43,548 nt of DNA, taken from IMG/VR virus record IMGVR_UViG_3300035088_000007, positions 1-43,548 of that record; one strand, written 5' to 3'. The DNA comes from a virus. The notes beneath the pieces were generated by a model. It did not search any database. It saw only the letters and a list, made by a program, of their open reading frames with translations, and was not told the DNA's origin. Every line of letters begins with the position of its first letter. The stretch's first letter is position 1. This document shows, one piece after another, positions 1 through 43,548 of this stretch. The translations under genes were made by a program, and so were the position numbers.

Positions 1-127
1 TTCCCTGTTGGGGATGCCGATGAACCTCCGGCGTTCTTGGAGAACCGCGAGCGTAACGAGGATGGCGTCGTGGAGACCTTTGATGATTTGATCTGCGAAG
101 CCGCTGGCCTGCCCGCTGAGGCATCCT
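1..127. repeat. Terminal direct repeat, left copy (circular contig overlap)
   Basis: The first 127 bases are identical to the last 127 of the window. The length equals a common assembly k-mer (127), so this is most simply the overlap left when a circular genome is written out linearly, not a biological terminal repeat. The unique circle is 43,421 bp. A coding frame runs without interruption through the join, which supports circularity or circular permutation. Confidence 0.93.
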
Positions 128-378
128 ACGCAGAACGAAAAATCGAAATCGACGCCTGTCCTGCCGAGATGCAGAGCTATTGTTCCTACGAGTGGCCGAT
201 GTTTCTGCTCTGCGTGCGCGGCGCAGAGTATCTTGTGCATCGCGGTTACACCGAAGAGATCACAGCCAAGAGTCTTGCTGTGAAACCGGAAAAGATAGCT
301 GCGTTCAAGGCGTTCTGCGAAGCAAACTCGATACCATGGCAAGAGCCGAAGTGGCTGCTTTGCAGCATGTACGGCTAG
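1..378 (+). CDS. Hypothetical protein, 3' part of the gene crossing the circular join
   Basis: Codons are in frame from base 1. Joined to the segment at the right end of the window, which starts at the ATG at 43386 behind an AGGAAAGG ribosome site, the full protein is 137 residues. It is acidic in the first third and then has a W/C-containing stretch (SYEWPMFLLCVRGAEYL) and a C-terminal KWLLCSMYG. I do not recognise the family. A TTG at 37 could be read as a start on the linear sequence, but the ATG across the join is far better placed. It is part of the rightward accessory block downstream of the integrase. Confidence 0.8.
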   Translation, partial: FPVGDADEPPAFLENRERNEDGVVETFDDLICEAAGLPAEASYAERKIEIDACPAEMQSYCSYEWPMFLLCVRGAEYLVHRGYTEEITAKSLAVKPEKIAAFKAFCEANSIPWQEPKWLLCSMYG

Positions 379-405
379 CGTTATCGCGTCGTCAAGGAAA
401 CCACG

Positions 406-615
406 ATGGCCACTGATCTAGAACGAATATGCCGCTTGTGTGGCCGCCCGCTGAGTCATCATTCGCTATTGACTGCAGACATTTGCAATTTCTTTCTGGA
501 GATGGACGATGACCATAGGCGAACTGATTGCGGCTCGACGAAAGGAAAGAGGCTGGAGCCTTCGCAAGCTGGAGGTTCTCAGCAAGGTGTCGAACGCCCT
601 GATCTCTCAGATTGA
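406..615 (+). CDS. Possible small Cys-containing protein
   Basis: The frame opens at an ATG behind AAGGAAACCACG and encodes a short CRLCGRPL motif with further H and C residues, which looks like half of a zinc-binding knuckle. Only about the first 34 codons look coding. The remainder overlaps the downstream HTH gene by 107 bases and reads like a shadow of it. The gene may be a truncated remnant or may not be translated. Confidence 0.35.
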   Translation: MATDLERICRLCGRPLSHHSLLTADICNFFLEMDDDHRRTDCGSTKGKRLEPSQAGGSQQGVERPDLSD

Positions 616-760
616 GACCGGCCACGTTAAAGACCCTGGGTTCACGACGGCGGTAAAGCTGTGCGATGCACTCCGCATCAATCCGATCCACGCCTTTGGC
701 GCCGGCCGCGATCCGATCCACCCGCGCGATATACTGCGCGTTGCGACAAAACGTCTTTAA
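509..760 (+). CDS. XRE-family helix-turn-helix regulator
   Basis: The 83-residue protein is a single Cro/CI-type HTH domain. The opening IGELIAARRKERGWSLRKLE is helix 1 and the start of helix 2, SKVSNALISQIETGHVKDPG spans the recognition helix, and TTAVKLCDALRINP is the closing helix. GGAG lies seven bases before the ATG. There is no C-terminal effector domain, so it is probably a small DNA-binding regulator of the accessory block rather than the lysogeny repressor. Its targets cannot be read from the sequence. Confidence 0.85.
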   Translation: MTIGELIAARRKERGWSLRKLEVLSKVSNALISQIETGHVKDPGFTTAVKLCDALRINPIHAFGAGRDPIHPRDILRVATKRL

Positions 761-782
761 TAGACAGGTAGAGGTAATCGAG

Positions 783-986
783 ATGGAAGTTTATACGATG
801 ATGGGGACACCGAATGAGCCTGGATGGTATATCGCCCGCATGAAAACGTGGGCGGTTGGATCTGGATTCGCGCCAGTAAGGGTTACTCAGAACGGAAGCG
901 CTGATCCGCTTCAGGTTTGGCAGTGCGGTGATGAGCGATCTTGGCCTGTCGAATCGTGGGATTGGCGAGCGAGATTTCATCCCTGA
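783..986 (+). CDS. Hypothetical protein, Trp-rich
   Basis: A 67-residue protein beginning MEVYTMMGTPNEPGWYIARM, with an ATG eight bases after GAGG. It is rich in tryptophan (GWY, TWA, QVWQ, RSWPVESWDWR). The layout suggests a small beta-fold like those of other short phage early proteins, but I recognise no family. It lies between the HTH gene and the adenine methyltransferase in the same direction. Confidence 0.6.
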   Translation: MEVYTMMGTPNEPGWYIARMKTWAVGSGFAPVRVTQNGSADPLQVWQCGDERSWPVESWDWRARFHP

Positions 987-999
987 TAGGTAGTTAGCG

Positions 1000-1515
1000 A
1001 TGGCGCTTCACGAGCAGTGCACCGGGAAGACGGACGAGTGGTACACGCCGCCACACGTCTTTGACGCGATTGGCCGTGAGTTCGACCTTGACGTGGCATC
1101 TCCCGGCCTCTGTCACGTTCCATGGATACCTACGCGCCGCGCACACATCTGCAACAGCCTGACGAAAGAGTGGTTCGGCTTTGTTTGGATGAACCCGCCG
1201 TTCGGCGCCCGGAACGGCTTGGTGCCGTGGCTTGACAGGTTTTTTCAGCATGCCGATGGTATCGCCTTGGTTCCAGATCGAACGTCAGCGCCTTGGTGGC
1301 AGCGGTTCGCGCCACACGCTGATGCCGTGCTGTTCGTTTCGCGCAAGATCAAGTTTATCGGAGCGGATGGCAGGCCCGGCGGGTCTCCGGCCCAAGGGAC
1401 GTGTCTGTTCAGTGCTGGGGCAGAAGCAACAAGAGTGCTACGACAAGCAGAGCGAGCAGGGCTCGGTCTCGTGATGAGATGCGACGTTAATCAGCAGAAA
1501 ACGCAAAATGGCTAA
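1000..1515 (+). CDS. Phage DNA N-6-adenine methyltransferase (Dam-like)
   Basis: A 171-residue protein of the phage N6-adenine methyltransferase family, which transfers methyl groups from S-adenosylmethionine to adenine in DNA. TPPHVFDAIGREFDLDVASP (from residue 16) is the family's N-terminal signature. NPPF at residues 65-68 is the catalytic (D/N)PP(Y/F) motif. LVPDRTSAPWWQ, KIKFIG and GGSPAQGTCLF are further family blocks, and the length is normal. It probably protects phage DNA from host restriction or alters regulatory sites. With the cytosine methyltransferase at 37660 and the GcrA-like protein at 32615 it suggests interplay with host DNA methylation. The target site is not predictable here. 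Confidence 0.92.
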   Translation: MALHEQCTGKTDEWYTPPHVFDAIGREFDLDVASPGLCHVPWIPTRRAHICNSLTKEWFGFVWMNPPFGARNGLVPWLDRFFQHADGIALVPDRTSAPWWQRFAPHADAVLFVSRKIKFIGADGRPGGSPAQGTCLFSAGAEATRVLRQAERAGLGLVMRCDVNQQKTQNG

Positions 1516-1702
1516 AGGCGATCACCCTTATAAGAAGCGAGTTGTAGGTTCCAAAAACGGCGGATACGTTCGCTCCCGCGTGCAGATCGGTTTTGACGAT
1601 AAAGTCAGAAAAGAAATAATCGCACGCTCAAAAGCTAACAATCGTAGCTTTGCGTCAGAAGTTCGGTACCTTGTGGAGGCGGCACTACGGAATTTCCCTT
1701 AA
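1508..1702 (+). CDS. Ribbon-helix-helix-like (Arc type) small regulator
   Basis: A 64-residue basic protein overlapping the end of the methyltransferase gene by eight bases. After a basic N-terminal arm, RVQIGFDD could be the DNA-contacting strand, KVRKEIIARSKANN helix A and SFASEVRYLVEAAL helix B. That is the Arc/MetJ order. It is probably a dimeric DNA-binding protein co-expressed with the methyltransferase; its operator is unknown. Confidence 0.65.
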   Translation: MAKGDHPYKKRVVGSKNGGYVRSRVQIGFDDKVRKEIIARSKANNRSFASEVRYLVEAALRNFP

Positions 1703-1728
1703 CGTCACAAAATTAGGAGAAAAGAAAA

Positions 1729-2148
1729 ATGGATGAATACGGTATTGCCGCTGCCGCTAGGGTTGGCGTTCTAATGTACGAACAAGCATGCAGGAATTCG
1801 GGACGAACTTCGCGGATGATTGAGCGCGTCACCGACGAAGATCAAATCATTGTTCCGAGTGGCGATGTTTCAAGGCACGTTCGCTATATGCTCAAAGAAG
1901 CCGGGAAGAAAACGCAAGTCTTTGTTGTTAGACCCGGGGACGTTCCGATGCGAACGGTTGGGACGGCACCAAAGGGCCGTACGTTCTTCGACCACACTTG
2001 GATAGAGCAACACGTATTGCACGCCCTGACGTGCTCTGAGCGCGATCTAGAGGCATTCCAGCGGGCAACGTCAAAGACGTGGCCAGAGAAGCCGAAGGCC
2101 GACAGCCAAAGCGCCGGTAGGATGAATGAGTGGGCGGTGCAGGGGTGA
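1729..2148 (+). CDS. Hypothetical protein
   Basis: A 139-residue protein with an ATG behind AGGAGAAAAGAAAA, a strong ribosome site. Recognisable stretches are QIIVPSGDVSRHVRYMLKEAG and QVFVVRPGDVPMRTVG, an alternating pattern that suggests a small alpha/beta domain, followed by a charged tail. I know no family for it. It is translationally coupled to the next gene through TGATG. Confidence 0.7.
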   Translation: MDEYGIAAAARVGVLMYEQACRNSGRTSRMIERVTDEDQIIVPSGDVSRHVRYMLKEAGKKTQVFVVRPGDVPMRTVGTAPKGRTFFDHTWIEQHVLHALTCSERDLEAFQRATSKTWPEKPKADSQSAGRMNEWAVQG

Positions 2149-2333
2149 TGAAAATTCCAGTAGAGTTTCACCCTTACAACATACCCCTTGAAGTCGATCC
2201 GAATCGAACCATTGGCGTCTACGCGGTTGGTTCTCTTGAGGCTATGGGTTGGGTTACCGGTCCCGTTGGCGAAATTGATATGGGGGCGTCATACACTTTC
2301 GAAGCTGTCATAGACGGCCAATCTTACCGGTGA
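2148..2333 (+). CDS. Hypothetical protein, small beta-rich
   Basis: A 61-residue protein starting MKIPVEFHPYNIPLEVDP at the ATG that shares its A with the upstream stop codon (TGATG, behind AGGGG). Alternating hydrophobic residues (IGVYAVGS, EIDMGASYTFEAVI) suggest an all-beta domain. An earlier in-frame ATG at 2130 lies inside the upstream gene and is less likely. The function is unknown. Confidence 0.65.
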   Translation: MKIPVEFHPYNIPLEVDPNRTIGVYAVGSLEAMGWVTGPVGEIDMGASYTFEAVIDGQSYR

Positions 2334-2354
2334 GATAACAACGAGGGAATCAAA

Positions 2355-2717
2355 ATGAGCAACGTAATCGGTGGGAATTTCGCATCTGATGGAATCTCTA
2401 TCGGCGACCGCAGAGCAATTGCTCTTTCTGAATGGCTTCATGCCAAGGTCAGCGCCACGCCAGATGAAATGGCTGCGGAAATGGAACGGCTCAGGCGTAT
2501 CATGCCGGCTCCAGAGGACAACGCCATCCAAACGACAGCCGCCGATGAGTCACTGTTCAGGTTCGACGCTGAGAACAATGTGCAGCCAGCGCGTCAAGTC
2601 GCTGAGCGTATTGCGAATCGCCATGGCATCGGTCGTGATATGGCCCTGATCGACGACATCGCCCATGCGATCGAGGACGCGATGGAGATAGGCCAGAGGC
2701 GCGGAAAGTTTCTATAA
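2355..2717 (+). CDS. Hypothetical protein
   Basis: A 120-residue, mostly helical, acidic protein. Regions such as SEWLHAKVSATPDEMAAEMERL and ARQVAERIANRHG look like short amphipathic helices. The ATG follows ACGAGGGAATCAAA. It is near the end of the accessory block and no family is recognised. Confidence 0.65.
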   Translation: MSNVIGGNFASDGISIGDRRAIALSEWLHAKVSATPDEMAAEMERLRRIMPAPEDNAIQTTAADESLFRFDAENNVQPARQVAERIANRHGIGRDMALIDDIAHAIEDAMEIGQRRGKFL

Positions 2718-2735
2718 TAAGCTACAACGGAGAAC

Positions 2736-2858
2736 ATGATGGTAATAGTTTGCGCCCCGTGGGGCTACATCAATAAGCCGCCAATGTGCGACATAAGCCA
2801 AGCCATTGTCGTGAAAATCATGGGAAAAACATGCCGCGTACGACCGTCCCGCTGGTAA
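2736..2858 (+). CDS. Very small hypothetical protein (40 aa)
   Basis: An open frame of 40 codons with two adjacent ATGs (2736 and 2739). GGAG at 2729-2732 suits the second one best. The peptide has three cysteines (VCAPWG, MCD, TCRVR) and a basic C-terminus. Its stop codon ends exactly one base before the last codon of the convergent leftward operon. The ribosome site and tight fit support it, but its shortness keeps confidence moderate. Confidence 0.45.
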   Translation: MMVIVCAPWGYINKPPMCDISQAIVVKIMGKTCRVRPSRW

Positions 2859-2990
2859 CTATCTGCAGCGCTTCCGTTCCCTCGAGTCGCAGATCGCCCC
2901 GCCGGCAACCCACAGCCCATAGAGCGGGAGAAGCGCGAAAGCGGTCAGGATCATGAGTCGGCGGCTAATGTCGACCGCCATTCTCTGCAT
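2859..2990 (-). CDS. Very small membrane protein (43 aa)
   Basis: The ATG shares one base with the stop of the upstream gene (TGATG) and AGGAG lies seven bases before it. The protein has a basic N-terminus (MQRMAVDISRR), one hydrophobic segment (LMILTAFALLPLYGLWVAGGA) and a charged tail. It looks like a single-pass inner-membrane peptide. It is the last gene of the late operon, beyond the lysis genes, so a lysis or envelope role is possible but unproven. Confidence 0.6.
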   Translation of the reverse strand: MQRMAVDISRRLMILTAFALLPLYGLWVAGGAICDSRERKRCR

Positions 2991-3127
2991 CAGAGGTCTC
3001 CTGCGATTCCATGAATATCAATCTCTAGGGCAATCCATAGAGCAAGAATGACTGGACCCAGAATAGCTGCTGCAATGAGCAGGATTAATCCGGTCGTGAT
3101 AATGGCGTTTCTGATTGCAAGCAACAT
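2990..3127 (-). CDS. Very small membrane protein (45 aa)
   Basis: Begins MLLAIRNAIITTGLILLIAA and consists almost wholly of one long hydrophobic helix followed by an acidic tail (EIDIHGIAGDL). GGAAG lies about nine bases before the ATG. It is translationally coupled to the next small membrane gene. The pair looks like a two-component membrane module at the end of the late transcript. Confidence 0.6.
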   Translation of the reverse strand: MLLAIRNAIITTGLILLIAAAILGPVILALWIALEIDIHGIAGDL

Positions 3128-3265
3128 TTTGTTTATCTTCCGAACCTTGATCGCCAGATGCTACCCGTGTTTACCCGGAAGCCGTGACCTGTACTCGGCG
3201 GCGCTCGCTCGCGCATTGAGACCACGCTCATCGCCAGGATCGACATGCCGCCGGCAGCACCTAGT

Positions 3266-3291
3266 CCCCGCGCCCTGTTGAGAGCGCGGGG
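3266..3291. other. GC-rich hairpin in the 3128-3301 intergenic stretch
   Basis: CCCCGCGC (3266-3273) pairs perfectly with GCGCGGGG (3284-3291) across a 10-base loop. There is no T tract on either side, so it is not a canonical intrinsic terminator. It may limit or stabilise the 3' part of the late mRNA. The rest of this 174-base gap shows only a weak 37-codon leftward frame without a ribosome site. Confidence 0.5.
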
Positions 3292-3301
3292 TGATGGATG
3301 G

Positions 3302-3649
3302 TTAGGTGGTCGCTGCGGGCGTATTGGCGGCGACGGCCTCGCCGAGTTGCTTCGCGCGGCCGCTGATCGCATTGGCGAGAGCGGTGATCCTGGCAACGGT
3401 CGCCGGATCGGTCGTGCTGGCCTTCAGATCCGCCACCATTTTCGAGAGCGTGATGAGGAGTTGTTCGGCGGAATCGTCGGCCGCGGCATTGGCGGCGGCG
3501 GCAGCTTCAGCCTGGTCGAGGGCGTCGGTTTCCATGGACATGATGATGTGTTCTCCTTCTATGATCTGGTCCAATTTGTCTTCGATATCGTCCAGCCGGC
3601 TCAGGACCAGAGCATCCGGCGTGAAGTGGTGATAGATGTCGATGCGCAT
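3302..3649 (-). CDS. Small coiled-coil phage protein
   Basis: The 115-residue protein opens MRIDIYHHFTPDA, a start seen in many small tailed-phage proteins of the form M-x-(I/V)-x-(I/V)-YHHF, followed by a heptad-like helix (RLDDIEDKLDQIIEG) and an Ala-rich, Thr-rich tail ending NTPAATT. The function is unknown. Proteins of this sort commonly sit next to lysis or tail genes. It is read leftward with the late operon. Confidence 0.7.
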   Translation of the reverse strand: MRIDIYHHFTPDALVLSRLDDIEDKLDQIIEGEHIIMSMETDALDQAEAAAAANAAADDSAEQLLITLSKMVADLKASTTDPATVARITALANAISGRAKQLGEAVAANTPAATT

Positions 3650-3763
3650 GTTCAGCAGCCCTTACAAATTCGCGGCGGTGCCGGCTCGGCCGGTGGCAGT
3701 GAGCAGTCGGTGACGCCGCTCACGTAGCGGCAGCCTGCGGGAACGTCCGAACCCGCTCCGGCG

Positions 3764-3937
3764 TCAACGAATGGGGCTCCCGAAGGCGTGCAAGCCGAGT
3801 ATCCCCACGAGGATAAAGAGCACGAGCCAGCTTCCGAAGACGCCGTAGGGCCTAGCCTCGCCCCATGGGCCGATGCCCCAGATGCCGAAGATCCCTACGA
3901 GAACGTAGATCAGCCAAAACCAGATGTTTGCGCCCAT
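3764..3937 (-). CDS. Small two-helix membrane protein (57 aa)
   Basis: A very strong ribosome site (GAGGAGGAATAG) precedes the ATG. The product has two hydrophobic segments, IWFWLIYVLVGIFGIWGIG and GSWLVLFILVGILGLHAFG, separated by a short polar turn (GEARPYG). This W/G-rich two-helix pattern with an RPYG turn is common in small proteins of rhizobial phages, near lysis genes. A holin-like or accessory membrane role is possible. Downstream of its stop a third frame stays open to 3652 (see findings). Confidence 0.75.
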   Translation of the reverse strand: MGANIWFWLIYVLVGIFGIWGIGPWGEARPYGVFGSWLVLFILVGILGLHAFGSPIR

Positions 3938-3940
3938 GGT

Positions 3941-4117
3941 CTATTCCTCCTCGATCGTGATGCGGTAGGTCTTTCCGGACTTGAAACCGCCCCGCGACTT
4001 CAAGAGATTGAGCAGCACGTACTCGTCATGCGACGTGGGCTGATTGATCACCGTGAACAACACTTTCAGGAGGCCATTGGTTCGGGTGGATGACGAACAT
4101 TCTCCGATAAGCTGCAT
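3941..4117 (-). CDS. Hypothetical protein (58 aa)
   Basis: The start is taken at the ATG lying just after the stop of the upstream gene (TGACATG). It encodes MQLIGECSSSTRTNGLLKVL, a short central helix and an acidic end (YRITIEEE). The TTG or ATG codons further upstream would overlap the preceding gene. Its stop is three bases from the next gene's ATG, whose GAGGAGG ribosome site lies inside its last codons. No family is recognised. Confidence 0.6.
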   Translation of the reverse strand: MQLIGECSSSTRTNGLLKVLFTVINQPTSHDEYVLLNLLKSRGGFKSGKTYRITIEEE

Positions 4118-4118
4118 G

Positions 4119-4496
4119 TCAGTGGTGCCAGAAAGCGATTGCAGTTGTGATGGCCCATCCAACTAGAGCGGCAGCGAGCAACAGACCGGCTGATTTACCG
4201 CTCGATTTTTCCAACCCAGATGTCACATGTTCAAGACGCTTCGCCATCTCATCAAGGCGCATATTGGTCTCTGACTTGCTGGCGAAGTTCTCCTGCTGGT
4301 CGCGCATCGCCTGGCGGAACTCGTTCACCGAGTCGAAGCGCTTTTCAGTCGCCGTCTCGGCTTTCAGGATGGCCTTCTCCGCTGATGCCATCGCCGCGTT
4401 GACACCCTCCTTCGCGGCTTTCGATATCTCCATCACGTGGATGTAGAGCGTATCGAACGTCCACCCGTTCGAGTTTCCGGCGCCAGTCACCGCCAT
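4119..4496 (-). CDS. Coiled-coil protein with C-terminal membrane anchor
   Basis: The protein has 125 residues: WTFDTLYIHVMEISKAAKEG, then a long charged helix (AEKAILKAETATEKRFDSV and onward to residue about 95), then one C-terminal transmembrane segment (GLLLAAALVGWAITTAIAFW). This order, with the KRFDSVNEFRQ motif, is typical of a widespread tailed-phage protein found beside holins and endolysins. It probably resides in the inner membrane with its coiled coil in the cytoplasm or periplasm. A role in lysis timing is inference. Confidence 0.75.
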   Translation of the reverse strand: MAVTGAGNSNGWTFDTLYIHVMEISKAAKEGVNAAMASAEKAILKAETATEKRFDSVNEFRQAMRDQQENFASKSETNMRLDEMAKRLEHVTSGLEKSSGKSAGLLLAAALVGWAITTAIAFWHH

Positions 4497-4572
4497 CGCC
4501 CCACCACGCCGCCGCAGCGATGAGGCCGACCACCGCCGGATAGACCACCAGCCAGTACAGCCAGCCAGTCAT
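4345..4572 (-). CDS. Small membrane protein overlapping the next gene
   Basis: Starts immediately after the stop of the preceding gene (TAG then ATG). The first 26 residues form one clear hydrophobic helix (MTGWLYWLVVYPAVVGLIAA). After about residue 30 the frame runs inside the following gene for about 150 bases and becomes Arg/Asp/Gly-rich, probably a by-product of the overlap. The N-terminal helix is likely real; the tail may or may not be functional. Confidence 0.5.
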   Translation of the reverse strand: MTGWLYWLVVYPAVVGLIAAAAWWGDGGDWRRKLERVDVRYALHPRDGDIESREGGCQRGDGISGEGHPESRDGD

Positions 4573-4893
4573 CTATTTGATCTTCACGACGAAGATCTTC
4601 GAAATCCACTCCCATGCTTGCGATATCGCGATGATCGCGCCGAATATCGTGGCTCCGGCGATCATGAGGAATTTGCGGACAACGTTGGCGTTGTTCATGA
4701 ATTGGATGGTGGATTCCAGTTCCTCTATCTTGGCCTTGTCGGCGCGTCGCAGCCATTCCTTGGCGTCGGGCGACATGTCGGCGATGAACTCGGCCGCCTC
4801 CCACATGTTGGCGACGCGCTGATCGGTCATCCCGACCCAGAATGCCCGCTGCACATCGGTCAGGCCCTCCGGAATATCGTCCCGGGCTGACAT
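4573..4893 (-). CDS. Membrane-anchored lysis-region protein (holin-like)
   Basis: A 106-residue protein. The N-terminal half is soluble and helical (DVQRAFWVGMTDQRVANMWE, SPDAKEWLRRADKAKIEELE). One C-terminal transmembrane segment lies at VVRKFLMIAGATIFGAIIAI, ending with the basic KIFVVKIK. Its architecture is related to that of the coiled-coil anchored neighbour downstream. The start is the ATG sharing a base with the stop of a 24-codon frame (TGATG). Membrane location is clear; the lysis role is inferred from position. Confidence 0.65.
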   Translation of the reverse strand: MSARDDIPEGLTDVQRAFWVGMTDQRVANMWEAAEFIADMSPDAKEWLRRADKAKIEELESTIQFMNNANVVRKFLMIAGATIFGAIIAISQAWEWISKIFVVKIK

Positions 4894-4967
4894 CAAATGT
4901 TACCTGTAGGTGTGCGATTTCGGACATAGTCGATTGAATAACCTGTGGTTGAATTGCCGCCAGCCAT
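4893..4967 (-). CDS. Possible leader peptide (24 aa)
   Basis: An ATG eight bases after AAGGGG opens a 24-codon frame (MAGGNSTTGYSIDYVRNRTP...) whose TGA shares its A with the next ATG (TGATG). The good ribosome site and coupling suggest that its translation feeds the membrane protein downstream. It could also be a short coding remnant. Confidence 0.4.
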   Translation of the reverse strand: MAGGNSTTGYSIDYVRNRTPTGNI

Positions 4968-5001
4968 CGGTTGACCCCTTCCCGGGTTGATTTGGTGGTT
5001 A

Positions 5002-5037
5002 GGGCCTGTCGCTCTGTGTCACCGGAGCGATAGGTCC
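5002..5037 (+). other. 13-bp hairpin in late-operon intergenic region
   Basis: GGGCCTGTCGCTC (5002-5014) and GAGCGATAGGTCC (5025-5037) pair over all 13 positions as rightward RNA, with two G-U pairs. As leftward RNA the same two positions are A-C mismatches. An outer stem can form between TGGTG/TAG (4993-5002) and CTACACCA (5051-5058). There is no T tract. It lies in the 83-base non-coding gap between two small leftward genes. The function is unknown; it could be an RNA processing site or a small rightward RNA. Confidence 0.5.
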
Positions 5038-5050
5038 GCCTTGTTACGCG

Positions 5051-5179
5051 CTACACCACGCCCGAAGCCGCACCAACAATTACGCTGTAAAAATAGCAGA
5101 TTCCCGCGATCATGAAAATGAACGTGGCCGAAGCGCAGATCACTGCTTCCTCATCGGTCCATGCGTCGTACGGTCTCAT
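5051..5179 (-). CDS. Very small membrane protein (42 aa)
   Basis: Coupled to the upstream gene by ATGA. An acidic N-terminus (MRPYDAWTDEEAV) is followed by one hydrophobic helix (CASATFIFMIAGICYFYSVI) ending in a Gly/Ala/Val tail. It looks like a single-pass membrane peptide within the lysis region. Its stop codon lies in the outer stem of the adjacent RNA structure. No family is recognised. Confidence 0.6.
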   Translation of the reverse strand: MRPYDAWTDEEAVICASATFIFMIAGICYFYSVIVGAASGVV

Positions 5180-5472
5180 TTCAACGCGTCCTCAACCGCG
5201 TCCCAGATCACTCGGTTCTCCGGCGTCAGAAGCTCGACGCCGATCGCGTCGACTTCCTCTTTCATATAGGCCCGGACCATCTCCAGCGCTTTGCGCATCT
5301 TGTCGTCGCGCGGCGGCACGTTGTAGTCCCCGAAGTTCGGATCGTTCGGGTCCTTGTGGAGATCGTCCACGCCGGTAAACTTCTGTTGCTCTCGTTCCTC
5401 CCGAGCGACGTCATCCGCCCGGTAGGAGTCCGAGCCCTGCACGTAGCCGCGGCCGGTCTGGCTTCCGGTCAT
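5176..5472 (-). CDS. Hypothetical soluble protein (98 aa)
   Basis: The start is the ATG in the ATGA overlap with the previous gene, encoding MTGSQTGRGYVQGSDSYRAD. The protein is strongly charged, with a DPNDPNFGDYNVPPRDDK linker and a C-terminal helix (KALEMVRAYMKEEVDAIGVE). It has no signal or membrane segment. It lies between the probable spanin genes and a small membrane protein. The function is unknown. Confidence 0.65.
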   Translation of the reverse strand: MTGSQTGRGYVQGSDSYRADDVAREEREQQKFTGVDDLHKDPNDPNFGDYNVPPRDDKMRKALEMVRAYMKEEVDAIGVELLTPENRVIWDAVEDALK

Positions 5473-5681
5473 GTCGCTACCTGCGGACACAATTTGCGAT
5501 ATGTCAGTTCGTTCGCCAGCAGGCGCCGCTTCACGCCGGCTGGCGCCGAGATCGCGCCGTCGCCCTTCTGCACGATCACCTTGTCATAGACCTGACAGAA
5601 TGAATCGATCTGCTCTGGTGTGCAGCTACTTGGGCTCAAGGCCACGAAGCTGAGCATCAACAGCGTCATCGGTGAGTGCAT
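5469..5681 (-). CDS. Probable outer-membrane spanin subunit (Rz1-like lipoprotein)
   Basis: A 70-residue protein with a hydrophobic start (MTLLMLSFVALSPSSC) ending in a Cys at about residue 20. This resembles a lipoprotein signal, although PSSC is a weak lipobox. The mature part (TPEQIDSFCQVYDKVIVQKG) is small. Its 5' end overlaps the preceding membrane coiled-coil gene by about 56 bases in another frame, the classic overlapped Rz/Rz1 layout. By analogy it would be the outer-membrane partner that fuses membranes at lysis. The weak lipobox and absence of a proline-rich region limit confidence. Confidence 0.5.
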   Translation of the reverse strand: MHSPMTLLMLSFVALSPSSCTPEQIDSFCQVYDKVIVQKGDGAISAPAGVKRRLLANELTYRKLCPQVAT

Positions 5682-5853
5682 TGACCTGATCCCTTATGGC
5701 CTTGGCGGCTTGAGTTTTCCCAAGGATGGCTGCGGAAATCTTCGCGATCTCCGCATCCGTCCCGGCCTGGAATTGCTTCTGATAGTTCACCGCACCCATG
5801 ATCGCGTTGGCGAGCTTGAGGAACAGAAGAACAATCTCGGCCCATGTGAACAT
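5626..5853 (-). CDS. Probable inner-membrane spanin subunit (Rz-like)
   Basis: A 75-residue protein with an N-terminal transmembrane segment (MFTWAEIVLLFLKLANAIMG) and a long helical, charged domain (AEIAKISAAILGKTQAAKAI and onward), the type II topology expected of an i-spanin. It is coupled to the holin by TGATG and its 3' end overlaps the probable lipoprotein gene. It is shorter than lambda Rz, so the assignment depends on gene order holin, this gene, overlapped lipoprotein. Confidence 0.5.
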   Translation of the reverse strand: MFTWAEIVLLFLKLANAIMGAVNYQKQFQAGTDAEIAKISAAILGKTQAAKAIRDQVNALTDDAVDAQLRGLEPK

Positions 5854-6125
5854 CAGCCGCCCGACTTGGCGTTGGCGACGGCGGTCTGCACGGCAGGACC
5901 TGCCGCTGGCGTGGTCTGCACATTGACGCCGGGCAGCTCCTGCGCATTGGCAGCCATGGCAGCCGGACGGTTGGACCAGATCGACCAGCCGGCGGCGCCG
6001 AGCGCGATGATCGAGGTGGTAAGCCAGTCAGCCATGCCAGCATTGATCCAGCCTTTGGCGATGGCGAAAGCCAGGATGGCCGGCAGAATAGCCCGTAGCG
6101 GGCCCGCGATTTGATCCCAAGTCAT
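5853..6125 (-). CDS. Holin (Pam3 gp28-like family)
   Basis: A 90-residue protein with two transmembrane segments: PLRAILPAILAFAIAKGWI and WLTTSIIALGAAGWSIWS. The NRP-containing sequence that follows (NRPAAMAANAQELPGVNVQT) is typical of this small alphaproteobacterial holin family. It would form the inner-membrane lesion that releases the endolysin. The gene lies 67 bases downstream of the endolysin gene and is coupled to the spanin-like gene. A short hairpin (GCCGAA/TTCGGC, 6141-6158) precedes its ribosome site. Confidence 0.8.
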   Translation of the reverse strand: MTWDQIAGPLRAILPAILAFAIAKGWINAGMADWLTTSIIALGAAGWSIWSNRPAAMAANAQELPGVNVQTTPAAGPAVQTAVANAKSGG

Positions 6126-6192
6126 TTCAGTTCCTTCAATGCCGAAATACCGTTCGGCGTCGGATCGTGACTTTCCCGCTCCCGACGAGGCT

Positions 6193-6825
6193 CTAAGCGA
6201 GCGCGCTGGGATGCTGGTCCGGTAACGAATCTCGATGTCCGTCTCCTGGGTGGCGACGGATGATTTCGTCCTGCACGGCGCTGACCAGATCGTGCTTGAT
6301 CATGTTCTTGCCGGGGCAGCTCTTGTGGGTTGTCTTTGGGTCTTCCCTGTGGAAATGAAGCCCGCGCGCGCCGAGCGCATAGGGCAGAACCTGTAGCCCA
6401 GCCGCAGCATGCAGGATGGCCAGCGCGGCGACGAGGTTGGTACGGATCGGGCCGGCGAACGGCTCACGATCGAACTCACCAACGGTCTCCACGCCCCACG
6501 ATACCGAGTTCCATGATGGCGAATGGGTGCCGGGGCTGGTCAGCGGCGAAAACACCAGAATGCCATGTGGTGTCACGAACAGATGCGGGCCGGCGCTCCA
6601 GTGCTGCTGGTCGCGATAGTAGCCGACGAGGTTCTGCGCCCACTGCTCGTCCGTGACCGGCTTGGCGCGTATCTGCCAGCCCTGCCAGGTCTTGAGATCG
6701 GGAGAACTCGTATTATGCACGACAACAAACCGGGGTCGCCATAGCCCGAACTTCAGTGTCTCAACGTATTTCTCGAACTCGTCCGGAGTGAAGGATTTAC
6801 CGACGATACCGCGCCATGTGGTCAT
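6193..6825 (-). CDS. Endolysin: N-acetylmuramoyl-L-alanine amidase (Amidase_2 type)
   Basis: A 210-residue protein that should cleave the bond between muramic acid and the peptide stem. VVVHNTSSP around residues 34-42 supplies the first zinc histidine (H37). GLHFHRED (155-162) supplies the second, and KSCPGKN (168-174) supplies the cysteine ligand. WGVETVGEF matches the family's central strand. There is no signal peptide, so release needs the holin next door. Transcription is leftward with the late genes. Confidence 0.88.
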   Translation of the reverse strand: MTTWRGIVGKSFTPDEFEKYVETLKFGLWRPRFVVVHNTSSPDLKTWQGWQIRAKPVTDEQWAQNLVGYYRDQQHWSAGPHLFVTPHGILVFSPLTSPGTHSPSWNSVSWGVETVGEFDREPFAGPIRTNLVAALAILHAAAGLQVLPYALGARGLHFHREDPKTTHKSCPGKNMIKHDLVSAVQDEIIRRHPGDGHRDSLPDQHPSALA

Positions 6826-6876
6826 TGATTGCCTGTTGGTGGTTTGCTACCTTGACGGGATAGCTGGGGAAACGCG

Positions 6877-7089
6877 ATGTTCAAGCAGGCAATCATTTTG
6901 ATCGCCGATACGTGGGACGTCTTGATCTACGGACATATTAGGGCGTGGGACGAGGAACGCGGCTGCTACTATCAGAGCCAAAAAACAGCACTCACCAGAG
7001 CAGATTTGATTGATATCATTTTGGCAGGAGCGATCGGAGTCGCTTGGGTCTCAGCGATGGCTGCTGCTTTCATCGATGTCATCAGATGA
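6877..7089 (+). CDS. Antisense-oriented small membrane protein (possible moron)
   Basis: A rightward 70-residue frame lies in the gap between two leftward late genes and overlaps the end of the collar-fibre gene by eight bases. The N-terminal half is soluble (MFKQAIILIADTWDVLIYGH, AWDEERGCYYQSQK) and the C-terminal half has one hydrophobic helix (IDIILAGAIGVAWVSAMAAA). GGGG precedes the ATG by about eight bases. The opposite orientation within a late operon suggests an independently expressed lysogeny gene. No promoter is convincing, so expression is uncertain. Confidence 0.6.
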   Translation: MFKQAIILIADTWDVLIYGHIRAWDEERGCYYQSQKTALTRADLIDIILAGAIGVAWVSAMAAAFIDVIR

Positions 7090-8059
7090 CGCGGATAATG
7101 TAGTTTGTGATCAGCGTAGGCTGGACATTGCTGAAGGGTGTGCTCGTGCCGCCTTGTGCTGTTCCGGTAAATGACGCAGTAATGCCAGTCGTTGCAGTGA
7201 TGGCTGCCGATAGCGCGCCTCCGCTCACAGCCGCAACACCATTTGTAATCGCAATGCTAGAAGTGTAGGAAACGGCAATAGAGCCAGCCGGCGTATAGGG
7301 CGGCAGGTTGGCGGTTCCGAGAGTTACGGTTTGAGCAGTAGACGAGGCGCCAAGAGTGGTCCCAACGATTCCGCTTCCTGCATTCGTGATACGGTTCGCC
7401 GCGCTTCCTCCCATGTCATCCTTGCCGGCCGGGACTCTTCCGCGGAGATCAGGAAGGTTGAACGTCGTCGACCCATCGCCAACACCAAAGGCCGTGCTGG
7501 TCAGCGCGAACAGAGCAGAATAAGTCGTGCGCGAAATAGCCTGACCGTAGGGGAAGACGAACGAGCTGTTCGGCGCTGTCGTTCCAAAGAACAGCATGCC
7601 GCCACCAAGTGGAACGTTATACGGATTGCCGAAGAATCCGCGAAGGTACCAGACCGCATCAGAGTTATTGTAGGTCGCCACGTAGGGCGTACCCGCAATC
7701 AGGGAGCCGGCAAGCAGTTCAACGCCTGTCGAGGTCCGCAGCGGTTTCGCACCGAGCCCGTCTACATTCAACGTCACTGTCGCGCCGTTCGTGGCATGCG
7801 GCGTGAAAGCAATCATCTGGTTGGCCATGTGCGCCAGCGTGTCGAAAATCTGGTAGCTCGTGACCGTGTAGGCTGTCGAACTTCCTCCCGTGACAATCGC
7901 GCCCGAGATGTCATCTCGGAACGCCGCGGTCGACGCCATCATGGCGCGGGCGGAATCATTGACGCTAGACGGCGCTTGGCCCTCGGCCCAATTGATCGTT
8001 GCATCCGCGCTGGCATTGTTGCCAGCCGTCCGGCTCCAATTATAGAATGGTAGCGCCAT
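7082..8059 (-). CDS. Tail fibre protein with phage collar domain
   Basis: 325 residues. The N-terminus (MALPFYNWSRTAGNNASADA, WAEGQAPSSVNDSARAMMA) is a common virion-attachment segment of phage fibres. Residues about 151-218 form a tail-collar domain: PLGGGMLFFGTTAPNSS, GDGSTTFNLPDLRGRVPAGK. The C-terminus is Ser/Thr/Gly-rich and ends in NVQPTLITNYIIRVI, the usual final strand of collar-domain fibres. It should be a receptor-binding or accessory fibre. It precedes the endolysin in the late operon. Confidence 0.85.
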   Translation of the reverse strand: MALPFYNWSRTAGNNASADATINWAEGQAPSSVNDSARAMMASTAAFRDDISGAIVTGGSSTAYTVTSYQIFDTLAHMANQMIAFTPHATNGATVTLNVDGLGAKPLRTSTGVELLAGSLIAGTPYVATYNNSDAVWYLRGFFGNPYNVPLGGGMLFFGTTAPNSSFVFPYGQAISRTTYSALFALTSTAFGVGDGSTTFNLPDLRGRVPAGKDDMGGSAANRITNAGSGIVGTTLGASSTAQTVTLGTANLPPYTPAGSIAVSYTSSIAITNGVAAVSGGALSAAITATTGITASFTGTAQGGTSTPFSNVQPTLITNYIIRVI

Positions 8060-8062
8060 GAA

Positions 8063-8755
8063 TTATCCTCTGGAGAATTGCGGCGGCTTGAATGCCGCGC
8101 GGAGTTTAGTGAGATCGACGCGCGGGCGTGGACTGGCGAATATCGGTTGCATCTGCGGCGCGGCCGCCGGTTGGTAGGCTGGAGTATCGGGGGCCGGCTG
8201 CTGCGGGGCCTGCTGGGGCGCTGGCGCGGCTTGGGCGAATATCGGCGCAGCCGGCGGCTGTGGCGCTACCAGAGCGGGTTGCGGGGGCGCGGCGGCGGCC
8301 GGCGGCGGTTGCCCGCCAACCTTCCGCGCCGCCCATGCCTGCAGATCGGCCGCCGTCATATTGGCCAGGAACGGGTTGGCCTTAACCACACCGGGGCCCA
8401 GGATCTGGGATACCGGCGCGCTCGGATCGGCCTGCAGCACGCTCACCGCGCCTTGCGGCCCGGCAAAATGCGCCAAATAGGTATTACCGTCATTGACAGG
8501 CAAGCCGGCCTTGGCCAAAACCGCTTGGTTCTGTTGGGCATAGGCCTCAGTGGCTTGGCGAGCGAGCTGCGGATCCGTCTTCAGGGCGAGGAGTGCGGAA
8601 TCAGGCTGCTCGGCTAGATCGGGGCGCATGCTGCGGATGGTAGACAACCAGGTCGAGTCGATGAATTGCCCAGGTCCGGCTGCCGACGAATTTGGATTGC
8701 GCGCGTTCGGATTGCCGCCGCTCTCGGCGCCAATTATGGAGTCGATCAAACCCAT
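8063..8755 (-). CDS. Virion-associated lytic transglycosylase-like protein
   Basis: 230 residues. The N-terminal domain carries the SLT signature IIGAESGGNPNARNPNSSAA, with catalytic Glu11, followed by GPGQFIDSTW. It should cut the glycan strand during DNA entry. From about residue 150 the protein becomes Pro/Ala/Gln-rich (QPPPAAAAPPQPALVAPQPP), a flexible tail. It lies between the fibre and the internal virion proteins, which suggests a virion component. Its ATG and a rightward ATG share the same CATG. Confidence 0.8.
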   Translation of the reverse strand: MGLIDSIIGAESGGNPNARNPNSSAAGPGQFIDSTWLSTIRSMRPDLAEQPDSALLALKTDPQLARQATEAYAQQNQAVLAKAGLPVNDGNTYLAHFAGPQGAVSVLQADPSAPVSQILGPGVVKANPFLANMTAADLQAWAARKVGGQPPPAAAAPPQPALVAPQPPAAPIFAQAAPAPQQAPQQPAPDTPAYQPAAAPQMQPIFASPRPRVDLTKLRAAFKPPQFSRG

Positions 8756-8861
8756 GGATTCAAACCCGTATGAGGGATGGCTCTACAAGCTGGTCCCGCC
8801 GCTCGCCTATGGGGTCTCATGGGCGGCTGCATTCGCCATTGTGATCTGGCTCACGCATTAG
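8754..8861 (+). CDS. Antisense-oriented very small membrane protein (35 aa)
   Basis: A rightward frame exactly fills the gap between two leftward late genes. It starts in the CATG shared with the transglycosylase start and stops four bases into the 3' end of the next gene. It encodes MDSNPYEGWLYKLVPP and one hydrophobic helix (LAYGVSWAAAFAIVIWL). GGAG is 12 bases from the ATG, rather far. The hydrophobic end resembles the other antisense protein at 6877. Translation is plausible but unproven. Confidence 0.4.
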   Translation: MDSNPYEGWLYKLVPPLAYGVSWAAAFAIVIWLTH

Positions 8862-10825
8862 CGGCGCGCACGGCGCTGTTCGCGGTTGTCCGGAATCGCG
8901 GCCAAGGCCCCGCCTGAAGCCCCGCGCTGCACGTTCCGAGCGATGTTGTTGACATAGGCGATGCGCGCCACCGTGCTCTGCACCATGTTGCGGAGCTGGC
9001 CGGGCGTCATGGTCGCGCCGTTTTGCAACAGGATATCAGCGATGCGCTGGCGTACCGCTGGCGTGTTTCCGGTTAAAGCATTGCTGCCGGCGGCAATCAG
9101 GCTGCGAACCATACCGTGAATATTCCCGGTCAGGGCCTGCCCAATCAAATGCACATTTGCGCCGGCAGCAGCATCATGTGCGAGGTTTTTGGCAGTCGGC
9201 GATCCACCCAGCGCCGTCGCACGCCCCTCGAACATGGTCTGTTCGCGGCCGATCCGGCGCTGCATAAGCGCGTTGCCGGGCGCCATTGCGTTGGCCTCGG
9301 CCTGAAATGCATCGTTGATCAGCGGCCGGGCCTTGTTGGCGCCGAAGGCAGCACCTTGGGCATTGGCGATCAGCGGATCCACATAGCCGGAGCGGAACGC
9401 CTGCTGGCCCTCCGGCTGCAGCGCCTGAAAGGCCGGGATTGTGTCCTCGGTGCGGCCGCGTGTCGCCGCCTGCCGGCCGGTTTGCACCGCCTCGATGTTC
9501 CTAGAGGCCTGCGCGAAGTTCTGGTTGGCCTGCCGATAGCCGGGGCTGGCCGCCTCCATAGCGGCATCCAACTGGCGCACCGCGCCGCCAATCAGCCGCG
9601 CCCGATTTCCCTGCCCGCCGCGGCGCGCCGCCTCCGCTGCATCGGCCATGTCGCCGCGAATGCGTTGCACGGCCTCGAAATCGTCAGGATTGACCCGCGC
9701 CAGACGCTGCCGGAACGGGGTCAGCGCCGCCTCAATGCTGTCATTGGCCGCCGTCAGGACCTGACCTGGCTGCGTGCCGATGATCCGATCAAGATGGTTG
9801 ATAGGCGCGACCAAATCCACCGGCGCTGATCCGCCGCGCACCGCGCCGAAATCCGCATCAGCCGCCGCTCCGCGCGCCGCTGTCATCCGGGCCTCGGTCT
9901 GGGCAGCGGTCTCCGGCGCATTGAAGCCCTCGGCGAGCGCATTGGAGATCCGGCGCCCCTGCGTGCCCTGCCGGCCTTCCAGCGCATTGACGACCGCCGT
10001 GCGGGCGGTTCCGGGCCCGCGCGCCGCCGCGCCAAGCATCTCCTGCCCTGCGTTGCCCATGGCGTCGGCGACGTTGAACACGCCTTGGCCTTCCCGGGCG
10101 GCCTGCTGCACCGAGGCTTCAATCTGGGCCGGGGTCATCCCGCTTTCGCTGATAGCTCGAGCAACCTGGGCGGTGCCGAACCGCTCCGGGTTCACTCGCG
10201 CTGCAACGTTGGCGAAGATGGGCGAGGCAACGCCATGCGCGAGCGCGCCGGCGGCCGGGAAGCCTGCCCCGAGCGCCCCGCCAATCAGTGCGCCGGTGAC
10301 CGGGTTTTCTCCTCTGATCGCCGCGTCCGTGCCGCCGATCGCCGCATTCGACGCCCCGCCGGCGGCGACGCGCGCGCCGAGGCCGCCCGTCACGCCCATG
10401 ATGCCAGGCGCAGCAGCGAGCAGAGGGGCCATCGCCGCGGCGCCTCCTGCGAATTTTGCCGCGGTGTCGACATAGGGATGCTGCCCCGCAAACTTGGTGT
10501 CAGCGCCTTCCTGGAGGGCCAGCGATTTCGCGTAGCGCTCGCCGAACGTGTCGCCCTGAAGCTGGTTCTCCTTGTCGAACAGCGGATTCAGCGCCGGTGC
10601 AAGAGCTGCGTTCGTCGCCGCATTGGCCTTGTTAAGCAGGCCGCCAATGACCGGGATACCAGAGGCCGCCGAGCGCACAACCTCGTTAGTCGTGACGGGT
10701 TCAACTGGCGCGCTCGCCGCCAAATGCTGCTGCAGGATCTGGAACGCCTGCGCGGGCGTAGCGCCTTCGGGACCCTCGATCGAGTAGGTTTTCCCGTCCG
10801 GCGATGTCAGGTCAAAGGTTGGCAT
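8858..10825 (-). CDS. Internal virion / DNA-ejection protein
   Basis: 655 residues. The N-terminus MPTFDLTSPDGKTYSIEGPE with GATPAQAF is a small domain often found at the front of podophage internal proteins. A Gly/Ala-rich amphipathic region follows (residues about 50-200, e.g. GALIGGALGAGFPAAGALAH), then a long helical, Arg/Glu/Ala-rich region. It is probably packaged in the head and ejected with the DNA to build a channel. It is the largest virion protein and is coupled (TGATG) to the other large internal protein. Confidence 0.7.
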   Translation of the reverse strand: MPTFDLTSPDGKTYSIEGPEGATPAQAFQILQQHLAASAPVEPVTTNEVVRSAASGIPVIGGLLNKANAATNAALAPALNPLFDKENQLQGDTFGERYAKSLALQEGADTKFAGQHPYVDTAAKFAGGAAAMAPLLAAAPGIMGVTGGLGARVAAGGASNAAIGGTDAAIRGENPVTGALIGGALGAGFPAAGALAHGVASPIFANVAARVNPERFGTAQVARAISESGMTPAQIEASVQQAAREGQGVFNVADAMGNAGQEMLGAAARGPGTARTAVVNALEGRQGTQGRRISNALAEGFNAPETAAQTEARMTAARGAAADADFGAVRGGSAPVDLVAPINHLDRIIGTQPGQVLTAANDSIEAALTPFRQRLARVNPDDFEAVQRIRGDMADAAEAARRGGQGNRARLIGGAVRQLDAAMEAASPGYRQANQNFAQASRNIEAVQTGRQAATRGRTEDTIPAFQALQPEGQQAFRSGYVDPLIANAQGAAFGANKARPLINDAFQAEANAMAPGNALMQRRIGREQTMFEGRATALGGSPTAKNLAHDAAAGANVHLIGQALTGNIHGMVRSLIAAGSNALTGNTPAVRQRIADILLQNGATMTPGQLRNMVQSTVARIAYVNNIARNVQRGASGGALAAIPDNREQRRARR

Positions 10826-12474
10826 CAGCGCACCTTCACTGACCAGCCGGAGGGAAGCGCGGCCGGAGCGGCTGGCGACGCAGCACCGCCGCCACGGAGC
10901 CGCGAAACGTTCTCCTCGACCTTCGCCAGCGCCTCTTGGCCGTCCTTGCGCAGCACGGGGTATTGCTTCGCGCCTTCCTCACCCAGCACGCCTTGAATCT
11001 GCCCGCCGAGTGCATCGAGCCGGGAGCGCATCAATTCGCCCTCGGTCGCCAGGATGGCAGCGAGTTCCTTCGGGCTACGCGCGCCATTGACGCTTTCGAT
11101 GAAACGATCGCGCTCTGCCGTGCCGCCCGGCGAGCCAGCATAGAATTTGGTGATTTCCTGCCCGTAGTGCTGTGCGGCGCCCTTCAAGGCCTCCATTTTG
11201 GCCGCCTGCTCGGTGCCGAGGCCGCGCGCCGCGTTCACCAAAGACGTGACCGGAGCCAGCCCCATGTCCCAATTGCCGAGGCCAACCGCCTTTTCCGTGA
11301 GGTCGGCGAGATGGCCCGCCGCCGTGTTGCCGATGTTGATCTGCCCGCCGAGCGACGACGGCGCGCTTGAGCTGAGCTGATTGCGCATGGTCTTGCGCGC
11401 GGCGAACGAGGCGTCGTCCACGGGCTGGCCAATGTCCAAGCCGTATTTCTGAGCGACCATCTTCACGGTCTGGGTGAAACCCTTCCGCGGGTTGCCGGTC
11501 GGCGTCGATTTCCCGTCCACATAGTTCTGCACGGACGCCTGAATTTCCGGGGAGAACTGAGCGAGATAGTCCTTCCCGCTCAGGCTGCTATCGATCTGCT
11601 TGACGCCAGGCGCGAGGAAGCCTGCTGCTGGAGGACCGCCCGCATCGCCGCTCTGCCCGATCGGTCGGCCATTGATGGTCTGGTCGCGCTCGTTGACGAA
11701 ACCGTAGTTTTCATTGCCGAAGGCATCGACGCCGGTCTTCTGGTACTTCTCCTTATTGGTTAGGGCCTCGCTGATCAGCGTTTTTCCAGCCTCCGGGTTG
11801 AGCACGGCGAGCTGCGCATTCTGCGGGGTGAGACCGGCCGCGATCAACGCGCGATACTGCGCGACGAGATTCTGCTGCTGTACCCCGGCCGGGTCAGTGC
11901 GCTGGCCGGTTACCCCTCCGGTGATACCGCCCAATACCTTCTGCAGCAGGCCGCCCGGCGTGTTGACGAAGCTTTGCAGCCCGGCGCCGAGATTACCGCC
12001 GAAGTTGGCGCCGCCGAGCGCTGGCGGAAGCCCCTGATCCATTTGCTGGACCTGCTGGCCCTGTGTCGGCTGGGCCTGCGGTGGCGTCATGACCTGCTGC
12101 GGCTGATAGAGGTCAGGCGAGCCTACGCGGGGCATCTGATAGCCGCCAATGGCGAGCGGGCCAGCTTGCGGCGCGGGGGCCGGTGCGGCCATAGCAGCGG
12201 CTGGCGCCTGCACACCGGTATCACTGCTGCCCAGGCCCATCATCTGGCGCTCGGTCGGCGTGAGCGGCTGTTGCTGGATTGTTGGCTGCTGGGTGGGGGC
12301 AGCAAGCGGCGCCAAACTGCCCATGATCTGGCCCAGCGGCTGGCCGGCGAAGATCGGCGCGCCCTGAGCCGAGCCAAATCCCTGAGATTGCGGGTTCTGA
12401 TATTGCCACTCGCGCGGCAGGCCGCCGAGCAGGCCGCCGCCGCTATCGCCGAAGATCGCATCCAACAGGCCCAT
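10825..12474 (-). CDS. Internal virion protein, second large component
   Basis: 549 residues starting MGLLDAIFGDSGGGLLGGLP, with GAGG eight bases before the ATG. An upstream in-frame start would overlap the preceding gene. The first third is Gln/Pro/Gly-rich, then a helical domain follows (e.g. FIESVNGARSPKELAAILAT). Such proteins sit beside the ejection protein in related podophages. Function is assigned from position and composition rather than a catalytic motif. Confidence 0.65.
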   Translation of the reverse strand: MGLLDAIFGDSGGGLLGGLPREWQYQNPQSQGFGSAQGAPIFAGQPLGQIMGSLAPLAAPTQQPTIQQQPLTPTERQMMGLGSSDTGVQAPAAAMAAPAPAPQAGPLAIGGYQMPRVGSPDLYQPQQVMTPPQAQPTQGQQVQQMDQGLPPALGGANFGGNLGAGLQSFVNTPGGLLQKVLGGITGGVTGQRTDPAGVQQQNLVAQYRALIAAGLTPQNAQLAVLNPEAGKTLISEALTNKEKYQKTGVDAFGNENYGFVNERDQTINGRPIGQSGDAGGPPAAGFLAPGVKQIDSSLSGKDYLAQFSPEIQASVQNYVDGKSTPTGNPRKGFTQTVKMVAQKYGLDIGQPVDDASFAARKTMRNQLSSSAPSSLGGQINIGNTAAGHLADLTEKAVGLGNWDMGLAPVTSLVNAARGLGTEQAAKMEALKGAAQHYGQEITKFYAGSPGGTAERDRFIESVNGARSPKELAAILATEGELMRSRLDALGGQIQGVLGEEGAKQYPVLRKDGQEALAKVEENVSRLRGGGAASPAAPAALPSGWSVKVR

Positions 12475-12484
12475 GCTTTGATCC

Positions 12485-13342
12485 TCAGCCCAACAGCAGC
12501 TTGCCGAGATTTGAAACACCGCCCGCAATCTTTGCGAACTGGTCCGCTCCGCTCATCTGCTGGGTGCCCTGAGACTGGCCGGTCGACTGGGAGCCCAGCC
12601 CCGCGATCGGGATGCCAATCTGCGCGAGCAGCCCGAGCGCCTGAACCGGGATGCCGCGCCGCTGCGCCTCGGCCTGCAAGGTGGCATTGGCGCCGGCATT
12701 TGCCGCATCGTTCGCCGCGCCCGCCGCAGTCACACCTGCGCCCTTGTTCGCCAAAGCCTGCTGCTGAAAGCCGGACAGGATCCCGGCATTGGTATTGCCA
12801 CCCTGGTAGAGGTTTCCGGCGGCGCCCTGCTGGTTCTGGACGTTCTGATTGTATTGCGCCGCAATGGTCGGGGCTATGCCCTGCATGATGCCGCGGCCCA
12901 ATGCCATGGAGTTCGCGCCCGAGAAGTCTCGGCCCGCCGCGGCGAACTGCCCGTTCGTGCCGTTGGTGATATCGGCAATGGTCGTGCTCAGCGCATCCTT
13001 GAAACCCGGCGTGCTGTAGGGGTCATAATTCGTGTTGCTCGCAAGCGGGTTGGTCTGGTCGACATAGCGCTGATAGTTCGCATTCACCGCGCCGCTCTGG
13101 TCGGTTGCGCCGCCGCCGCCGAGCAAATCGGTCGCATACTGCTTGATCTGCGGTGCGAATTGGCTGGCCTGGCCAGCGTTCTGCTCGAGCTGGTTGATCG
13201 CGCCGGTCTCCGCGCCGGTCAGGCCGGTATTGTTCAGGCCAGTCCCGAGCTGGCTCAGGATGCCGGAAAGAGCCGGCTGGGCCTGCGTCCACGGCGCCGT
13301 GGTGCTGCTCTGCGTCTGCGTCGAACTGCTTTGTCCACCCAT
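12485..13342 (-). CDS. Virion-associated protein, Gln/Ala/Gly-rich
   Basis: 285 residues, opening MGGQSSSTQTQSSTTAPWTQ and then AQPALSGILSQLGTGLNNTG, a start that recurs in podophages of Alphaproteobacteria before their ejection proteins. Helices are Ala/Gln-rich (NAANDAANAGAN-like) and the C-terminus is amphipathic (IAGGVSNLGKLLL). It is probably an internal or tail-tip component ejected with the other two proteins. There is no enzyme motif. Confidence 0.65.
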   Translation of the reverse strand: MGGQSSSTQTQSSTTAPWTQAQPALSGILSQLGTGLNNTGLTGAETGAINQLEQNAGQASQFAPQIKQYATDLLGGGGATDQSGAVNANYQRYVDQTNPLASNTNYDPYSTPGFKDALSTTIADITNGTNGQFAAAGRDFSGANSMALGRGIMQGIAPTIAAQYNQNVQNQQGAAGNLYQGGNTNAGILSGFQQQALANKGAGVTAAGAANDAANAGANATLQAEAQRRGIPVQALGLLAQIGIPIAGLGSQSTGQSQGTQQMSGADQFAKIAGGVSNLGKLLLG

Positions 13343-13746
13343 CAGGTCAATTCCTTCTCCAAAACCACGTGCTCAACTCGGTAATTGTCCAATACGCGAT
13401 GCCAGCCTCTGCGGCCGAAGATGCGCATGACAGCGCAGCCCTCTGCGGCCGCGAATGCCTCCAGCCGCGCCAGCAGCACCAACCAGCGATCGCGATGATG
13501 GCCCGCGCACGCGGTCAGGACGCAAACCTTGCGGCCGTTCAGTAGGACCAGTTGCGTTGTCGCCGCCGCCTCAATCGTCTTGTCCACAACGGCCAGCCAC
13601 AGCAACTGCCGGCCGGCCAGAATTTCGGTCTCGCATTCCGCGAAGTCGCTCAATCCAGTCGCGTCGATCGCCGATTTGATCAGGTGCCTGGCATGGGGCC
13701 AGATATCAGCGATGAGCGCCGGATCGACGCAAATTAGGTCAGCCAA
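13342..13746 (-). CDS. Acetyltransferase-like phage protein
   Basis: 134 residues with an alternating strand pattern (QLLWLAVVDKTIEAAATTQL, VCVLTACAGHHRDRWLVLLA) and the end GRRGWHRVLDNYRVEHVVLE. This resembles the small GNAT-fold proteins found between nozzle and ejection genes in related phages. The acetyl-CoA loop is not clearly conserved, so it may be a structural relative. It overlaps both neighbours. Confidence 0.55.
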   Translation of the reverse strand: MADLICVDPALIADIWPHARHLIKSAIDATGLSDFAECETEILAGRQLLWLAVVDKTIEAAATTQLVLLNGRKVCVLTACAGHHRDRWLVLLARLEAFAAAEGCAVMRIFGRRGWHRVLDNYRVEHVVLEKELT

Positions 13747-14062
13747 GGATGGCGTACCGGAAGATGCGGTCGGTCTGCGCGTTGTTGGCGTGGGTCAGCG
13801 TGAATGACCCATTTGCAACGGTACTGGCGTAAATCGTTCCGGCGCCGACCTCGGCTGCCGCGTTGGCCGTCATCGCGGTCAGGATCGGCGTGGAGCCGGC
13901 CGCGATCGAGCCGGTCTGCGTTGGTGTGACAGTGGTAGTGGCCACGTTTGCCGTCAGCGTCACCGTCCCGGTCGCGTTCGAGCGGCCCGCCGCGACCTGC
14001 TGGATAGCCAGAACGATTCTCTTAAGATCAGTTTCCGTAATTGGCGGAACGAATACGGTCAT
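13739..14062 (-). CDS. Small virion protein, beta-rich
   Basis: The ATG overlaps the upstream stop as ATGA and encodes MTVFVPPITETDLKRIVLAI, a helix, then a Thr/Ala-rich all-beta domain (GTVTLTANVATTTVTPTQTG, GSFTLTHANNAQTDRIFRYA). This resembles a small decoration or tail-stalk protein. 107 residues. The function is inferred from composition and position next to the nozzle gene. Confidence 0.6.
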   Translation of the reverse strand: MTVFVPPITETDLKRIVLAIQQVAAGRSNATGTVTLTANVATTTVTPTQTGSIAAGSTPILTAMTANAAAEVGAGTIYASTVANGSFTLTHANNAQTDRIFRYAILG

Positions 14063-15771
14063 AGCCTGGCGCCGCCCTTCACATCGGGGACCACACCAGC
14101 AATAAACGTCCATGTCGTCCCGGCCGGAATCCGGACCTTGAAGCGGACATATCTGGTATCACGCGTCATATCCACTCGGCCGGTGCGCGAACTCATCAGC
14201 ACTTCAGTGCCTTGGGTCGATGTCGTTCCTACCTGCGTATCCCGATAGGTGATCGAGCCGTAAACCGTTGCGGAATCCGTGATCGGTCGGAAGCCCTTCA
14301 CCGTGACCCTGATTTCGTCGTCGCCCTGCTCTGCGCTCTCCACCGTCGCTTCAAGGTTGGTGCCGGAGAAGAATCCAAGCACATGCGATGAATTGAACTG
14401 CGCGATTTGCGGTTGAACTGCGGTCGCGTAGGAGTCGAGCGAGAGCGTCAGCGCATCGAGCGATGACGAGATGCTGTCGAGGTTCTCCAGCGTCAGGCCA
14501 GTCTGCGAGATGCCGAGCAGATATTCGCCGGTGGCCGTGATCGGGAAGAAGCGCTCGAGCAGATAATCGTAGCCGAGTAATTTGTCATAGGTTCCGACCG
14601 TGCCGGACACCGATTTGTAGGCCCAATAAACCCGCGTGGTCCGCGGATCGGCCGCGCCCATGAACAGTTGAAGGTTGCCCTTGTCGAGGTCGGCCAGAAA
14701 TGTCCGGTCGACCTTCTCCCGGCCGATTTGCTCCGGCACGCCGCCTGGTTGGATCTTGTGAAGACCCTGACCTGCGTAGAAAAAGATGATCTCGCCGGCC
14801 CTGATGATCGAGTACGGGGCAAACAGACCCTTGTCCTGCGTGATGCGGTCAATCTGGAAGATGATCGGCGAGCCCGGCACGTAGGACATGCGTCGGATAG
14901 CCTGGTCCTGAAAGATGATCCCGGCCTCGCCGCCCGCCACGCCGCGCACAATGCCGCCGTCCGGGAAGTCCTGAAAGTCGGAACTGTTTGTTCCTGAAGT
15001 CCATGACGCTGAAGCGTTGAAGCTGTTGAGACCGGACCACTGGATGCGGTAGGGCTGCGACAGAAGCCCGGACAGCACGAGAAACCGTCCAACCACGCTG
15101 ATATAGGCGGCCTGCGGCGGCGAGCCCAGCGCATTGGTGAAGGTACTCGACGTGTTGAGGTCATAGACCTGCAGGAGAGCATTCGCATGAGTGGCAAACA
15201 CCAGACTACCGGCCTGCGCGAATTGCCACTGCGCGGAGGCCCCAACGTCCAGATAATGCGATGTAACGGAGTGCGTACCTGAGCCGGCTGTTGTCGTATT
15301 GATCCGTGCTCCGCCCGGCGTCGCCGAAACACTGAATACAGATCCGGAAAGTCCGGTTGCGCTGACATAATAGGTTGTCCCTGCAACCAGAGGAGACGGC
15401 AAGGTTCCTGTTGTCGAGAATGCAACCGGCTCGTTTGCGACGAACTCGTTCGCATATGTGATGACGGCTGGGCTTGCATTGGAGATCGACGCCACAGCAG
15501 CCGGAATGCCAACATTTTTCCAACTGAACGTGGTGTTGTCGAGCATATAGAGCCCATGGCTCGTCGCTCCGAACGTGATAACCGAGCCATCGGATTTCAG
15601 AGCATAGAACGCACCGCGGCAGGCTGCGGGGAGCGATCCGGTATAGGCCGAGAAACTCGGGAACGGTCCATATCCATCGCCGCGCGGCGCTACATTTAGG
15701 ATGGAGTGAACGCTTGTTCCTTCGTAGTCCGATGTGTCGGGGCGCCAGTCGCCGTAGACAAGGAGTGGCAA
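14059..15771 (-). CDS. Probable tail nozzle / hub protein
   Basis: 570 residues from a TTG behind GGAGAG. It starts MPLLVYGDWRPDTSDYEGTS and shows repeated strand units such as FFYAGQGLHKIQPGGVPEQI and RVYWAYKSVSGTVGTYDKLL, a propeller-like pattern found in podophage tail nozzle or DNA-stabilisation proteins. Residues about 95-170 hold an inserted domain of the type TTYYVSATGLSGSVFSVSAT, a unit found in many phage fibres. It probably forms the distal tube of the short tail. Confidence 0.65.
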   Translation of the reverse strand: MPLLVYGDWRPDTSDYEGTSVHSILNVAPRGDGYGPFPSFSAYTGSLPAACRGAFYALKSDGSVITFGATSHGLYMLDNTTFSWKNVGIPAAVASISNASPAVITYANEFVANEPVAFSTTGTLPSPLVAGTTYYVSATGLSGSVFSVSATPGGARINTTTAGSGTHSVTSHYLDVGASAQWQFAQAGSLVFATHANALLQVYDLNTSSTFTNALGSPPQAAYISVVGRFLVLSGLLSQPYRIQWSGLNSFNASASWTSGTNSSDFQDFPDGGIVRGVAGGEAGIIFQDQAIRRMSYVPGSPIIFQIDRITQDKGLFAPYSIIRAGEIIFFYAGQGLHKIQPGGVPEQIGREKVDRTFLADLDKGNLQLFMGAADPRTTRVYWAYKSVSGTVGTYDKLLGYDYLLERFFPITATGEYLLGISQTGLTLENLDSISSSLDALTLSLDSYATAVQPQIAQFNSSHVLGFFSGTNLEATVESAEQGDDEIRVTVKGFRPITDSATVYGSITYRDTQVGTTSTQGTEVLMSSRTGRVDMTRDTRYVRFKVRIPAGTTWTFIAGVVPDVKGGARL

Positions 15772-15772
15772 G

Positions 15773-15802
15773 TTAGCTCTCTCCTGCGGTGACTTCGATC
15801 AT
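15773..15802 (-). other. Nine-codon minicistron before the nozzle gene
   Basis: An ATG overlapping the upstream stop (ATGA) opens a nine-codon frame (MIEVTAGES, TAA) that ends one base before the TTG start of the nozzle gene. Its GGAGAG codons supply the ribosome site for that TTG. It probably serves translational coupling rather than producing a functional peptide. Confidence 0.35.
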
Positions 15803-16728
15803 GGGTAATACGCAGCAAATTGCGCAGCGGTGAGGAAGTTAGTATAGCCCTGCGACTGCGCCCAACTGATCAAAGCTGGCGTCGATGGCGTCAGCATCTT
15901 GTAGACGCCAGCATCCTTCAAGGCGAATAGCTTGTAGATCCTGTTGACCCAGGCCCTGACGCCGTTCGTCGTGGTCACGAAGTCGTTGTAGAAACCGTTA
16001 TCGAGGACGCCGCCAGAGACGTTCTGCACGTTGCACGCTGTCCGCTTGTTGCAGTACTGGACCATCGTGCAGTTCTCGATACCGAGATCACTTATGCCCT
16101 TCAGACTAAGGTGGTTTCCGCTGCTGTCTGTGAAGTAGCAGCCGAGCGTCGTATCCCAGTGGCGCCAGTGCCCCTGACTATTTTCTTCCATCGTGATGTG
16201 GCCATTGTCGTAGCCATTCGGCGCGTCGGTCAGCAGAGCGACAATTCGTGTGCTGAAAGTGCCGTACTGATCGAGCATGTCTTTGGTGAACTGTGCGATG
16301 TCACCGCACAGCATCTCGATCTCCTGATGCATGGCCTTGTTGCAGGCGGTTGTGTCAGATATGCCACCGTCGCGTGGTCCATTGTGATGGACGCAACTGA
16401 GCGCGCCTATATAGGAATCAACATCAGCCGTATAAGGAGCGGTGCCGTTCTGGCAAACCCTCTGTTCAACAATTCCACTGTTCGGATCGAACCAGCGCGC
16501 TGTCTGACCGTGTACCATATCGTATGGATTTCCGCCGACTAGATACTTTCCTGGCACGACATGGAGATGAGCGGGTAGAGCTACGGCGCCAGTGCCGCTA
16601 GATGAGATTGGGAGCGTGGCAATAGACGTCCCAGAATAGACGTTTGCAATCATCGTCATTGAGCGAACCTGCTTTATTGGGATAAATGAAGCCGCGATAA
16701 GCGGCAGAAACTCGCGGCGGGAAATCAA
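15799..16728 (-). CDS. Tat-signal transglutaminase-like protein
   Basis: 309 residues from a TTG five bases after the fibre gene stop. MISRREFLPLIAASFIPIKQ is a textbook twin-arginine signal (SRREFL plus hydrophobic core). Cys141 in LCGDIAQF, His177 in NGHITME and Asp192 in HWDTTLG have the spacing of the transglutaminase-like Cys-His-Asp triad (H to D is 15 residues), with GNHLSLKGISDL after it. It may act on peptides or cross-links in the host envelope or the virion. An internal ATG (residue 24, behind AGG) would give an unexported form. The location between fibre and nozzle genes is unusual. Confidence 0.65.
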   Translation of the reverse strand: MISRREFLPLIAASFIPIKQVRSMTMIANVYSGTSIATLPISSSGTGAVALPAHLHVVPGKYLVGGNPYDMVHGQTARWFDPNSGIVEQRVCQNGTAPYTADVDSYIGALSCVHHNGPRDGGISDTTACNKAMHQEIEMLCGDIAQFTKDMLDQYGTFSTRIVALLTDAPNGYDNGHITMEENSQGHWRHWDTTLGCYFTDSSGNHLSLKGISDLGIENCTMVQYCNKRTACNVQNVSGGVLDNGFYNDFVTTTNGVRAWVNRIYKLFALKDAGVYKMLTPSTPALISWAQSQGYTNFLTAAQFAAYYP

Positions 16729-16732
16729 CTAT

Positions 16733-18307
16733 TTACTGAGTTCCAAAGCAGACGACGTCCCCGGATATGCTGGGATCGCTGAGCGCAAAAGCCGTGCTGA
16801 AGAAATTGAGTCGTACCGTCGATGCCGTCTTTGCAAGTATGCTGCAAAACGGACCACTGCTTGTCGCTGTCGCAGATCCGGGGACTGCCGCAAAGTTAGC
16901 GGTCGTGAATGCCGTCGTGAACGTTACGGTATAATCACCAGCACCATTGCGCGTTACCGAGGTGACATTGAAGCTATCGTTGATCGTTGGACCTACTTGT
17001 GGCTTGAAGGTAACCCACGCCTTTGCCGCACTCGGATGGTCTTGCTGATGAAGTGGTGTAATCGCAAGCGCATTACTCGAAGGTGTTTGCTGATCGGTCT
17101 TCGCCGCGGCGGTCACAGTGATCGTGCCGGTGGTGGTTATCGTGCCCCCAGTTGCAAGCCCAGCAGTTGCAACGCTCGTAACTGTTCCTCCACCAGCAGG
17201 CGTTGTCCACGTCCCGTCACCCCGCCAAAATGTGCTGGACGAGGCTCCCGTTCCGGAGTTCAGGTTATTGACTGATAAATTCCCGGTGACGCCGGTTGAA
17301 AGAGGAAGACCAGTGCAGTTCGTCAGCGTACCTGACGTTGGTGTACCAAGAAGGGGAGTCGTTAAGTTCGCCGAAGTCGAAAGCACCATATTGCCAGTGC
17401 CGGTGACAGCATTGGAAAGGGTTACGCCTCCATAGGTGATTGCAGCGCTGAACGTTGATGCGCGCGTGTGAATTATTGCTCCGGTCGAGGTTCCACCAAG
17501 CGTAATTGTGCCGCTACCCTTGGCATCGATCGAAAGGTTGGTATTTGATCCCGTATCAACGGCCGCAAGCGCAACAGTCCCTCCGGTAGCTGCTCCGGTG
17601 AGCTTTAAGCCAGCAACTTGGGAAGCAGTAGAAGCGTCTACCTGAAATGCTGGATTGTTGGCCCCACCTGCCCCTACGGTAAGAGCAGATGCAGATGTAG
17701 ACGCCGCAGAAATCGTACCATTGACATTAACTGCGCCGGTGAATGCCTGTGTTCCAGTAAATGATTGTCCCGCGTCGGTCCGCGCGATCGTGGCGTTGGT
17801 CGTCGGGAACGTCATTGTCGTTCCGTCAGTGCCGGCCAACGTCAACGTATTGCTGAAAGTGAACGTCTTTCCGGCCGTCCCAGTCAGCGTATAGGTGCCG
17901 GTCGTGAACGTATTGCCGTTGATCGATGTAGCTGTAGCCGCGCCGAGCGTCGGAGTGACGAATGTCGGCGAAGTGACGCGCGCAAAGTTGCCGGTGCCAC
18001 TCGTCCCGGTGAAGGTCGCCACTCCCGTAGCGAATAGCGGGACGCCGCTGGATGCACTGACGTCGGCGCCGAATCCGCCACGCGCGGCCGCGAGCGTACC
18101 ACCCCACGAAAATGTCAGGGTTTGGGCCGCAATCACGCCCTGAACGTTGGTATCGTTGACGACGGCCTGGACGACGTTCGCATTGAGCTGGGAGGCGTCA
18201 GACGTTCCGGTCAGGGTGTGGTTAGCATCCCAGTCAGGTCCACCTACAAGTGCTTCCGGGCTGGCTGCAGCGCCGGTGACGGTGGTATGCGTGACGACAA
18301 GTGTCAT
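16733..18307 (-). CDS. Tail fibre protein
   Basis: 524 residues, strongly Thr/Gly/Ser/Ala-rich with short beta repeats (e.g. [20 protein letters not shown]). [20 protein letters not shown] in the C-terminal half is a hallmark phage-fibre segment. The end ([34 protein letters not shown]) is the receptor-proximal part. It is most likely the main adhesion fibre. The ATG overlaps the small upstream gene by ATGA. Confidence 0.85.
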
Positions 18308-18483
18308 TCGTTAGTCCACGTCTCTGTCTGCTTGGTTTTTGCATCCCATGTCCCGGCAGTCGGGCCAGTGTCGAATATAGGGCGCCGCGCGAATACCAGC
18401 GGATCGAACACACGAATGAGGCGTCCGCCCTGCTCTGCCGTCCACGTCTCGGACTGCTGCGCGGCCGGCGTCCATGTCGTCAT
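18304..18483 (-). CDS. Small tail-region protein (59 aa)
   Basis: Starts at ATGA overlapping the adaptor gene and ends in ATGA overlapping the fibre gene. It encodes [20 protein letters not shown] and a C-terminal repeat of the same motif (KQTETWTNE), so the two ends carry an ETWT pair. Short Trp-containing proteins of this sort recur next to podophage adaptor genes. The function is unknown; it is probably a minor virion part or fibre linker. Confidence 0.7.
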
Positions 18484-19133
18484 GGAGTTTGCCCAGAAGT
18501 TCGCACCACCATAGGACCGGCGTTGAACGTCGAGGTCAGCCCGAGCATGTTCAATTCATCAAGCGCGGTCTTGAACCCAAGGCCCCAGATTTGAATGCGC
18601 TCGTCATCCTTGAGATAGGGCATCGCTTCCAGCAGCGCGCCGTAGAGATACAGATCAGGCGCGGCCGTCAGAAGCCAATTCGTCGAGTTGCTGGCCAGGG
18701 CTGGGATGTTCTGGCGATAGACCATCTCGATCGTGTAGTTGGCGTCCGGCGTAGGGGCCAATTCGATCTCTGTCCCGAACACGGTGAAGTAGCGCGGCCG
18801 CGCCGCTATGTTTCCGCTCTGAAATCGGTACTCGTCCATCTGCGTGCCGGACTTGAACTCCAGACAGGGCTTGCCGGTGACGCTCGACAGACGGACCCGG
18901 CGCATTGACTGGAAATCAGTCGGAAGCGAAATAAACTCAGGTTCACTTGTCGTGATGTCCGTCGCGGTCGTCGACCGCTGCTCCATCTGCCGAGTAAACA
19001 GCACCCTGTTCATCTTCGCCTCGAATAGCTGGATGAGACCGGGGATGGCGTCAGTGAGCTGCGTATCCTGGTCGCGCTTGAGGTAGTCCACGATTGCTGT
19101 CTGCAGCGTGGCATACGTCGTGATGAGCGTCAC
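18480..19133 (-). CDS. Head-tail adaptor protein (SU10-type)
   Basis: 217 residues. MTLITTYATLQTAIVDYLKR with DAIPGLIQLFEAKMNRVL is the N-terminal helical signature of podophage adaptor proteins that sit below the portal. RYFTVFGTEIELAPTPDANY and IEMVYRQNIPAL form the central beta part and YLYGALLEAMPYLKDDERIQ the final helices. Length and position between capsid and fibre genes agree. Confidence 0.8.
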   Translation of the reverse strand: MTLITTYATLQTAIVDYLKRDQDTQLTDAIPGLIQLFEAKMNRVLFTRQMEQRSTTATDITTSEPEFISLPTDFQSMRRVRLSSVTGKPCLEFKSGTQMDEYRFQSGNIAARPRYFTVFGTEIELAPTPDANYTIEMVYRQNIPALASNSTNWLLTAAPDLYLYGALLEAMPYLKDDERIQIWGLGFKTALDELNMLGLTSTFNAGPMVVRTSGQTP

Positions 19134-19462
19134 AGCAGCCCGACGCTCCAGCCGGCTTGAAGTGCCGGACGATCAACCCGCAGATGCTTCCATTCCGGGT
19201 CTTGGAGCTTTTTTTGCACGATGTCGTCGAACTCCTTGCTGAACGGTTTGATGTTGACGTTGCCCTTGGCGTGCTCCTCGTCGAGCCAGCGGATGTAGAT
19301 CACGTTCGGGATCCGCGCGACATGCCGTCCCCAGTCGCTGTGCTGTTCCTCGCGTCGCGCCTCTCGGTTCCAGTTCAGGATTGGCTCGACGTCCTGAACA
19401 TGCTCGATTGCAAGGTCTTGGCCGTTGGGATCAAGGTGGACATTGACGGCGAGGTCAGACAT
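19130..19462 (-). CDS. Conserved podophage structural-region protein
   Basis: 110 residues, with EHVQDVEPILNWNREARREE and SDWGRHVARIPNVIYIRWLD as recognisable blocks. This small protein, with the same WNREA and GRH-ARIPN-I motifs, recurs in head-tail gene clusters of other podophages, but its role is not established. A head-completion or stopper function is plausible. It overlaps the adaptor gene by ATGA. Confidence 0.65.
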   Translation of the reverse strand: MSDLAVNVHLDPNGQDLAIEHVQDVEPILNWNREARREEQHSDWGRHVARIPNVIYIRWLDEEHAKGNVNIKPFSKEFDDIVQKKLQDPEWKHLRVDRPALQAGWSVGLL

Positions 19463-19773
19463 CAGGATAGCTCCGTGACCCAGAGCGTGCCGGCGGTCGT
19501 AGTCACGAGGCCGTTGGTCGCGGCCTTGAGGGCCGAGATTTTCTGACCTGGCGAAACCGTGATGACGGTTTCCCAGTTCGCAGGCAGGAACGGGTCTGCC
19601 GTGGTCGCCGTCGCCGATCCGGTCGAGTCATAAATCCGGAAATTGCAGGCCGAATTGGCGACGAGGCGAACCGCATAGGTCCCGGGAGCAAACGCATTCG
19701 TGACCGCCGTGGTGGTGTCGAAGGCAACCGTCTGCGTGACGCCGAGGCGCCCGATCGCTGCTTGAATAGTCAT
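19462..19773 (-). CDS. Small beta-rich virion protein
   Basis: 103 residues of alternating strands (GTYAVRLVANSACNFRIYDS, ETVITVSPGQKISALKAATN, GTLWVTELS). This is the composition of a compact jelly-roll or Ig-like decoration protein. AGGTGATCTC precedes its ATG. It follows two other small beta proteins downstream of the capsid gene, which supports capsid decoration. Confidence 0.55.
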   Translation of the reverse strand: MTIQAAIGRLGVTQTVAFDTTTAVTNAFAPGTYAVRLVANSACNFRIYDSTGSATATTADPFLPANWETVITVSPGQKISALKAATNGLVTTTAGTLWVTELS

Positions 19774-19782
19774 GAGATCACC

Positions 19783-20184
19783 TCACGCCGGCATCAGAAC
19801 GACACCAAACGTGCCGCCGATCGTGGTTCCGGTCGAGCCAGAAGGCGTGAACGAAATCAGGTCGCCCTCATTCACGACATTCGCCGCGGTCGGGATCATC
19901 GTGTTGCTCGTCCCTGCAGCGCTGTTCGAAGCGGTCAGAACGAGCGGAGAGCCGGTGACGGCTGTACCAGCGCCAGGAGCTGAACCGCCCGCGACCACCG
20001 GGATAATGGCGACGGCCACCGAGCAGTCCGTGGTGAAGCCGCCATGTGAGACACCTGTCACCAGCGTGATTTTTCCCCGGAAGGGGGCGCGGATGACGGC
20101 GGCAAGAGGAGTGGAAGCGATCGAGTTCGTCGATGTGTGCAGGTATCGCTCCTGCAGCATCGGATGCGAGCCGGGATAGGTCAT
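19783..20184 (-). CDS. Probable capsid decoration or head-fibre protein
   Basis: 133 residues. A short N-terminal segment (MTYPGSHPMLQERYLHTSTN) is followed by a domain with strands such as FRGKITLVTGVSHGGF and GDLISFTPSGSTGTTIGGTF. GGAG is eight bases before the ATG. Its fold type and place just after the capsid gene suggest a surface protein, but there is no family signature. Confidence 0.5.
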   Translation of the reverse strand: MTYPGSHPMLQERYLHTSTNSIASTPLAAVIRAPFRGKITLVTGVSHGGFTTDCSVAVAIIPVVAGGSAPGAGTAVTGSPLVLTASNSAAGTSNTMIPTAANVVNEGDLISFTPSGSTGTTIGGTFGVVLMPA

Positions 20185-20196
20185 GAATTTGGCTCC

Positions 20197-20826
20197 TTAT
20201 GCCGTGTAGACGTAGGAAATGATGCCGAGCGACGCGGTGAACGTCGTGGTCGGCGTGATGCTCGGGGTGGCCGTAGCTGCAACGCCGGCGACCGTTCCCG
20301 TGTTGGTATCGACCCACGTCGCGGCCTGGATGGTGCGCCATGTGTCAGTGGTGCTGTCGGGCATGACACCAATCCAGTACTGGCCTGGCTTGGCCGTATA
20401 GGCCGAGACGAAAGCCCGCTGCTGGAAAGCCGAGGCGCCCGCCGTCACCGCGCCGCCGCCCGTCACCGACGAGTTGGCGACCAGCGTACCGGCTGAGTTG
20501 TAGAGCGAGACAATCGCCTTCGTCGTGCCGACCGTGGTTCCGTTCAGCACGCCAATACCGAGCAGGACGCACGGATAAGGCACGAACACATCGCTGAACC
20601 ACATCGTATTGGCGACGCCGGCGCGGCCGTTGGTGTCGATCGCGGTCAGAGCGCCGAGATTGCCTGGCCCGACATTGTAAAGGCGGGTCTTGCCGCTCAG
20701 CGCCGCATATTGGTCGGCCGTCTTCTGCGCGCCGCGGGCGGTGGCGCCGCTCATGATCAGGATCTTGTCGGTAGCAAGCGCAATCGTGGATTCAACCGGG
20801 GTGTCAGGGGTGTCTGTCGTTCCCAT
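20197..20826 (-). CDS. Probable capsid decoration protein
   Basis: 209 residues, first gene after the major capsid gene and its hairpins, with AAGGA eight bases before the ATG. It has an N-terminal segment with helix (TARGAQKTADQYAALSGKTR), then a beta domain with NGRAGVANTMWFSDVFVPYP and AYTAKPGQYWIGVMPDSTTD. This looks like a carbohydrate-binding-like or decoration domain. The level of translation is likely set by the attenuator upstream. Confidence 0.55.
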   Translation of the reverse strand: MGTTDTPDTPVESTIALATDKILIMSGATARGAQKTADQYAALSGKTRLYNVGPGNLGALTAIDTNGRAGVANTMWFSDVFVPYPCVLLGIGVLNGTTVGTTKAIVSLYNSAGTLVANSSVTGGGAVTAGASAFQQRAFVSAYTAKPGQYWIGVMPDSTTDTWRTIQAATWVDTNTGTVAGVAATATPSITPTTTFTASLGIISYVYTA

Positions 20827-20835
20827 TGGGGTTAT

Positions 20836-20873
20836 CCTTTCAAAGGTGAAAGGGCCCGGATTGCTCCGGGCCC
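20836..20873 (-). terminator. Attenuator/terminator hairpins after the major capsid gene
   Basis: As leftward RNA, GGGCCCGGA and TCCGGGCCC (20873-20852) form a perfect 9-bp stem with a GCAA tetraloop, followed by TTTC. A second stem, CCTTTCA/TGAAAGG (20836-20853), uses the last bases of the first, so the two cannot both form fully. Placed directly after the most abundant virion protein's gene, this probably causes partial termination or protects the 3' end of the capsid mRNA. Confidence 0.75.
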
Positions 20874-20880
20874 CGATGGG

Positions 20881-21825
20881 TTACGACGTGGTCAGGTCGT
20901 AGACCGCGCCGCTCGCCTTTTCGTTGCGAGAAACCAGCGCGTATTCGCTGAGCACCTGACGCCGATCCGAGTCGCCGGTCTTGGCGAGCGGGATCGAGAT
21001 CATGTTGCGGCCGTTCAGGAAGGCCAGCGCCCATTTGTCGAGCTCGAGCACGAGGACATCGCGGGACCGGCTGAACCGGTTGGCGACGACCTTGAGCTTG
21101 CCGAAGTCGGATTCGTAGGCATCGACCGAAGCGGTGATCTTCTTGGTGGTCGCCTGCTCAATCGGCGAGGCGCGGCCGGTGAAGGTCGAGAAGATCTGCT
21201 TGTTGAAGGCGCCGGCCATGATGGTGTTCGGATCGCCGCCCTGGGTCCAGACCGCGGAAAGCACAGTCTTCAACTGGGCCTCGGTGAAAGCCCGCTGCGT
21301 TCCGTCCACCCGCGTCACCGTTCCGGATGTGGTCGGATCGGTACCCGTCGTCGAGGTATTGGTCTTGATCCAAGACAGGACCGAGGCCGTGGTGCGGGCA
21401 GTGGTGGTATCGCCGGCAACCTGCGTCTGGTTGGTGCCGCAAACTACCACTTCCATGTCGCGCTTGAGTTCCAGACCCTTCAACATGGCCTGGTAGGCCA
21501 GTTCGTTCGACCGGCCGGCGTGCTGGACAGCCTGCTGGGTGCCGGACACGCGGGCGACCTTGTAGCTAATCTGGGTGATGTTCGCGAGACGGACGGTCAC
21601 CGTGGTGGCGTTCGTGGTCGGGTCGTCACCTTCGAGCTGGGCATTCGCGGCCGCGGTCGCGAGGTCCTGGGTCTGCCACTCATGCTTGGTTGCGGTGGCC
21701 TTTTCGCGTTCGATACCAGAAATGAACGGCGTTGCCGTCGGCGCAATCCGGTAGATCATGTCCGTGAGGTCTTCACGGTTGCCGATCGCCTGATAGGTGG
21801 CGAGGGTTGAGGCTGGGAGAGACAT
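20881..21825 (-). CDS. Major capsid protein (SU10 type)
   Basis: 314 residues. LATYQAIGNREDLTDMIYRI and PTATPFISGIEREKATATKH are the N-terminal signature of the SU10-type HK97-fold capsid proteins. WQTQDLATAAANAQLEGDD and ITQISYKVARVSGTQQAV follow in order. The C-terminal part (FGKLKVVANRFSRSRDVLVL) matches the family's A-domain. AGGA precedes the ATG. The gene sits between scaffold and decoration genes, as expected. Confidence 0.9.
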   Translation of the reverse strand: MSLPASTLATYQAIGNREDLTDMIYRIAPTATPFISGIEREKATATKHEWQTQDLATAAANAQLEGDDPTTNATTVTVRLANITQISYKVARVSGTQQAVQHAGRSNELAYQAMLKGLELKRDMEVVVCGTNQTQVAGDTTTARTTASVLSWIKTNTSTTGTDPTTSGTVTRVDGTQRAFTEAQLKTVLSAVWTQGGDPNTIMAGAFNKQIFSTFTGRASPIEQATTKKITASVDAYESDFGKLKVVANRFSRSRDVLVLELDKWALAFLNGRNMISIPLAKTGDSDRRQVLSEYALVSRNEKASGAVYDLTTS

Positions 21826-21837
21826 TGCTTTCTGTTC

Positions 21838-22938
21838 CTATGATGCCCGGCGAGAGCCCGCTTTCATTTGCGCTTCATAGAGCGCCCATGCGTCCTTCTC
21901 GGAACCGGTCTTGTTGAGACGATCTTCGAGGGCCTTGATGTTTTCGGCGTCCTGCTGACCTGCGGGACGGGCAGCACCTGGCCGCTGCACCTGCGGAAGC
22001 TTGGCAAGCTTGGCCTGAATCTGGTCCTTGCTATGCTGCAGCTCGGCGAGCTTGAGGCTATCGTTGATCAAGACCTGAATGCGGTGATCGTAGACGCCAA
22101 GCTTCTGCTTGCCGGCCGCGAGTGCGTTCAGTTCTTCATCCTTGAAGCCGATTTCGCTCAAACGCGCTGCCGCGCGGCGCTCGAGTTCGGGGCCCTTCTT
22201 GGGATCGGAGAGTTCCGGGATCAGTTCGCGCGCCTTGGCGTTTTCCTGACCGATGAAATCTTGCCAGTCCGTCTGCTCCTTCGTCGCCTTGCGCTGATTG
22301 GACTGATCAAGCTCGGCCTTTACCGCCGCCATCTTGTGCTGATGGACCTGCCAGGCGTTGAGATAGGCCTGGATTTGTCCCGCAGCGACCGGATCGGTGG
22401 TCGATAGTCGGAGAGCTTCATTCGCCAGCGTTTCGAGGTCCGCCATCGATTTGATGTCGGCGAATTGCCGGTTGTTCTGATCAGTCAACCCCTGCATAAC
22501 TTCGGGGAGCTTGGCCTCGTACTTCTGCCTTGCCTCTTCCGCCTGCTGCTCCTTGGCCGTGAGGCCCTTGAGCTTTTCAGCGGCTTCATTCTGAGCCCGG
22601 CGCAGCGCGGTATCGCGTTCCAGTTCGCGCGCAGCGATTTTCTGCTGCAGAGCGCGAGGCGTGGCCCGCCATTCGGCTTCTTCGGTCTCACTCCAAGACT
22701 TCGGGCGTTCGATGAGCGGCTCAGCCGGGTCGACGTCCTTGTCTTCGCCGGGAGCCGGGTTCTCCGGGTCGGCGTTGCCCTCGACGGACAATTGCGGGTC
22801 TGCGGTCGCGTCATCCGCGCCTTCTGCAGGAGATTCATTCAGGGCCGCATCGAGCATGCGGCGGCCTTCTTCGATCGTCAGCTCTGACGTGTCGGCAATA
22901 GCCGGCGCTTCCTGAGAAGCGACAGGTTGGTCAGTCAT
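21838..22938 (-). CDS. Scaffolding protein
   Basis: 366 residues, very acidic and Pro-containing at the start (residues 1-85), then long coiled coil (ALQQKIAARELERDTALRRA, AAEKLKGLTAKEQQAEEARQ) and a basic C-terminus (QMKAGSRRAS). That order, with a helical basic end that binds coat protein, is typical of capsid scaffolds. Its place immediately before the capsid gene confirms the call. A capsid protease is not visible, so it is probably released rather than digested. Confidence 0.82.
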   Translation of the reverse strand: MTDQPVASQEAPAIADTSELTIEEGRRMLDAALNESPAEGADDATADPQLSVEGNADPENPAPGEDKDVDPAEPLIERPKSWSETEEAEWRATPRALQQKIAARELERDTALRRAQNEAAEKLKGLTAKEQQAEEARQKYEAKLPEVMQGLTDQNNRQFADIKSMADLETLANEALRLSTTDPVAAGQIQAYLNAWQVHQHKMAAVKAELDQSNQRKATKEQTDWQDFIGQENAKARELIPELSDPKKGPELERRAAARLSEIGFKDEELNALAAGKQKLGVYDHRIQVLINDSLKLAELQHSKDQIQAKLAKLPQVQRPGAARPAGQQDAENIKALEDRLNKTGSEKDAWALYEAQMKAGSRRAS

Positions 22939-22953
22939 AGGTTGATCCTAAGT

Positions 22954-23253
22954 TCAGAGAATGCCGAATTTCTTCTTGCGTTCGGCGGTTTCAGCGAGTT
23001 CGCGCAACTGAGCCGCAGCCAGCTTGCCGTCATTCAGCACGGCTCCGATATGGTCCTTGATCTTCCCGATGATCTGGACGGCCTGCCAGACCCGTTCCCG
23101 GCCCTCGCTGTCGCGCAATGGCGTCGCCTTCCATGCCGCGATGTATTCGGCCTCCAGCGTCGCCAGGGCGTCATTGAACAGTGAATTATCGAGCAGCGAT
23201 TGCGCCTCGACGGCGCGGCTATTTTCCCTGAGCAGCTTGTGTTCGTCGATCAC
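22954..23253 (-). CDS. Small conserved phage protein
   Basis: 99 residues from a GTG overlapping the glycosyltransferase stop (GTGA). ALATLEAEYIAAWKATPLRD and GRERVWQAVQIIGKIKDHIG form two helices in a pattern found beside scaffold genes in many phages. The function is unknown. Confidence 0.7.
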   Translation of the reverse strand: MIDEHKLLRENSRAVEAQSLLDNSLFNDALATLEAEYIAAWKATPLRDSEGRERVWQAVQIIGKIKDHIGAVLNDGKLAAAQLRELAETAERKKKFGIL

Positions 23254-24536
23254 GCGGCCATCCTTCGCTGGCTGAGCATGGTTTCAAGCTCCCGGCGCAC
23301 CGCCTCAATCGGCCACTCGTCGACCGTGGTTTGCCGGAAAATCCGGTGGCCGCGGTACCATTGCGTTTTGGCGCCCTTCATCCAGCGCCAGCACGGGGCT
23401 TTCCCCAGCATCAGCAGCACGGGCTTTCCAAGAGCCCCAGCCATGTGAGCATTGGCCGAATCCGTCGCCACAATCACGTCCATGGCTGAAATAGCGGCCG
23501 CGGTCGAGCGCCAGTCTGTGAAGGTCGAGCCGAGGTCTGCAATGAATCCATCCAGCCCGAGGCTCGTGATCTCCTCCGGGCCAGGCTTGACCTGAAGGGA
23601 GTAGAATGCCGCTCCCGGCAAGTCGAACAATGGGCAAAAGGCGCGGAGGTCGGCCGATCGCAACGCATCATTCGCATAGCCGGGAGAGCCTTTCCATGAG
23701 AGGCCGACCTTCAACCGTCCCCTTTCAGGGAGATTGACAGGCGCGCTCGTCATGTAAGCCAAATCATTGACACCCGCGTATTCGATCCCCATCAGCGCAC
23801 ATGCGGCCATCGGGGAGGTAACAAAATCCGCTTTGAACGGGCCGGCCTCGTTGATCACGTCGTCGAAGCAGTCGAACTGCTCGGCGATCAACGGCGCGAG
23901 GCTTTCAGGACCGGAAAACACCAGCTTTGCGCACTCATCCCGGAGGATCGGCGCGAACCGGATGAACTGGATCGTGTCGCCGAATCCCTGCTCGTGGGTC
24001 AGAATGACGGATTTGCCCGTCAGATCCTCGCCGTTCCACCATTTAATCTTGCTCGCGCTGATCGGCTTGCGGGGCTTGATGTGGTGCTTGACCTCGAACT
24101 CGTAGAGCCCTTCCTTCAGCTTGCCCATGGCCAGTTTCGCGATAGCGATCGACTGGTGGATCTTCGGCTCGTTGATATCGGCCTCAAGGCTCAGCTTGTA
24201 CCAGTTCAACGCCTCCTGGTATTCGTAGCGATCATGATGCGCCAGACCGATATGGTGCATGACCAGCGATCGGCGGTCCCGCGGCGCGATCTCGAGCGCG
24301 GCCCGGAACGTCCCGATGCTGTCCAGACCGCTCCGCATCAGCGCCGATGCGTAATTGAATACTGCGATGAACTCGTTCGGCGCCACGTTCGCGCAGCGCT
24401 TGGCAATGGCCAGTTGGGCCGGGCTGCGCGGCGTGGTCGACAGCAGCGTATACTGGTTGGCGAGGTGCTCCGGGTTGTCCGGGTCGTCGAGCAGATGCGC
24501 TGCCGTCTTTTTGTAGGCGTCGATGATCTCGGTCAC
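23250..24536 (-). CDS. TPR-containing glycosyltransferase
   Basis: 428 residues from a GTG in a GTGA overlap. Residues about 30-155 are helical TPR-like repeats (e.g. LVMHHIGLAHHDRYEYQEAL). From about 174 the GT9/GT41-like catalytic part follows: SVILTHEQGFGDTIQFIRFA, KVGLSWKGSPGYANDALRSA, and the donor-binding VIVATDSANAHMAGALGKPV. It probably transfers a sugar to a virion protein or to host surface glycans. No membrane segment is seen. The position between portal and scaffold genes is unusual. Confidence 0.8.
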   Translation of the reverse strand: MTEIIDAYKKTAAHLLDDPDNPEHLANQYTLLSTTPRSPAQLAIAKRCANVAPNEFIAVFNYASALMRSGLDSIGTFRAALEIAPRDRRSLVMHHIGLAHHDRYEYQEALNWYKLSLEADINEPKIHQSIAIAKLAMGKLKEGLYEFEVKHHIKPRKPISASKIKWWNGEDLTGKSVILTHEQGFGDTIQFIRFAPILRDECAKLVFSGPESLAPLIAEQFDCFDDVINEAGPFKADFVTSPMAACALMGIEYAGVNDLAYMTSAPVNLPERGRLKVGLSWKGSPGYANDALRSADLRAFCPLFDLPGAAFYSLQVKPGPEEITSLGLDGFIADLGSTFTDWRSTAAAISAMDVIVATDSANAHMAGALGKPVLLMLGKAPCWRWMKGAKTQWYRGHRIFRQTTVDEWPIEAVRRELETMLSQRRMAA

Positions 24537-25006
24537 GGTTTCGGCGTAGCCTCCGCGGGCTTCTCGGGGATCTGGGCCGAATGAGGCTTCGTCACATCCG
24601 GATCGTGCTTGATGTCCATGTCCATCGGGGGGATTGGCTCGGCCCGCTTCGAAACATTCAGAGCGCCAGGGATGGAACCTTGCGTGGCTGTCGGAGGCAC
24701 GTACATTGCCGGACCAGCGTTCTCGAAATGCACGGGGTTGACAGGGTTTGGCATCGTGGCCGGCGGAGTCCTGACCGGAGGTGCCGGCGGCTTCTCGGCG
24801 GCCAGCTTCTCCCGCTCTGCCGCAGCTTTCTCGTCATCGGCCTTCTTCATGTCGGCCTCGAGCTTCGCGTTGGTGAAGACCCAGCCGGCCTTTTCCATCT
24901 TACGGATCATCACGATGGCCTCGGTGATCGAGACCCTGGATTGCGTGGCCTCCGCGATCACGTGCGCCAGTTCCTCGTCGAGCTTCGCCTGTGCGATCTT
25001 ATCCAT
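24533..25006 (-). CDS. Hypothetical protein, charged helix and Pro-rich tail
   Basis: 157 residues. The N-terminal half is helical (ELAHVIAEATQSRVSITEAI, MKKADDEKAAAEREKLAAEK) and the rest is Pro-rich and disordered (PPAPPVRTPPATMPNPVNPV). It overlaps the portal C-part by eight bases and is joined by GTGA to the glycosyltransferase. It may be a minor head protein or a substrate or adaptor of its neighbours, but there is no direct evidence. Confidence 0.6.
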   Translation of the reverse strand: MDKIAQAKLDEELAHVIAEATQSRVSITEAIVMIRKMEKAGWVFTNAKLEADMKKADDEKAAAEREKLAAEKPPAPPVRTPPATMPNPVNPVHFENAGPAMYVPPTATQGSIPGALNVSKRAEPIPPMDMDIKHDPDVTKPHSAQIPEKPAEATPKP

Positions 25007-26729
25007 TTGGCTTCTCCGGTTTTGCCCTCATCTGCTCCAGCTTGGCCGCGTGTGATGCGTCGTTGTGTTCCATTTTCTGGTCGTGGGCTGCAGCGGTCGC
25101 GGCCATGCCGACGATGGTTTCAGCCACCTTGGCGCGGTGCTGCTGGTGGTCTGCAGCCGCCTTGCGCTCCATCTCGATCGCTTTCATGTGCAGTTCCAGC
25201 ACCTTTATTTTGGCGTCGAGTTCCGCTTTCACCTGAGCAAGTGCGGCCGCATCCTTGGCCTTCTGCTGGTCAAGCTGGGCCTTCATCGCAAGCTCGGCCT
25301 GGTCGCTCTTGGCCTGCTCCTGAATCGCCAGCACCTTCGGGTCTGGTGTCGGCGGCGGGGGCGGGTGCATCGGCTTGCCAGTCTGCGGATCCTTGGCCTG
25401 CGGGTCGTTGAAGAACCGATCCGCGTTCTTGTGGCCCATCAGCTTGCAGATTTCGGACGCGAGATTGAAGATGTTGATGTCGTCGACGAGGTTGGTCTTG
25501 CCGCCGGCGAGAAGCTTTTCCTGGAGTCCGGCGATCGCCATGTTCTGGGCGAACTGCTGCGCCTTGCCGCCGGTTCCAAGCCCGACGCTAATGGTCATGT
25601 CGTCCCGGGTCGTCCATTGCCTTGGATCGACGCTTACCCATTTGTTCCGCAGGCGAACGGTCTCAGCCTGCTGGCCATGCTTCCTGATTGTGCCGTGCAG
25701 CAGGGAGAAGATGTCTCGCACCCCCTCGGACATGATGCGCGCGATCAGCTTCATTCGCATCTGCGAGGCCGAGAACACCTGAGCAACCGCGGTCGCCGTC
25801 TGGTTCTGCAGGGCGTTGGCGTCGATGCCCTGCCCCTGCTTAGTGACACCGGTGCGGGTTTCGAGCTCGGCGTCGAGGTATTGCAGCATCGGGTAGATCG
25901 ACGAGGTGATATCAGGAACCACCTGCCAGTTCAATCCGCCCGCCGTCTTTGTGCGAACCACGCCACCAGGGCGGCTAACCAGAAGATCATCGAGAGTATT
26001 CGGTCCAGCATTCTGCTCTGCAACTTCAACCCGGGGGTTGTTATGCAAATACAGATTGTCCAGCGCGCCCCGCTTCAGCGCCGTCTTCTCACGCTGCAGT
26101 GGCATCACGAGATCGGCCATCGACCGGCCGAAGAATCGGTGCGTCATCGGAACCGGCGTGGTGGCCGCGATCGGGATGGCGTCAATAGGTTCTATCGCCT
26201 CCTTTCCGTCCTTGCGCAGGATCTCGCCCTGATCCCCAGCCGTGGTCACCATGTAGAGGCACGGGCGCCCGTTGCCCTCGTAATCCATCCGAATGTAGTG
26301 CTCGGTGATCTTGACCGGGCGTGCTGCAGCGTTCGTGCTTGCTCCGCCAGGCACGGCCAAATGCTCGGAAACCGTGTCACGGGCGATCGTTTCGATTTCG
26401 GTCAGGCCAGTATATTCAGTCAGGCTCTCAATCTGAGCCTTGTCAAACCCCTCCGCGGCGAGCTGCGCCGGCGTCTTGGTTACGACCTCGTGGAAGGCGT
26501 AATTGCAGGTCTTGATGTCCCGCGCCGCGCGTTCAATCCCGAATTCCTCGGGCGGGATGCCGAGGACCCGGGCCTGGGCCATCTTCCTGGTGGTGACGAT
26601 CGTGACGTCATGCGTGGTCGGCTTTGGGGGCGCGGCCATTTGCTGTGCAGGCATCACGGCGGGCGGGGAGAACATTGACGAACCGTTGCCAGCGCCTTGG
26701 AGCATGGCCGATGGCGTCATGGCATCCAT
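24999..26729 (-). CDS. Portal protein, C-terminal part (SU10 type)
   Basis: 576 residues. Residues about 40-110 (HDVTIVTTRKMAQARVLGIP, PEEFGIERAARDIKTCNYAF) continue the wing of the SU10-type portal. RFFGRSMADLVMPLQREKTA is the stem helix region, LDAELETRTGVTKQGQGIDA is the hallmark of the crown-side part, and a long coiled-coil barrel follows (AKSDQAELAMKAQLDQQKAK). With the upstream gene it makes one complete portal of normal length. Translation starts at TGATG. Confidence 0.85.
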   Translation of the reverse strand: MDAMTPSAMLQGAGNGSSMFSPPAVMPAQQMAAPPKPTTHDVTIVTTRKMAQARVLGIPPEEFGIERAARDIKTCNYAFHEVVTKTPAQLAAEGFDKAQIESLTEYTGLTEIETIARDTVSEHLAVPGGASTNAAARPVKITEHYIRMDYEGNGRPCLYMVTTAGDQGEILRKDGKEAIEPIDAIPIAATTPVPMTHRFFGRSMADLVMPLQREKTALKRGALDNLYLHNNPRVEVAEQNAGPNTLDDLLVSRPGGVVRTKTAGGLNWQVVPDITSSIYPMLQYLDAELETRTGVTKQGQGIDANALQNQTATAVAQVFSASQMRMKLIARIMSEGVRDIFSLLHGTIRKHGQQAETVRLRNKWVSVDPRQWTTRDDMTISVGLGTGGKAQQFAQNMAIAGLQEKLLAGGKTNLVDDINIFNLASEICKLMGHKNADRFFNDPQAKDPQTGKPMHPPPPPTPDPKVLAIQEQAKSDQAELAMKAQLDQQKAKDAAALAQVKAELDAKIKVLELHMKAIEMERKAAADHQQHRAKVAETIVGMAATAAAHDQKMEHNDASHAAKLEQMRAKPEKPNG

Positions 26730-27319
26730 CAGGACGGCTCGCTCTCTTCGACCGGCTCAGAGGCTTCCTCTGCCTCGTTGTTGACCGTATGCTCGACGAT
26801 CTTCATGGTTCCTTCCGAGGCTTCAACCGCTTGAACGAGCAACGCAAACTGGTCTTCAGTCAGGTCATAATACGTCTCGCGGCTCTCCTGCTCGCGTTCT
26901 TCCCAGAAGACCTTGACTAGGCCGGTCTTGCTCAGCAGTGCATCCTTGATGAAGCCGTAGAGGATCATGAAGCCTGGATTGCGCTGCATAAACACATGGT
27001 TCACGTAGTCGGTTTCCTGCTGCGCCGCGTCCTCATCCTCGGGGCCGACCGGATCGAACCGCACAACCTCGTCAGATCCGGCAAAGATGTCCATCAGCGA
27101 CGGCATCAGGCCTTCAATCGTGTCCTGCACATCCATCGAGACAGCCCGAGAGCGGCCGTCCTGCGCCGGCATATCCTTGGCCATGTGGCCCTGGTAATAG
27201 TCCATCGCATCCGCGCGCTCGCCCATCAGGTTGGCGGCCTGCGTCGCAGCCATGGCGCTGGATTTCTCGGCGTTGACCATTGCGCGCAGGTCGGAGATGG
27301 ACATTTTAGCCAAGCTCAT
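26729..27319 (-). CDS. Portal protein, N-terminal part (SU10 type)
   Basis: 196 residues from the ATG three bases after GGAGG. AMDYYQGHMAKDMPAQDGRS and VQDTIEGLMPSLMDIFAGSD, QQETDYVNHVFMQRNPGFMI and LLSKTGLVKVFWEERE are the conserved N-terminal blocks of SU10-type portals. The gene stops in a loop before the next domain, and the C-part starts at the overlapping ATG (TGATG). Either a genuinely two-piece portal or a frame change. A longer start at 27358 lies inside the preceding small gene. Confidence 0.82.
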   Translation of the reverse strand: MSLAKMSISDLRAMVNAEKSSAMAATQAANLMGERADAMDYYQGHMAKDMPAQDGRSRAVSMDVQDTIEGLMPSLMDIFAGSDEVVRFDPVGPEDEDAAQQETDYVNHVFMQRNPGFMILYGFIKDALLSKTGLVKVFWEEREQESRETYYDLTEDQFALLVQAVEASEGTMKIVEHTVNNEAEEASEPVEESEPS

Positions 27320-27467
27320 AGTCCTCCGGAGCAGACCCATCCTTGCGCAGTTTCTCAATCAGCCGCAGCACGCGGAGGAAGCCTGCTCGCTCCTCAAACC
27401 ATCCTTCACCTCGAGACTGTTCGCGAATCCTCGATTCTACCTCCGCAAGGATTTTCGCGTCATCCAT
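27306..27467 (-). CDS. Small acidic helical protein (53 aa)
   Basis: The ATG shares the final A of the terminase stop (TAATG) and the frame ends 14 bases inside the portal gene. It encodes MDDAKILAEVESRIREQSRG and a second helix (RAGFLRVLRLIEKLRKDG). It is short but has coupling at both ends and a codon pattern like its neighbours. It could be a small terminase or portal partner; the function is unknown. Confidence 0.65.
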   Translation of the reverse strand: MDDAKILAEVESRIREQSRGEGWFEERAGFLRVLRLIEKLRKDGSAPEDYELG

Positions 27468-28753
27468 TACCGCCACCCCGCATTGCCGTAATTCAGCGAC
27501 CGGTTGAAGTTCGCCTCGTTCGCCGGCGGCTGATAACAGATCGCCATCAGACCCAAGGCGTCAGCAGCGTGTGATGACCAGTCGTGCTCAGGCCCGAGGC
27601 CCACGTTACGGATGTCGTCCTTGCGCTCGTGGTAGAAGCCGAGCGCGTCTCGTCCTGCTTCGGTTGTATCTTCATTGAACCAAAGCTGAGGGCCCAGCCG
27701 GCGAAGCGCTTCAACACGCTGCATTGCGGCGCCACGTCCCTGGTTCTTAACGGGTGGTTCAACTGTGAATTCAGCCTCTCGAAGGTGATCTTCATACCGC
27801 TTTCCGGTCACGTTGTTCTCGTTCACGCCGTCATGCGGCAGATAGATGATGGCGTGCTCATAGCCTCTGGAGCGCAGCCAATTGACGTGGAACGCTAGGA
27901 CTTGGCCTTGGGACTCGTAGTAGTCGAGGACGCGGATTTCCTGCCCGACGAACTGGACGATCCAGATTGTGAAGGCATCTGCTGTTGCTCCGGACCCGCC
28001 AATGTCAATGAAGGCCCGAAGTGGGAGGAGCGGATCGGCAGCCACGCGACCGATTCGCCCACTTTGACGAGCTTGAGCCAGCAGCCCCGCGAAGTAGGCT
28101 CCTTCGAAGGCCTTGGCATATCCGCCCTCATACGTGTGGTCGTACCGATCCGGGTAAAGCTGCAGCTCGAGCAGCCGTTCCGCCTCCAGCGTCTTGGTCC
28201 ACCAAGGGTTATCCCGCCAGTTCGCCTGAATGACTACCGAGCCTTCAGGCTTGCGGCCTCTCAGGAAGTCGTCGACCGCATCGGATTTACGCCGCGGGTT
28301 CCATGAGAACCACAGCTCCGACCCCTCATCGCGTATCGTCGGCCGCAACAGTGAGAGGCTCCGCGCTGACATCGTTTGCGCTTCATCCGTCCAAGCGATC
28401 CGGAAGCCCTCAAGCGACTTGATCGACTCCGCGGTATGGTCCTGCATGCCCGTGAACATAATCAGGCCGTCACCAGGTGTTGCTATCCGGTCGTGGAAGA
28501 CCTTGAACCCCTGTCCGACCCCGAGCGCGCTGATCTTGTCCTCGATCAGCCGTTTCGAGCTTTGGGATAGCGTGCGCTGCACCTCGCGGATACAGACCGC
28601 TCTCGTTCCCTTGACCGCTTGGCATTCCTCAACGACGAGTTCGCCGAAGAAGTGCGATTTGCCTGAGCCGCGGCCGCCATGGGCACCCTTGTAGCGGGCC
28701 GGCGCGAGGAGCGGTTGGAAGATCCTAGCTGTCGGTATGCGTAGCGTCGACAA
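27467..28753 (-). CDS. terL: Terminase large subunit
   Basis: 428 residues of the PBSX-type family (Terminase_3). GGRGSGKS (residues 26-33) is the ATP-binding Walker A and FRIAWTDEAQ (118-126) Walker B. AFIDIGGSGATADAF (D250), IIYLPHDG (D308) and DWSSHAADALG (D391/D398) are the nuclease acids. It packages DNA into the procapsid and cuts it. The start is a TTG inside the small-subunit gene. A headful mechanism is common in this family, which would fit circular permutation. Confidence 0.92.
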   Translation of the reverse strand: MSTLRIPTARIFQPLLAPARYKGAHGGRGSGKSHFFGELVVEECQAVKGTRAVCIREVQRTLSQSSKRLIEDKISALGVGQGFKVFHDRIATPGDGLIMFTGMQDHTAESIKSLEGFRIAWTDEAQTMSARSLSLLRPTIRDEGSELWFSWNPRRKSDAVDDFLRGRKPEGSVVIQANWRDNPWWTKTLEAERLLELQLYPDRYDHTYEGGYAKAFEGAYFAGLLAQARQSGRIGRVAADPLLPLRAFIDIGGSGATADAFTIWIVQFVGQEIRVLDYYESQGQVLAFHVNWLRSRGYEHAIIYLPHDGVNENNVTGKRYEDHLREAEFTVEPPVKNQGRGAAMQRVEALRRLGPQLWFNEDTTEAGRDALGFYHERKDDIRNVGLGPEHDWSSHAADALGLMAICYQPPANEANFNRSLNYGNAGWR

Positions 28754-29183
28754 TCACGCGCTCAATGCGATCGATAACGATGGGGTTGTCCGGGTCTCCA
28801 GACAAAATAGTCTTGTCGCCGTATTTCTTCGGCCGGAGCTTTCCAGCCATCCATTTACGAGCATCGACGCGAAGAACCGAGCGGCGGATAGCCTCCCCGT
28901 TCTCAACCCAGCTTTCGCTTTCGCCGTGCTTGCGGACCATCCAATCATTGGAGCCGTCATCAGCTATCGACAGAATTTCATCAAAGATCGTATCAGCTTG
29001 CGTCTCGCGCGCGCGTGCGTACTGGTCCGCAAAGTTTGCATGCAGCGATAACCATTTGAACACCGTAGACTTTGCGGGCATATCGTCATCATCGCAGATG
29101 GTTCGCAGGCTCTCGCCGTCCGCTATTCTCTCGCAAATGCGCTCAACGATTTCCTGATTGAAATCAGATGGACGGCCGATCAT
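28725..29183 (-). CDS. terS: Terminase small subunit (Sf6-like)
   Basis: 152 residues. NQEIVERICERIADGESLRT and DDMPAKSTVFKWLSLHANFA form the N-terminal HTH that recognises the packaging site. QYARARETQADTIFDEILSI and SVLRVDARKWMAGKLRPKKY are the oligomerisation helices. The gene overlaps terL by 29 bases and its ATG overlaps a small upstream gene (ATGA). Confidence 0.9.
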   Translation of the reverse strand: MIGRPSDFNQEIVERICERIADGESLRTICDDDDMPAKSTVFKWLSLHANFADQYARARETQADTIFDEILSIADDGSNDWMVRKHGESESWVENGEAIRRSVLRVDARKWMAGKLRPKKYGDKTILSGDPDNPIVIDRIERVIVDATHTDS

Positions 29184-29362
29184 TTCTTTGTCTCAGCGTC
29201 AAACGCAGCTCTGATCTCATCAGGCATCGACCCGCTCGGAACGCGCACCGATAGCTTGCCCATCTGGTATATCTCGACGCGGCCGCCGTCCTCGTACCGC
29301 ATGGTGATTGGGCCGAAGTCTGGGTGACCAACCATGGCCTGATTGACGGATTCAATGCTCAA
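29180..29362 (-). CDS. Small hypothetical protein, first gene of the late operon
   Basis: The frame is open through the upstream terminator, so the start must lie after it. The TTG at 29362, seven bases after GGAA, gives 60 residues (MSIESVNQAMVGHPDFGPIT...). An ATG at 29335 gives 51. RYEDGGRVEIYQMGKLSVRV is beta-like. It is the first gene after the terminator at 29380 and overlaps terS by ATGA. The function is unknown. Confidence 0.6.
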   Translation of the reverse strand: MSIESVNQAMVGHPDFGPITMRYEDGGRVEIYQMGKLSVRVPSGSMPDEIRAAFDAETKK

Positions 29363-29379
29363 TGTGAGGTTCCAAACGC

Positions 29380-29401
29380 AAAAAGCCCGCGCGAGGCGGG
29401 C
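29380..29401 (-). terminator. Intrinsic terminator separating early and late leftward genes
   Basis: As leftward RNA, GCCCGC, loop CTCGC, GCGGGC and then five T. It is a compact canonical terminator placed right after the DUF6456-like gene and right before the first late gene, the place lambda's tR' occupies. Late expression would need read-through, most simply by a phage antiterminator. Confidence 0.85.
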
Positions 29402-29404
29402 CAC

Positions 29405-29467
29405 TGCAAATCAGTGCGACGATGAGAAAAGGGCACGTTCCACGTGACATGTCAACCGGTTCCAATC
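29405..29467 (-). promoter_or_regulatory. Possible late promoter region
   Basis: This 63-base gap holds TTGACA (29455-29450, leftward) followed 17 bases later only by CCTTTT, so a sigma-70 minus 10 box is missing. The TTGACA lies in GTGACATGTCAA (29444-29455), nearly the same dyad (GTGAC-N2-GTCAC) as the origin iterons. A promoter needing a phage activator is possible. Confidence 0.35.
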
Positions 29468-29971
29468 CTATCCGTTTGATAATCCGTAGGTTCTGGCCAG
29501 CCGGTCGAGGCATTCCCCTATCCGTTTACCGAAATACAGCTCCCATCTGGTTCCTTTGAGCGCCCGGCGCGCTGCGATCTGGCTCATGTTCAGGCCGGTG
29601 ATCAGGAAGTCCCTGATGAGCGCGGAGCCGTCGAGGCCTAAATCCCTGTCTGCAGCTACCAAACGCTTCACGGCCTTGATCTGGGCATCTGTGATGGCTT
29701 CTGGCATGCGGCCTCCGTCCACGGCTTCCTTGCCGGGGTCGATCGCGCAGGGCCCGCGCTCGGCCGTCTCAAAATCCTGTTGATAGGCCCGGCCGGCATA
29801 ATATTGCGCGTCGTCGATTGTGCGGGGGCGGCGCGCATGCATCGCGGCGAGCGGATCATTTCGGGTCGACCTGATTGCGGCGAGCTTGGCCCCCATCTCG
29901 TAGGGGTCATCAACTTCGATCGTGGCGAGATATCCGGTTGCTGGATTGTGGGGCTGACGGGCGCGGGTCAT
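29468..29971 (-). CDS. DUF6456-like regulatory protein, candidate late regulator
   Basis: 167 residues from an ATG eight bases after GAGG. The blocks QYYAGRAYQQDFETAERG, DAQIKAVKRLVAADRDLGLD, SALIRDFLITGLNMSQIAAR and FGKRIGECLDRLARTYGLSN follow the order of alphaproteobacterial DUF6456-type proteins, with an HTH-like stretch in the third. It ends just before the terminator at 29380, in the slot of lambda Q. A role in late activation is inferred from position only. Confidence 0.6.
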   Translation of the reverse strand: MTRARQPHNPATGYLATIEVDDPYEMGAKLAAIRSTRNDPLAAMHARRPRTIDDAQYYAGRAYQQDFETAERGPCAIDPGKEAVDGGRMPEAITDAQIKAVKRLVAADRDLGLDGSALIRDFLITGLNMSQIAARRALKGTRWELYFGKRIGECLDRLARTYGLSNG

Positions 29972-30180
29972 GTCTCGGTCCTCAGTGAAGATCGCTCGAC
30001 GGTCTGTCCACATTTCACGCAAACATCGCGGACATAGGTTTGCTGGCGAAGCTTCTCCATGAACTGGCCTGCCCCATTGCCTTTGATGCTTTCGAAGCCG
30101 GATAAATTGGCCGGGCCAAGATCATAACGCGGCTGGAACTGATGCGCGCCAAACAGGCCATTCGGGCACCTATCACTCAT
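29968..30180 (-). CDS. Small CxxC protein
   Basis: 70 residues beginning MSDRCPNGLFGAHQFQPRYD at the ATGA overlap with the previous gene. It carries a C-terminal CVKCG knuckle together with an N-terminal C and H, which could bind one zinc. Its ribosome site and start lie in a 15-base sequence that recurs at the next junction upstream. The function is unknown; a regulatory role is possible. Confidence 0.65.
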   Translation of the reverse strand: MSDRCPNGLFGAHQFQPRYDLGPANLSGFESIKGNGAGQFMEKLRQQTYVRDVCVKCGQTVERSSLRTET

Positions 30181-30500
30181 TGCATTGCTCCGAATTTGTC
30201 CGGCCCATGAAGACAAATGACGGTATCGGCGATCGTTGTAGGAACGGGATTAGACCCGTTGCCAAAGCGCAAGTTGTAGAGCTGCGCGCCCGCTCCGGTG
30301 ATCGAAAAGTCGCGCTCTCCCGGGTGCCACTGGAGAAGTTCCTTTGGCATCGTCAGCGCGGCCCATGTGAGCTTGATCAGAACCCCTTGCGGCAAGGTCT
30401 GATTGGCTAGCAATTCATCGCGGCTGATCTTGACAACGCCCTTTTCACGAGCTCGCATGAGGACGTCGAGCACGCACCATTGCTCATCTGATAGATTCAT
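30177..30500 (-). CDS. Hypothetical protein, winged-helix-like
   Basis: 107 residues. SDEQWCVLDVLMRAREKGVV and SRDELLANQTLPQGVLIKLT read as helices of a winged-helix domain followed by FSITGAGAQLYNLRFGNG strands. It is joined to both neighbours by ATGA, with the same 15-base junction sequence at each end. The family is unknown. Confidence 0.55.
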   Translation of the reverse strand: MNLSDEQWCVLDVLMRAREKGVVKISRDELLANQTLPQGVLIKLTWAALTMPKELLQWHPGERDFSITGAGAQLYNLRFGNGSNPVPTTIADTVICLHGPDKFGAMQ

Positions 30501-30703
30501 TGCATTGCTCCATGATCATGCCAGGTGCACAGCCGAATCCCGAGCTTGCGCTGGTACATGTAGACGGTACGGGCAGACAGCCCCAGCGCCTCGGCGAGGA
30601 TGAACGGATCGATTGTTGGGTTGGCGCGTAGGTAGGCGTCACGCTCTGCGGTGAACATGCGAGCGCGACGAAGGGGGAATAGATCGGGGGCGTGGACCGT
30701 CAT
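30497..30703 (-). CDS. Small helix-turn-helix protein
   Basis: 68 residues, with RDAYLRANPTIDPFILAEAL followed by GLSARTVYMYQRKLGI, a clear HTH whose second helix begins SARTVYMYQ. It is a small DNA-binding regulator with a His-rich tail. It ends with the same GAMQ codons as the gene downstream because both share the repeated junction sequence. Confidence 0.7.
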   Translation of the reverse strand: MTVHAPDLFPLRRARMFTAERDAYLRANPTIDPFILAEALGLSARTVYMYQRKLGIRLCTWHDHGAMQ

Positions 30704-30993
30704 TGCTCAGACCTCAAGTAAAGTCCGATCAATTCCCCATTTCCTAAGTCAGCTATTGTTGCACCGCGCTGGCATTTTCGGAGGATGGATCTCAATCTTT
30801 CGATTTCCCCATCCGGCGATGGCACCGCGGCAATAGCGGCGCGGGCCATGTCAATTACCCGCTGCCACGCGCCAGTCGAAACGTCGATTTGATCGGGCTC
30901 GAGCCTGCGCACACGCTCGTCCATATGCTGCTCTCTTGCCAGCCAGATCGCCCGCGCGACTCGCTCCACTACCTCGTTCTCTGGCTCGGTCAT
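30700..30993 (-). CDS. Hypothetical protein
   Basis: 97 residues, helical: VERVARAIWLAREQHMDERV, GAWQRVIDMARAAIAAVPSP and GEIERLRSILRKCQRG. The N-terminal AR-x-AI-W pattern recurs in many small alphaproteobacterial phage proteins of unknown role. It is coupled to both neighbours. Confidence 0.6.
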   Translation of the reverse strand: MTEPENEVVERVARAIWLAREQHMDERVRRLEPDQIDVSTGAWQRVIDMARAAIAAVPSPDGEIERLRSILRKCQRGATIADLGNGELIGLYLRSEQ

Positions 30994-31613
30994 TCCGCGG
31001 CCCTCCCCCGGAGGTTTGAAGGGACAAAGTCGTCCTCGACCTCTGCCTCGAGCAAATTGACTGCAGATTGATAGCTATCAGTGTAAAGCCGCGCCGCCTC
31101 GCGGACAGCGTCGACAATCTCAGCATCGGTCGGCGGCCATTTGCGATCATAGGCGCCGTCCCGCCACACACCATTGGCATGGATGGAATGGCAGGCCTTC
31201 TCTATCGCCCAGCACGGGAACGCAGCCACGGCCCTCCGTACGGCCTCCACGCGACCAGCCACGGACTGGTCGCCGCGTGATCCCATCGACGGATAGCCGC
31301 CGTACATGTCGGTCAGCGCCAAAGCGACCCGATCAGCTTCACGCGCGTCATAGGGCGCGACCGCCGGCGCGAGTTCGTCGCGGCGATTCTCCAGCGCTCG
31401 GGCTTCGATCCAAGTTAGCGGCCGGCGCAACTGCCGGGGCTTGCCGGATTCCTTCCATGCGCTCCAAACCGCACGAGGTATTTCAATGTCGGTCGTACGG
31501 TTCGCCACCGGCGGCATTTTGGTCAGCGGCTTCGTCCTCGGCGATCTTTCGTCGGAGCGTGGCAGCAAGTCCCGAGAACCCGCCGAGGGCGTGATCGGAG
31601 GAAGCTTTTCCAT
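30990..31613 (-). CDS. Probable replication-associated protein (P-like position)
   Basis: 207 residues from the ATG behind AAAGGA. The C-terminal half has GYPSMGSRGDQSVAGRVEAV, WAIEKACHSIHANGVWRDGA and RKWPPTDAEIVDAVREAARL, blocks found in rhizobial phage proteins encoded next to replication initiators. In lambda this slot is the helicase loader. It overlaps the initiator gene by 131 bases in another frame. It has no AAA motif, so the role is inferred. Confidence 0.5.
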   Translation of the reverse strand: MEKLPPITPSAGSRDLLPRSDERSPRTKPLTKMPPVANRTTDIEIPRAVWSAWKESGKPRQLRRPLTWIEARALENRRDELAPAVAPYDAREADRVALALTDMYGGYPSMGSRGDQSVAGRVEAVRRAVAAFPCWAIEKACHSIHANGVWRDGAYDRKWPPTDAEIVDAVREAARLYTDSYQSAVNLLEAEVEDDFVPSNLRGRAAE

Positions 31614-32208
31614 TGCGTTGCGGTCCTTTCGATACGATTTGCCTGATCCGATTTCGCCACGTAGCTAGCCAATCCAGTTTGGTCCCGCGCGATCCTGGCA
31701 GTGCTGCCCAATAGTCCACGAATTCATCCCAGAGCGGCGCTACGCGACCGGGCTGGACGCCCAGCTTGATCGCCTCGTCGATGAACGGCTGTGTCAGGAA
31801 CTCGCCCGTCTTGAGCCGCGTACCTCTCGCGCGCGCAACCACCTCTTGCTTTCTTTCTTTCTTGCTTGTTCCAAGAGGGTCTTCAGGAAGTAAGAAAGAA
31901 GAAGTAAGTAAGTCGCGCGTAGAATCGAAACGTGACGCGTCACGTGACGATATCGCCTCGATTACAACAGCGCTTGCCACATCGTTTGCTTTGGCAACCT
32001 GTTGGTTTTTCTTGCGATTTCGATAGTTGAGAGAGCGTACACGCGCCATCTCCTGCGTGACGCTGCGTGACGCGTCACGTGACGCGTCACGTGACGATAG
32101 CGTGACGCGTGACGTGACGTTCTCCATAGCTCGTACAGCCATCACGATCGCGCCGGCCGGATAATTTTCCGACAGCATCCGCTCGACCATGTCCGCGATT
32201 GGCGTCAT
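31483..32208 (-). CDS. Replication initiator (O-like)
   Basis: 241 residues. The C-terminal stretch LWDEFVDYWAALPGSRGTKL then DWLATWRNRIRQIVS is the ending shared by phage and DnaT-type replisome organisers. The centre is basic (YRNRKKNQQVAKAND). The N-terminal part carries iterated SRDASRDASR residues encoded by DNA iterons, the probable origin. It should bind these iterons and recruit the helicase. A strong GGGAG ribosome site precedes it. Confidence 0.7.
   Translation of the reverse strand: MTPIADMVERMLSENYPAGAIVMAVRAMENVTSRVTLSSRDASRDASRSVTQEMARVRSLNYRNRKKNQQVAKANDVASAVVIEAISSRDASRFDSTRDLLTSSFLLPEDPLGTSKKERKQEVVARARGTRLKTGEFLTQPFIDEAIKLGVQPGRVAPLWDEFVDYWAALPGSRGTKLDWLATWRNRIRQIVSKGPQRNGKASSDHALGGFSGLAATLRRKIAEDEAADQNAAGGEPYDRH
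31845..32119. other. Probable replication origin inside the initiator gene
   Basis: The 19-mer CGTGACGCGTCACGTGACG occurs three times (31931-31949, 32066-32084, 32078-32096), and ten GTGACG or inverted CGTCAC units lie between 31932 and 32119, several spaced 10-12 bp apart. Next to them, 31845-31872 is a C/T tract and 31886-31913 a G/A tract that form an imperfect inverted repeat, with purines on one strand. This is the iteron plus purine-asymmetric unwinding region order of the lambda origin in gene O. Confidence 0.7.
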
Positions 32209-32223
32209 TCCTGATGGGCTCCC

Positions 32224-32610
32224 TTATGCTGGCCAATTGGTTCGCACGGTCACACGCACGCCGCTCACCATTGCCCACCGCATGGAGAAATCCCGCACGA
32301 TCGGCCGATGGTCGCCCTGGATCACGCCATGGGTCACCAGCAGATCCATTGTTGCTTTCTCGCGGTTGCAGAGGTCCCAAGTATCGCTGGACTCCTGCAT
32401 GCTGACCTCGATCAGCACGGAGACGGGGCCTTTGATCCGTGGCGGGCGCTGGCGCAGCAGTTCCCAGCCGGCGCGGTTCTCCCAAGCCTGGTATGCTCTG
32501 GTCTTGACGCGGCGGCGCCCTGTGCCGGCAAACAGATTATTGCTGGTCGGAGGCATCGAAAGGTCGATGACCACTACGTCATGAGCTAGGGGCTGGGCGA
32601 GCGCGTCCAT
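32224..32610 (-). CDS. RusA-like Holliday junction resolvase
   Basis: 128 residues. LSMPPTSNNLFAGTGRRRVK is the N-terminal strand region, DTWDLCNREKATMDLLVTHG contains the metal-binding acids and lysine of the family, and VIQGDHRPIVRDFSMRWA is the final block. It would resolve branched replication and recombination intermediates. The start at 32610 follows the upstream stop; a longer start would run into that gene. Confidence 0.85.
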   Translation of the reverse strand: MDALAQPLAHDVVVIDLSMPPTSNNLFAGTGRRRVKTRAYQAWENRAGWELLRQRPPRIKGPVSVLIEVSMQESSDTWDLCNREKATMDLLVTHGVIQGDHRPIVRDFSMRWAMVSGVRVTVRTNWPA

Positions 32611-32614
32611 TAGA

Positions 32615-33139
32615 TTATCGTCTCCGTGGTTCCAATGCGCGAAAGCAGATTGCGGCGTGTCCGGCGCAATAGGAGCCTTCTGATGTTGGCTGGTTGCAAA
32701 ACAGGTATGGGACGAAATTCCCGTTTGGATATCTGCACCCATCCGGCACCAGCTCGAGCAAAGGGACCGCTCCGGGCCGCGGATCGGGCCGGGGCACGAA
32801 TGCCGCTATCGGATTTCCGATGGCGCTATTGGCTTTCCTGATGGCGATATCTGGCCTCTGGATATTGGGCTTGCGCCCGCGTTTGAATTTCGGCGCAGCG
32901 CCCAAAATTGGTACGGGTGAACTCGGTAGATGCGCCGATTTTTTCCCCATCCGCGCGTTCAGAACGGTTTGCGAAGCCTTCATCGGTATACGTTCCCGCC
33001 TTGCCCGGCCGATCACCGAATTGCGGGATTTCCTGAGCCCGAACGTCGCGTTGATCTGAGCCGCAGCCATCGCTGCAGACAGGCCAGCCTCGAAATGGGC
33101 GCGCAGTGCGTTGTCGTATTCGGGTAACCAGTCGCTCAT
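32615..33139 (-). CDS. GcrA-family cell-cycle regulator
   Basis: 174 residues. LPEYDNALRAHFEAGLSAAM and RKSRNSVIGRARRERI are the N-terminal GcrA DNA-binding motif. The C-terminal part has CRYPNGN, FCNQP and SYCAGH, the conserved sigma-factor-contacting Cys/His region. In Caulobacterales and Rhizobiales GcrA activates genes with CcrM-methylated GANTC promoters. A phage copy might redirect RNA polymerase or link phage expression to the cell cycle. It is transcribed with the early replication genes. Confidence 0.85.
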   Translation of the reverse strand: MSDWLPEYDNALRAHFEAGLSAAMAAAQINATFGLRKSRNSVIGRARRERIPMKASQTVLNARMGKKSAHLPSSPVPILGAAPKFKRGRKPNIQRPDIAIRKANSAIGNPIAAFVPRPDPRPGAVPLLELVPDGCRYPNGNFVPYLFCNQPTSEGSYCAGHAAICFRALEPRRR

Positions 33140-33408
33140 GCCGCTCCCCGCTCAACCGCAGCGAGACATTGCCACGATGGATTTTCGAGGAATGCAGGTA
33201 ACCGCTCGAATTGCTTCAGCCGCTTGAGTTCAGCGGCGAGCTTGATCAGCGTCGCGCGCGGCACAAGCACGCAGTCGTCGGGAATGGGTGACCCTGCCGC
33301 CGCACCTGACAGGGGGTGCAAGGCCGCAGCGGCAGGGCCGTCCGTCGTCGGGAGAACGACGGATTCGCGATTGAATGTCGGGGGAGGCGGGAGCGGTGTC
33401 GTCGTCAT
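33136..33408 (-). CDS. Hypothetical protein with Pro-rich N-terminus
   Basis: 90 residues from the ATG in the ATGA overlap with the previous gene, starting MTTTPLPPPPTFNRESVVLP. After a disordered stretch a helical part follows (VPRATLIKLAAELKRLKQFE). Its function is unknown. It precedes the GcrA-family gene and is coupled to it. Confidence 0.6.
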   Translation of the reverse strand: MTTTPLPPPPTFNRESVVLPTTDGPAAAALHPLSGAAAGSPIPDDCVLVPRATLIKLAAELKRLKQFERLPAFLENPSWQCLAAVERGAA

Positions 33409-33575
33409 TTGAACCAAATCCTCGTTGGCGCGACGTAGCCGAATAGTGAGTTGAGTACGGAGTTACCGCCCGATGGCCAAAAATGTGCTTGCGACGAAAT
33501 GTCACCTGTGGTTGCATACCTATTGCCACCGGGTGGGGGCGCGTGATGAGCAACGTGATCGATTTCGCGCTTCAT
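33405..33575 (-). CDS. Small hypothetical protein (56 aa)
   Basis: Starts in ATGA after the Cro-like gene and ends in ATGA before the next gene, encoding MKREIDHVAHHAPPPGGNRY and a Gly/Ser/Trp-containing remainder. Both ends show the coupling used throughout this operon, which is the main support. Another frame with the same span is less well connected. No family is known. Confidence 0.6.
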   Translation of the reverse strand: MKREIDHVAHHAPPPGGNRYATTGDISSQAHFWPSGGNSVLNSLFGYVAPTRIWFK

Positions 33576-33817
33576 GCGCGGGCCTCAGCGACCGGGCGCG
33601 GCACGTCTTCAGGCCACTTGGCCCCCTCCGGCCATTTGTCGGAGAACCAGCGCAACGCGGCCTCCAGCCGACCAACCGTGATGTTGGCGCCCTCCTCTTC
33701 CAAGGCCTTGAGGCGTTTGCCGTCATTCAAAGCGCGGGAAGAGACTGTGGATAGCGGCACGCCCTCGGCCACACCGTATGCGCGCGCCACTTTGAGCAGG
33801 TGTTCGATTGCTGACAT
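33572..33817 (-). CDS. Cro-position regulator
   Basis: 81 residues: AIEHLLKVARAYGVAEGVPL, STVSSRALNDGKRLKALEEE, then GANITVGRLEAALRWFSDKW and PEGAKWPEDVPRP. This protein type, with its STVS...DGK and RWFSD...WP motifs, is a frequent first gene of alphaproteobacterial phage early operons. It probably binds the operators in front of it. The mRNA should be leaderless (promoter 6 bases before the ATG). It is not a typical XRE domain. Confidence 0.7.
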   Translation of the reverse strand: MSAIEHLLKVARAYGVAEGVPLSTVSSRALNDGKRLKALEEEGANITVGRLEAALRWFSDKWPEGAKWPEDVPRPVAEARA

Positions 33818-33823
33818 GGGCGC

Positions 33824-33852
33824 AATATCGGTAGGTGTACCGGTTTTGTCAA
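33824..33852 (-). promoter_or_regulatory. Leftward early promoter (PR-like), leaderless
   Basis: TTGACA (33852-33847), a 17-base spacer and GATATT (33829-33824), leftward. Only six bases lie between the minus 10 box and the Cro-like ATG, so transcription would start at or near the A of the ATG. Operator 1 occupies the spacer. Confidence 0.75.
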
Positions 33853-33903
33853 CGGTAAACTTGCCGGATGCACACCCTTGGCGTTCCGGTCATCCTACCG
33901 GAA
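33828..33903. promoter_or_regulatory. Operator cluster between the two divergent regulators
   Basis: Three dyads of the form CCGGTA-N4-TACCGG. TCGGTA-GGTG-TACCGG (33828-33843) is in the leftward promoter spacer. ACGGTA-AACT-TGCCGG (33852-33867) is weaker and touches the TTGACA. TTCCGGT-N6-ACCGGAA (33884-33903) overlaps the repressor start. Centres are 24 and 34 bases apart. Together with two more copies after the repressor gene this forms a five-site switch. Confidence 0.75.
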
Positions 33904-34220
33904 TGGATCATGAAACACTTCTGGCCAATATCGAACGGCACCTGAAGGCCAAAAAGGTCAGTGCCGACGCCGTATCCAAACTTGCCAAGCGACCCGACGC
34001 GATCCGAAACTTGCGCCGGCGTGTCAAAGGCGAGTTCGACGGCAGCATGACCCTTGACACCCTGATCGATATCGCGCGCGCGCTTGACGTGCCGCCGTGG
34101 GAGCTAATGCGCCCGCCAGGCACGACCGCAAGCGCGGACGAGCTACGCGACCTGATCGACCAGCGTATCGAGGAGCGGCTGGCAGCCCCCTCAAATACCC
34201 CTAAAAGAAAAATCCGGTAG
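33903..34220 (+). CDS. CI-position lysogeny repressor
   Basis: 105 residues. LLANIERHLKAKKVSADAVS and KLAKRPDAIRNLRRRVKGEF form the start and recognition part of an XRE-type HTH, with TLDTLIDIARALDVPPWELM closing the domain. The short tail DELRDLIDQRIEERLAA is probably for dimerisation. No LexA-like cleavage domain is present, so induction may not go through RecA. No ribosome site is seen and operator 3 overlaps the ATG. Confidence 0.75.
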   Translation: MDHETLLANIERHLKAKKVSADAVSKLAKRPDAIRNLRRRVKGEFDGSMTLDTLIDIARALDVPPWELMRPPGTTASADELRDLIDQRIEERLAAPSNTPKRKIR

Positions 34221-34257
34221 GCGTACCGATTTCGCTTGACCGGTACGAATACCGGTC
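34214..34257. promoter_or_regulatory. Operators 4 and 5 after the repressor gene
   Basis: CCGGTA-GGCG-TACCGA (34214-34229) overlaps the repressor stop. GACCGGTA-CGAA-TACCGGTC (34238-34257) is a perfect dyad with 8-bp arms that lies between the minus 35 and minus 10 boxes of the rightward promoter. Centres are 26 bases apart. They match the operators upstream of the repressor. Confidence 0.8.
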
Positions 34258-34264
34258 CTAAGGT
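34236..34264 (+). promoter_or_regulatory. Rightward early promoter (PL-like)
   Basis: TTGACC (34236-34241), 17 bases, TAAGGT (34259-34264). The minus 10 is imperfect, but operator 5 fills the spacer exactly as operator 1 fills that of the leftward promoter, so repression would be by occlusion. It drives the recombination operon. Confidence 0.6.
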
Positions 34265-34289
34265 GGCTCCATCAGATCAGGAGCCGCCA

Positions 34290-34508
34290 ATGTCCTTCCG
34301 CATCATCAACACCCAAGAAGCCCACACTGGTCCGCGCGGCGTGCGCTACGTCCACGATGCCGCCCGGCCGTTCGCGGTCCTGTTCAATTCCAATCGCGGC
34401 GAGATTTGCGCGCTCCGCTGTTCCACCGAGCAGGCTGCTGAAGCGGCCGTCGCCAAGTTCACCGCCTCTCGCGCCCGCTATGCCGCGCGCAACGCGCAGG
34501 TGGCGTGA
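34290..34508 (+). CDS. Hypothetical protein, first gene of the rightward operon
   Basis: 72 residues from the ATG after AGGAG, starting MSFRIINTQEAHTGPRGVRY. It continues with strands (FAVLFNSNRGEICALRCST) and ends in a basic helix (EAAVAKFTASRARYAARN). An earlier in-frame ATG lies in the promoter and is unlikely. As the first gene under the PL-like promoter it may be an early regulator or anti-host factor, but no family is known. Confidence 0.65.
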   Translation: MSFRIINTQEAHTGPRGVRYVHDAARPFAVLFNSNRGEICALRCSTEQAAEAAVAKFTASRARYAARNAQVA

Positions 34509-34732
34509 TGGGCAACGCTCACGACACATTCAATCCGTCTGAGATCACGCAGGCCGACCCGGACGAGCCATTCGGCCAACAGCGCCAAGTCGTTCACGTC
34601 ACGATGCTGGGCGATCTGCGGGATGTCGAACACTACATGGCCATCCTGCGCAGGGCCGCCGAACGATCCGGCGATAATACTCAGCGCATGGGCAATCAAT
34701 TCAAAATCTTCCCTCGCGCCAACAACGACTGA
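34508..34732 (+). CDS. Hypothetical protein
   Basis: 74 residues, starting MGNAHDTFNPSEITQADPDE, coupled to the previous gene by TGATG. The middle (RQVVHVTMLGDLRDVEHYMA) reads as strand then helix, and the end is basic. The function is unknown. Confidence 0.6.
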   Translation: MGNAHDTFNPSEITQADPDEPFGQQRQVVHVTMLGDLRDVEHYMAILRRAAERSGDNTQRMGNQFKIFPRANND

Positions 34733-34742
34733 GGTTTGCATC

Positions 34743-34904
34743 ATGACCCCCACCTCCGAGACCACCGAAGTCATCGAATTCCCCGGCGTCAAGACCATCG
34801 TCACCACTCTGCCCGACGGCAAGAAGCTGTATCGGACCGTGGTCACGAAGAACCGGGGCGCCGCCGGCACGCCGCACCTCGCCAAGATCGCGCGGGAGGG
34901 GTGA
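34743..34904 (+). CDS. Small hypothetical protein (53 aa)
   Basis: Starts MTPTSETTEVIEFPGVKTIV from an ATG eight bases after GAGG. It is a short beta-like protein with a DGKKLYRTVVTKNRG hairpin. The function is unknown. Confidence 0.6.
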   Translation: MTPTSETTEVIEFPGVKTIVTTLPDGKKLYRTVVTKNRGAAGTPHLAKIAREG

Positions 34905-34907
34905 GCC

Positions 34908-35306
34908 ATGACGCCAGCACGCCGCCAGCACCTCGGCCGCCGCATCTGCTCCGATCTGGACCAGATGCCGAGCGCGCAACCTACCGCAGTCCTTTACTTC
35001 GTAATCGCGCAGTTCAAGGACGGCCGCGCCTCGGTTGAGCGCGATACCACCCGCATGAACCGCCCCGACACGATCGAGGACATTCGATCCGGCGAGCTAT
35101 CCGACGTCGTCATGGTGATCGAAACCGAGTTCACGCCGCACGGTCTGAGCGGTTTGATGAACTCCCGCGACGTGACGGCCGATATCCTGGCCGAGGCCGA
35201 GGAGCTTCGCGCGCAGGACCGCAGCCCGATCATGAGCGCGCTGGATAGGCTGCTGGCTGATCTCGACCACGATCGCGACAGTCGTAAACACGAGGCAGTC
35301 CGATGA
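34908..35306 (+). CDS. Hypothetical protein
   Basis: 132 residues. The first part is alpha/beta (AVLYFVIAQFKDGRASVERD) and the C-terminal part is a charged helix (ADILAEAEELRAQDRSPIMS). It may be a small regulatory or anti-host protein of the early operon. It is coupled by ATGA to a small membrane protein. Confidence 0.6.
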   Translation: MTPARRQHLGRRICSDLDQMPSAQPTAVLYFVIAQFKDGRASVERDTTRMNRPDTIEDIRSGELSDVVMVIETEFTPHGLSGLMNSRDVTADILAEAEELRAQDRSPIMSALDRLLADLDHDRDSRKHEAVR

Positions 35307-35416
35307 CAACCCTAATAGCCGCAATTGCCGCCCTGATCAGCGTCGGTATCCTCTGCAGCGTCATCGCGATTTGCTTCGCCGAGATGTCGCGCGCTGAACG
35401 GAGTGATGAGCGATGA
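35303..35416 (+). CDS. Very small membrane protein (37 aa)
   Basis: Joined at both ends by ATGA. MTTLIAAIAALISVGILCSV starts one hydrophobic helix that ends in a charged tail (EMSRAERSDER). It is the first of two adjacent 37-residue membrane peptides in the early operon before the recombination genes. A superinfection-exclusion or host-membrane role is possible. Confidence 0.6.
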   Translation: MTTLIAAIAALISVGILCSVIAICFAEMSRAERSDER

Positions 35417-35526
35417 AATTCACAGCTACGATCGCCCCGCCTCTCGCCGCCGCACTCGCCGGCACGCTGTTCATGATCGTGGAGCACTATTACGTGGCTC
35501 CGTTGCTCGCAAGGTGGTTCGAATGA
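35413..35526 (+). CDS. Very small membrane protein (37 aa)
   Basis: Joined at both ends by ATGA, of the same length as its upstream neighbour. MKFTATIAPPLAAALAGTLF gives one hydrophobic segment with a polar C-terminal end (EHYYVAPLLARWFE). No family is known. The paired arrangement suggests a small two-part membrane function. Confidence 0.6.
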   Translation: MKFTATIAPPLAAALAGTLFMIVEHYYVAPLLARWFE

Positions 35527-36257
35527 CAAACGCAGTTGAGAAGATTGACGTACAGCAGGTTCCGGCGGCTATCACGCCCATGGACATGCTCAATCGAGCG
35601 GTTTCATCTGGCGCCGATCTGGATATGATCGAGAAACTCATGAACCTGCAAGAGCGCTGGGAGGCAGGTAATGCCCGCAAGGCGTTTGAACATGCGCTGG
35701 CTGCGGCCAAGGGCGAAATCCCGATCGTGATCCGTAACGCCACCGGGCACAACGACAAGAAGTATGCCGACTTCGCTGCGATCGCCAAGGCTATAGACCC
35801 CATCCTCGGACGCCACGGCCTCTCCTACCGCTTCAAGACGGTCCAGACCGACAAGGCCATCACGGTGACCTGCGTGCTGTTCGGTCATGGCCACAGCGAG
35901 GAAACGGCTCTGACTGCCGGCGCAGACACGTCCGGCAACAAGAACGCCATTCAGGCGATCGGATCGACCCTGACCTATCTGCAGCGCTACTCGCTCGTTC
36001 AGATGCTTGGCCTTGCGGCGGCGAAGGATGATGACGGCAATGCCTCATCTGAACAGCCCTACACCCCGCCCGAAGGCTCAATCACCCAGCGCCAGGTAGA
36101 CAACCTGATCGAGCTGCTCGAGGACAAGGGCGCGAGCCGCAAGGCATTCCTGCAGTGGGCCAAGCAGAAGGGGCACGCCAAGGAGCGGCTGGAGGATATC
36201 CCGGCCGATCACTACGACGCCTGTGTGGCTGCAATCCAAGCGTTCAAGAAGGCCTGA
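35523..36257 (+). CDS. ERF-family single-strand annealing protein
   Basis: 244 residues from the ATGA overlap. MIEKLMNLQERWEAGNARKA and FEHALAAAKGEIPIVIRNAT, then KYADFAAIAKAIDPILGRHG, then DTSGNKNAIQAIGSTLTYLQRY (split here by the family's conserved GS-x-x-TYLQRY block) show the ERF core. The C-terminal domain (SITQRQVDNLIELLEDKG) is a common ERF tail. It anneals complementary single strands, in partnership with the exonuclease next door. Confidence 0.9.
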   Translation: MTNAVEKIDVQQVPAAITPMDMLNRAVSSGADLDMIEKLMNLQERWEAGNARKAFEHALAAAKGEIPIVIRNATGHNDKKYADFAAIAKAIDPILGRHGLSYRFKTVQTDKAITVTCVLFGHGHSEETALTAGADTSGNKNAIQAIGSTLTYLQRYSLVQMLGLAAAKDDDGNASSEQPYTPPEGSITQRQVDNLIELLEDKGASRKAFLQWAKQKGHAKERLEDIPADHYDACVAAIQAFKKA

Positions 36258-36260
36258 ACC

Positions 36261-36872
36261 ATGCTCGAAATCATCAATTGCGAACAGAACTCCGAGGAAT
36301 GGCTCCGCGCCAGGATGGGCATCCCGACTGCTTCCGCGTTCTCCGACGTGCTGGCCAAGGGCGAGGGCAAGGTTCGAAGAACCTACATGCTAAAACTTGC
36401 CGGCGAGATCATCACGGGCGAGCCGATGGAGTCCTTCACCAACGGCCACACCGAGCGCGGACATGCCATGGAGGACGAGGCCCGCGACCTCTACACGTTC
36501 CAGACTGGCGCGAACCTGCATCGCGTCGGGTTTGTCAAAAACATGGGCGTCGGCTGCTCCCCGGATTCGCTGATCGGCGAGGACGGCGGGTTGGAGATCA
36601 AGACCAAGCTCCCTCACCTCCTGATCGACGTCATCCTGAAAGACAAGTGCCCGCCCGAACACGTCGCGCAGATCCAGGGAACGCTTTGGGTCACTGGCCG
36701 GCAATGGTGGGATATCGTCATCTACTGGCCCGGTATTCCGCTGTTCGTAAAGCGTGTGACGCGGGATGAAGCCTACATCCAGACGCTGGCGGTGGAAGTC
36801 GTTCGCTTCAGCCATGAACTTGCAGAAGTCGTGGCTCAGATCAAGCAGATGGGTGCGAGGGTCGCAGCATGA
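36261..36872 (+). CDS. YqaJ/lambda-Exo type exonuclease
   Basis: 203 residues. NSEEWLRARMGIPTASAFSD is the N-terminal family motif. GCSPDSLIGEDGGLEIKTK holds D102, E112 and K114 of the PD-(D/E)XK core, and HVAQIQGTLWVTGRQWWDIV the Q motif. It chews 5' ends so the ERF protein can anneal strands, and also helps the phage recombine with other phages. The gene order annealer-exonuclease-NinB is typical. Confidence 0.9.
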   Translation: MLEIINCEQNSEEWLRARMGIPTASAFSDVLAKGEGKVRRTYMLKLAGEIITGEPMESFTNGHTERGHAMEDEARDLYTFQTGANLHRVGFVKNMGVGCSPDSLIGEDGGLEIKTKLPHLLIDVILKDKCPPEHVAQIQGTLWVTGRQWWDIVIYWPGIPLFVKRVTRDEAYIQTLAVEVVRFSHELAEVVAQIKQMGARVAA

Positions 36873-37261
36873 CCAGCCGCGCCGTCGTCCAAATCAAAGC
36901 CCCGGCCGATCGCAATCTGATTGCGAGATGGGCTCAGAATGTCCCTAAAGGAACGACAGTAGAGTTCCGGGCGCCGCGCCGGTCGAACGACCAAAACGCA
37001 CTGATGTGGAGCCTGCTGACCCAAATCAGTAAGCAAGTCGAGTGGTTCGGAAAGATGCGCTCTGCGGAAGATTGGAAGGATCTGACCACCGCAGCCCTCC
37101 GCGGTGCTGAGTTCGTGCCCGGCATCACTCCGGGGACCATAGTCCCGCTTGGGATGAGAACGAGCCAGATGACCTCGCAGGAGATCAGCGAGTTGATTGA
37201 ATCCCTATACGCCTTCGGCGCCGAGCGTGGCGTGAAGTTTCGGGAGCTTGAACTCGTATGA
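36869..37261 (+). CDS. ninB: NinB/Orf-like recombination protein
   Basis: 130 residues. RSNDQNALMWSLLTQISKQV is the conserved NinB helix, EDWKDLTTAALRGAEFVPGI and TSQMTSQEISELIESLYAFG are the remaining blocks. It assists recombination by replacing RecFOR-type loaders in lambda. Joined to neighbours by ATGA. Confidence 0.88.
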   Translation: MTSRAVVQIKAPADRNLIARWAQNVPKGTTVEFRAPRRSNDQNALMWSLLTQISKQVEWFGKMRSAEDWKDLTTAALRGAEFVPGITPGTIVPLGMRTSQMTSQEISELIESLYAFGAERGVKFRELELV

Positions 37262-37641
37262 GCCTCCGCGGTCAAAAACGCACCGAGTTCCCCCAGTCAG
37301 TCCGCAAGGCCGCGTTCGCCCGCGCCTGCAAGCCTGACGGGATTCCAAAATGCGAAGCCCCAGGCTGCGGCAAGGTGATCCGCGCAGGCCATCTGATATT
37401 CGAGCATGTGCAGCCTGACGGCCTCGGAGGAGAGCCTACGATCGACAACTGCAAATGCTACTGCGACGTCTGCGCGGACAAGAAGACGGTTGAGGAAGAC
37501 AATCCGCGCATGGCCAAGGCCGACAGGGTGTTGAAGAGATCCTATGACCTGATGCCGGCGAAACGGCCGATTGCATCACGAGGTTTCGCCCGGCGCCAGC
37601 GCACCCATGCGGGACGGCCGCCGGTTCAACGTTTTAGCTAA
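37258..37641 (+). CDS. HNH endonuclease-like protein
   Basis: 127 residues. CEAPGCGKVIRAGHLIFEHV carries the first Cys pair and the HNH histidines, QPDGLGGEPTIDNCKCYCDV the central Asn and second Cys pair, and KKT the closing lysine. It is a zinc-linked HNH domain of the kind found near phage recombination or replication genes. It may nick DNA or aid packaging; there is no evidence of homing. Confidence 0.8.
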   Translation: MSLRGQKRTEFPQSVRKAAFARACKPDGIPKCEAPGCGKVIRAGHLIFEHVQPDGLGGEPTIDNCKCYCDVCADKKTVEEDNPRMAKADRVLKRSYDLMPAKRPIASRGFARRQRTHAGRPPVQRFS

Positions 37642-37659
37642 TGGGAAATTAACGAAACC

Positions 37660-38487
37660 ATGCCTCTGGCCATTGATCTGTTTTGCGGCCTCGGTGGCTG
37701 GACTGACGGACTTCTCGCGGAGGGTTACGACGTGATCGGATTCGACATCGAACGGCATGTCTACGGCGAGCACCGCTACCCGGCGCAGCTCGTGGTGCAG
37801 GACGTGCTGACGCTACACGGATCGCAGTTCAAGACCGCTGACCTGATCGTGGCCTCGCCGCCCTGCCAGGAATACAGCTACATGGCGATGCCGTGGAGCC
37901 GCGCGAAGGCAAAGGCTGCGGCGATCCGCGCCGATGACACTGGAGCAGAACTCGCGCGGCTTACGGCGCTGTTTGATGCCTGCTTTCGCATCCAGCGCGA
38001 GGCATGTGAGGCTGCTGGCCGGCATATCCCGATGGTGGTCGAGAACGTCAAAGGTGCCCAGCCGTGGGTAGGGCGAGCTCGCTGGTCGTTCGGATCGTTC
38101 TATCTGTGGGGCGATGTGCCGGCGCTGATGCCGCCGGTCTACAAGGCCACGAAGGTTGCGGGCTTCCGTTTCGACGGCAATGGCGGAAGCTTTCAGACTG
38201 CGGCGGTTGAGGCCAGCGGCATAAAAAATCCGGGCGGCGGCTCTTGGAATATGGACCGCCCGTCTTGGACGCCAGATCATTCGTGGGGAACCAAAAACGC
38301 AGGCGGTTCATGGTTCAAGAACGGCGGGGACTGGTTTGGATCTGGCGAGAATTGCTCGCTTCAGCGCCGGCAGAGTTCCAAAGGAAAAGCCCGCAAGTAT
38401 GCCAGCGCTATGATCGCGAAGATCCCGCTGCCGCTGAGCCAGCACATTGCGGCGGTTTACGCTAATGCCCCGGCAGGGAAAGGTTGA
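37660..38487 (+). CDS. DNA cytosine methyltransferase
   Basis: 275 residues of the C5 family. AIDLFCGLGGWTDGLLAEGY (motif I), VASPPCQEYSYM with catalytic Cys69 (motif IV), VVENVKGAQ (motif VI) and LPLSQHIAAVYA (end motif) are clear. Motif VIII is weak. Between about residues 170 and 230 lies an unusual Gly/Trp/Asn-rich stretch (e.g. SWNMDRPSWTPDHSW). It probably protects phage DNA from restriction. The target site is unknown. Confidence 0.85.
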   Translation: MPLAIDLFCGLGGWTDGLLAEGYDVIGFDIERHVYGEHRYPAQLVVQDVLTLHGSQFKTADLIVASPPCQEYSYMAMPWSRAKAKAAAIRADDTGAELARLTALFDACFRIQREACEAAGRHIPMVVENVKGAQPWVGRARWSFGSFYLWGDVPALMPPVYKATKVAGFRFDGNGGSFQTAAVEASGIKNPGGGSWNMDRPSWTPDHSWGTKNAGGSWFKNGGDWFGSGENCSLQRRQSSKGKARKYASAMIAKIPLPLSQHIAAVYANAPAGKG

Positions 38488-38490
38488 GCC

Positions 38491-38913
38491 ATGAGCAAGT
38501 TGGACCCGTTGGAAATGCTACTCGACGCGGCGAGGTTCATTGAACGCGACAAGCCAGAATGGGCCAAGGCTGCACGCGAATCCGTCGCCGCCCTCCGCGC
38601 TCAGTCCGACGTGCGCGCCCCCGCACAGCAGGAGCCGCCGAAGAATTTGCCAGATGGATGGGAATATCAGGCAGAAACCTACTCCGTAGTCTGCGGCGGG
38701 TGCCTCTTCCGCTTTGGCGCCGATCATCCTGACGGAGACGGAGGATGGAGTTGCCCCAACTGCGGAAGCGGGAATGGTAGCGCAGCCGACCTGCGAATGG
38801 TCGATCACATCGCCTCGCTCTGGGACGACCGCATGCGCGTCAATGTCCACAAGGATTGGCCGATGCTGGCGGAAGCAATCGATAAGCTGGTCGGAGGTTT
38901 GATTAATGAGTGA
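38491..38913 (+). CDS. Zinc-ribbon hypothetical protein
   Basis: 140 residues. Helical N-terminus (EMLLDAARFIERDKPEWAKA) then a zinc ribbon with VVCGGC and SCPNCGSG. It probably binds one zinc and perhaps nucleic acid. It is followed directly by other short early proteins with similar N-terminal helices. The family is unknown. Confidence 0.6.
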   Translation: MSKLDPLEMLLDAARFIERDKPEWAKAARESVAALRAQSDVRAPAQQEPPKNLPDGWEYQAETYSVVCGGCLFRFGADHPDGDGGWSCPNCGSGNGSAADLRMVDHIASLWDDRMRVNVHKDWPMLAEAIDKLVGGLINE

Positions 38914-39241
38914 TCAAAGCACACTATCGGACAAACCGTGCGGCGCCACCGCTGATTGGATTCTTGGCTATCTGGCCAACGAATGCTCTCTCGATATGGG
39001 TTGCGTCTCGCCGGCTGATTTTCTCGCGATCACGAATGCAATCCATAACCACGAAATTGACGAGATCGCCAGCCTCCGCGCCCAGCTTATCACGTCGAAG
39101 CAGCGCGTAACGGCATTGGAGGTCATCATAAGTGAAGATTTGCTACCATCGGATTGTAGCGACGATCTCAACATGATGTTGGTGAAGGAAATCCACGACC
39201 GAAGATTTTCGACTTTAACTGACGAACAACGAGGTAAGTGA
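38906..39241 (+). CDS. Hypothetical protein
   Basis: 111 residues, helical: DFLAITNAIHNHEIDEIASL and RAQLITSKQRVTALEVIISE suggest a short coiled coil. It is coupled to its neighbours by an 8-base overlap and TGATG. Unknown function. Confidence 0.6.
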   Translation: MSDQSTLSDKPCGATADWILGYLANECSLDMGCVSPADFLAITNAIHNHEIDEIASLRAQLITSKQRVTALEVIISEDLLPSDCSDDLNMMLVKEIHDRRFSTLTDEQRGK

Positions 39242-39471
39242 TGCTCGGACACACCGACAAGGCCACGATAAATCAGCGACGGCCGCTGACGCCAGGCATG
39301 CGCGAGCTTCTCGCCACCGTCGTGCAGAAAGGCAGGATGCAGAAGGTCGTGATGACCGGCATCGAAGAAAACCGCATGCGTGCTCTGGTCGATCGCGGGC
39401 TCGTGACGTGGCACATTGAGTTTCGCGGCTACCAGCCTACCGAGGCCGGACGCGCAGCATTAACGAGTTGA
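39241..39471 (+). CDS. Winged-helix-like protein
   Basis: 76 residues from the ATG in TGATG. PLTPGMRELLATVVQKG, GIEENRMRALVDRGLVTWHI and RGYQPTEAGRAAL form the helix, recognition helix and wing of a MarR-like DNA-binding domain. It is probably a small regulator. Confidence 0.65.
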   Translation: MLGHTDKATINQRRPLTPGMRELLATVVQKGRMQKVVMTGIEENRMRALVDRGLVTWHIEFRGYQPTEAGRAALTS

Positions 39472-39484
39472 AAAGGAGAGCATC

Positions 39485-39787
39485 ATGAGCGACGACAAGA
39501 TCATTCTCACGCCCGACGAAGCTATCAGCCTTTTGCCGGCTGGCGAGCACGTCCATAACTACGCCAATCCTGGCGCGGGCCTTTTTATCGGGGTCGACTT
39601 CGACCGCGCCGATGCGGAGGACCACATCCGCAAGGCAGTTCAATGTGAGATCGGCGGTCCTGGCTGCAAGGGCATGAAGCATGGTCTCGTTGTATGGGAC
39701 AGCGAGAAGCACTGCACGTTCTTCGAGACGGACATGCCCAAGCTGGAGGCCATGGAAGCCGCCAAAACAGCTTTAACCATCGGATAG
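39485..39787 (+). CDS. Hypothetical protein
   Basis: 100 residues with GEHVHNYANPGAGLFIGVDF and VQCEIGGPGCKGMKHGLVVW, followed by a helix. An AAAAGGAGAGC ribosome site precedes it. Small proteins with this H-x-F/Y... GAD/GVD pattern are common in phage early regions. Function unknown. Confidence 0.6.
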   Translation: MSDDKIILTPDEAISLLPAGEHVHNYANPGAGLFIGVDFDRADAEDHIRKAVQCEIGGPGCKGMKHGLVVWDSEKHCTFFETDMPKLEAMEAAKTALTIG

Positions 39788-39797
39788 GGAAAGCATC

Positions 39798-40061
39798 ATG
39801 ACGGAAACAACTGACGAGGCAATTGCCAAGATCCCTGATGGATGGTGGCTGACGCTCGACCAATACATCATAACGAGCGAGCCGCACGAGAGCGAATACA
39901 AATGGCGAGCGTGGCTGAGGTGGCTCAAGGGCGATGTCGAAGGATACGGTCCTTGCTATCTGGTGAAGGCCTTCGGAACTGGACGGACACCGGCTGCGGC
40001 GATCGAGGCAGCCAGGATCGACGCCCAGAGATTTACCCTCACCTCGGGACAAGGCAAATGA
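39798..40061 (+). CDS. Hypothetical protein
   Basis: 87 residues, with KIPDGWWLTLDQYIITSEPH and EYKWRAWLRWLKGDVEGYGP, a compact Trp-rich alpha/beta protein. It overlaps the next gene by ATGA. Function unknown. Confidence 0.6.
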   Translation: MTETTDEAIAKIPDGWWLTLDQYIITSEPHESEYKWRAWLRWLKGDVEGYGPCYLVKAFGTGRTPAAAIEAARIDAQRFTLTSGQGK

Positions 40062-40288
40062 GCGTCGTCGAAAAGACCAAGACCAAGTACATAACGGCCA
40101 TTGATCCGATGGAATTGGCCGTTCGCCTCGCCGAGTCCTACAACGGGTTGAAGAGACCGCCAGGGTGGACAACATCGCAGGCGTTTTTTTCGATGGAGGC
40201 GCAGAGCCAGAACGCTTGGCTGCGATCTGCGAACGCTGCCATGGACTACTGGCGTGAGCGCATCAATGATCTGAAGCAACCGAGTTAA
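40058..40288 (+). CDS. Hypothetical protein
   Basis: 76 residues starting MSVVEKTKTKYITAIDPMEL at the ATGA overlap. Helical throughout (ELAVRLAESYNG, MDYWRERINDLKQ). It lies just before the excisionase-like gene. Confidence 0.6.
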   Translation: MSVVEKTKTKYITAIDPMELAVRLAESYNGLKRPPGWTTSQAFFSMEAQSQNAWLRSANAAMDYWRERINDLKQPS

Positions 40289-40301
40289 CGAACTGAAACC
40301 G

Positions 40302-40535
40302 ATGACCGACACGCTCGACCATGACACCCGAGACACGCTCTACGTCACCGACGCAGAGCTGATCCGGCGCATGGGCGTGCCGGAGAAGATCGCTCGAGCG
40401 GCACTGCACGCGCTCGACCGGGACCGCGGATCGGGCTTCCCGCAGAAGAAAGCTTTGTGGGGAAACCGGCGCTATTGGCCGGCTGTGAAGGCTTACCTCG
40501 ACCGCACGAACGGGCTTAAGGTGGATGCATCATGA
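40302..40535 (+). CDS. Excisionase-like DNA-binding protein
   Basis: 77 residues. LYVTDAELIRRMGVPEKIAR and GFPQKKALWGNRRYWPAVKA show the winged-helix form of AlpA/Xis-type proteins, with the RYW...V-x-A-Y-L-D-R end typical of this family. It lies upstream of the integrase in the same direction. It may steer the integrase towards excision. Confidence 0.7.
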   Translation: MTDTLDHDTRDTLYVTDAELIRRMGVPEKIARAALHALDRDRGSGFPQKKALWGNRRYWPAVKAYLDRTNGLKVDAS

Positions 40536-40702
40536 GCGAAACCGTATCACGGCAGTGGGAGTGCATGGCCCGCAAGCAATCGCTACCAGAGCCGGCGGAA
40601 TGCAATTGGCCAGACTGCGGCTGCGACCCTTATGCGACCAAGGTAATCGAGAGTCTGATTGAACAAGGCTGGAATCCTCCTAAGCCGTGTAATATTTCGT
40701 GA
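40532..40702 (+). CDS. Small Cys-rich hypothetical protein (56 aa)
   Basis: Starts in ATGA after the excisionase-like gene, encoding MSETVSRQWECMARKQSLPE. It has five cysteines (including DCGCDPY) and a helix (TKVIESLIEQGWNPP). A C-x-C-D-P pattern could bind a metal. Unknown function. Confidence 0.6.
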   Translation: MSETVSRQWECMARKQSLPEPAECNWPDCGCDPYATKVIESLIEQGWNPPKPCNIS

Positions 40703-40715
40703 TTGAGGGCCTATT

Positions 40716-40727
40716 GCCCTATAGGGC
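40716..40727. other. 12-bp perfect palindrome GCCCTATAGGGC
   Basis: It lies in the 83-base gap before the next gene, near the excisionase-like and integrase genes. A possible binding site for Xis or another dimer; no second copy was found nearby. Confidence 0.4.
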
Positions 40728-40785
40728 CAATGAGCCTACAAGGGGACATCGGCAAGGGCGATCCTGCCCGGCGATGGAGAGACAG

Positions 40786-41004
40786 ATGAGCAGCCTCGTT
40801 ACCGCAGACGGAATGAGCAAGACAATCCGCCAGATGGCGCAGACGGCCAAGTTCAAGGCTGACGAAGCCGACGAAGCCTTTTTGAAGCATGCCGATCCGC
40901 GCGCAGTGCAAGGCGGCGCCATCGATGAAGAGGCCTCAGAGTGGCGCAAGCTCTCCGCGCTGCTGATGGCAGCAGCGGCTCATGCCTCCAAAATGGAGGG
41001 TTGA
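40786..41004 (+). CDS. Hypothetical protein
   Basis: 72 residues from the ATG six bases after GGAG, starting MSSLVTADGMSKTIRQMAQT. Helical, charged (KFKADEADEAFLKHADPRAV). A longer GTG start at 40699 would run through the palindrome and is unlikely. Unknown function. Confidence 0.65.
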   Translation: MSSLVTADGMSKTIRQMAQTAKFKADEADEAFLKHADPRAVQGGAIDEEASEWRKLSALLMAAAAHASKMEG

Positions 41005-41007
41005 GCC

Positions 41008-41202
41008 ATGACTGAGAAGACCTACGGAGCAATGAAGGTCACCGAGAGCGAATATCAAGCCGCCCGCAAGGTTGCGAACCACGGCACGGGCACCCTCTCG
41101 GAGGGTGCATATCAGGTCGTTCGGTATTGCGAGGGTGGTATTTTCATTCGGGATGACGCCGTTGCATTCCTGCGCTCCGTCCGAGGACTTGGACCCGAAT
41201 GA
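41008..41202 (+). CDS. Hypothetical protein
   Basis: 64 residues starting MTEKTYGAMKVTESEYQAAR, a helical N-terminus with a short strand-like end (GGIFIRDDAVAFLRSV). An internal hairpin (CACCCTC/GAGGGTG) lies within the coding sequence. Coupled to the next gene. Unknown function. Confidence 0.6.
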   Translation: MTEKTYGAMKVTESEYQAARKVANHGTGTLSEGAYQVVRYCEGGIFIRDDAVAFLRSVRGLGPE

Positions 41203-41402
41203 CCGCCAAACAATTCCAAGCCGCTCTCGACCGCCTCGGCCTATCACAGGTCGGGGCGGCAAGGCTTTTCGGCGCTGACCCGCGCACTGCCCGGCGTTGG
41301 GCACTTGGCGAGAGGTCAATTCCGGAGCCGATCGCGATTCTTCTTCGCTTGATGCTTGCCGGCAAGATCACCGCTCACGATATCGAAGGGGCGTCGAAAT
41401 GA
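41199..41402 (+). CDS. XRE-type helix-turn-helix protein
   Basis: 67 residues. MTAKQFQAALDRLGLSQVGA, ARLFGADPRTARRWALGERS and IPEPIAILLRLMLAGKITAH form a small HTH with its recognition helix at PRTARRWALG. Immediately upstream of and coupled to the integrase (ATGA). It probably controls or helps integrase expression or recombination directionality. Confidence 0.8.
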   Translation: MTAKQFQAALDRLGLSQVGAARLFGADPRTARRWALGERSIPEPIAILLRLMLAGKITAHDIEGASK

Positions 41403-42613
41403 CCAAGCCGCTCAGGGTCCGGAATGCGCCAGGTCTCATCTGGAGGCAACGCGGCAAGAAATGGGAGGCCCGTTGGCAAGCCCGCACCGACCTGATCAAG
41501 CGCGGCCTGCGCATCAAGTCGGCCAAGCTCTGGATCGGGCTTGAAGAGCCGACGAAAGTGGAATGGGATACCATCGTTGACCGCTGTCGAGAACTGCAGC
41601 AGGAGATGTTGGTTTGGGCGCGCGGCGGCCTGCCCGAGGTGGGCCCGTTCGACGGGACGCTCCGCTCGCTCATGCGAGCCTACAAGACCGACCCGGATTC
41701 GCAATACCGCAAGATCCGGTACAACAGCCGCGTGCACTACGACGCGCTCATGTCGTTGATTGAGACCGAGCACGGTGACAAGCTTTTGTCCGATCTGAAG
41801 GGCCGCACCTTCAGCCGCCTTCACGAGGACTGGACCGCCGGCGGCAAGATCGCCATCGCGCACGCCAAGATGGGGATGCTGCGGGTGATCTTCGGCTTCG
41901 GCGCCACCATGCTCGAGGATGAGGATTGCGGTCGCCTGTCGGGCATCCTGAGCAAGATGCGGTTTGCCATGCCCAAGCCCCGCACGGAGCGTCTGACGGC
42001 CGCCCAAGCGGTCGCCATCCGCGCCAAGGCGCATGAGATGAGGCGCCCCTCAATCGCGCTCGCCCAGGCCTTCCAGTTTGAGTGCATGCTCCGGCAAAAA
42101 GACGTCATCGGCGAGTGGGTGCCGATCCGAGAGCCTGGCATCTCCGACGTGCAAGCCGACGGCCTGAAGTGGCTCCGCGGCATCCGCTGGGAAGAGGTCG
42201 ACGGCAACATGACCCTGCGCCACCTGACCAGCAAGCGACAAAAGATGATCGAGATCAGCCTCCGGAATGCACCGATGGTGCTGGAGGAGTTGGCGCTGAA
42301 TGGCGACCACCCGGCCACGGGACCGGTCATCGTTTCCGAGTGGGACCGACTGCCATGGACGGCCCCTGAGTTCCGGCGGTGGTGGAGGATCGTTGCGGAA
42401 GCCGCTGGCGTGCCCAAGACCGTCCGGAACATGGACAGCCGAGCCGGCGCGATCAGCGAAGCCACGGACGCCGGGGCGGACCTAGAGCACGTCCGGCACG
42501 CCGCGACGCATTCGAACATCAGCATGACCCAGCGGTACAGCCGCGGCGCCGAGGACAAGATTGCAACGGTCCAAATCGCCCGGCTCGAGCATAGGAACAA
42601 GCCGAAAACATAG
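41399..42613 (+). CDS. int: Tyrosine-recombinase integrase
   Basis: 404 residues. An N-terminal arm-binding and core-binding part is followed by the catalytic domain: R232 in FECMLRQKDVIG, K279 in HLTSKRQKM, R348 in NMDSRAGAISEATDAGAD, H371 in ATHSNISMTQRY and nucleophile Y380. The usual first box II His is M345 (MDSR instead of HxxR). This variant recurs in integrases of Rhizobiales phages. It should integrate the phage at attB. The preceding HTH gene overlaps by ATGA. Confidence 0.9.
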   Translation: MTKPLRVRNAPGLIWRQRGKKWEARWQARTDLIKRGLRIKSAKLWIGLEEPTKVEWDTIVDRCRELQQEMLVWARGGLPEVGPFDGTLRSLMRAYKTDPDSQYRKIRYNSRVHYDALMSLIETEHGDKLLSDLKGRTFSRLHEDWTAGGKIAIAHAKMGMLRVIFGFGATMLEDEDCGRLSGILSKMRFAMPKPRTERLTAAQAVAIRAKAHEMRRPSIALAQAFQFECMLRQKDVIGEWVPIREPGISDVQADGLKWLRGIRWEEVDGNMTLRHLTSKRQKMIEISLRNAPMVLEELALNGDHPATGPVIVSEWDRLPWTAPEFRRWWRIVAEAAGVPKTVRNMDSRAGAISEATDAGADLEHVRHAATHSNISMTQRYSRGAEDKIATVQIARLEHRNKPKT

Positions 42614-42779
42614 ATGACTGACCATGACTGACGCGGGTATAGCAAAATCAATTGGTTAGGATCGGTTAATCTTAACGCCCTGCATCAGGAACGTTGAGAC
42701 ATTTCAAGGCTATGGTCAGTTATCGGGTTGGGAATGAACCGCACGAAGCCGCGTAGCGCTTCAGATGTCAGGAGATGAG
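42614..42779. other. Non-coding gap after int: candidate attP and regulatory region
   Basis: 166 bases without a gene. ATGACTGAC occurs twice (42614-42622 and 42624-42632) and ACTGACCAT (42617-42625) recurs inverted as ATGGTCAGT (42712-42720), a layout that could be integrase arm sites. GTTAA-TC-TTAAC lies near 42665. TTGAGA (42694-42699) with AGTTAT 18 bases on might be a weak rightward promoter for the accessory block. No tRNA-like segment is visible. Confidence 0.45.
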
Positions 42780-42965
42780 ATGGCTACCAGAAGTCAGGCG
42801 ACCAAGAAGCTGATATCCAGAATCCAGATCAGCGAGGACCGGGCGATCTCCCGGCGGGTAGCCAAGATCAAGCGCGCTATTGCCGGTGCAAGCTTCTACA
42901 CCCATGAGCTGACGCAAATCGAGGCAATCGTGTTCGGCGCCTACGGCCGTACGAAACTACAGTGA
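42780..42965 (+). CDS. Hypothetical protein, basic
   Basis: 61 residues from the ATG five bases after AGGAG, starting MATRSQATKKLISRIQISED. It is very basic and helical (ISRRVAKIKRAIAGASFYTH), possibly DNA-binding. First gene of the accessory block. Unknown function. Confidence 0.6.
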   Translation: MATRSQATKKLISRIQISEDRAISRRVAKIKRAIAGASFYTHELTQIEAIVFGAYGRTKLQ

Positions 42966-43001
42966 CGTCGGCAAACGGAAATAGGCGGTGAGGAGATTCG
43001 G

Positions 43002-43184
43002 ATGGAAGACCACGTTCCAGAATACCTGGCCGACTGCGAGGCCTGCGACGGCAAGGGCTACATCGCCAAGACCATCCACGTCTATGAGGCTGGTTGTGGC
43101 TTCAGCCATCCCGACGTTGAGGAGCGGCCGTGCGAGGCGTGTGGTGGCAACGGCTGGTTTGTGTGTGAGGCGGAGGGAACATGA
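43002..43184 (+). CDS. Small DnaJ-type zinc-finger protein
   Basis: 60 residues with two CxxCxGxG-type motifs: CEACDGKGYI and CEACGGNGWF, which form one DnaJ-like zinc finger. Preceded by GGTGAGGAG. It lacks a J domain. It may be a metal-binding accessory protein or a protein-interaction module. Coupled to the next gene by ATGA. Confidence 0.75.
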   Translation: MEDHVPEYLADCEACDGKGYIAKTIHVYEAGCGFSHPDVEERPCEACGGNGWFVCEAEGT

Positions 43185-43360
43185 TACGCATTATTGCCAA
43201 GACCGAACGTCGCGTTACTCCGGGCGCTCCCATCGTGGTGTCGCACGAGATATTTGAAATTGACGCGCCGGACGTGGAAAGCTTGATCAGGTCTGGCGGG
43301 TACAACGAGGACGGTACCTTTCAGATTTCGCAGGTCATAAGCGTCGAGGTGCCACGCTAA
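43181..43360 (+). CDS. Small hypothetical protein (59 aa)
   Basis: Joined by ATGA to the zinc-finger gene. MIRIIAKTERRVTPGAPIVV and FQISQVISVEVPR give an all-beta impression. It is followed by the gene that crosses the circular join. Confidence 0.65.
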   Translation: MIRIIAKTERRVTPGAPIVVSHEIFEIDAPDVESLIRSGGYNEDGTFQISQVISVEVPR

Positions 43361-43385
43361 CGGCAAGCAAAGGAAAGGTTTCAAG

Positions 43386-43548
43386 ATGGGAATTTCGTCA
43401 AATGCTATGCTCTATTTCGGGTTCCCTGTTGGGGATGCCGATGAACCTCCGGCGTTCTTGGAGAACCGCGAGCGTAACGAGGATGGCGTCGTGGAGACCT
43501 TTGATGATTTGATCTGCGAAGCCGCTGGCCTGCCCGCTGAGGCATCCT
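43386..43548 (+). CDS. Hypothetical protein, 5' part of the gene crossing the circular join
   Basis: The ATG at 43386 follows AGGAAAGGTTTCAAG and encodes MGISSNAMLYFGFPVGDADE before entering the terminal repeat. The frame continues without a break into base 1 of the window, giving a 137-residue protein. Unknown function. Confidence 0.85.
   Translation, partial: MGISSNAMLYFGFPVGDADEPPAFLENRERNEDGVVETFDDLICEAAGLPAEAS
43422..43548. repeat. Terminal direct repeat, right copy
   Basis: Exact copy of bases 1-127. See the left copy. Removing one copy closes the circle. Confidence 0.93.

Follow-up and report, generated by a model that had tools for sequence, protein, structure and literature searches.

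A predicted transglutaminase-like enzyme, possibly exported, in an exchangeable tail-fibre cassette of a Bradyrhizobium-type phage

Our analysis suggests that a phage tail cassette carries, as a swappable component, an enzyme with a papain/transglutaminase fold and a Cys-His-Asp triad. We think it fairly probable that this enzyme acts on amide bonds in the host envelope, that its export is optional, and that it belongs to a temperate, probably short-tailed, Bradyrhizobium-type phage. The phage is represented by a single IMG/VR virus record of 43,548 nucleotides (hereafter, the window, meaning this whole stretch of DNA). The major head protein shows 62% identity to that of Bradyrhizobium phage ppBeUSDA76-2. 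Related contigs number in the hundreds and, where a related prophage has a named host, this is mostly Bradyrhizobium. An integrase-like gene suggests that the phage is temperate. The genes scanned included neither a tail sheath nor a tape-measure gene, and we therefore presume a short tail. The minus strand carries virion genes, among them those for the terminase, a split portal, scaffold, head protein, phrog_2941, fibre, the protein studied here, phrog_3287, a transglycosylase-like protein, collar, and an amidase endolysin.

The gene of interest is a complete minus-strand ORF (15799-16728) encoding 309 amino acids, with a TTG start directly after an in-frame TAG. The original prediction, made from the DNA letters, gave exactly these coordinates and described a transglutaminase-like protein, with a Tat signal, in the tail gene cluster. 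The location is correct. Immediately upstream is a repeat-rich tail fibre gene (16733-18307, minus strand; phrog_11355 tail fibre), whose product has an N-terminal anchor. Downstream, also on the minus strand, is a gene for a conserved virion structural protein, phrog_3287 (14059-15771).

The three residues proposed as a catalytic triad are as described. These are Cys141 (codon 16306-16308), the inferred nucleophile, His177 (16198-16200), within an NG(Y/F/V)D(D/N/E)GH motif, and Asp192 (16153-16155), all read from the minus strand. Cys141 and His177 are 36 residues apart, and His177 and Asp192 are separated by 15. Each is invariant across a homologous family in which identity falls to 22-32%. 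Hence, the triad is not a product of chance.

Members of this family are distant from the window protein. Pfam and PHROGs searches returned no entry at threshold, and no close homologue was found in IMG/VR, GTDB species genomes, or plasmids. Using tblastn, we detected matches in Bordetella phages PBb001, PBb002, and PY223 at 27%, covering residues 27-292 (86%; E 1e-12). The Bordetella protein (XSF69587.1), annotated as hypothetical or not annotated, conserves the triad. Like the window gene, its gene comes after tail fibre genes; the order is a Mu-Gp48-like gene, a glycine-rich fibre gene, a small ORF, and then the homologue. It differs in having no signal and in belonging to a contractile-tailed, Mu-like phage. 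Profile searches identified P0003, encoded in a degraded prophage of a Bradyrhizobium-family genome with an HK97-type capsid gene and an integrase nearby. They also identified L237, a chromosomal homologue flanked by an aminotransferase-like and an asparagine-synthase-like ORF (neighbours judged by eye), and further phage homologues in L238, L239, L240 (two copies), L242, L243, L245, L247, and L248. The outcome is a small phage family of 13 sequences, including that of the window.

In most relatives the gene is directly 3' of a tail-fibre or baseplate gene. Neighbours include tail-fibre PHROGs (L239, L240a, L242, and L245), baseplate genes (L243), and an Rz spanin (L240b). Every record searched whole has one copy, except for L240, where the unsignalled paralogue follows a tail fibre and the signalled one is beside the spanin (5962-6819 and 8182-9150 are the two copies). 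Nine positions (C141, G142, N171, D174, G176, H177, E181, W188, and D192) are invariant in 8- and 10-row alignments. The triad is invariant in every alignment made; across the family as a whole, N171, D174, G176, E181, W188, W260, and R263 are nearly so. The family profile found no match, at E 1e-10, in 369 species from the class of a Lysobacterales MAG or in 385 from the class of Bradyrhizobium. Hence, few cellular genomes carry this family.

Export signals are not absent from the homologues. Three carry one: Tat in P0003, Sec in L243, and an Arg-rich signal in L240b. In 8 of 12 homologues there is none. On the family tree the signals have a scattered distribution, and well-supported branches require two changes or more. 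We also considered whether signals cluster on the tree and rejected this; the label needs four changes, no fewer than shuffled labels.

Structure prediction supports the transglutaminase-like assignment. For the form starting at residue 24 (M24; 286 amino acids), AlphaFold2 with nine relatives gave a pLDDT of 83.4 and a pTM of 0.83. The predicted fold is papain/transglutaminase-like. Note that this run, with ten sequences, superseded one for the TTG form with a five-sequence alignment (pLDDT 48), from which no fold match was significant. In Foldseek searches, the best solved matches were transglutaminase-like: the transglutaminase-like cysteine protease 3isr (probability 0.93-0.99), PeiP (0.91), and PeiW (0.87). 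Arylamine N-acetyltransferases, TG2, vasohibin, and TglA were also matched. Among viruses, the matches were the endoisopeptidase of phage psiM2 (0.97) and mimivirus L280. The Foldseek E-values, of 0.014-0.1 with none below 0.001, are supportive rather than decisive. In the model, using M24 numbering, Cys118 opens a helix (118-132), His154 is in a strand (153-161), and Asp169 ends another (164-169). This is the arrangement expected of the superfamily, with ordered Cys, His, and Asp, the Cys at a helix start, and the His and Asp on following strands.

Profile comparisons agree. Aligned by hhalign with a protein above the Pfam Transglut_core cut-off, the family profile scored a probability of 91% (E 1e-6), and the C, H, and D columns were matched. 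P0002 and P0003 have sub-threshold matches to Transglut_core (PF01841), in the right place, at 19.8 and 17.9 bits against a cut-off of 23. The window protein itself had no PF01841 match at the curated cut-off, and none to the PF06035 (BTLCP/HvyA) profile. The family thus resembles Transglut_core proteins (such as PDB 3isr) in its aligned catalytic columns, but is below the Pfam cut-off and has its own N- and C-terminal regions. The alignments and model thus give good support for membership of the transglutaminase-like superfamily, even though scores fall short of the formal Pfam threshold. We describe a new phage family, inside a known superfamily, in an unexpected genetic setting and with putatively optional export.

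We now turn to the N-terminus. Translated from the TTG, the protein begins (M)ISRREFLPLIAASFIPIKQVRS, followed by M24. The 23-codon extension (16660-16728, minus strand) has SRREFL, within residues 2-23, and the hydrophobic stretch LPLIAASFIPI. Hence, provided that the TTG is used, it has the S/T-R-R-x-F-L and uncharged hydrophobic stretch of a Tat substrate. To estimate how often this arises by chance, we defined a strict motif, [ST]RRxF[LIVMFA] then an uncharged hydrophobic stretch. A six-frame scan of related loci, covering 5.0 million positions, contained it four times. The chance per 23-residue extension is ~1.8e-5 from these real sequences; Markov sequence gives ~6e-6. Hence, a chance origin is unlikely, even with ~50 genes in the window. 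In P0003, a textbook Tat signal aligns at the same position. The TTG is a few nucleotides past the fibre gene stop codon, and the equivalent genes of two sister phages, L004 and L016, have starts placed likewise. The hydrophobic stretch is followed by Lys20 and Arg23; charges at such positions would be unusual in a Sec signal but are consistent with the charge by which Tat signals avoid Sec.

Other features of the extension are less typical. Lys20 and Arg23 also count among its weak points. There is no AxA signal peptidase site near the hydrophobic stretch, the sole candidate, S-I-A, being well removed from it at residues 35-37; P0003 and the L124 protein described below each have an AxA-type site (ASA). 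A crude fixed signal-peptide rule did not call the extension as a signal. NCBIfam Tat models had no match to the window protein, but were equally silent for the textbook Tat homologue and so are uninformative. Two further ideas were discarded. Codon log-likelihood scores the extension as non-coding, but most undisputed signal peptides of the sister phages score as low or lower. A hairpin or terminator, as a cause of the motif, is not apparent; the fold z-score is -0.66 and the terminator count is at the level of shuffles.

The original prediction also proposed a second start at residue 24, and here the evidence is stronger. All unsignalled homologues begin at the M24 equivalent, the phage proteins starting at, or a few residues from, this position (MTIIA in L238, MKIAK in Bordetella phages, MNAK, MTLYQ, and MSLYQ). 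The M24 ATG has a Shine-Dalgarno-like AGGT 7 nucleotides upstream (16667-16670, minus strand) with an energy of -5.3, compared to -3.3 for the TTG, itself a weak start codon (the random median is -3.2). The resulting 286-residue protein (15799-16659, minus strand) is predicted by AlphaFold2 to be a complete domain, folding from its first strand. We conclude that M24 is probably used as a start. For the Tat form, made from the TTG, the chances of use are about even. Note that the two are compatible, and both can be true. The Tat claim is partly supported, by the motif, its improbability by chance, and the signalled homologues. It is weakened by the eight unsignalled homologues, with their M24-equivalent start, and by the better ribosome site at M24.

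A comparison with sister phages indicates that the gene occupies an exchangeable slot. L004 encodes an identical head protein. L004 and the window differ by replacement of the C-terminal part of the fibre and of the entire slot gene (15771-17912, minus strand). The flanks are ~82-92% identical, and the exchanged region contains a single 171-bp island at 75%. The L004 slot (15484-16314), in its tail-fibre cassette, encodes a protein that looks beta-helix-like on inspection, has no Pfam match, and carries a Tat-like signal (MKTISRRAICSGIAATAIIPVRSLAQ). In L124, where the phrog_3287 protein is 98% identical to that of the window, the slot (4109-4996) encodes a SASA-type esterase with a Tat-like signal. 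Slot proteins with Sec signals are found in L016 and in L131, the latter being weakly pectate-lyase-like. SASA/GDSL-like or beta-helix-like proteins, without signals, are encoded in L190, L206, and L020. The alternative slot proteins are putatively sugar-acting. Tat or Sec signals were called in 4 of 7 slot proteins and in 34 of 787 other ORFs in the same loci (Fisher P = 1.4e-4). Note that this count covers proteins of at least 150 amino acids, excludes the window, and uses a simple, crude, fixed rule; the sample is small and the slot was chosen after the first signals had been seen. The original prediction called folded export of a late phage protein by Tat rare; judged from these sequences, export signals appear frequent in the tail-cassette slot of this phage group. 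We found no paper on Tat signals in phage proteins from tail-fibre loci, though our literature coverage is incomplete.

Several known systems are informative, although full-length sequence demonstrates homology for none of HvyA, PeiW/PeiP, and WceF. In its action, Caulobacter HvyA is the closest analogue that has been tested. This periplasmic protein, with the triad C192/H226/D241, prevents capsulation and renders cells sensitive to phage phiCr30; catalysis is required (PMC4241560). Cys-His-Asp spacing is 34/15 in HvyA, a BTLCP protein (Peptidase_C93, PF06035), and 36/15 in the window protein. Both are from an alphaproteobacterial setting. HvyA reaches the periplasm by Sec, and the Tat-like signal might take the window protein there. 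The window protein differs in lacking a PF06035 match and in being encoded by a phage, in a tail cassette; furthermore, most phage members of its family are unsignalled. PeiW and PeiP (from psiM100 and psiM1/M2) demonstrate that phages use a transglutaminase-type fold to cut isopeptide bonds (PMC4592898). They share with our protein a phage origin, a transglutaminase-type triad, and a similar predicted fold (Foldseek probability 0.87-0.97), but are lysins that act on pseudomurein of archaeal hosts. The tailspike-fold enzyme WceF, of Pantoea stewartii, carries a Tat signal (PMC7949094). It provides a precedent for such a signal on a phage-tail-type surface enzyme and may be compared with the L004 slot protein. 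Conversely, WceF is a bacterial gene product with a beta-helix, rather than a transglutaminase-like, fold.

In the model that we favour, the enzyme would be interchangeable cargo of the receptor-binding (tail-fibre) cassette. It would cleave, or transfer, an amide or isopeptide bond in a component of the host surface or envelope. The M24 form would be made with the tail genes and act at the cell surface, during adsorption, either virion-borne or released with the virion. Less certainly, initiation at the TTG would yield a second form, carried folded by Tat into the periplasm of the producing cell. By analogy with HvyA, this form might modify the capsule, or some other polymer of the envelope, and thereby allow progeny to leave or to gain access to receptors; capsule as the target is among the less certain parts of the model. 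A broader idea, which we regard as doubtful, is that the region is a secretion cassette. Here, exchangeable Tat or Sec signals, or alternative starts in one gene, would route unrelated envelope-active proteins (transglutaminase-like, SASA esterase, and beta-helix) either to the virion tail or through the membrane of the phage-producing cell. Enzymes of one class would then work on the infected cell or lysogen from within and, as used by the virion, from outside. If our reading is right, the transglutaminase-like superfamily gains a phage family, and tail-fibre cassettes may carry both exported and virion-bound enzymes. It would also bear directly on the means by which phages clear the envelope of rhizobial hosts that form capsules or slime, and on whether adsorption and superinfection control share enzymes.

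Four other explanations deserve consideration. One is that the protein is an enzyme of the virion or tail only, with the tail as its sole place of action, which is also the presumption for the Bordetella phages. Translation would start at M24 and the Tat-like codons would be untranslated spacer. The M24-equivalent starts of all unsignalled homologues (as in L238 and the Bordetella phages), the better ribosome site, and the complete predicted fold of the M24 form all fit. So does an inverted repeat in the 73-nucleotide gap before M24, though its stability is no greater than that of shuffles. A spacer does not readily explain an in-frame motif expected by chance at ~2e-5, the P0003 signal at the corresponding position, the signals carried by slot proteins of sister phages, or a TTG positioned, like the L004 and L016 slot starts, just after the fibre stop. 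We rate this possibility a little below even. Alternatively, the signals may be leftovers of captured bacterial exported enzymes, with no role for the phage. The chromosomal homologue L237, flanked by ORFs of the kind found in sugar-polymer clusters, and the scattered signals on the family tree point this way. Nevertheless, intact signals recur in unrelated slot proteins, including those of two of the closest relatives (L004 and L124), and we consider a passenger origin unlikely.

The two remaining explanations give the enzyme a different role. The enzyme could be a lysis-type peptidase that cuts peptide cross-links of peptidoglycan, as pseudomurein endoisopeptidases cut their substrate, with the tail form opening the wall at entry and the exported form aiding lysis. 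PeiW, PeiP, and the psiM2 endoisopeptidase do rank among the best fold matches, PeiW and PeiP share the triad and the isopeptide-cutting chemistry, and L240b adjoins an Rz spanin. However, PDB sequence searches gave no match between the window protein and PeiW or PeiP at E <= 10, and the slot alternatives look polysaccharide-directed rather than peptidoglycan-directed. Moreover, separate endolysins are encoded by the Bordetella phages and by the window (Amidase_2; 6193-6825, minus strand). Hence, the transglutaminase-like protein is unlikely to be the principal lysin, and a lysis role is, on balance, rather unlikely. Finally, the Tat form could be made in the lysogen and alter its surface against other phages, resulting in lysogenic conversion or superinfection exclusion. 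This would suit the integrase-like gene of the window, the retention of Tat-signalled P0003 in a degraded prophage that has a major capsid gene and an integrase nearby, and the position of L240b outside the tail block. The window gene is, however, within the late tail gene block, and a search for sigma-70 type promoters found no promoter-like site before it. We therefore view this as distinctly improbable.

Four other regions of the window merit comment. The split portal consists of two overlapping ORFs, in different frames, at 24999-27358 (minus strand), with a TGATG-type junction at ~26728. The same arrangement occurs in L004, L012, L016, and ppBeUSDA76-2 (L260). Hence, it is conserved in the group and not a sequencing error; it represents either two genes or a programmed frameshift. 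Between the portal and scaffold is a 428-codon ORF (23250-24536, minus strand), unusual in a head gene block, with weak glycosyltransferase 9 and TPR matches. At 37660-38487, on the plus strand, is a gene for a C5-cytosine methylase-like protein, the match being confined to the first 75 residues. Lastly, the phage encodes a homologue of the alphaproteobacterial cell-cycle regulator GcrA (32615-33139, minus strand; PF07750, E 1.4e-17).
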